Shown here: piece by piece, positions 1 through 41,653 of the stretch | How the letters are laid out: the number at the start of each line of letters is the position of its first letter | How positions within the stretch are numbered: position 1 is the stretch's first letter | Assembly: GCA_031255525.1 (NCBI GenBank) | Contig: JAIRSJ010000001.1 | Coordinates: 1-41,653 of the forward strand | Source: Campylobacteraceae bacterium | Lineage (GTDB): Bacteria > Campylobacterota > Campylobacteria > Campylobacterales > Campylobacteraceae | Direction: 5' to 3' | DNA length: 41,653 bases | The notes under the pieces: generated by a model | What the model was told of the DNA's origin: nothing | What the model saw: only the letters and a program-made list of their open reading frames with translations | Databases searched by the model: none | Made by a program: the position numbers and the translations under genes

Positions 1-136
<136 letters not shown>

Positions 137-724
137 TTACTCCTGAAAAAATCTCTTTTTTAATTCGGATATTTTTTGTCTTTTTATGATTGAGTATAAT
201 AGAGAAAAATTGTTTAAAATAAAATTAAATTTTTCTAATATCTCTTTACAACAAGATGCATAAAATTAAATTTGCCGCAAAAACAGATTTTATCATACTA
301 AAAAACGTACAAACACAACCTTGTTTAAGGCATGCTCTTCATTTTTTTATGTCCGCCGGTTAAAAAGTTTATCAATATTTTTTGACATAACCATTATAAA
401 TCATTTTTAGACAATAGCCGTGCCTATTTTGCTCATAGAGAAAAACGCAAGTTGCTACATCGGCAGTTATTTTTCAAGCAACAAAGCTTCTTTTATCATT
501 TTTTACATACAAAAGTGTATTTGGTTGCGGCAAATGATATAAGAGCAAAAACGATTTGCCGGGAAATTTTCAAGGTTAGCACCGTCAACCCTTAAAACTT
601 AGCCGTCTTGCGCTACTTTACTCTCAAAATCACATATTTTTGATAAACGCCAAAAAACTCATTTGATTTTTCTGACAAGAAATCTGCCTGTTTTGCCAGT
701 CTCTATTATTTTATGTCGAAAATA

Positions 725-1309
725 TCAATATCTTTTATTGATAGCAGCATTTATCAGAGAAAAAAACTCTTTTCTTGTATCCGCGTTTTTAATAAAAATA
801 CCGCGCAAAGCCGAGGTTGTAGTAGTGGAGTTGATTTTCTCAACACCTCTCATCTCTATGCACATGTGACGCGCTTCTATAACAACGCCAACACCTTTTG
901 GCTTTATCACGTCATCTATTGCATAAGCTATTTGTTCTGTGAGCTGTTCTTGTATCTGGAGGCGACGGGCAAAAATATTAACCATTCTCGGGATTTTTGA
1001 AAGTCCCACAACTTTGCCGTTGGGTATGTAAGCTACGTGCGCTCGTCCGATAATAGGCAAAAGATGATGTTCGCACATAGAGTAAAACTCAATGTCGCGG
1101 ATTAGGACCATTTCATTGTTGGAACTTTGAAAAAGAGCGTCATTTAATACCTGTTTCGGATCAAGACTATAACCTTCGGTCATAAACTCAAATGCTTTCG
1201 CAACTCTTGAGGGAGTTTTCAAAAGTCCTTCGCGATTTATATCCTCGCCAATTAATTCCAATATCTTTTTGACTGCTTGTTCAAACTCTTGTTGTTTTGA
1301 TATTTCCAT
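725..1309 (-). CDS. folE: GTP cyclohydrolase I
   Basis: 194 aa; [59 protein letters not shown] and [12 protein letters not shown] motifs. Confidence 0.96.
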
Positions 1310-1453
1310 ATTGTCATCGCTTTTTAAAAATTAGCAAAGCTAAAATTCTACTAAAAATTTGTTTACATGTAAATATACCAAAGTAGCATAAATGAGTTAT
1401 TAAAGAAAACTTTGATATATTCACAAGAAAATTTTTATTACGCAGAGGAATTT

Positions 1454-2758
1454 ATGGAAGTTAAAGTAGTTAAGGTTAATAGTGCAAACGCATCTGCAAC
1501 GGCAGTAATAAGCAACGAAACTATAAAACAAAAAGAGAATGAAATATTAAAAACATTGGCAAAAGATGTTCGCATAGACGGTTTTAGAAAAGGTAAAGTC
1601 CCACCGTCCATTTTAAAGGCAAGATATGGTGATAAGGTAAAAACGGATGCCGAACAAGAAGCCGTAAAAGAGTTATATGACATTGCGGTAAAAGAGTTGG
1701 GAATCGGGGAAGACAATGTAGTAGGAGAGCCGATATTTTCAAAGTTTGAAAAAAAAGAGGACAAAATAGACGTTGAACTCAAAATCTCTTTTAAGCCGGA
1801 AATTAAACTTGACGGATACGAAGAGTGTATTCCAAAATTTGAGATCCCACAAGTTGCGGAAGATGAGATTGCTCAAAGAGTGTCGAATCTCTTAAAAACA
1901 ATCGCTCCTTTAAAAACTATAGAGAGCAAACGAGGCTTGAAAAAGGGCGATTTTGCTGTGATTGATTTTGAAGGATTTATTGATGACATTGCATTTGAGG
2001 GCGGCAAAGCCGAAAATCACACTCTTGAAATCGGCAGTAAAAGTTTTATAGATGGATTTGAAGACGGTTTGGTAGGTTTAAAAGCCGGCGGACAAAGGGA
2101 TATAAAGGTAACATTTCCCGAAAATTACGGCAGTAAAGATTTGGCAGGCAAAGAGGCTGTTTTTAAGGTAAAACTTCATGAGATAAAAGAGAAAGATATA
2201 CCCAAAGAGGCCAATGAAGAGTTTTTGAAAAAACTTTTACCAAACGAGGAGAAACCCACAAAAGAGTTATTGGGAGAGAAGATAAAAGAGCAAATAAAAA
2301 GTGAAAAAATTTCAAAGCTTTATCACGAAGAATTAAAACCGAAATTTGTGGAAGCAATAGTAGGGAAATTCTCTTTTGATTTACCTGATAGCATAGTAGA
2401 GCAAGAGATGGATATTCATTTTAGGAATTCATTTGCTAGTATCAGCAAAGAGGACTTGGAAGAGTACAAAAAAGATCCTCAAAAAGCACAGGATAAAAGA
2501 GAGTCATTTAGAAAAAATGCCGAAGATAGCGTGAGACTTACATTTATCGTGAATGAGTTGGCAATTTTGAATAATATCAACGTAACGGATCAAGAGGTTA
2601 CTCAGACAATATATTATGAAGCGCTGCAATACAGACAAGAACCAAAAGCACATTTTGAAAATTATAAAAAACAGGGCGTTTTGCCTGCCGTTAAGATGGC
2701 CATGATCGAAGATAGACTGTTTCAGACGCTATTTGACAAAGCCAATGAAGGAAAATGA
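1454..2758 (+). CDS. tig: Trigger factor (peptidyl-prolyl isomerase chaperone)
   Basis: ORF opens at 1412, but the likely start is ATG 1454 ([13 protein letters not shown]...) preceded by [28 protein letters not shown] and the FKBP domain [44 protein letters not shown]. Confidence 0.95.
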
Positions 2759-3348
2759 TGAGTTACTATATTCCTGTTGTTATTGAAAAGACCGGACGAG
2801 GTGAGAGAAGCTATGATATATATTCGCGCCTTTTAAAAGATAGGATCGTGATGCTTAGCGGCGAGATATATGATGATGTCGCTGCTTCCATAGTTGCTCA
2901 AATGCTTTTTTTAGAAGCGGAAGATCCGGAGAAGGATATATATCTTTATATAAATTCACCCGGAGGCGTTGTTACGAGCGGACTTAGCATATTTGATACG
3001 ATGAATTATATAAAACCCGACATCGTAACAATTTGTATCGGTCAAGCCGCTTCGATGGGTGCGTTTTTGTTAAGTTGCGGCGCAAAAGGCAAAAGATTTG
3101 CCCTTCCGAATGCCAGAATAATGATACACCAACCACTTGGCGGCGCACAAGGACAAGCCACGGATATAGAAATACAAGCAAAAGAGATTTTGAGACTCAA
3201 AGAGGTATTGAATGATATTTTGGCAAAAAATACGGGTCAAAAACTTGCCAAAATCACAAAAGATACCGACAGAGATTTTTTTATGAGCTCATACGAGGCT
3301 AAAGAGTACGGACTTATAGATAATGTTTTGGAGAAGAGTTTTAAGTAG
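2755..3348 (+). CDS. clpP: ATP-dependent Clp protease proteolytic subunit
   Basis: 197 aa; [65 protein letters not shown]; overlaps the tig stop by 4 nt. Confidence 0.98.
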
Positions 3349-3357
3349 AGATTTTTA

Positions 3358-3873
3358 ATGATTAGAGAAATTTTGACATACCCAAATCCAAAACTTAGAG
3401 TTATTTCGCAGGATATTACGGAGTTTGATGAGAGTTTGCATATGCTGCTTGATGACATGTATGAAACCATGATACATAAAAATGGTGTAGGTTTGGCCGC
3501 CATACAAGTCGGAATCGCATTAAATGCACTCGTGATAAATTCTGTAAATGAAAATGGAGAACAGATAAAAGAGGATTTGCTGGAAGTCATAAATCCGCAA
3601 ATTATAGAGAGCGATGGAATTATCGTATTTCAAGAAGGCTGTCTTAGCGTACCTAACGTGTATGAAGATATAGAACGTTTTAAGAAGATAAAAGTAAAAT
3701 TTTTCGATCGCTTCGGTAATGAACATATAAAAATTTACGAAGATTTCATGGCAATAGCTTTGCAACATGAGATAGACCACTTGAGAGGACATCTTTTTAT
3801 AGAAAAACTCTCATACTTAAAACGCAAAAAATTTGAAAAAGAGTGGAAGAAACGACCAAAAGAGAAGGTCTAA
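3358..3873 (+). CDS. def: Peptide deformylase
   Basis: 171 aa; GVGLAAIQVG, EGCLSVP and QHEIDHLRGHLFIEK motifs. Confidence 0.97.
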   Translation: MIREILTYPNPKLRVISQDITEFDESLHMLLDDMYETMIHKNGVGLAAIQVGIALNALVINSVNENGEQIKEDLLEVINPQIIESDGIIVFQEGCLSVPNVYEDIERFKKIKVKFFDRFGNEHIKIYEDFMAIALQHEIDHLRGHLFIEKLSYLKRKKFEKEWKKRPKEKV

Positions 3874-4895
3874 TCGCTATATTCAAGAAAAGTAGCGATA
3901 ATATAGAGGATTTTGTCGGTTAGCTTTTTTAGTTATTTATTGCAGTGACTTTTGTTTTTTGCAAGACTTTTTAGTGCATTTTTTGTCCCCTATTTTTTTA
4001 TTTGTCTAAGATTTGCTTATCTAAAATTGGAGAGTTTTTTACCTTGTAAAAAAGCCAAATTACAAAAAACAATCTATCCATTGCCAATGTAAATGTAGTA
4101 TTTTTATGTGAAACACAAATGAGATATAAATAGCTGCTTATATTTATGGCTGTAAAGTTTAATATCAGCACCAACAATGACATTTGCCAACAATTAATCT
4201 GTGGAAATTTTCAATTCGTTTTGGAAAAAAGACGTGCGCCAAAATCTTATCGTGACTGATGTTTCTGGATAGTTAGATCCCTTTTATCTTATTATCAAAA
4301 GACATTTCATCGCTACAAACGTCGCGTAAATATGTCGTTTTTAAAGTTTTTGACATTGCTTTTTAGTTTGCCGGCAAAATTTAGACAATTTACGCTAAAT
4401 AAAAGATGAAAAATGCCAAACACATCAAAAGGTTTTTTGATATTTTTCAACTGCTCGTTTGTTGTTTTGCGCCGATTTTGGCTGTAAATTGTCGGAACTT
4501 TGAAATAGAATAATTACTCTCATTATCTTTTTGCGTTTTACATTCAATTTAAAAGTGGTCTCATTTTTGCAAGCCGCAAACAACATACCCAATCTCTTAG
4601 CATTATAATTAACGTCAAATAAATTATCTTACAATAAGCTTATTTTGTTTTTCAATTATATAGTACATATCCGTTTGTACTTTTTGATTTGCTTCAAAAA
4701 TTATTTTTACTCGCCATTGTAAATTTTGATAAAAGCTGTAAAATTAAGGCTTTTTTTCATGTAAACTACTAAAATAATATTCGTGTAAAATTTATATTTT
4801 TATGATTAGTTTCATATATGTGAAATCTATTGTAACTTTTTGATTAAAATAGATATAATCTCACTTTAAAAAATATCATAAAAAGGCATATACTG

Positions 4896-6413
4896 ATGAA
4901 AAGACTTCTTTGCGCAACTTTAGAAGCAAATACGGCTCATAGTGTTGAGGTGGAATCAACATTTGTGCGCGCTTTGCCGTCATTTTCTATAGTAGGACTC
5001 GCGCAACAGTCCATACAAGAGTCCCGTGATAGGATAAAAGCGGCTCTTGGCAGTATAAATTTCAAATTTCCATCGCAAAAAATCACAGTAAATCTCTCTC
5101 CTTCCGATTTACCCAAATACGGAAGCCATTTTGATTTGGGAGTAGCGCTTTTGGTCGCTTTGCAAAAAGAGAGTGTTGATTTTGGGAATTTTTACTGTTT
5201 TGGGGAGCTTGGACTTGACGGTAGCATTAAAAGTACTGTGTCTATCTTTCCTCTCATACTCTCTCTTGCAAGCAGGCTTAAAAATTTAAGTGTTGTGGTG
5301 CCGAGCGAAAGTATGAAGCTTGTGGCATCAATACCAAATATCAAAGTTTACGGTATAAAAAATTTGCAAGAAGCGGTGGAATTTTTTCAAAATGCAGAAT
5401 TTCGCGAGAGCAGACTTGTCAAAAGTATGCACGAAATATTCAAAAACAGCATCACTATTGCTGATAAAATATATATTGTAAATGATGATTTTGAACTTGA
5501 TTTCGCTGATATAAAAGGACAGGCGCATGCAAAAGAGGCGATGATGATAGCAGCTTCCGGAATGCACAATATCTTACTTGAAGGAAGTCCCGGATGCGGT
5601 AAAAGCATGAGCATAAAAAGACTTTTGTATATTATGCCTCCGCTTGAGATTGACGAGATTTTGCAAAACGCGGCAAATAGATCTTTAAGCGGCGAGGGCA
5701 CGGTTTTTGAGAAATTACGTCCGTTTCGTGCCCCGCATCATACCTCTTCGCGCCCTTCGATTTTTGGAGGCGGAAGTAATTTTGGTGCTAAAATAGGCGA
5801 AGTGGCGTTGGCTCACAATGGAATTTTATTTTTTGACGAATTTCCATATTTTTCAAAACAGATATTAGAAAGTTTAAGAGAACCGCTTGAAGACGGACAG
5901 GTTCTAATCTCGCGCGTAAATTCAAAAATTTGCTATGAAACCAAATTTCTTTTTGCCGCTGCCCAAAATCCATGCCCTTGCGGAAATCTGTTTAGCAATA
6001 TAAAACCTTGCAAATGCTCCGATATTGACATTCAAAGATATAAAGCTAAAATTTCGACTCCATTGCTTGATAGAATAGATATTTATGTGCAGATGGACGA
6101 GAGTGGCATTGAAGATATATCAAATATGAGTTCCAAACAGATGCGTGCAAATGTTTTAAATGCTTTTATTGCCCAAAAAAGACGCGGACAAAAAGAGTTG
6201 AACGGCAAAATGGATGATAAATCCATAGAGCGGTTTTGTAAGATGACGGATGACGCTAAAGAGATTTTAAAAAATGCCGCTATGCGTTTTGGGTTGTCGC
6301 ACAGAGGTGTCGGTAAACTAAAAAAGGTGGCGCGTACAGTGGCGGATTTAGATGAAGCAGACTTGATAAACAAAACCCATATGTTAAAATCGCTTAGCTT
6401 CAGACAAAGATAA
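4896..6413 (+). CDS. comM: YifB/ComM family Mg-chelatase-like AAA ATPase
   Basis: 505 aa; FSIVGLAQQSIQESRDRIKAAL, Walker A LEGSPGCGKS, RPFRAPHHTSSRPSIFGGG, ILFFDEFPYF, QNPCPCGN. Confidence 0.93.
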   Translation: MKRLLCATLEANTAHSVEVESTFVRALPSFSIVGLAQQSIQESRDRIKAALGSINFKFPSQKITVNLSPSDLPKYGSHFDLGVALLVALQKESVDFGNFYCFGELGLDGSIKSTVSIFPLILSLASRLKNLSVVVPSESMKLVASIPNIKVYGIKNLQEAVEFFQNAEFRESRLVKSMHEIFKNSITIADKIYIVNDDFELDFADIKGQAHAKEAMMIAASGMHNILLEGSPGCGKSMSIKRLLYIMPPLEIDEILQNAANRSLSGEGTVFEKLRPFRAPHHTSSRPSIFGGGSNFGAKIGEVALAHNGILFFDEFPYFSKQILESLREPLEDGQVLISRVNSKICYETKFLFAAAQNPCPCGNLFSNIKPCKCSDIDIQRYKAKISTPLLDRIDIYVQMDESGIEDISNMSSKQMRANVLNAFIAQKRRGQKELNGKMDDKSIERFCKMTDDAKEILKNAAMRFGLSHRGVGKLKKVARTVADLDEADLINKTHMLKSLSFRQR

Positions 6414-6908
6414 ATGTTCAAAAATTGAGATTTTAGTGGCAACATGGACGGTATTTTGCATATAAAGAGTGTTATGGGTTAATGTCCGGGAAATGTTAAG
6501 CGTTGCAAAAACTGTTTTTATATTCAAAATATTTAAGTCAAAATAGTATCAGCGCCAAAAAATTGCCCGATAAATTACACGCAAGGACAAAAGATAAATA
6601 TTGCGAAAATTCCCCATCATAAAATGATTTATAAAAATGTTCGATAGCAGATTATTGGAATGTTGGCAGTTTTTATCTATAAAGTTCAAATTTTAGGCCG
6701 TTTTTGCGCATAAAGATGTAATTTAGCAGCTCAGTGCCAATATCGCTGTATGCAAAGACTTCTCCATATTTAAGAGCCCACAAAAGCGCTATTAAAAACA
6801 ATCATACATTTTATTTTACGCACAAAAAGTGTATATGCTTTGCTATAATAACTGCCTTGCAACAAAAAAATTTGATTTTTACAAACTAAAATATATATTT
6901 CATGGAGC

Positions 6909-7244
6909 TTACAACTCTCTTATATAAACCGTGATACATGCTAAAATTACTGCCGTCAATACCAAGGCTATTGTTAATGCGCTTTCTTTGCCGATTTTAG
7001 AGTTTTTAAATTTTAGATGATTTCTCAGCGTACCCCGATTTTTGGCAATGTGAAATGCTGCCAATAACACAAAAAAGATACCACTTATAACATGCATCGC
7101 AGTTAAAAAACTCATTATAAACCGGACATAAGCCGGAATAGCAATATTCTCGTCAACCACTATCTCCGTAATTTCTATAATGAATCCCGTCGTAAAAAGG
7201 ATAATGATAAATATAAACATATTTATTGATACAAATGACTTCAT
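6909..7244 (-). CDS. DUF4405/cytochrome-b-like small integral membrane protein
   Basis: 111 aa, three hydrophobic segments, conserved-looking MHVISGIFFVLLAAFHIAKNRGTLRNHLK pattern. Confidence 0.6.
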   Translation of the reverse strand: MKSFVSINMFIFIIILFTTGFIIEITEIVVDENIAIPAYVRFIMSFLTAMHVISGIFFVLLAAFHIAKNRGTLRNHLKFKNSKIGKESALTIALVLTAVILACITVYIREL

Positions 7245-7587
7245 ATCGCACTACTTTCGAGAGTATTTATTCGTGATGAATCGGCGCTTGTTTTTAGTAA
7301 AATACTTTTTATCAAATAGTTCGCCCGAACAAACAGCATGCATATTTTTTTCGGTTTTTGCGTTATTTTATTCATATCGTTTCTCTTTGGCATATCATGA
7401 TGCAAAATCCAAAGTATTATAACAGTACAAAACTTAACAGACACAAATAACTTTCGGAGATATTTGCATGCAGATATTTTTGACATTGATGTAAAATATA
7501 CGATAATTTCTCCGCTTAATAATACTGAAATAAATAATGTAATATCATTGCACACGATATTTTGATTTTTCATACTAAGGAGAAAAT

Positions 7588-8376
7588 ATGAAAAAAATGG
7601 TTTTAGCTTTGATAGTTTTTATCACATTTGGCTTTTCATCGCTTTTTGCGCATGAATTTTTTGTAGTTCCCCGCGATGTTAAGGATTATAAAGCAGGAGA
7701 TGAGGTGAAGATTGATGTACTATCTACACACTATTTTATAAAAGGTGAAGAGATAGAAGAGCCTTCGACGCTAAATTCGGTTTATGTTCTACAAAATGGT
7801 AAAAAGACCCCACTTGTTCTTACGGCAAATAGAGACAGACTTTTATATGAAACGTCATGGAAACCGGAAAACGACCATCCTGCGTTGGTAGTAGGCGAGC
7901 GCATAGGCGGTTATTATTGCTATACGACAGAGGGTTATATGGACGGCACAAAAAAAGAGGTTTCAGCCTCCGGTGCGACTGTAAGCAAATGCCTCTATTT
8001 TAATAAGCTTTCAAAAACCTATCTCAATTCCAAAACTAATGATGAAAGTTTCAAAAAACCACTAGGGCAAATCCTTGAAATAGTACCGCTTACAAATCCT
8101 GTCGACATCACTGTAGGTAAAAGCGGTAAATTCCAAGTTTTATATGATGGAAAACCTTTTGCTAACGCCGACATTTTTTCCACATATGATACGTTTGATC
8201 CAAAAAGCGAAAATGCTTATGCAAAGAAAAGCAAAACCGATAAAGATGGTATTGTGAATTTTGATTTTGATCATAAAGGGCTTTGGCTTGTTAGGGTAAA
8301 TTATCACAAACCTTCAAAAATAGCCGATGTAGATGAAGATGACATAAGCGCTATAATGGTATTTAATGTCAAATAG
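7588..8376 (+). CDS. DUF4198 periplasmic protein, NikK-like (nickel ECF transport accessory)
   Basis: 262 aa with signal peptide (MKKMVLALIVFITFGFSSLFAHEFFVVPRD); C-terminal KTDKDGIVNFDFDHKGLWLVRVNYHKP typical of DUF4198; RBS AAGGAGAAA upstream. Confidence 0.75.
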   Translation: MKKMVLALIVFITFGFSSLFAHEFFVVPRDVKDYKAGDEVKIDVLSTHYFIKGEEIEEPSTLNSVYVLQNGKKTPLVLTANRDRLLYETSWKPENDHPALVVGERIGGYYCYTTEGYMDGTKKEVSASGATVSKCLYFNKLSKTYLNSKTNDESFKKPLGQILEIVPLTNPVDITVGKSGKFQVLYDGKPFANADIFSTYDTFDPKSENAYAKKSKTDKDGIVNFDFDHKGLWLVRVNYHKPSKIADVDEDDISAIMVFNVK

Positions 8377-8827
8377 CAAACGACTCTTGTTTATGACGAC
8401 TCTTTTGTATGGTTCATTTTTGCTATCTCATGGTGTGGAAGTATCAGAGAGCTACAATAGTGCGAAAGTTATTCGTTTCTCTTACAGTGACGATACGCCT
8501 ATGATGTACGCCAAAGTCAAACTCTATCCGCCTTCGAATCCAACGGTTGAGACGATAAAAAGTCTTAGTGATAAAAACGGATTTTTTGCATTTGTGCCAG
8601 ATGAAGAGGGCAAATGGAAGGCAGAAGCAACAGACGGCATGGGGCATAAAGGTGAAATTGTGATAGATGTAACAAAAACTTCTTCTATCACTGCAACGTA
8701 CAAAGGGGATATAAAGCAAACTTCTTTGTTTTTACGTATAATTTTAGGGCTCAGTCTTATACTTAATATTTTTGCTATATATGGTTTGATTTTCAAAAAA
8801 GTTCGGCAAAATATAGTTAGACAATAA
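8366..8827 (+). CDS. NikL-like membrane-anchored periplasmic protein
   Basis: 153 aa, N-terminal signal, carboxypeptidase-regulatory-like fold pattern (MMYAKVKLYPPS...SDKNGFFAFVPDEEGKWKAEATDGMGHKGE), one C-terminal TM helix; overlaps the upstream gene by 11 nt. Confidence 0.6.
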   Translation: MSNSKRLLFMTTLLYGSFLLSHGVEVSESYNSAKVIRFSYSDDTPMMYAKVKLYPPSNPTVETIKSLSDKNGFFAFVPDEEGKWKAEATDGMGHKGEIVIDVTKTSSITATYKGDIKQTSLFLRIILGLSLILNIFAIYGLIFKKVRQNIVRQ

Positions 8828-9068
8828 ATTAATCGCGCAGGTGGCATTTGCAACGCATGTAAAATCGTGGCAAAAGTCCCTCGCGCGCACTGCATTTATC
8901 AAAAAATATGAAGTTTGGCACGCGCTTTGTATGATAGATTTAATGAACTATATTTTCGACAAAGAACAGTAATAATTTTTCCTAAATTTATTATTTATGC
9001 ACTGAATAACGTTTTTGAATTTTGACTTAAAATCGGTATAATTACATATTTTCAAAAGTGGATTTGGT

Positions 9069-10433
9069 ATGCAAAAGATTTTTAATACTACAAATACATT
9101 GGACAAACGTGCCTGCGAGAAGTTTTTTTTAAGCGAAGAGTTGTTGATGGAAAATGCAGCACGCAGTATCGCGGAATTTGTCAGAACAAAAACTAAAAAA
9201 GGTGCGGATATTCTATTTCTTTGCGGCAGCGGCAATAACGGTGCGGACGGATTTGCAGCAGCAAGAATGCTTGAGGGTAGTTTCAATGTATCCGTTTTCT
9301 GTATCTGTGCGCCTAAATCTTCTCTTGCTAAACTTCAGTTTGAGCGTTTAAAATATTTGCGTATAAAAATTTTGAAAGCTTTGCCCAAAACCGCAGATAT
9401 TTATATAGATTGTATAATGGGAAGCGGGCAAAAAGGCACAATAAATGAAGATTTAAAAAATCTGCTTTTGCGTTTAAATATCCGTAAAGGATTAAAAATA
9501 TCTTGCGACATGCCGACTGCTATATATTCAAAAACACCCTTTAAGGCTGATTTTACACTTACTATGGGTGTACTCAAATCGACTCTCTTTGAGGATTTTG
9601 CGAAAGATTATACAGGAGAAGTTATTTGCTGCGATTTGGGTGTTGATAGAAACAAATTTGAAGATAAAACGGATATGTTTTTGCTTGAGAAAGAGGATTT
9701 GATTTTACCCATGAGAGAATGTAAAAACAGCAATAAAGGAGATTTTGGGCATCTTGTTATTGTTAGTGGTGAAAAAGTCGGAGCTTCAGTGTTATCAGGA
9801 CTAACAGCACTCAGTTTTGGTGCGGGACTTGTTAGTTTGTTAGTCAAAGAGAAAATTTTTGAGTTTAATCCTTCATTGATGCAGACATTTTCTCTGCCTG
9901 ATAAAACTACAGCGATAGTAGCGGGTATGGGGCTTGGAGAAAGAGAGGTAAACAATTCTTGGTTTGAAAATCTACCTTTTGTTATAGACGCGGATTTGTG
10001 TTATGATAAAAGGGTTAAAGAGTGGGATAGTCCAAAATGTGTTATAACGCCGCACCCAAAAGAGTTTGCAAGTTTGCTTGAGATATTTGGTTTTGGAACG
10101 ATAGACACTGAGGAGATACAGCAAAAGAGGTTTTTTTGGGCTAAAGAATTTTCACTCAAATTCAGCGGCGTTCTGGTATTGAAAGGCGCTAACACTATAG
10201 TAGCGCAAGATGGTATTTTATATGTTTGTCCGTTTGGTTCTCAAGCTTTGGCAAAGGGTGGCAGCGGCGATATTTTAGCAGGTCTTATAGGTGCACTGCT
10301 TGCTCAAAACCGTTCTGCTTTGGATGCAGCAATCAGTGGCGTATTGGCTCACGCGTTAGCGAGCCTGAAGTTTAAAGAAAACAATTATGCGCTGACACCT
10401 GATGGCTTGATAGAGGAAATTAGGCAATTGTAG
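9069..10433 (+). CDS. nnr: Bifunctional NAD(P)H-hydrate epimerase / ADP-dependent NAD(P)H-hydrate dehydratase
   Basis: 454 aa; N-terminal epimerase LLMENAARSIAEFV...FLCGSGNNGADGFAAARML; C-terminal kinase-like VITPHPKEFASLL and LAKGGSGDILAGLIGALLAQ. Confidence 0.93.
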   Translation: MQKIFNTTNTLDKRACEKFFLSEELLMENAARSIAEFVRTKTKKGADILFLCGSGNNGADGFAAARMLEGSFNVSVFCICAPKSSLAKLQFERLKYLRIKILKALPKTADIYIDCIMGSGQKGTINEDLKNLLLRLNIRKGLKISCDMPTAIYSKTPFKADFTLTMGVLKSTLFEDFAKDYTGEVICCDLGVDRNKFEDKTDMFLLEKEDLILPMRECKNSNKGDFGHLVIVSGEKVGASVLSGLTALSFGAGLVSLLVKEKIFEFNPSLMQTFSLPDKTTAIVAGMGLGEREVNNSWFENLPFVIDADLCYDKRVKEWDSPKCVITPHPKEFASLLEIFGFGTIDTEEIQQKRFFWAKEFSLKFSGVLVLKGANTIVAQDGILYVCPFGSQALAKGGSGDILAGLIGALLAQNRSALDAAISGVLAHALASLKFKENNYALTPDGLIEEIRQL

Positions 10434-10516
10434 AGAAATATTTTATTTGTTGCATATTTGATTTAAGCAGACACTTTTTAAACGATATTTTTTTAAGGTG
10501 AGATTGAAAGGATTTT

Positions 10517-11113
10517 ATGGTTACGAAAAAAATTGCAGTTCTTTTCAGTGGTTCGGGGACGAATTTGGAAAATTTGTTTATAAAGCTTCATCGCAAAGTA
10601 TTTAATGGAGTGAAAATAGAGATAGCTCTTAGTATTTGCAACAATGAAGATGCCGGAGGCATAAGCAAGTCACTAAAATACGGAGTAACTCCTGTGGTAT
10701 TGAAACATAAAGATTTTGCAAGCAGAGGCGATTTTGATAAAAAACTTGTTGAAGTTATAAAAAAAGCCGATATTGATTTGTGCGTTTTGGCAGGATTTAT
10801 GCGGATTTTAACACCTTATTTTACAAAAAATGTGAGAGCTATCAATATACATCCTTCACTGTTGCCTTTGTTTAAAGGTGCTGATGCGATGCACCAAAGT
10901 TATGCCGCAAATGTAAAAAAGGCTGGCGCAAGTGTGCATTTTGTAAACGAGGAACTTGATGGCGGAGAGGTAATAGCGCAAAAAAGTTTTATGCGCACGA
11001 TAGATATGAGCTATGAAGAATATGAGGCGAATATTCATGAGATAGAGTATGAAATTTTGCCAAATGCAGTGATAGGGTTGTTGACGAACAGTAATTTTGT
11101 ATCAAAATCATAG
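10517..11113 (+). CDS. purN: Phosphoribosylglycinamide formyltransferase
   Basis: 198 aa; KIAVLFSGSGTNLENL, LAGFMRILTPYF, INIHPSLLPLFKG, HFVNEELDGGEVIAQ. Confidence 0.93.
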   Translation: MVTKKIAVLFSGSGTNLENLFIKLHRKVFNGVKIEIALSICNNEDAGGISKSLKYGVTPVVLKHKDFASRGDFDKKLVEVIKKADIDLCVLAGFMRILTPYFTKNVRAINIHPSLLPLFKGADAMHQSYAANVKKAGASVHFVNEELDGGEVIAQKSFMRTIDMSYEEYEANIHEIEYEILPNAVIGLLTNSNFVSKS

Positions 11114-11600
11114 AGCGATTTACGCGAAAAATCTCTCAAAATTTGGATGTTACCGTATATCAAAAGTGGAAAAAAGGATAAAAAAGTCGCAAAGTATCCT
11201 ATGGGGATATCAAACAGAGCGATCAAGCCAATCATGGATAACAAATGCGGGGTTTTGATTGATAAATGCACGCCAAAAAGAGATAGCAGATACTCTCTTT
11301 TGGACAAAAGTATTTAAAAAAGTTTGAAGTAATCAGAGGCATAGTTATGAATATGGCCGAAACTTTAGGAGAGGGCAATAAAATAATTTTAGTTATATTG
11401 TGGATAAACAGCCTCACATTAACTGATAAAAGCAATGATAGTTCATCAAATAAAATAGATAAAACCGACTTTTGAATTTAAATCTCACAAAATTGAGAGT
11501 TACAAATTTTTGTTTTTGCACATGATGAAAGGTGCGAAGAGACTATCTATAAAATATGTAAATTTTGCTGCCCTTTAGCATAAATATTTTACAATAACAG

Positions 11601-11966
11601 ATGTTTAAACTATTTGCAAAAAAACAGACCAAATACAACATGCTTGATTTTGGCAAAAAAGCCGAAAATAGGGCGGTTAAATTTTTAAAAAAGAACGGAC
11701 TCAAAATATTGGAGCAAAATTATCATTCGCGTTTCGGCGAGATTGATATCATTGCGGAGAGTAGGGATGTTTTGCATTTTGTAGAAGTTAAAGCGACAAA
11801 CAATGAGTATGATCCCTTATATAGAATTACTACTGCAAAGATAGAAAAGATAACTAAAACAATTGAATTTTATTTGCTTAAAAATGATGTGCAAAAGGAG
11901 TATCAAATAGATGCCGTTATAATATATAAAGATAATATAGAGTGGATAAAAAATATTTGTTACTAA
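11601..11966 (+). CDS. yraN: YraN family putative endonuclease (UPF0102); start may be internal ATG 11640
   Basis: GKKAENRAVKFLKKNGLKILEQNYHSRFGEIDIIAESRDVLHFVEVKA is the UPF0102 signature; adjacent to trxA. Confidence 0.88.
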   Translation: MFKLFAKKQTKYNMLDFGKKAENRAVKFLKKNGLKILEQNYHSRFGEIDIIAESRDVLHFVEVKATNNEYDPLYRITTAKIEKITKTIEFYLLKNDVQKEYQIDAVIIYKDNIEWIKNICY

Positions 11967-12052
11967 AATATACTAATTTGTATTGCTATGTTTTTTTTAA
12001 ACTTCTATTAGGTATAATTTAGTCTTATTTTAACGTTTTAGGAGAAGTACTA

Positions 12053-12373
12053 ATGGGTAAATACATTGAATTAAATAGTTCAAATTTTGATGATATAGTT
12101 AAAAGCGAAGGTGTCGCTTTGGTAGATTTTTGGGCGCCTTGGTGCGGACCTTGCAGAATGATAGCCCCAGTTATTGAAGAGTTGGCAAACGAGTTTGAAG
12201 GCAGAGCTAAAATTTGCAAATTAAATACAGATGAAGAGCAAGATATTGCTGCAAATTACGGTATACGTTCTATTCCGACCATACTATTTTTCAAAAATGG
12301 CGAGTTAGTTGACCAAAATATCGGAGCTTCTTCAAAGCAGATTTTGTCCAATAAACTAACAGCACTTTTATAA
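12053..12373 (+). CDS. trxA: Thioredoxin
   Basis: 106 aa; ALVDFWAPWCGPCRMIAPVIEELA; GIRSIPTILFFKNGE. Confidence 0.98.
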   Translation: MGKYIELNSSNFDDIVKSEGVALVDFWAPWCGPCRMIAPVIEELANEFEGRAKICKLNTDEEQDIAANYGIRSIPTILFFKNGELVDQNIGASSKQILSNKLTALL

Positions 12374-12400
12374 GATAGATAAAATTTTACAGAGATTAAA

Positions 12401-13348
12401 ATGAGCGAAATATTGGATTTGGCAATTGTCGGCGGAGGACCTGCAGGATTAACTGCCGGTATGTACGCAACACGCGGCGGATTACAGAATGTTGTAATGT
12501 ATGAAAAAGGCGTTATCGGCGGACAGATAACAAAAAGTAGCGAAATAGAGAATTATCCGGGAATTACACAGGTAGTCAGCGGACTTGAGCTGATGGAGAA
12601 GTGGCCTGAACAGGTTATGAGGTTTGGCTTGAAATATGAAATGGCAGAAGTTGTACGTATAAGTAAAGGAAGCGACAATCTTTTTGATATCTCGATAGAA
12701 GGTGACAAAAACGTCAAAGCCAAAAGCGTTATAGTTTGTACAGGTAGCAATCCCAAAAAATCAGGCGTTGAAGGTGAAGATGAGTTTTACGGAAAAGGTG
12801 TCAGTTTTTGCGCCACATGCGATGGGTTTTTTTACAAAAATAAAGAAGTAGCTATTCTTGGAGGTGGAGACGCCGCACTTGAAGAGGCTCTGTTTCTGAC
12901 AAATATTTGCTCAAAAGTTTATATTGTTCATAGACGAGATGAGTTTAGAGCAAGCCCCGCTACTGTGCAGAGAGTTAAGAAAAATAATAAAATAGAGCTT
13001 GTGCTGAACTCTACAGTCAAAAAGATTTATGGAGATATAAGTGGAGTTAACGGGCTTATTATAGATAAGAACGGTGATGAGAGAGACTTGAAAGTTCCAG
13101 GTGTTTTTGTATTTGTGGGGATGAAAGTTAATAACGAGGTTTTGCTTCAAAAAGACGGCAATTTTTTATGCGAAATGAGCAAAAATGGTGAAGTGATTGC
13201 CGATTTAAATATGAAAACTTCACTAAGAGGGCTCTTTGCCGCAGGAGATATTCGTATTGATGCTGCAAAACAGGTGATTTGTGCGGCTGGGGACGGCGCA
13301 ACGGCAGCGATTAATGCCATAAATTATTTAGAGGGTTTACATGAATGA
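12401..13348 (+). CDS. trxB: Thioredoxin-disulfide reductase
   Basis: 315 aa; [59 protein letters not shown]. Confidence 0.98.
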
Positions 13349-14123
13349 AAATTTGCCTCTTAATGTGGGCATTTATGGTTCTACTGGCAGAGTAGGCAGG
13401 GTTTTGATAGAAAATTTACAAAACGACAAAGAGGCAAAAATATCCTGTTTGTATGCTATAGACGAGTTCACATTTGCGCTGCCCGAAAATACAAACAAGA
13501 CAAACTCTTTGGAGACGCTTTTTGAATTGAGCGATGTTATTATTGACTTTACTGCGCCAAGCGGTACGGAGACTTTACTACAATATGCGCTCAAAAGACC
13601 AAAACCGCTCGTTATAGGCACTACCGGATTAAATGACGGACAATTTGCTTTATTAAAACAAGCGGCGCAAAATATGCCCATTTTATATTCTACAAATATG
13701 TCTTTGGGCATTGCAGTTTTGAACAGTTTGGTTGAAATTGCTTCCGAAAAATTGAGAGACTTTGACATAGAGATAGTAGAACAACATCATCGCTTTAAAA
13801 AAGACGCGCCGAGCGGTACCGCTCTGACTTTGGGCGAACATGCTGCAAAAGCAAGAGAGCTTGAACTTAGCAAAGTAAGAGTAAGCGGCAGAGAAGGTAT
13901 GACAGGTCAAAGAAGTAAAGATGAGATAGCCGTTATGTCTTTGCGTGGCGGAGACATTGTAGGACGACATACTGTAGGGTTTTACAATAATGGAGAATTT
14001 ATAGAATTAAATCACACTGCTACAAGCAGAGATACATTTGCCAAAGGAGCGATTTGCGCAGCAAAATGGATAGTAAATCAACCTAATAGACAATATACTA
14101 TCAGCGATTGCCTTGGGCTTTAA
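13341..14123 (+). CDS. dapB: 4-hydroxy-tetrahydrodipicolinate reductase
   Basis: 260 aa; [49 protein letters not shown]. Confidence 0.97.
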
Positions 14124-14132
14124 GGATAAAAC

Positions 14133-15473
14133 ATGTGTGCTATAGTCGGCGTTATTAACTCTAATGAAGCTGCAAAGATATCTTATTACGCTCTTTTTGC
14201 TATGCAGCATAGAGGACAGGAAGCAACAGGAATAAGTGCGTGCGATAATGACAAAATCAAAACCATCAAAGACAGAGGTTTAGTTACAAAAGTATTCAAT
14301 GATAGCTCATTTGAAGTTTTGAAAGGGAGTTTGGCAGTAGGTCACAATAGATATTCTACCGCAGGAAACGACTCCATATTGGATGCGCAGCCGATTTATG
14401 CCAGATATAGCCTTGGAGAAATCTCTATAGTTCACAACGGCAATCTGATAAACAAAAATGAAATACGTGCCAAACTCATAGAAGACGGGGCAATATTTCA
14501 ATCTTCTATGGACACCGAAAACGTCATTCACCTTATAGCACGCAGCAAAAAAGAGCATTTAAAAGAGAGAATAATAGAAGCCCTGCAAGTTATCAAAGGC
14601 GCTTATTGTTTTATCATTTTAAGTCGCCACAAAATGTTTGTCATTAGAGATAGATACGGCGTGCGTCCTCTTTCTATCGGAAGATTAAAAGATGGCGGAT
14701 ATATTGCGGCAAGCGAAACATGCGCTTTTGATTTGGTTGGAGCAGAGTTTATAAGAGACGTAAATCCAGGAGAAATGATAATATTTGAGAGAGGAAAAGA
14801 TGAATATATAAGTGAACAGTTATTCGATATTGATCCTCGTATATGTGCTTTTGAATATGTCTATTTTGCCCGTCCGGATAGTAATATAGAGGGTAAAAAT
14901 GTGTATGAAATGCGCAAAAAAATGGGTGAATTTTTAGCGACCGAAGCACCTGTGCGTGATGTGGATTATGTTATTCCCGTACCTGACAGCGGCGTGGCTG
15001 CGGCTTTAGGCTATGCAGCAAAAAGTGGTATCCCTTTTGAAAACGGTATTGTTAGAAATCACTATATCGGACGTACATTTATAGAACCCACGCAAGAGAT
15101 GAGAAATCAAAAAGTAAAACTCAAACTCTCTCCTATAGCGGCTCTTTTGAACGGTAAAAAAATAGTTGTTATAGACGACAGTCTTGTTAGGGGCACTACG
15201 TCAAAACAGATAGTTTCCATCTTAAAACATGCAGGCGCGCGCGAAGTACACATGAGAATAGCTTCACCCGCCATAAAACATCCTTGTCGCTACGGGATTG
15301 ATACACCAAGCTACCAAGAGTTGATAAGCGCAAATTTAAGCGAGGATGAGGTTAGAGATTATATCGGCGCGGACTCACTTAAATTTTTATCCATAGACTC
15401 TTTGGTTAAGAGCATTGGCGATGAGCGTAAGTATTCGTTGGTAAGCTTTGACGGCAACTATTTCATCCAATAG
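14133..15473 (+). CDS. purF: Amidophosphoribosyltransferase
   Basis: 446 aa; MCAIVGVINSNEAAKISYYALFAMQHRGQEATGI; VVIDDSLVRGTTSKQIV. Confidence 0.98.
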   Translation: MCAIVGVINSNEAAKISYYALFAMQHRGQEATGISACDNDKIKTIKDRGLVTKVFNDSSFEVLKGSLAVGHNRYSTAGNDSILDAQPIYARYSLGEISIVHNGNLINKNEIRAKLIEDGAIFQSSMDTENVIHLIARSKKEHLKERIIEALQVIKGAYCFIILSRHKMFVIRDRYGVRPLSIGRLKDGGYIAASETCAFDLVGAEFIRDVNPGEMIIFERGKDEYISEQLFDIDPRICAFEYVYFARPDSNIEGKNVYEMRKKMGEFLATEAPVRDVDYVIPVPDSGVAAALGYAAKSGIPFENGIVRNHYIGRTFIEPTQEMRNQKVKLKLSPIAALLNGKKIVVIDDSLVRGTTSKQIVSILKHAGAREVHMRIASPAIKHPCRYGIDTPSYQELISANLSEDEVRDYIGADSLKFLSIDSLVKSIGDERKYSLVSFDGNYFIQ

Positions 15474-16434
15474 CAAAACAAAAGTTATTTTTACTATCGG
15501 GCGTTACTTTAGAGATAAGTTTGGTGTAAAGGTCTATAAAACGCCTATATCCATCATGGGCTTTACATGTCCTAATATCGATGGTACTGTGGCAAAAGGC
15601 GGCTGTATATATTGCGAAAATGAATCGTTTAGCCCAAATCTTTCAAAAGAACACAAAGCTTTTAAATTAAATCCGCATTTGATAGAAAATCCGCATCTTG
15701 ACAAGCAGCTTTTGCAGCTTGAAAGTCAATACAATAGATACAAAAAACGACTCGCCAAAAAATTCGGCGCAAAAAAATTTATAGTCTATTTCCAATCTTT
15801 TACCAATACTTACGCGCCTTTTTCTACACTCAAAGCGCTGTATGAAAAAGCGTTTGAACTTCCGGATGCCATTGGTATAAGCATAGGTACAAGAAGTGAT
15901 TGTATGAGTGATAAAGTGCTGGAATTTTTACGTTTGAAAAAATACGAAGGTAAAGAGATATGGATAGAGTATGGCGTGCAGTCTGCGTTTGATGAGACGC
16001 TTAATATCATTAACCGTGGGCACAGCTTTGAAAATGCTGCTTTGTGGATAAAAAAGACAAAAGAGGCGGGATTAAATGTATGTGTACATCTTATATTTGG
16101 ACTTCCGGGTGAAACCCAAGAGATGATGCTTAAAAGTGTGCAAAGTGTTATAGATTTGCGCGTAGACGCCATAAAATTTCACTCACTTTATATCACGAAG
16201 CAGACAAAACTTGCGCATGATTTTAAAAATGGACTTTTCGTTCCTATCAGCGAGGAACTCTATCTTGATACTCTTATTAAAGCTATAAAAATGTTGCCGT
16301 CAAATATTGCTTTGCAGCGCATCACAGCCGGTGTACAGGACGATACGCTTTTGGCACCCGCATGGTGTTACGACTCCCATACGCAGAAGAACCGCGCTAA
16401 AGAAGCGCTGAAAAAAGCTGGACTGGAATATTAA
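15448..16434 (+). CDS. TIGR01212/YhcC-type radical SAM protein; TTG start overlapping purF by 26 nt as called
   Basis: 328 aa; FRDKFGVKVYKTPISIMGFTCPNIDGTVAKGGCIYCENESFSP; GLNVCVHLIFGLPGET. Confidence 0.9.
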   Translation: MTATISSNSKTKVIFTIGRYFRDKFGVKVYKTPISIMGFTCPNIDGTVAKGGCIYCENESFSPNLSKEHKAFKLNPHLIENPHLDKQLLQLESQYNRYKKRLAKKFGAKKFIVYFQSFTNTYAPFSTLKALYEKAFELPDAIGISIGTRSDCMSDKVLEFLRLKKYEGKEIWIEYGVQSAFDETLNIINRGHSFENAALWIKKTKEAGLNVCVHLIFGLPGETQEMMLKSVQSVIDLRVDAIKFHSLYITKQTKLAHDFKNGLFVPISEELYLDTLIKAIKMLPSNIALQRITAGVQDDTLLAPAWCYDSHTQKNRAKEALKKAGLEY

Positions 16435-16854
16435 AATTCTACAAAATAAGATTTGCATTGTGTTGTTTTAGGAAATTTATAAATACCAAAAATATACGCT
16501 GTAACAGTAATTTATATTGTTATGAAACAGACACAAATTTGTCTTATTATTCTTGAATTTGAAAGATTTTTTACCTCACGATATTGTTAGTATTGTTTTT
16601 GATTTGAAATGATATAAAAATGCTGTAAAACAGCAATGTACTCTTATCAAGAATGGTTGCTGTTCCAAGCACACACAACTAAATCGTTTTTAATTACAAA
16701 ATACGTAGTGTTTAACATAAGAATATATGCAATATTTTGTAAAATGGAAAATTTTACGTTTATTCATGATTTTGATTTGGAATAGCACCTTTGCTCTCAT
16801 CACTCCAAGCAAACACGATGATTTTTACAATTTAAAACATGCTTTAATCTATTA

Positions 16855-17121
16855 GTGTATTGTGTGACACCAAATTATTTTGCGCGATATTTGTGTCAGA
16901 TTAATAATTACAAAGTGTTTGGTGCAGTTTTTGCATCAAATTTAACGATGAAATGTGCAAAAAATGAAACAATTATTGAAAATATTTCAATACAACATTT
17001 GTATCAGTTCAAGATTATAATGGATATAACACAAGAACACAGCGGTTCATTTCAATACAGATATTTTGACAAAGACAATATTAACAGATGGTTGGAAAAA
17101 TTTGGAAGCATAGAAGCTTAA
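16855..17121 (+). CDS. Hypothetical 88-aa ORF of uncertain reality (possible gene remnant)
   Basis: Open reading frame in a ~950-bp gene-free spacer; no recognisable family; start codon context weak. Confidence 0.25.
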   Translation: MYCVTPNYFARYLCQINNYKVFGAVFASNLTMKCAKNETIIENISIQHLYQFKIIMDITQEHSGSFQYRYFDKDNINRWLEKFGSIEA

Positions 17122-17385
17122 AAGATAAACCGATAAAATGTTTGATTGTATTTTAATTGGCAATCAATATCTTTTAACCATATGATATAAATAACTTTAT
17201 ATTTTTTGTTATGATATACATCATTTTAAATATGATATTTTTTACTGCTGCACTTCATGATTTAATTTTATGTGCAAAAACTTTTCACTTTCTTATTATC
17301 AAAAAAGCTGTTATTTGGGTTATTTGGCATATAAAATAAAAATTTCACATTTTTTTGATAGAATTCCACAAACGAAATAAAAGGT

Positions 17386-19476
17386 ATGGTATTGAAATCT
17401 TTAATCATAGTAGAATCACCCACGAAAGCAAAAACAATATCCGGTTTTTTAGATGACGGCAAGAAAGATAAAAGCTATCAGGTTATTGCTTCAAAAGGAC
17501 ATGTGAGAGATTTGCCAAAAAACAGCTTCGGCATTAAAATAGAACAAGATAGTTTTATCCCAGAATACAAAATAGCGAAAGAACACTCTAAAATAGTCAA
17601 AGAGATAAAAGAGCTTGCCCAAAAAAGCGATGAAGTATTTATAGCAACCGACGAAGATAGAGAGGGTGAAGCTATAGGATTTCATATCGCAACAGCTATC
17701 GGCAAAAAACCGGAATCACTTCCAAGAATAGCTTTTCATGAGATAACAAAAACAGCCATTTTGAACTCGCTTAAAAATCCGCGTAAAATAGATATCAATA
17801 GCGTAAACGCGCAACAAACAAGAAGGCTGCTTGATAGAATAGTTGGTTATAAACTTTCGCCGTTGCTTGGTTTAAAAATTCAAAAGGGCTTGAGTGCCGG
17901 ACGTGTGCAGTCGGCTGCTCTGAAAATAGTAGTAGACAAAGAACGCGAAATAAGAGCTTTTAATAAAGAAGAGTATTGGACGATAGATGGAGTGTTTAAA
18001 AAAGATGTAAAAGCTTTGCTTGTGGAGTTCAAAGACAACAAAATAGAAAAAATGAGCATTAAAAACGAAGCAGAGGCACTCAAGATAAAAGAGACTCTTA
18101 AAGACGATAATTTTATTGTGGCAAGCATAGAAAAGAAAAACAGAACGAGCGCGCCACAACCTCCGTTTATGACTTCAACCCTGCAACAAGCAGCGTCTTC
18201 CTTGCTTGGATTTTCACCAAAAAAAACAATGAATATAGCTCAAAAATTATATGAAGGCGTGACAACGCATAACGGCACAAGCGGCGTCATAACATATATG
18301 AGAACGGATTCTCTAAATATATCAAAAGAAGCCATAGAAGAGAGTCGTAAAGAGATATTGAAAACTTACGGCAAAGACTATTTGCCAGAAAAAGCAAGAT
18401 TTTATGCTACAAAGTCTAAAAGCGCTCAAGAAGCTCACGAAGCAATAAGACCTACTATCATAGATTTTTCACCAAATATAGCCAAAAAATATTTAGATAG
18501 TGATGAGTTTAAGCTTTACGCTTTGATATATAATCGCTTCCTGGCTTCTCAAATGACAAATGCGGTATTTGAGTCTCAAAATGTAATGTTTGCCTCCGAT
18601 AACAGCAAATTTAAAGCAAATGGACGAAAACTTATATTTGACGGATTTTACATAGTTTACGGTGAAAGCGATAAAAATACACTTTTGCCAAATCTAAAAG
18701 AAGGCGAAAATATAGAAGCAAAAGAACTGGAAGCAAACCAGCATTTCACAGAACCGCCATCAAGATATTCTGAGGCGAGCTTGATAAATAAACTAGAAAG
18801 TCTTGGCATAGGACGTCCATCTACTTATGCGCCCACAATCTCTATATTGGTTTCGCGCGATTATATAAATATAGAAAAAAAACAGTTAATTCCAACGGAG
18901 ATTGCCTTTACAGTCACAAAAATGCTTGAGGACAATTTTCCGAATATAGTAGATAGCAATTTCACCTCTCTTATGGAAGATACTCTGGATCTAGTGGCGG
19001 AAGGGAAAAAAGATTGGCAAATGGTGCTTATGGAGTTTTATACGCCGTTTGACGAAAAAGTTACGAGAGGCAAAAAAGAGATACAAAGCGTCAAAGTAGC
19101 AACGCCTACGGGTGAAAAATGCCCTGAATGCGGAAGTGAACTTGTGTTAAGAAAAGGACGTTTTGGAGAATTTGTCGCATGCAGCAGCTACCCAAAGTGC
19201 AAATATACAAAAAATATATCCGCAACTCTAAAAGCAGAACCAATAAAATTATCCGTTAAATGCCCTGAGTGCGACGGAGATATTATAGAACGCAAATCAA
19301 AAAAAGGTAAATTTTTCGGCTGCTCAAATTATCCGAAGTGCAAATTTATCTCAAATAACGAACCGATAAATCAAAAGTGCCCAGAATGCGGCTACATATT
19401 GGTAAAAAAAATACTCAAAAAAGGTGAGCAATTAGAGTGTTTAAAATGTAAGCACAAAGTAGACAAGGAACAATAA
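17386..19476 (+). CDS. topA: DNA topoisomerase I with three C-terminal zinc ribbons
   Basis: 696 aa; LIIVESPTKAKTISGFL, ATDEDREGEAIGFH, YKLSPLLGLKIQKGLSAGRVQSAALKIVVDKE, ITYMRTDS, LGIGRPSTYAPTI; CPECGSEL...CSSYPKCKYT repeats. Confidence 0.98.
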   Translation: MVLKSLIIVESPTKAKTISGFLDDGKKDKSYQVIASKGHVRDLPKNSFGIKIEQDSFIPEYKIAKEHSKIVKEIKELAQKSDEVFIATDEDREGEAIGFHIATAIGKKPESLPRIAFHEITKTAILNSLKNPRKIDINSVNAQQTRRLLDRIVGYKLSPLLGLKIQKGLSAGRVQSAALKIVVDKEREIRAFNKEEYWTIDGVFKKDVKALLVEFKDNKIEKMSIKNEAEALKIKETLKDDNFIVASIEKKNRTSAPQPPFMTSTLQQAASSLLGFSPKKTMNIAQKLYEGVTTHNGTSGVITYMRTDSLNISKEAIEESRKEILKTYGKDYLPEKARFYATKSKSAQEAHEAIRPTIIDFSPNIAKKYLDSDEFKLYALIYNRFLASQMTNAVFESQNVMFASDNSKFKANGRKLIFDGFYIVYGESDKNTLLPNLKEGENIEAKELEANQHFTEPPSRYSEASLINKLESLGIGRPSTYAPTISILVSRDYINIEKKQLIPTEIAFTVTKMLEDNFPNIVDSNFTSLMEDTLDLVAEGKKDWQMVLMEFYTPFDEKVTRGKKEIQSVKVATPTGEKCPECGSELVLRKGRFGEFVACSSYPKCKYTKNISATLKAEPIKLSVKCPECDGDIIERKSKKGKFFGCSNYPKCKFISNNEPINQKCPECGYILVKKILKKGEQLECLKCKHKVDKEQ

Positions 19477-19547
19477 GTAAGCCAAGAAAGTAAATATATC
19501 CAAAAAGAAAACCGCATACGTGGTTTTGTCAATGATGCACTTTGTCG

Positions 19548-19721
19548 CTATTGATATTTTGAGAGAGTATTTGATAAAAATAGATAGATGGAGGGTTGTT
19601 TTTGATTTTCAATGTCTATCTCAAGCATACTTTTTGGATAAACAGAATCGATATTTGATGCAAATGTTGTCTTGAAATCAGTGATTGCATGCGTGTTTAT
19701 CGTGACACTTATAGCCGCCAT
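19548..19721 (-). CDS. Small 57-aa ORF (hypothetical; below ORF-track cutoff)
   Basis: Reverse-strand translation MAAISVTINTHAITDFKTTFASNIDSVYPKSMLEIDIENQKQPSIYLFLSNTLSKYQ*. Confidence 0.2.
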   Translation of the reverse strand: MAAISVTINTHAITDFKTTFASNIDSVYPKSMLEIDIENQKQPSIYLFLSNTLSKYQ

Positions 19722-19922
19722 TTTATTTTAAATATACGGATTGAAAGCTGCAAGCTTGATAAACAGCTTTTGAAACGATTAGAAAAATGACAGATAACCT
19801 TGGGTTTGCAAAATGCATTGTTGTAAGCAAAGCGACTTTGGTTGTAGGCCATGATAACTTTCTTTTAGTTCCTAACAGCTGAAAATACAATATGCTATAT
19901 AACGAAAACAAAGGGGTTTTAG

Positions 19923-20015
19923 ATGGTATCTACGTTTACAGTTGTAATTGTAGCCTTTGTAATAGGCGCAATTTACGCAATAGTAAAATACGTCAAAACA
20001 GGCAAAGCCTATTAA
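19923..20015 (+). CDS. Putative 30-aa single-TM membrane peptide
   Basis: ATG 19923 with AAAGGGG Shine-Dalgarno; MVSTFTVVIVAFVIGAIYAIVKYVKTGKAY*; hydrophobic core and basic C-terminus. Confidence 0.45.
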   Translation: MVSTFTVVIVAFVIGAIYAIVKYVKTGKAY

Positions 20016-20203
20016 TTATAATCGTTGAGTTATTATCAAGATTTGTAGCAAAATTACAACAATTAAAATCGCAATACGTAACTGGGCAAGAGAAATCATT
20101 TGCACATTACTATCTATTTTATAGTACCACTATTTGTTTTATATCTCGGCAGTATTTTCATTTGTACCCATAATAATTTTATGAAAATTAAAGGGATTTA
20201 ATA

Positions 20204-20272
20204 ATGAAATATATTATTTATGCTTTTGTGGTAATAACTATAACTTATACTATGACTAAAAAATACACATAA
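20204..20272 (+). CDS. Putative 22-aa single-TM membrane peptide
   Basis: ATG 20204 with AAAGGG Shine-Dalgarno; MKYIIYAFVVITITYTMTKKYT*. Confidence 0.35.
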   Translation: MKYIIYAFVVITITYTMTKKYT

Positions 20273-20625
20273 TCTTAAGATAAGCTATCTGCCACTTCTA
20301 TATTTTCTCGAATAGTTTTTGATTTACTTGTCTCTTTTGTTTTCTTAATTGTACTCTTATCTAATATTTTTGCGTAAAATCTTAATTAATGGTTTCGTTT
20401 ATCATTGCAAAGCTTGTAAACTTACATGCGCAGCTAATTATAAAAGTTGCATTTGCGCATCGATTTCAAATAGATATTAGAGTTTGATGTGTAATAAGTT
20501 TTTTGTCTGACACAATTACTTTCTACGAAAGGGGAGAAATCTGAAAATATTTTCTGACTTTAGTGTCGTAATTTTTGCTATTTAGAGACATCATCAATCA
20601 AATATAGTGCGTAATCTACCGTTTA

Positions 20626-22089
20626 TCATATATAGTAATCTATTGCTGTCATTATAGGTTCTACAAAAAATATAGCTGCTGCTGCAACAATTGCTGCTAC
20701 TCCGACAATAACCATAAGAGGTCTTGAAGCGTTTTCTATATAAACTGTACCTTCTGTTTGTAAAGGCTCTTTTAGGAACATAAAAACTATCAATTTCAAA
20801 TAATAATATATCGCTATCGCGCTATTTAAAGCCATTATCACGGCCAAAATGATAAAGCCTTCTCGTATGGCAACACTCATGATATATATCTTTCCCCAAA
20901 ATACTGAAAATGGCGGAATACCGGCCAATGAGAGCATAAATAAAGCCATAATTACGGCGCCCATAGGAGCTACTTTTATCATACCTGAAAATTTGGAATA
21001 CGGATGCTGATAGCGTTCATCATATAAATTCTCTTTATTTCTTGCTATCCACAAAAGTGTAAATGCACCGAAATTTACAAACATAAATAGCGTCAAATAT
21101 AAAAATATCGCTTCATTCGCTTGCTTAGAATTTAGTAAAACAGCACATAGAACAAACCCGACATGCGAAATGGAGCTAAATGCCAGCATTCTTTTTACGT
21201 CCGATTGAACAAGTGCCATGAGATTTGAGAGTGTCATGGTTACTACAGCCAATACATATAATATATCATTAACCCACATCAACTGTTCGCTCATAAGTGC
21301 TTCAAATAGTCTCATTACGACTATAAAACCTGCCATTTTAGGTACTATCGACATATATCCTGCGAGCGCTGCGCTACTTCCCTCATAAACATCGGGTGTC
21401 CAAGTATGAAAAGGTACGATTGAGAGTTTAAAGGCAAAAGATGCCAAGATAAACGCCAAAGCGCCAAGCGTTGCCGCCATAGGCTCAAAGTTTTTTTGCG
21501 CGAGTGTTTGCACTATGATATTTATGTCAGCACTTGAAGTTAATGCGTAAAGTATCATTGCGCCCATCGCAAAAAACCCGCTTGAAAGAGCTCCCATCGT
21601 AAAATATTTCAAAGCGGCTTCAATAGCGTTATTTTTATTATGCATAGCTATCATTGTATACAAAGCAAGCGAAGCAGTTTCAAGACCCACAAATATAAGT
21701 ATCAGATTATTTGTCGAAACCATAAATAAAAAGCCGGTTACGGCAAATAAAAGAAATGCGAAATATTCGGCAAATTTTTGTTCATCAAACTTCTTGCCGC
21801 TCAAAATCAAAGGAGCAAACAGCAAAGACGCAATCAAAATGATAATTTGCGCCAATTTCGCCATTCCATCCACTACTATCATATCAAAAAATCCATGTAC
21901 ATTTGTGTCGGAAATAATGACAAAGATCAAACTAATAATCAAAAAAAGTATGCTGAGCATAGCATAAAAGCTTCTTGAAAGCCCGCTTTTAGCTATATCT
22001 ATGCAGATAATGCAAAGCGCGCCCAAAGATAGAATTATCATAGGAGTCAGTACGGATAAGTTTAAACCTTCAAAAGTCAAATTTTCCAT
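20626..22089 (-). CDS. nuoN: Complex I (NDH-1-like) subunit N
   Basis: 487 aa polytopic; FVGLETASLALYTMIA...AALKYFTMGALSSGFFAMGAMILY, antiporter-like signature; position in nuo operon. Confidence 0.95.
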   Translation of the reverse strand: MENLTFEGLNLSVLTPMIILSLGALCIICIDIAKSGLSRSFYAMLSILFLIISLIFVIISDTNVHGFFDMIVVDGMAKLAQIIILIASLLFAPLILSGKKFDEQKFAEYFAFLLFAVTGFLFMVSTNNLILIFVGLETASLALYTMIAMHNKNNAIEAALKYFTMGALSSGFFAMGAMILYALTSSADINIIVQTLAQKNFEPMAATLGALAFILASFAFKLSIVPFHTWTPDVYEGSSAALAGYMSIVPKMAGFIVVMRLFEALMSEQLMWVNDILYVLAVVTMTLSNLMALVQSDVKRMLAFSSISHVGFVLCAVLLNSKQANEAIFLYLTLFMFVNFGAFTLLWIARNKENLYDERYQHPYSKFSGMIKVAPMGAVIMALFMLSLAGIPPFSVFWGKIYIMSVAIREGFIILAVIMALNSAIAIYYYLKLIVFMFLKEPLQTEGTVYIENASRPLMVIVGVAAIVAAAAIFFVEPIMTAIDYYI

Positions 22090-23612
22090 TATCTGTCCCC
22101 TTTATTGCCGACTTTTTCCAAAAATAGTTTTGTTTCATACTTTTCGGCATTGCCATACATTGTTTCTATAGTATTTTTGACGCTTGTTTCTATCGGAAAG
22201 AGTAGAGGTTTTGGATAAACTCCCAAGATTATCACCAATAATGCCATTGGAACAAGTGCGCAAATTTCGTGCGCATATAAATCTTTGAGTCCTTTATTCT
22301 CTTTTTTTGTCACTACGCCGAAAAATGATTTTCTATAAAGTTTTAACATATAAATTGCACCCAAAATTATACCGCAGCCGCCAAGCGCAGTCAAAAACCA
22401 GCTCACCTTGTAAAATCCAATCAAGGATAAAAATTCTCCAACAAATCCTATCGTAAGCGGAAGTCCCACGCTACCCATCATAATAACGGCAAAAATAGCG
22501 GCATACAGCGGCATAACCGAAGCAAGTCCGCCAAATTCGCTCATAAGTTTTGTATGGCGTCTATCGTATATCACACCGACTAGCATAAATAGAGCTCCAC
22601 TTACCACTCCATGGCTTATCATAAAAAATACAGAGCCGCTCACACCCTCTATATTCAGAGCAAACACACCTAATATTATAATGCCCATGTGCGATATTGA
22701 ACTGTATGCTATGACTTGTTTCATATCATCTTGTGCAAATGCGACTAAAGCCGCATATATAACCATTATGACCGATAAAATTGCAACCGGTGTTAAAAAA
22801 TACACAACCGCATCCGGAAACAGCGGCAATAAAAATCTTACGAATCCATAAGTTCCCATTTTAAGCAGCACAGCGGCGAGTATCACAGAACCAATTGTAG
22901 GTGCTTGTCCGTGCGCGTATGGAAGCCATGTATGAAATGGAAACATCGGAACTTTTATGGCAAAACCCAAGAAAAATGCGCCGAATAACCAAAGCTGGAT
23001 ACCAAAGGGGACTTTTAGTGTTTGCCAGTCTACAAATGAAAAGCTCCAAACCCCGCTCGAAGTATAATACATATAGGCAAAATACAGTATTCCTACCAAC
23101 ATAAGAACAGAACCGGAAAATGTGTATAAAAAGAATTTAACGGCAGCATATATGCGTTTATCAGCGCCCCATGCGCCTATAATATACAGCATCGGTACAA
23201 GCGATAGCTCCCAGAATAGATAAAAAATTATCATATCAAGACTCAAAAATACGCCTATCATTGTCATCTCTAAAAACAGTATGGAGATGATAAGATTTTT
23301 TAGATTTTGCATATTCCCAAGACTTATCAGGGCTATAAAAGTTATAAATGCGCTTAAAATTACCAAAAAAAGTGATATACCGTCTACTCCGAAAATAAAA
23401 TTTATGCCGAAGTTTGAAATTATCGGAATGTTTGTTAACATTTGAAATCCACCGAATGAATTATCGAAAAACCCCCATATTATAAGCGTGAAAACAAACT
23501 CCAAAAAAGTTACCACTATACCGTAAACTTTTATGCTATCTTGATTCACCATAAATCCCAAAAATCCTGCAAGCGCCGGAAAAACAGTCACAAAAATCAA
23601 TAAATATTCCAA
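22089..23612 (-). CDS. nuoM: Complex I subunit M
   Basis: 507 aa; FWELSLVPMLYIIGAWG, VPMFPFHTWLPYAHGQAPTIGSVILAAVLLKMGTYGFVRF. Confidence 0.96.
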   Translation of the reverse strand: MEYLLIFVTVFPALAGFLGFMVNQDSIKVYGIVVTFLEFVFTLIIWGFFDNSFGGFQMLTNIPIISNFGINFIFGVDGISLFLVILSAFITFIALISLGNMQNLKNLIISILFLEMTMIGVFLSLDMIIFYLFWELSLVPMLYIIGAWGADKRIYAAVKFFLYTFSGSVLMLVGILYFAYMYYTSSGVWSFSFVDWQTLKVPFGIQLWLFGAFFLGFAIKVPMFPFHTWLPYAHGQAPTIGSVILAAVLLKMGTYGFVRFLLPLFPDAVVYFLTPVAILSVIMVIYAALVAFAQDDMKQVIAYSSISHMGIIILGVFALNIEGVSGSVFFMISHGVVSGALFMLVGVIYDRRHTKLMSEFGGLASVMPLYAAIFAVIMMGSVGLPLTIGFVGEFLSLIGFYKVSWFLTALGGCGIILGAIYMLKLYRKSFFGVVTKKENKGLKDLYAHEICALVPMALLVIILGVYPKPLLFPIETSVKNTIETMYGNAEKYETKLFLEKVGNKGDR

Positions 23613-23624
23613 ACAGTACCCCCT

Positions 23625-25472
23625 TTAAGCGCTATAAAAAATTGCTGCCGTTAAAAGCAGCGCGAGACCAAAAACCATCCATCCTAACATTGCAGAAAGA
23701 TTTCCGCTTTGCATACATCTTGCTTTTTCTCCGCCGTATTTCATCATATTTGCAATCATATCAACAGTAGCGTCAATCATCTTTTCGTCAAGTTTTTTCC
23801 ACGAAAACTCAGCAAGTTTCTCAAAAGGACACACTATATAATTCGCATAAAATTTTGGAATGTAGTATTGATTAAAAAAGAGTTTGTAAAAAAAGTTTTT
23901 CTCCAATTTTTTGGAAAAGCCGCCGCATATGATATACATATAAACTGCAAAACCTATACCTAAAAGTGCGATGACAGATGTTGCTGATATCATAATAATT
24001 ACCAAAAAATGTTCCAATGTAAATTTATAACGCGGCAACAAAGAGGTTACAAAGTTATTAAATTCATTTTCAAACAAACCGCCGGAAATGACAGCCAAAA
24101 TACCAAGAGGAATCATAGACGCTATAGCCAAAGCGGAAGCCTCGTGAGGATGAATGTGGAGTTTTTCATACCGTTTTTCACCAAAAAATACAAGGCAAAT
24201 GAGTCTAAAACTATAAAACGCCGTCAATCCCGCTCCAATCCAAAGAGCGGCAAAAAGTACATAAGCATGTTCATTTAGCGCGACTTCCAAAATTTTATCT
24301 TTTGAGAAGAATCCGGCAAAAGGCCATATGCCGGCAAGGGCGACGGATGCTATTATCATCAAAATTGCAGTATATTTCATAGCTTTATACATGCCGCCCA
24401 TTTTTTTGATATTTAGCTCATCGTGCATGGCATGCATGACATTTCCTGCACCCAAAAAGAGAAGGGATTTGAAAAATGCGTGTGTCATCAGGTGAAACAA
24501 AGCTATCCAGTAAGCTCCAAGTCCCGCTGCTACAAACATATAGCCGAGCTGCGAAAGCGTAGAGTAAGCTATGATACGCTTAAGATCATTATTTACAAGT
24601 GCCATAAAAGCAGCAAAAATTGCTACAAACGCGCCAAGACTTGCTATGAAAAACCCTACATTTGGTATTAATGAAAAGAGCGGATTGGCGCGAATAACAA
24701 GATAAACTCCAGCCGTTACCATCGTGGCTGCGTGAATCAATGCGGATACCGGCGTAGGTCCTTCCATAGCATCTGCCAACCATGTATGGAGCGGGAATTG
24801 CGCCGATTTGCCCATAGCGCCTATAAAAAGCAATATACCAATAACCGCTATAGTTGCATTATCCAAAGAAGGAGCCGCTGCAAATACCACTTCGTACTGC
24901 AAACTTCCGATTTGCCAATATATAACAAAAATACCAAGTAACATACCAAGATCGGCGATTCTATTCATTATAAAAGCTTCATTTGCAGCCCAAGATGCGC
25001 TGTCTTTGTGATACCAAAAACCAATTAGCATCCATGAGCAAAGCCCAACCCCTTCCCATCCTATAAAAAGTCCAAGAAAATTATCGCTCATAACAAGTAC
25101 GAGCATTGAAAAGACAAATGCCGAAAGGTAGGAAAAATATCTGTTAAAACCTTTATCGTGACCCATATAATATATAGAATAAATATGTACAAGAGTTGAA
25201 ACAATTCCAACCGTCACCATCATAATAACAGATACCTCATCCACAACAAATCCGAAAGGTACGCTAAAATCCCCTGCACTTATCCATTCGCTTAAAGTCA
25301 CATGAAGTCTCTCGCCTCTAAATAAAAGTATAAGTGACGACAAAGCCGAAGAACCAATAAGTAAAGAGTTTACAACTCCTACAAAAATATTTTTTTTACC
25401 CAAAGAGAACAGAGCGGCAAAGACGGAAGCTACAAGCGGCGCAAAAAGGGCTATATATACATATTTTTCCAT
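23625..25472 (-). CDS. nuoL: Complex I subunit L
   Basis: 615 aa; FIGWEGVGLCSWMLIGFWY, KSAQFPLHTWLADAMEGPTPVSALIHAATMVTAGVYLV. Confidence 0.97.
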   Translation of the reverse strand: MEKYVYIALFAPLVASVFAALFSLGKKNIFVGVVNSLLIGSSALSSLILLFRGERLHVTLSEWISAGDFSVPFGFVVDEVSVIMMVTVGIVSTLVHIYSIYYMGHDKGFNRYFSYLSAFVFSMLVLVMSDNFLGLFIGWEGVGLCSWMLIGFWYHKDSASWAANEAFIMNRIADLGMLLGIFVIYWQIGSLQYEVVFAAAPSLDNATIAVIGILLFIGAMGKSAQFPLHTWLADAMEGPTPVSALIHAATMVTAGVYLVIRANPLFSLIPNVGFFIASLGAFVAIFAAFMALVNNDLKRIIAYSTLSQLGYMFVAAGLGAYWIALFHLMTHAFFKSLLFLGAGNVMHAMHDELNIKKMGGMYKAMKYTAILMIIASVALAGIWPFAGFFSKDKILEVALNEHAYVLFAALWIGAGLTAFYSFRLICLVFFGEKRYEKLHIHPHEASALAIASMIPLGILAVISGGLFENEFNNFVTSLLPRYKFTLEHFLVIIMISATSVIALLGIGFAVYMYIICGGFSKKLEKNFFYKLFFNQYYIPKFYANYIVCPFEKLAEFSWKKLDEKMIDATVDMIANMMKYGGEKARCMQSGNLSAMLGWMVFGLALLLTAAIFYSA

Positions 25473-25474
25473 CT

Positions 25475-25777
25475 CTACCCTTTCATGATATTCAAGCTAT
25501 CAAGATCTATAGTGCCTGTGCGTTTATACCAAAGCACCAGTAGTCCTAATCCTACAGCCACTTCGCTTGCGGCTATAGCTATGATAAATAGAGCAAATAT
25601 CTGTCCGTTTATATCCGCATAAAATTTGGAGATCGCAACAAAACCAACATTCGCGGCATTTAATAAAATTTCCGTCGCAAAAAACAGCATCAAAAGACTT
25701 TTGCGTCTCAAAACACCAAGAATTCCTATTGCAAATAAAACTCCCGACAACGCAAGATAATGACCTATTCCTATCAT
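25475..25777 (-). CDS. nuoK: Complex I subunit K
   Basis: 100 aa; LLMLFFATEILLNAANVGFVA; IAIAASEVAVGLGLLV. Confidence 0.96.
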   Translation of the reverse strand: MIGIGHYLALSGVLFAIGILGVLRRKSLLMLFFATEILLNAANVGFVAISKFYADINGQIFALFIIAIAASEVAVGLGLLVLWYKRTGTIDLDSLNIMKG

Positions 25778-26295
25778 TTGGTCTCCTTATCGGTATTCAT
25801 TCTTTTGCTTACTAAAACAATCCCCGCTATCATAGCTGTCAGCAGCATCACAGCGGCAAGCTCAAATACCACCAAATACTCTCTAAACAATACGCGTCCT
25901 ATCATATGAGCGTTGCTAAGTTCGCCACTTGCCAAAAACGATGCGGAAGTATCTTTAACAACAATCGGTGCGCCTAAAACAACAAGTATTAAAATAGCAG
26001 ATGCAATACTTAACGTATATATCAACTTCTTAGAAGATATATTTTCTTTCACATCTCTTGTTGTATCAAAAAACATCATACCAAACGCATAAAGAGCCAT
26101 TACGGAACCTGTATATACAACTATCTGCACTACTCCGATAAATTCGGCATCCAGCAAGAAAAAAAAGCCTGCAATAAATACCATTCCGCCTGCTAAAGCA
26201 CTCATTGAATAAAGAGCATTTTTGCTCAACACCGCTATTAAAAAAAATCCTATGACAAGAGCGGAAAAAACATAAAAAGCAATAATTTCATACAT
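25774..26295 (-). CDS. nuoJ: Complex I subunit J
   Basis: 173 aa; FLLDAEFIGVVQIVVYTGSVMALYAFGMMFF. Confidence 0.95.
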   Translation of the reverse strand: MYEIIAFYVFSALVIGFFLIAVLSKNALYSMSALAGGMVFIAGFFFLLDAEFIGVVQIVVYTGSVMALYAFGMMFFDTTRDVKENISSKKLIYTLSIASAILILVVLGAPIVVKDTSASFLASGELSNAHMIGRVLFREYLVVFELAAVMLLTAMIAGIVLVSKRMNTDKETK

Positions 26296-26304
26296 ACAAG
26301 CTCC

Positions 26305-26922
26305 CTAATATGAAAGCGGCGTCTTTTTGACGCATTTATCGGCATTATCACTCAAAGAGCCATATCCTTCAAACTCTTTCTGTCCACCGTTTTTAAATGT
26401 ATCCATGGGTGTTAACATATCTTTCTTCAATCCGAATAAAGAGCGTTGTTCACTCGCATACTCATATTCGTCTCCGTGTACGATAGCAAGCTCCGGACAT
26501 ACCTCAGCGCAAAGCCCGCAATATATGCAGCGTCCAAAATTTATAGTATATTCGCTTACAAATTTGCGTCCTTTATCGTCCGCTTTTGTATCCATTCTAA
26601 TGCAGTTTGAAACGCATATCTTTTCACAAAGCCCGCATCCTATGCATCTTTCGCTCCCGCTTTCCAGTAACCTCAATAATTTATGCACAGAGCGATATCT
26701 TGGTGGTATTTGCATTTTTTCAAGCGGATATTGTGTGGTGTGGCTATTCTTTTTACCTTTTGCCATCTCCCGAAAAACTATCCAAAGTCCTACGAAAAGT
26801 TCTAATTTTATACTTCGTTTAAATACTTGACGAAATCTCTCCCAGCTATTTTTTGCAGGTTTTTCATGTTTATAGTATATATATCCGTTTGTATTGCGAT
26901 TTTTAAATTGATCAAGTTTCAT
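26305..26922 (-). CDS. nuoI: Complex I subunit I (two 4Fe-4S ferredoxin motifs)
   Basis: [21 protein letters not shown] and [17 protein letters not shown]; likely start MKLDQFKN at 26922 (ORF extends to 27006). Confidence 0.96.
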
Positions 26923-26933
26923 AATTTTACCTC

Positions 26934-27926
26934 CTACAACAATACCAATCCGGTAATTAAAATATTTAAAAGTGCTATTGGCATCAATACTTTCCAGCAT
27001 AACCACATAAGCTGGTCAGGTCTAACATGTGGCCACGCTCCTCTTGCCCATATAAAGAGGAACATAAAAAACAAAACTTTGAGCAATATCATAATACCGC
27101 CGGGAATTATCCAAAGCGCATTAAATCCGCCAAAAAACATAATACTCACCAGAAATGAGATTAATATCATATTAGAATATTCGCCGAGAAAAAACAGTGC
27201 CCATCGCATGCCCGAATATTCAGTGATATATCCGCTTACTATTTCGGACTCTTGTTCCAATAAATCAAATGGGGTTCTGTTTGTTTCGGCAAATCCAGCT
27301 ATCAAAAACAGTATAAATGCTACAGGCTGTTTCCAGACAAGCCAATCAAAAATTCCGCCGTTTTGAAAATTATTTATCTCGATAAGCGATAGAGAACTTA
27401 CAATCATTATTACAGATAAAATAGAAAGAGCGGTTATTACTTCAAATGATAATAATTGAACGACAACACGTGCTCCACCCAAAAGAGACCATTTATTCGC
27501 GCTGCTCATACCTGCGAGTAGCGGTGCATACATGCCGGCTGAGGAGACTCCCAAAATAAATAAAATACCGACATTTATATCGGAAATTATAGGATAAACT
27601 TTATATCCGAAAAATGTAAATTCAGAAAACATCGGAACAGCTGCAAACGCTGTAAATACAGCCGCTATTGTTATCAGGGGTGCTATTAGAAAAATGATTC
27701 GCACGGAATTTTGCGGTACCATATCTTCTTTCATAAAGAGTTTGATAACATCAGCTAGCGCTTGTAAAATCCCAAAAGGTCCGACATACATGGGTCCTAG
27801 ACGACGTTGCATAAAACCTAAAATTTTACGTTCCACATATGTGGCAAATCCTGCAAGCGAGGCTATAACAACTAAAACCGCTACACCTTTTATGATCGTT
27901 TCTATAATTATGCCGGTTTCATTCAT
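26934..27926 (-). CDS. nuoH: Complex I subunit H
   Basis: 330 aa; [68 protein letters not shown]. Confidence 0.97.
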
Positions 27927-30309
27927 CTGTTGCCTTCTTTATAAAAACTTCGGCAAATCTGTATTGTTTGTTGAATAGCGGATACACATTCACCTTTTCA
28001 TCAAAAGTCGGCACATAAGCAAACTCGCCTGTTATGCTACTATCCTCTTTTGCATATAAAGATAAAGTCACACCGTTTTTTAAAGATATATCCACTAAGT
28101 CTCCATCTTTAAATCCGCGAAAATATAAAAACTCTTTTGAAGCGTAGAGATATGGAGTAATTTTTGTCTGGCGAGCTGCATTGACAAACGAATTAAATTG
28201 CGAAGGTGGATTTAATCTATAAACTACATCGCCATAAAAAGCCAACTCTTCGAATCCCGATACAGCTTCAGAAATATTTTTCCGACTATTTTCAAGCAGA
28301 TATCCTCTGTGTTCATTCCCATTATTATCATAATAGCTAGTAAGCTCATCAAATTCCGTTTCTTGAAAACCGTGTTTTTTAGGAAGCTTTTTTGTGTAAT
28401 CTATCGTGTATTTAGAATATATCCCTAAAGCATTGGCAATATCGTTCAGTGCATAACCCCTATAAGGAAGCGCGGCATTTGTCGGCACTACTCTTTTATC
28501 TATATTTGTAAATGTACCCTCTTGCTGGTTCAAGGACGGCATATCTAAATCCCCATTGCCAAGCGCACTTATAGTTATATCCCCGAAACGATTGTATCCA
28601 AGGGAGCTGCCTTCTTGAAACTCGTCAAGTTCGCATATAAGGGCTACGCCCAAAGAGTTGGTTTCGTGAGGAATTATCACCGCTTTTATATTGGCCACCC
28701 TTTCTAATACTCCGACTATATAAGCCATATTTTTCCATCTCGGATGCGTTAATATATCTTGCCCTATGATCAGGCTCACATTTTCTTTTGAAGCTTTTAT
28801 CTCTTCTATCCTGGCTCTCATATCCTCCAGTCCTGCTATTTCCCACAATCTTGACGTACTAACGTCAATTTTTTTATCATCTGCGACTTTCGTTTGCGTT
28901 GCATGAAAAGTTTGTAAACACTTGCTTGTAATGTTATCAAGTTCGCTTAAAGGCACAAATATCTCCAGCAAAAGATACAAAATCGCCTCCTCGTTTCCCG
29001 CCTTATAATTTAACTGCAACAAATTTTTGGAGTAGTTTTGTACAATTTTGTCATGTATCGGATGAGCGTATATACCAAAAGCTTTGTTCATTTTAAGAGC
29101 GTTATTAAAAGCATAAGCCAAGTTTGGCATATCATATCTTAACATGCTACCCACGCTTATTATAAAATCGCTTTTTTTTACATTTTCCATAGAGCCCTTA
29201 TATAGGCTATATCCGGAAGTTTTGCCCATAGCTTTTAAAAATCTTTGATAGAGAAATGCGTCTTCGTTTATCAGTTTTAATCCGAACTTCTCTTTCATTT
29301 TTTGCAAAATAAACGCTTCTTCGTTTGTGATAAAACTGTTGAAGGTTATAGTGCCAATACTATTTTGTATAAAATTGACAACTTTATTAAAACCGTTTTT
29401 ATCCTTATGTGTAACATTATTTGCATAGTCATACCCAAATCTCGCCGCTCTGTTTAAAGGTGCAAAATCTTTATCGCCGCTTACTCTGTAAATTTTCGGC
29501 TCGGGATTTGAAATGCTTGTCTGTTTTACCTCGTAATATATCAGCGAGCAATCTGCGCTATGCGGATTTGAAGCCGGGATTTTTTTGAGTTCCCATGCAT
29601 TTGAAGTGTAGTGAAAATCAACACTTGTCAATGCACCTACGGGACATACCGCACTACATTCGCCGCAATCGCCGCAAGAAATTATTTCACCGTTTTCGTT
29701 TTTATTTTTACCGATGATAGATTTTTGCATTTTGTTCCAAACGGCGTATGCATCTTTTGGCATTGTATCTTTATACTCTTTAGGTACTGCAAGCTCTTCT
29801 CCGCGCGGCACTATTTTTAGAGCAGCTTCGCCGATTTTATCTTTGCAAACCGTAACACACCTTTCACACACTATACACAAAGATGGGTCATATCTTGTAA
29901 ACCCCCAATTTTCAATAGCTTTGTATGTATTATCAACAGCGTAATGCTGTTCTTTTACCTTTGCTTCCAACATATAATTTTGCAATTCGCATTCGCCGCT
30001 TTTATCACACACACCGCACTCTAAAGGATGATTTACGGCGTACACTTCCATGATTGCGCGTCTTTCTGCCTCAATCTCTTCCGTGTTGGTTATAACAATC
30101 TGCCCGTCTTTGGCTTTAGCATTGCATGTATAAGCTCTCTTTCCATCAACATCAGCCATGCAAAGTCTACACGCAAGTGTAGGAGAACAACAGCTAAGAT
30201 AGCATATTGCGGGTATAAATATATTGTTCGCCCTTGCAACGTTTAATATGCTCTCACCCTCTTTAGCAGTGCATTTCATACCATTTATAGTTATCGTTAT
30301 ATCAGCCAT
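27919..30309 (-). CDS. nuoG: Complex I subunit G
   Basis: 796 aa; N-terminal 2Fe-2S CYLSCCSPTLACRLCMADV, HPLECGVCDKSGECELQ, CIVCERCVTVC, CGDCGECSAVCPVGAL, then MopB-like domain. Confidence 0.95.
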   Translation of the reverse strand: MADITITINGMKCTAKEGESILNVARANNIFIPAICYLSCCSPTLACRLCMADVDGKRAYTCNAKAKDGQIVITNTEEIEAERRAIMEVYAVNHPLECGVCDKSGECELQNYMLEAKVKEQHYAVDNTYKAIENWGFTRYDPSLCIVCERCVTVCKDKIGEAALKIVPRGEELAVPKEYKDTMPKDAYAVWNKMQKSIIGKNKNENGEIISCGDCGECSAVCPVGALTSVDFHYTSNAWELKKIPASNPHSADCSLIYYEVKQTSISNPEPKIYRVSGDKDFAPLNRAARFGYDYANNVTHKDKNGFNKVVNFIQNSIGTITFNSFITNEEAFILQKMKEKFGLKLINEDAFLYQRFLKAMGKTSGYSLYKGSMENVKKSDFIISVGSMLRYDMPNLAYAFNNALKMNKAFGIYAHPIHDKIVQNYSKNLLQLNYKAGNEEAILYLLLEIFVPLSELDNITSKCLQTFHATQTKVADDKKIDVSTSRLWEIAGLEDMRARIEEIKASKENVSLIIGQDILTHPRWKNMAYIVGVLERVANIKAVIIPHETNSLGVALICELDEFQEGSSLGYNRFGDITISALGNGDLDMPSLNQQEGTFTNIDKRVVPTNAALPYRGYALNDIANALGIYSKYTIDYTKKLPKKHGFQETEFDELTSYYDNNGNEHRGYLLENSRKNISEAVSGFEELAFYGDVVYRLNPPSQFNSFVNAARQTKITPYLYASKEFLYFRGFKDGDLVDISLKNGVTLSLYAKEDSSITGEFAYVPTFDEKVNVYPLFNKQYRFAEVFIKKATDE

Positions 30310-31120
30310 GCGTCGCCCTTTTTGTTACCCTTGCAACCTCATATCTATATCCTCTTTGCCCATTTACGCCCAAAATTGCTATCATGCCTTTTAATTTATC
30401 CGATATCTCAAATCTTTTTTTATATTCGCCTCTTTTTGTGCTTATAGTTATTTCATCCTTGTCTTTTATTTTTGCTGCTATTGCAAATTGCAAAGAGGCC
30501 AAAAGTTTTTCACTCTCATTTTTTTGCGGACAAAAATATACAGCCATTCCATCAAAGCTGCTTATTCTTTCTATCTGAGGCGGTAAAAGAGCGTTATTTT
30601 CCGAATCGAGCTCCTTTCCGTTTATCAAACTTACATGTAAAGGTCTAAAACGATTTATCAAAGCTATCAATCCGCCGATAATATCGGCATTTGGATGATC
30701 ATTCAAATCATCTCCCAAAAGCAATGTCAAATTATTTTCGCCAAATATTTTCGCGCTTTTTTCTATCTCCTCTTCTCCGACATTGCTCTCTGCGCTTAGA
30801 TATCCTTCATCCAACTCTTCTATGTAATCCGCAGTGTTTTTGTTTAATTTCTTATCTTGCAGTAAAAATTTAGTCAAAAGAGCTAATACTCCGGCTTCCG
30901 AACCAATCTCATATTTTATATACTCATCAGCCCTAACATGCAAAAGCGGATCTTCCATCGGAGAAAAATAGATAATTTTAGGACTATTATCGCAAACTTT
31001 TTCTATGAGCGACTCGTTATCTTTTGAAGGCAAAGTGCCGATAAACAAAATTGCGTTGTTAGTCTCCGGTTTTTTGACACCAACTCCATATTTTTTGAAA
31101 GCTTTTATAAGTTCACTCAT
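30302..31120 (-). CDS. Non-canonical protein in the NuoF position of the Campylobacterota nuo operon
   Basis: 272 aa between nuoG and the NuoE-position gene, overlapping both; lacks the FMN/NADH-binding and 4Fe-4S motifs expected of NuoF. Confidence 0.85.
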   Translation of the reverse strand: MSELIKAFKKYGVGVKKPETNNAILFIGTLPSKDNESLIEKVCDNSPKIIYFSPMEDPLLHVRADEYIKYEIGSEAGVLALLTKFLLQDKKLNKNTADYIEELDEGYLSAESNVGEEEIEKSAKIFGENNLTLLLGDDLNDHPNADIIGGLIALINRFRPLHVSLINGKELDSENNALLPPQIERISSFDGMAVYFCPQKNESEKLLASLQFAIAAKIKDKDEITISTKRGEYKKRFEISDKLKGMIAILGVNGQRGYRYEVARVTKRATHG

Positions 31121-31349
31121 TTAAACTATTCACTCTCACAACTATTGTCCAATCCAACTCATTAAATTTCAAAGAGTTCAGTACTTCGCCGTTTTTTTCT
31201 CTTATTGCGTTGATAATCTCTCTTAACCGATTATCAGGAACACTCTCGAAAATAAATATCAAAACCTCTTTATCCAAACCTTTGCTTAAAACTTCAAGCA
31301 ATCTTGTTTTAAAATCTTGTTCGCAGCCTCTTAAATCGTATCGTCTCAT
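31113..31349 (-). CDS. Non-canonical small protein in the NuoE position
   Basis: 78 aa ([37 protein letters not shown]...); lacks the thioredoxin-like 2Fe-2S cysteines of NuoE; overlaps flanking genes. Confidence 0.85.
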   Translation of the reverse strand: MRRYDLRGCEQDFKTRLLEVLSKGLDKEVLIFIFESVPDNRLREIINAIREKNGEVLNSLKFNELDWTIVVRVNSLNE

Positions 31350-32581
31350 TATCTATCCGTTTCACCAAGCAAAATATTTGAACTTGCTATCATAGCGATA
31401 GCATCAGCCAAATAAGAGTCTACCATAATCTCTTGAAAAAGACTGCAATGCCAAAATGAAGGGGTTCTAATTTTCACTCTGTACGGATATGCGTTTCCTT
31501 GCGAATTTATATAAAATCCAAGTTCTCCCTTTGGAGATTCAGTCGCCACATAGACCTCGCCCACGGGCGGCCTCATGCCCTGTGTCACAAGCACAAAATG
31601 CTGCATAAGAGAGTAATTTTGAGTCATTATCTGCTCTTTTGGCGCACTTATAAACTCAGGTGCATCGGCTAAAATTTCCGATGAAGTTTCTTTGTACATC
31701 TCTATAAGCTGCCTTAAAATTCTAACCGACTGACGCATCTCTTCCATATAAAGTTTATATCTGCCGTAACAATCGCATGTATGGGATACCGGCACATCAA
31801 ATTCCACTTCATCATAAAGTTCGTAGGGCTCCTCTTTTCTTATATCCCATTCTATGCCGCTTCCTCTTAACATTACACCCGAAGCTCCCCAGCTTTGTGC
31901 GGCTTCTTTTGTGAGTATGCCTACATTTTCAAGACGCATTCTCCAAATCCTGTTTTCATCCAAAAGTCCTTCGTAAGTCTCAAAAGCTTTAGGTAGTTTG
32001 TCAAGGTATACACTCAAATCATCAAGCCACCTTTTGGGCAAATCAAGCGGAACACCTCCTATCCGCACGGCTGAGTAAGTAAGCCTTGCACCGCAGTAAG
32101 CTTCCAGCAAATCAAGCGTAAATTCCCTTTCTCTGTAAGCGTACAAAAATACGCTCATCGCACCAATATCCAAAGCATGAGTCGCAAGCCAAAACACATG
32201 CGAATTGATGCGATTTAATTCTGCTAATATCATACGTATAACTTGAGCGCGTCTCGGCGCTTTTATACCTATCAGTTTCTCAACCGTCAAGGCAAAGCCG
32301 TAATTATTTGAAGCGGATGCTATATAATCCATTCTATCCGTAACAGGTAAAAATTCATTGTATATCATATTTTCCGCCATCTTCTCTACGCCTCTGTGCA
32401 TATAGCCGATATCGGGTGTTGCTTTTATGATTTTTTCACCGTTAAGTTCCAAGATCAAACGTAGTTGTCCGTGAGCCGATGGATGCTGTGGACCTAAATT
32501 TACAACCATATTGTTATCTTCTCTGTCAAAAGAGATATTTTCAAAAAACGGTTTTAGTCTATTTGGCTGCTGTGTTGTCAT
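31349..32581 (-). CDS. nuoD: Complex I subunit D
   Basis: 410 aa; [54 protein letters not shown]. Confidence 0.98.
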
Positions 32582-33379
32582 TTAATGCCTCTTTTTGAGG
32601 ATAACGGATTTGCTTTTTTTGAATTTTTTTATAAAAAGTACCCCGTCTTTTTCCTGATATTCGCCGATTTGACTGAGTTTTTCGCTGTAAGGCTCGCCAA
32701 AATGTACTTCATGTCCTATTCTTGCATACCCTCTTGTATCCTCTTTTTCTATCAAAGCACTATCTCTTATTTCAGGACCTATCAGCTCTCTATACTCTTT
32801 GCCGAAAATTTGGTCTATCTCATACCACTGTGCTGTTTCATCACCTTGAAGAGGGTAGGTTTTTCTAAGAGGATATCCGCTCCAGTCATCGGGCATCAAA
32901 ATACGCTTCATATAAGGATGTCCCTCTATAACGATGCCGAACATATCATACGCTTCTCTCTCCGCCCAATCTGCGCTTTTGTATATCTGCGCAACACTCT
33001 TTAGAGGTTCCTTTTCTTTTATGCGACATTTGACACGCATACGTCTGCGCTTTTGCATTGAGAGCATTTGATAAAAAATCTCAAACCAACCTTTATCTAA
33101 AAAATCCACAGCACTCATTTCCGAGAGATTATTATAAGCAAGACTATTTTTCAAAAATTTCAATACTTTTATATTGTCGGCAGGTTCTATCCAGATTACA
33201 AGCTGTCCTGCTTCTATGTAGGCGTCGTTTATCTGAAATTTTGAAGATAGTTTGATAAAATCTTTTTCAAAAACATCATCACTACTTGGAGGCATTCTCT
33301 CAAGTACACTACAAACACGGAATCTATCAGTGTAACGCTCTTTTTGCTGAACATTTTTTTTATCTTTAAACGGGCGCAT
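32582..33379 (-). CDS. nuoC: Complex I subunit C
   Basis: 265 aa; [47 protein letters not shown]. Confidence 0.96.
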
Positions 33380-33888
33380 TAAACAAGCCTTTTAGGTCTG
33401 TTTTGTCTTGTTATTTTTTCAGATCTAATTTTTTTTTGCAATAACATTACGGCATATTGCAAAGTCTCCGGACGAGGCGCACAACCAGGCAGATAAATAT
33501 CAACCGGAATTATTCTATCGACTCCCTGAACAGTAGCATATGTATTAAAAAGCCCTCCTGTGTTTGCGCAGCTTCCCATGCTGATGACCCACTTGGGATC
33601 TGGAATTTGGTCGTAGATTCTTTTCATCAAATGAGCATGTTTTTTTGAAAGTGTACCTGCAACTATAATGCCGTCAGCCTGTCTTGGGCTCGCTCTGAAA
33701 ATAGTTCCGAATCTATCAAAATCAAATCTTCCGGCGCCGGAAGCCATCATCTCAATAGCACAACATGCAAGCCCGTAAGTAGCAGGCCAGAAAGAGTTAC
33801 TTCTGCCCCATTGAACGACTTTATCAAGCGTTGTTAAAGCGATAGGAAGTCCGCCGTTTTGAAAATAGTTTATTTTATGTTGTGCCAT
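33379..33888 (-). CDS. nuoB: Complex I subunit B
   Basis: 169 aa; [72 protein letters not shown]. Confidence 0.98.
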
Positions 33889-34259
33889 TCCAGTGCCCCT
33901 TTATTCCACGCATAAACAAACCCTATCCCTAAAAGCAGTATAAAAAGCGCCATCTCCACAAACCCAAATATGCCCAGAACCTTAAAATTTATCGCCCATG
34001 GAAACATAAAAATGATCTCCACGTCAAAAAGTATAAATAATAGTGCAAAAAGATAAAAATGCGGACTGATTCGATTAGGTTGTTTTGTAGTAGGAAAACC
34101 GCACTCGTAGATCGTAAGTTTCAATTTTTCATCATTTCTGCGTGCAAGTTTCTTGCCTATCAAATTTGCCGCTAAAGTTATAACGGTAAACACGCCAAAT
34201 GCCAAAAATAACATAAAAAAAGCGCCGAAATACGGATGAGAAAACTCCATATGAGACAT
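33870..34259 (-). CDS. nuoA: Complex I subunit A
   Basis: [39 protein letters not shown]; likely start MSHMEFSH at 34259 (ORF to 34298). Confidence 0.94.
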
Positions 34260-34639
34260 AGGCAAATATCTCCCTTTGATTATGTAACTAAAATACAATT
34301 ATATTAAAAATATAACTAAAAAGCTTCTGAATAATAAAATTTTGTGATTAAAAAGATACGAATTTAAAAAAATAGTGTAGATTTTTGTTACATTACGCAT
34401 CTTTTTTATATAATAAACTTATCAAAAAAACGGACTTTTTGCATAAAATTTTAATGCAATTTCAAAACGCTAAAAAAGGTGTAAATACACTTTGTTGAAA
34501 ATTGGAACAAAAATTATATTTTTCCCATAAAAAAACGCTTTAAAAAAACTTTTTTAGATGTGCTGCTTGTTTTGTATATTATAAAAAGTCGCCATAATTT
34601 TCGCGTTGCTTTTTATCCAAAATAAAAGAATTCGGTTTT

Positions 34640-34673
34640 AACGATAAATGGAAATTTTTTGCCACTTATCGTT
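34640..34673 (-). terminator. Strong hairpin downstream of ssuB; terminator-like but without a U-tract
   Basis: AACGATAA (34640-34647) / TTATCGTT (34666-34673); on the minus strand the stem extends to AACGATAAGTGG/CCATTTATCGTT with one G-U pair. Confidence 0.4.
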
Positions 34674-34744
34674 ATGCTTATTGTATCTATCCGAATTGTT
34701 TGGGTTTTACTCCGGAAGTATTGCCTGCATAGAGTCGAAACTTA

Positions 34745-35530
34745 TTATATAACATATGCAAACGGAACTTCAACATCTCCGAAAAATTCTTTGTATATCG
34801 CCTCTTTTTGAATATTAAACTCATGACTTATTCTGCTCCTTGGATTTGTCAATTGTATATCATGTATTTTTTGTATGCGTCCGGGACGATTTGTCATAAC
34901 AATCACACGATTGCCAAGATACACCGCTTCGTCAATATCGTGAGTTACTAAAATCATAGTAATTTTTTCGCTTTCCCAAATACGCAGCATCTCTTCTTGC
35001 AGTTTTATCTTTGTAATAGCATCAAGTGCGCCGAATGGTTCGTCCAGCAGTAAAACTTTCGGCCGATTTGCCAATGCTCTGGCTATAGCCACACGCTGTG
35101 CCATTCCTCCTGAAAGCTGCTTCGGATAAGCTTTTTCAAATCCTTTAAGATTTACTATTTCAAGTTTTTTACTGATGATATTATCAATATTGGGTGTTTT
35201 GTAAGGCAAGCTGAATTTGATATTATCCTCTACCGTAAGCCACGGGAGCAAGCGAATATCTTGAAATATAAATCCTCGTTTTCTAGAAGGGGTGTTTATC
35301 GGCTTTTTTTGAAAAAGGACTCTCCCTTCATATTCTTCGTCCAATCCGCCTATAATGCGAAGCAGCGTACTTTTACCACAGCCGCTTGAGCCGATAATTG
35401 AGACGAACTCTCCCTCGTTAATCTTTAGATTTATATCCTGAAGTACTTCTATCCTGTTTTTCCCGCTTTGAAATGTCTTTGTAAGATGCGATATCTCGAT
35501 GATGTGTAAATTTTTTCTTTTCAGCTCCAC
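34745..35530 (-). CDS. ssuB: ABC transporter ATP-binding protein, sulfonate/taurine/nitrate type
   Basis: 261 aa; GSSGCGKSTLLRIIGGLDEEYEG, LSGGMAQRVAIARALANRPKVLLLDEPFGALDAITK, VTHDIDEAVYL; next to ssuC, ssuA and ssuD. Confidence 0.88.
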   Translation of the reverse strand: MELKRKNLHIIEISHLTKTFQSGKNRIEVLQDINLKINEGEFVSIIGSSGCGKSTLLRIIGGLDEEYEGRVLFQKKPINTPSRKRGFIFQDIRLLPWLTVEDNIKFSLPYKTPNIDNIISKKLEIVNLKGFEKAYPKQLSGGMAQRVAIARALANRPKVLLLDEPFGALDAITKIKLQEEMLRIWESEKITMILVTHDIDEAVYLGNRVIVMTNRPGRIQKIHDIQLTNPRSRISHEFNIQKEAIYKEFFGDVEVPFAYVI

Positions 35531-36297
35531 CGTATAATCCTTTTGGAGATAAGTCGTAAAATATCATCCATAAGTTTACCTGTAATACCTATTATTATCA
35601 TTCCCAAGATAACTATATCAGGACGGGACAAGCTGCGTCCATCCATCAGCATGTAACCTATTCCGCTATTAGCTGCTATAAGTTCCGCAGCTACCACACA
35701 TATCCATCCCATCCCAAGCCCTATACGAATACCTACCATGATAAACGGAATAGCACCCGGTAATATTACATGCCAGATTGCGCGTATTCTTTGCACCTCA
35801 TAAACACGTGCCAGCTCCAAATAACGCGAATCTATATTTTTAATACCCTCTACAGTATTGATTAAAATAGGGAAGAATGCGCCTATGGCAATGATATAAA
35901 TTTTTGACGCTTCGCCAATGCCAAACCATAATATTGCCAACGGTATCCACGCAATCGGCGGAATAGGTTTAATAATCTGCAACGTAAAATCCATAAATTT
36001 CTCAAAACGAGTGCTTAATCCGATGGCTACTCCCAACAACAGAGCTAAAACTAGTGCTATACCAAACCCCTCCATCACACGCGTAAAGCTGTCTTTGATA
36101 TGTTGCAAAAGTGTCCCGTCATTATAAAACTCAAACGCCGTGATAATAATGTCTTCAGGCGGCGGCATAGTATAAGATACGATATATCCCGCCATATCTG
36201 CTGCTTTCCAAATAACTATAATTAATATTGGTAAAGTAAAATACCAAACAAACCCTGCAAATTGCCTAACCATAAAATCAGATTCCTGCCTGATCAA
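35521..36297 (-). CDS. ssuC: ABC transporter permease, sulfonate type
   Basis: 258 aa; [70 protein letters not shown]. Confidence 0.88.
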
Positions 36298-37213
36298 GAT
36301 ATTCGGTCGTAATAAAATCCTTGATATCTACGTCTTTACGGATAATCTTCTCTTTTAAAACGTAGTTTTTAACTTTTTCTATTTCGGCAATATCGCGCGG
36401 TTCAAATTTCGTGTAATACTCAACATGTGAAAAAACCGATTTGAGGATTTCGGGCGAAACCTTAAAAATCGGCGATAAAAGTTTGGAAGCTTCTTCGACA
36501 CAGTTATTGATATAATCCGCGCCGCGCTGCACAGCTTTTATATATGCTTTTAGCGCTTCGGGATGCGTTTTGGCAAAATCTCGTTTAATGTATGAAATGT
36601 TATTGCCGAGCTTAATGCCCGTACCGTCTGCTACTACTCGCGCTTTGTTTGGAACTGTCAGCTGAGAGATATATTGTTCCCACACAACAGCACCGTCAAT
36701 ATCTCCTCTCTCAAGCGCTGCAGGAATATCGCCTGCGGCAAGATTTATCTCTGTGATATCGCTAAACTTCAATCCGCTGTTGTTTAGCAAAAGCGCTAAA
36801 AGATGTTGCGCATAAGTACCCTTGCCGTAAGCTATCTTTTTACCCTTAATATCTTTAACCTCTTTTATGGGAGAATTTGCAGGCACGATGAGTGCAAGCG
36901 CTTTTTCACCTATGCCGAAATTTGCAAATAAAACGATATCTAATCCGACCGATTTGGCTATGATAGCAGGTAGATCCGCCATAATTCCCAAATCTATACT
37001 GCCGCCTCGAACCCCCTCGTTTACAAGAGGTCCGTTGGCAAAAACATTCCATGTATATTGTACGCCTACCTTTTCGAACTCTTCGTCAAGATAACCTAAC
37101 TCTTTTGCAGCCCAGAGCGGCGCGTAAAGCGGATAGGCTTGCACGCCTATTCTAAGCTCCGCACCAAATGCAAATGAGATAAGCGTCAAAAACGCTAAAA
37201 TTATTTTATTCAT
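36278..37213 (-). CDS. ssuA: Aliphatic sulfonate-type ABC transporter substrate-binding protein
   Basis: Signal peptide MNKIILAFLTLISFAFGAELRIGVQAYPLYAPLWAAKELGYLDEEFEKVGV; start at 37213 preceded by CGGAGGAATTGAT (ORF extends to 37258). Confidence 0.85.
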   Translation of the reverse strand: MNKIILAFLTLISFAFGAELRIGVQAYPLYAPLWAAKELGYLDEEFEKVGVQYTWNVFANGPLVNEGVRGGSIDLGIMADLPAIIAKSVGLDIVLFANFGIGEKALALIVPANSPIKEVKDIKGKKIAYGKGTYAQHLLALLLNNSGLKFSDITEINLAAGDIPAALERGDIDGAVVWEQYISQLTVPNKARVVADGTGIKLGNNISYIKRDFAKTHPEALKAYIKAVQRGADYINNCVEEASKLLSPIFKVSPEILKSVFSHVEYYTKFEPRDIAEIEKVKNYVLKEKIIRKDVDIKDFITTEYLDQAGI

Positions 37214-37313
37214 ATCAATTCCTCCGTTTTTTGTAAAAAAATTATTCAATAAATGCACCTTTTAAAAGACTTATCTATTGCAACAAACAAGTGTATCGCT
37301 CAAACCGCGATTA

Positions 37314-37343
37314 TTATGCGGCAACTAAATCTATCCGTTTCAT
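37314..37343 (-). CDS. 9-aa leader-peptide-like ORF MKRIDLVAA
   Basis: Reverse strand AAGGAGGTGCGCT-ATG AAA CGG ATA GAT TTA GTT GCC GCA TAA; very strong Shine-Dalgarno directly upstream, in the ssuD-ssuA gap. Confidence 0.55.
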   Translation of the reverse strand: MKRIDLVAA

Positions 37344-37425
37344 AGCGCACCTCCTTAACTTGTTAAAATATATGCATTAAATCCCCTCAATACTTATAAA
37401 AGCCTTCTCATTCTTTTATCATCCT

Positions 37426-38574
37426 TCAGGAAGCTTTAACTTGCTTGTTTTTTAAGATCAGTCTTGTATCAAATGCGCCGCCTGTTACTATGTTGTCTTC
37501 AATGGTAAATGGTTTTTTATCAGGCAATAATGGGAACACAAGCTCTGCAAAACGCACAGCCTCCTCCAGATGCGGATAGCCTGAAAGTACGAATGTATCG
37601 ACTCCAAGATCTATATATTCTTGAAGTCTTTTGACTATCGTTTGCGGATCTCCTACAAGAGCAGTGCCGGCTCCTCCTCTTATCAAACCTATGCCGGCCC
37701 AAAGATTCGGACTTATCTCGAGTTTATTTTTATCGCCTTTGTGCAAAGATGTTATGCGGTGCTGTCCTACGGAATCCGAACTGTTTTGACTGGTTTGTGC
37801 AGCGGCTATCAAATCATCATCCAAATGACTTATAAGTCTGCTTGCCGCATCCCATGCCTCTTCTTCGCTCTCTCGTACAATAATCTGAAGTCTTATGCCA
37901 AACTTCACCGTTCGTCCGAGCGCAGCAGCTCTTTTTTTTACATCGGCTATCTTTTCCGCTACCAAATGAGGTGGTTCTCCCCAACTGAGATATGCGTCTA
38001 TATGCTTTGCCGTCAAATCATGAGCAGCATCAGACGAGCCTCCGAAATACAAGGGTGGATGTGGTCTTTGAACAGACGGAAATAGATTTTGAGCATTTTC
38101 CACATGGTAATATTTGCCTTTAAACGTGACTTTCTCGCCACTCAAAAGTTTTCGCCAAATAGTTAAAAACTCATCCGCTGCTTCGTATCTTTCATCATGG
38201 TTTAAAAATACTCCATCAGCCGCAAGCTCCTCAGGCCAAGCTCCTGGAACCACATTTAGTATAAGCCTGCCGTTTAATGCTTCATCTAAAGTAGAGGCTT
38301 GTCTTGCAAAGACCGTAGGTCCGCCCGTAGCTGAAGTTCTCAAGGCTACCAAAAGTTTAATTTTACTTGTTACGTTTGCTAATGTTGCCGCAGTAATAAA
38401 TGGGTCGAGATTGCCGCTCCCGGTAGGTATCAGAAGCCCATCGTATCCAAGTTGTTCGGCCGTAGTGGCAATTTGTTTCAAATAAGCATTGCTCACAGGT
38501 CTTGCCGAAGATGATCTGCCCAAATATCTGCCGTCTCCGCCGGTAGGTAAAAACCAAAAAATTCCTAAACTCAT
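37426..38574 (-). CDS. ssuD: FMNH2-dependent alkanesulfonate monooxygenase
   Basis: 382 aa; [94 protein letters not shown]. Confidence 0.95.
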
Positions 38575-38601
38575 AACTCACTCCTTAAAATTTGTAAAAT
38601 T

Positions 38602-38646
38602 TGATACTTTATTAAACTATAGTAAAAAAGTATAGTTAATGTATCA
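38602..38646. promoter_or_regulatory. Nested inverted repeats upstream of ssuD (candidate operator)
   Basis: TGATAC (38602-38607) ... AACTATA (38615-38621) ... TATAGTT (38631-38637) ... GTATCA (38641-38646). Confidence 0.4.
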
Positions 38647-38742
38647 GTTTAATCAATATTATACAGATATGAAAATTATAATTTACTTAAAAATATAGTT
38701 TTTATATCTGTTTACATTACTTTATTGATCATTTTTTGATAT

Positions 38743-38758
38743 ATCTTGTAGACAAGAT
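38743..38758. promoter_or_regulatory. Perfect 7+2+7 inverted repeat ATCTTGT-AG-ACAAGAT (candidate operator)
   Basis: Read directly from the sequence; located between ssuD and the BECR-type ORF. Confidence 0.35.
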
Positions 38759-38861
38759 GAAAACTGTGAGTTTTTAAAATTAACTGTTTACATGTAAAAA
38801 TGTGAATTTTATATGGTTTTCAAACTTTAAATATCTATATCGTTACACATAAATACTTTTT

Positions 38862-40694
38862 ATGCACAATGGTGGCGAACAAGTAAGCGTATTTACCGAA
38901 GCTTACGTATCGGGTGACATAAACATAGCAAAAGACTACTACAACCAAAAAATAAAAACTGGCGGCATACAGTTTGCGGCAGAGAAATCCGGAGTGAACA
39001 AATGGCTGCAAACACCTCTCGAGCAAAAAGTCATTCAAAAAGAAAAACGTGGCATTTGGAATGTAACATTTAATGGCAAGAACTCATATAAAATAAGAAA
39101 GCTTGATGAAGATGCTGTAGTAAATTACGATCATGGTAACAATAAATACGGAGCTATTCACATACAAAAACATCTTAAAGAGGGTGCATTAGGAGAAATA
39201 ACCAAAATTGATTTGGTGAATATGGGTGAAGTTATAAGAAATGGCGAATTTGATATAAATAATGGGCGAAATGTATACACATTAAATAAAAATGGTGCAG
39301 AATATAAAGTTATTACTTGGAGTGATGAAAGCGGCAATGAAAGATTCTTGACTTTTTATAGTGATAAAGGAGTCGGGGATGAGATTTCCTCAATTATCAA
39401 TAACCCGACTCAGAAAAGCATTATACCACAACCCAAAGGAAAAAACAATGAAAACAGTGCAAGAGATGGAGACATTCTTACAGCAGAACATGACACCGCA
39501 GGAACGCCAAGAGTTGACACAGACGGTATTGGAAGGGGAGAAAGCCCTCAAGTCCTCGATTATGCAAATCTCGGCGGGAGCAAAGCAGATGATGCAGGAG
39601 CCATACCAAGACTTGGATCGGATACTATCCCTGATCGCGAGATTCGGGGAGTACCCAAGATCGATGAAAACTTGGACAGACTCGAACCCTCTAACGGCAA
39701 TGAGCCAAGCATTTCAGGGGATAAGTCAAACGATGTGGTACGCACAGAAAATGCGGACGATATCGCTTCAGCTAAGAACACAAACTCAAACAGAGTAGTC
39801 TTTTACAAAAAAGGTACAGACCGCAATGATAAAACACATCTTCAAGAGACGCTGGGAGAGAGGGTAAAGTCCAACGCGAAAGGGTTTGAAGACGTTCCGT
39901 TTGCTATAGCGAAAGATGGCAAATACTATACGATAACCGATATGCAAACAGGAATGGCAGTTTTACCATACGGCGAACATATTAAAACGAAAAAAGAGGC
40001 TTTAGCGATGCTTGATGACAGACTTGAAAAGTTCGGCAGAGCCAAATTTGACGATGTTGTAAACAAAGATAGAATTGAAAATATAGACGAACTGTTAAAA
40101 ACAGCCAATGAACCAAGAGGGACTATTGAAGCCAAAATAGCAATATTAAAAAGAAAAATAGAAGAAGAAGATAATTTTTTTGTAAAAAGAGACAGAGAGG
40201 AGATGAATTATTTTAATGAAAAGTACAAGGATATAGTAGCGCAAACGGGCGAGCCATATACAAGAGATAGTATTATAGACGCAGATAAAAAGATAGCCGA
40301 ATATACTGCGCAGATCCAAAAGCTTGAAAATGATTTAAAGGTTCTTGACGAAACCAAGCCCATAGAGCAGGAGACAAAAGAGGTATTTACCCAAGTGAAA
40401 GAGACAGTAAAAAAGACACGACAAAGACTCTCGGAGGTAAAAAACACAAAAGCAGAGTCAAGCTGGCACGATGAACTCTACGGCATAGAGAAAAAAGCGG
40501 ACGACATAAATCCCGAAGCTATTGCAGAGCCTGATATAGTAAAGCAAAGAGATATAGAACTTCAAACAAAATATGACGAGCTGAAAAGTAAAGCCAACAA
40601 TCCCGAAACAAAACAGGAGTTAAAGACGTTTGAAGATAAATATGTAAAAGAGGGAAGGGTAGTAAACGAGATAGAACAGGCGAAAGGTTGTTAA
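38862..40694 (+). CDS. Polyvalent-protein-like ORF with BECR-fold (DUF3519/PBECR-like) nuclease domain, low-complexity linker, second small domain and coiled-coil tail; possibly 5'-truncated
   Basis: 610 aa; GAIHIQKHLKEGALGEITKIDLVNMGEVIRNGEF...YKVITWSDESGNERFLTFYSDK resembles phage/ICE barnase-EndoU-colicin E5-RelE-like nuclease domains; no Shine-Dalgarno before ATG 38862. Confidence 0.65.
   Translation: MHNGGEQVSVFTEAYVSGDINIAKDYYNQKIKTGGIQFAAEKSGVNKWLQTPLEQKVIQKEKRGIWNVTFNGKNSYKIRKLDEDAVVNYDHGNNKYGAIHIQKHLKEGALGEITKIDLVNMGEVIRNGEFDINNGRNVYTLNKNGAEYKVITWSDESGNERFLTFYSDKGVGDEISSIINNPTQKSIIPQPKGKNNENSARDGDILTAEHDTAGTPRVDTDGIGRGESPQVLDYANLGGSKADDAGAIPRLGSDTIPDREIRGVPKIDENLDRLEPSNGNEPSISGDKSNDVVRTENADDIASAKNTNSNRVVFYKKGTDRNDKTHLQETLGERVKSNAKGFEDVPFAIAKDGKYYTITDMQTGMAVLPYGEHIKTKKEALAMLDDRLEKFGRAKFDDVVNKDRIENIDELLKTANEPRGTIEAKIAILKRKIEEEDNFFVKRDREEMNYFNEKYKDIVAQTGEPYTRDSIIDADKKIAEYTAQIQKLENDLKVLDETKPIEQETKEVFTQVKETVKKTRQRLSEVKNTKAESSWHDELYGIEKKADDINPEAIAEPDIVKQRDIELQTKYDELKSKANNPETKQELKTFEDKYVKEGRVVNEIEQAKGC
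39448..39798 (+). CDS. Overlapping +1-frame ORF (116 aa) nested inside the BECR-type gene
   Basis: AAAGGA-AAAAACA-ATG; MKTVQEMETFLQQNMTPQERQELTQTVLEGEKALKSSIMQISAGAKQMMQEPYQDLDRILSLIARFGEYPRSMKTWTDSNPLTAMSQAFQGISQTMWYAQKMRTISLQLRTQTQTE*; stop-free frame extends back to 39361. Confidence 0.35.
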   Translation: MKTVQEMETFLQQNMTPQERQELTQTVLEGEKALKSSIMQISAGAKQMMQEPYQDLDRILSLIARFGEYPRSMKTWTDSNPLTAMSQAFQGISQTMWYAQKMRTISLQLRTQTQTE

Positions 40695-40714
40695 GTGGTC
40701 AAATTCGACCACTT
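40693..40714 (+). terminator. Perfect 8-bp stem hairpin immediately after the BECR-type gene stop (terminator-like or RNA element)
   Basis: AAGTGGTC-AAATTC-GACCACTT; no long T-run follows. Confidence 0.4.
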
Positions 40715-40933
40715 TAAGATAAGCTGATAAGTTGCAAAGTGTGCGCCTAAAAAGTCGCATCTTTTGAAGCTTATAGTGTTGTCGACTGAAAAAACATTAT
40801 AAGTGTTGTCCGCCCATGAGTAACCAACAGGTATTAAAAGGGCTATGGCAGGTGAAAAGCACTATCAATAGACTGTAGTGGTTTATCGGCGTGTGTGTTT
40901 AGTAGCCTGTCTATTTGTAAATAAGGTTGTTAA

Positions 40934-41653
40934 ATGATAGATTGTTTTTTGAAAAAAGGACTTGAGAAGATAGGCAAGATAATAGGTAAAGCAGGAGATG
41001 TTGAGATCGGAGGTAATATCAAACCAAACGATACGCTTCCTAATAAATCGTATCTTGTGAAAACAAAGAACAGAGAGAAGATAAGAGAGTTTTTCCACAA
41101 TGTAAAAACCAAACCGTTTGATGAAGTAGAGCCTGCAATAGAGTTAGGACGGATCAATGACATTCTTGCAGATAAAATCAAAGAGGCTTTTGGAATTGAC
41201 ATAAAAGGGTTCAAAAGGGTTATTACAAAAGACGGTTTTATACATGTAAAAAATAGACATACCGAGATAAACCCCAAAGATACAAAGCCTATTACCGAAG
41301 ATGATATGTTAAGATACGAGGATATAGTAGATAATCCCGATAAGATAGCTCATACAAAAACACCTCAGGGATTAGATGCTATTGTATATCAAAAACAGTA
41401 TGACGACGCAATCTATATAGTTGAAGAGATAAGAAGCAGCACACGAAGAGGTAAAACTCCATTACTCGCCTTAAAAACAATGTTTAAAAACGATATCAAC
41501 AAATGGAAAAAATATAAAAATGAGAATATAGAATGGATAAATATTGAAAATAAGGGTTATCAGGCGAATAATGCTCAAGCTCTAAAGCCTGAACCTGCAT
41601 CTTACGTCCAAAACGCTCCTGACACTCCCTCTGCTGATATTATACCACAAAAC
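40934..41653 (+). CDS. PBECR3-like phage/ICE nuclease-domain protein, open at window end
   Basis: Translation from ATG 40934: MIDCFLKKGLEKIGKIIGKAGDVEIGGNIKPNDTLPNKSYLVKTKNREKIREFF...FKRVITKDGFIHVKNRHTEINPKDTKPITEDDMLRYEDIVDNPDKI...YIVEEIRSSTRRGKTPLLALKTMFK; no stop before 41653, so absent from the ORF track. Confidence 0.65.
   Translation, partial: MIDCFLKKGLEKIGKIIGKAGDVEIGGNIKPNDTLPNKSYLVKTKNREKIREFFHNVKTKPFDEVEPAIELGRINDILADKIKEAFGIDIKGFKRVITKDGFIHVKNRHTEINPKDTKPITEDDMLRYEDIVDNPDKIAHTKTPQGLDAIVYQKQYDDAIYIVEEIRSSTRRGKTPLLALKTMFKNDINKWKKYKNENIEWINIENKGYQANNAQALKPEPASYVQNAPDTPSADIIPQN

Follow-up and report, generated by a model that had tools for sequence, protein, structure and literature searches.

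Does the 116-codon frame that lies open inside a prophage gene near one end of this contig encode a protein in its own right, and if it does, which of the two overlapping frames is the older? We analysed the whole stretch of 41,653 nucleotides (the window), in which the small ORF runs from an ATG at 39448 to a stop codon at 39796-39798, on the same strand as the ORF of 610 codons that contains it (38862-40694). We refer to them as the nested and the host ORF. From comparative analysis of both frames, we conclude with confidence that 39448-39798 is a real, conserved and selected same-strand embedded gene, a degree of confidence that covers its anatomy and excludes its function.

Table 1. Position of the nested gene and of the surrounding features, in window coordinates
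Feature	Position	Strand	Remarks
Host ORF, 610 aa, 5'-truncated large polyvalent (DarB-like) prophage protein	38862..40694	+	
PBECR2-like domain of the host protein, ending in IIPQ (39420-39431)	39024..39431	+	Homology to relatives
Alternative in-frame ATG, upstream, nested frame	39379..39381	+	SD duplex -8.2 kcal/mol versus -5.6 at 39448
AAAGGA, Shine-Dalgarno-like site	39435..39440	+	7 nt before the nested ATG; putative
Host-frame linker over the nested gene, rich in Gly/Ser/Asp/Asn	39447..39797	+	No predicted structure
Nested gene, 116-aa protein with five predicted helices	39448..39798	+	+1 frame of the host ORF; homology, selection, model
Next prophage gene, PBECR3 domain (E 5e-18)	40934..41653	+	Runs off the contig end

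The coordinates, frame and sequence that an earlier note on this DNA had given for the nested ORF were all correct on recheck, and the ribosome-binding-like AAAGGA was located where it had been described; read in the host frame, these nucleotides fall within Pro-Lys-Gly, directly after the IIPQ motif. The hand count of a raised GC content (62/120 at 39541-39660) was exact, and GC3 over the same interval is indeed higher in the nested than in the host frame (0.675 in 40 codons versus 0.385 in 39). Across the whole overlap the GC content is 48.4%, against 36.7% for the remaining host gene. Since high GC and a host frame rich in Gly, Asp and Asn lower the density of +1 stops, the open and conserved +1 frame might be a by-product of host-frame composition, an artefact that the same note had considered. 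For some hosts, open +1 stretches of the length of the nested ORF did appear in up to 7% of redraws. In the window, however, none of 5000 redraws of the host codons from host usage, with the host protein kept fixed, left the +1 frame open across the 116 codons, and the median longest run was 34 codons.

The nested protein also has homologues. A search of the genomes of the genus found it at 55% identity in G006 and at 28% in G002, in both cases within a long ORF, and profile searches of the order and the family brought the total to 13 nested copies in 13 genomes: that of the window (G000) and 12 further Campylobacterales genomes (G006, G002, G246, G276, G436, G437, G438, G432, G360, G312, G425 and G442), where the protein is encoded each time within a large polyvalent DarB-like ORF of SU10-like prophages. 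All 13 copies are complete ORFs within another ORF, invariably in its +1 frame, and the host ORF exceeds 1000 aa for every copy except the truncated one of the window. No alternative-frame run in the host genes checked is longer than the nested ORF, which spans 92-145 codons; the runner-up has at most 70. As six of the 13 copies are close relatives, they represent about seven independent lineages. Weak matches in G085 (34 aa), G019, G051 and G498 were left out of this count. The one in G085 (L049/L032) covers 34 C-terminal residues of the nested protein, lies next to a shortened polyvalent ORF and is probably a decayed nested copy. Scans of viral sequences found nothing at first, and with other queries two contigs that are probably duplicates of G425 and G312; tblastn against annotated phages and plasmids returned no nested homologue, only weak Bradyrhizobium plasmid noise at E 0.9.

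None of the 12 homologues has a stop or frameshift in the nested frame, the observation that the earlier note had named as speaking against a gene, and substitution patterns point to the nested frame as the better constrained of the two. Between G000 and G006, differences at host codon positions 1, 2 and 3 number 55, 39 and 33 in the overlap, 71, 52 and 95 upstream and 67, 54 and 96 downstream. The host wobble position, the most variable one on either side, is the least variable within the overlap, and this reversal recurs across groups. For the same pair, nested identity is 0.55, compared with a maximum of 0.33 in 400 redraws with the host proteins fixed. When both frames were tested for selection across homologues, as the note had proposed, overlapping-gene omega was 0.19-0.65 for the nested frame and 0.47-1.30 (about 1) for the host frame, figures that, like our other selection estimates, are simple counting estimates uncorrected for multiple hits; the host interval always includes 1, and a single nested interval (G436-G438) just reaches 1.02. 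By-product readings of the nested frame are thus hardly credible: its identity lies above every redraw, the wobble reversal is confined to the overlap, and free-standing homologues exist (see below).

What, then, is the host frame doing in the overlap? In distant pairs its identity is about what the nested frame alone would produce (0.19 versus 0.18 expected for G000-G425, 0.11 versus 0.13 for G000-G442). For closer pairs the linker identity exceeds this by-product level, clearly between G360 and G312 and mildly between G000 and G006 (fraction 0.013), and the host frame is therefore not free of constraint. Moreover, with the nested proteins fixed, no more than 30 of 5000 redraws left the host frame open, which indicates that its openness is itself maintained; this improbability and the conserved host domains on either side argue that the host frame is retained as coding. 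By these estimates, most of the sequence constraint falls on the nested frame, and the host frame is there mainly kept stop-free.

Structure predictions draw the same distinction between the two frames. AlphaFold models of the nested protein from five aligned sequences show five helices (mean pLDDT 89.3, pTM 0.79), in agreement with the helical protein that had been read from the translation. The host protein, modelled from four sequences, reached a mean pLDDT of 44 and was flattest over the linker (26-31), where no secondary structure was predicted, a comparison limited by the shallow alignments. Our analysis as a whole supports a distinct gene placed within a host linker. A fold search of the nested model against PDB and BFVD returned nothing below E 1.8, and neither Pfam, PHROGs nor NCBIfam contained a significant family for the nested protein. 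One PDB sequence match, to the C-type lectin CLEC4M (E 5.5e-4), was marginal, with no stretch that passed alone, and was judged compositional; the other PDB matches were noise.

The same profile that found the nested copies retrieved single-frame genes of 100-125 aa located between ordinary chromosomal genes in two other Campylobacterales families (loci L026-L031, L033, L034, L036 and L073-L082). Nested and free-standing proteins are homologous in profile-profile comparison over 88 columns (E 3e-11; best of 30 column-shuffled controls, 0.04), differ in that the latter are encoded in one frame only, and have in common the motifs W-x4-PL and S/T-x-W-Y. In an unrooted tree, the two groups split at 100/100. 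No Pfam family was found for the free-standing proteins. Several of their genes adjoin what we take, from the neighbours' sequences, to be acnB, mqo-like or rlmH-like genes, and the neighbours inspected form no conserved operon.

These relatives bear directly on which frame is older. The classical view of overprinting holds that the embedded gene is the young one (PMC8227390), and accordingly the embedded protein should lack homologues outside the overlap; here it has them. By the same review of viral overlaps, de novo frames that are +2 to their ancestral frame tend to be disordered, and the host frame is +2 relative to the nested frame. Because the nested gene has free-standing homologues and a product predicted to fold, and because it dominates the constraint over an unstructured host linker, it is probably older than that linker. 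Codon usage leans weakly the other way: both frames are less native in the overlap than the flanks, and the nested frame is slightly worse in 11 of 13 copies, so that by the usual criterion the host frame would be the older. This agrees with the suggestion of the earlier note that the nested frame may be overprinted on an older host frame, to which homology and selection are opposed. In its fuller form, the nested gene would have been born de novo in an existing polyvalent linker and later have escaped as a free-standing gene, an order of events with which an unrooted tree is also compatible. We consider this course unlikely. At the slot, the linkers of relatives that lack the nested gene are unrelated (host residues 217-297 found no match in such members of the genus), the predicted fold and the diverged free-standing relatives in two families are not typical of de novo frames, and an unstructured linker is what would be expected of the younger frame.

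We therefore lean, with somewhat better than even confidence, towards a phage virion gene that swallowed a small gene already in existence: the small gene would be the older message, the polyvalent gene would have been extended or fused across it, and the linker would be the overprinted novelty, in a slot that was kept despite repeated domain shuffling around it. In 9 of the 13 copies, the nested ORF begins about 0-27 residues from the end of a shared N-terminal module. The other four (G000, G006, G438 and G312) have an insert between the two, which carries a PBECR domain where tested. Nested identities correlate with those of the upstream flank (r = 0.84), which is consistent with one capture followed by joint descent with the host flank. 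Between G312 (L062) and G360 (L044/L024), the nested proteins share 85% identity, although one host carries an insertion of about 220 residues, PBECR1 among them, directly upstream; domain shuffling is seen here right at the edge of the nested gene.

The identity of the host gene is clearer in its relatives than in the window. Relatives encode DarB-like polyvalent proteins with SNF2/helicase, LPD23 and PBECR1 or PBECR2 domains in varying sets, and the element of G276 carries an SU10-type capsid and portal, a terminase and an integrase. The features that define DarB-like proteins (a helicase/SNF2 domain, PBECR or LPD domains and a phage virion gene context) are thus present in relatives; of the domains, the truncated window copy has only the PBECR2-like one, by homology. 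The earlier description of the host as a BECR-type nuclease gene stands to this extent: homology to relatives marks its N-terminal domain as PBECR2-like, but the window protein itself has no Pfam PBECR match. Given that the host ORF starts mid-module, with its 5' end missing, and that no other convincing copy of the N-terminal module was found in its own genome, the window copy is most likely a truncated prophage remnant lying close to the contig end. The nested copy of the window may consequently be decaying or be retained for its own sake. A search for an SU10 capsid in the same genome gave no match, but control genomes gave none either. The PBECR3 ORF at 40934-41653 and the truncated host ORF together mark a prophage remnant, which has a monooxygenase-like gene (37426-38574) as its neighbour.

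A separate observation concerns the IIPQ motif. In the form II[PSA]Q it occurs 16 times in 19 large prophage proteins, versus 0.64 expected by shuffling, often directly after PBECR-type modules. The window has two sites (39420-39431 and 41639-41650), and relatives with the motif include G006, G312, G276, G002, G442, L010-L012 and L019. Its end lies a few residues ahead of the nested start in G000, G006 and G312. It is possibly a processing or module-boundary signal.

How the nested protein would be made can be judged from its start region. An SD-like site precedes most of the nested starts in the 13 copies, while G002 and G425 need an upstream ATG for a good one. In the window, a start at 39379 instead of 39448 is possible, as the predicted SD duplex is stronger there (Table 1), although the alignment of nested homologues begins at 39448. 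We propose that the protein would be produced by internal initiation at its own SD and ATG on the prophage late mRNA, alongside the polyvalent protein. Programmed frameshifting from the host frame could reach the same frame and would fit the strand and relative frame being constant throughout the copies; we hold it to be very unlikely, because in G276 a nested-frame stop lies directly before the nested ATG, in G438 and G312 one lies a codon further upstream, and SD-like sites stand ahead of most nested starts.

The function of the product is where our reading becomes least certain. It had been suggested that the nested protein could be an immunity factor, one that would neutralise the BECR-type nuclease domain within its host protein, and the nested gene does adjoin a PBECR2-like domain in G000 and G006 and PBECR1 in G312, and lies upstream of PBECR2 in G276. 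Constant pairing with a nuclease domain was not found, however. In G425, no PBECR1/2/3 was detected in the host or the next gene; the host genes of G002 and G246 lack PBECR; conversely, L010, L011 and L019 carry a PBECR2-like domain without a nested gene; and the free-standing homologues sit by unrelated chromosomal genes, not nucleases. An antitoxin role is thus quite improbable. Less so, but still rather doubtful, is our second-ranked proposal that the nested protein would serve the polyvalent virion protein as a dedicated partner or packaging chaperone and be embedded for joint production. Every phage-borne copy that we found lies in a polyvalent gene, near the end of the N-terminal module and co-inherited with it, as this proposal would have it, but one capture and vertical descent explain the fixed slot equally well, free-standing relatives occur in genomes without an adjacent polyvalent gene, and there are polyvalent genes without a nested gene. 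Our first choice, a tentative one, is that the protein would be a phage version of a bacterial small protein, acting in trans in the cytoplasm, and not a dedicated BECR antitoxin.

Complete small genes within larger ones are familiar from phages. Lambda Rz1 lies inside Rz on the same strand, and genes E and K of phiX174 likewise are contained in larger genes in another frame with a start of their own. Standard annotation leaves embedded genes out, and to our knowledge few long ones with strong comparative proof have been described in tailed phages. In contrast to classical phage overlaps, it is here the nested gene that dominates selection and possesses free-standing homologues, and the linker of the larger gene that looks overprinted. 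The host gene resembles the DarB-like large polyvalent proteins of Iyer et al. 2017 (PMC5512222) in its SNF2/helicase, LPD23 and PBECR1/2 domains and its late virion context; a search of the text of that paper turned up no mention of a gene lying within another in a different frame. We found no prior report of the nested gene in the literature searched, where it appears to be new, and its unusual feature would be the seemingly reversed relation of old and young, with homology, selection and predicted structure as evidence in independent lineages. Disordered linkers of multidomain phage proteins can, on this reading, arise as shadows of other genes, which makes the linkers of polyvalent proteins a place to seek hidden genes, and the nested gene offers a testable small-protein family with phage and bacterial members.

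Two minor observations were made besides. Repetitive translations drew attention to repeated segments in L007 (G006:C22) that resemble a CRISPR array, and the DarB-like gene of Vibrio phage VvAW1 (L068) is open in its +1 frame near offsets 4027 and 4870, over 121 and 193 codons.
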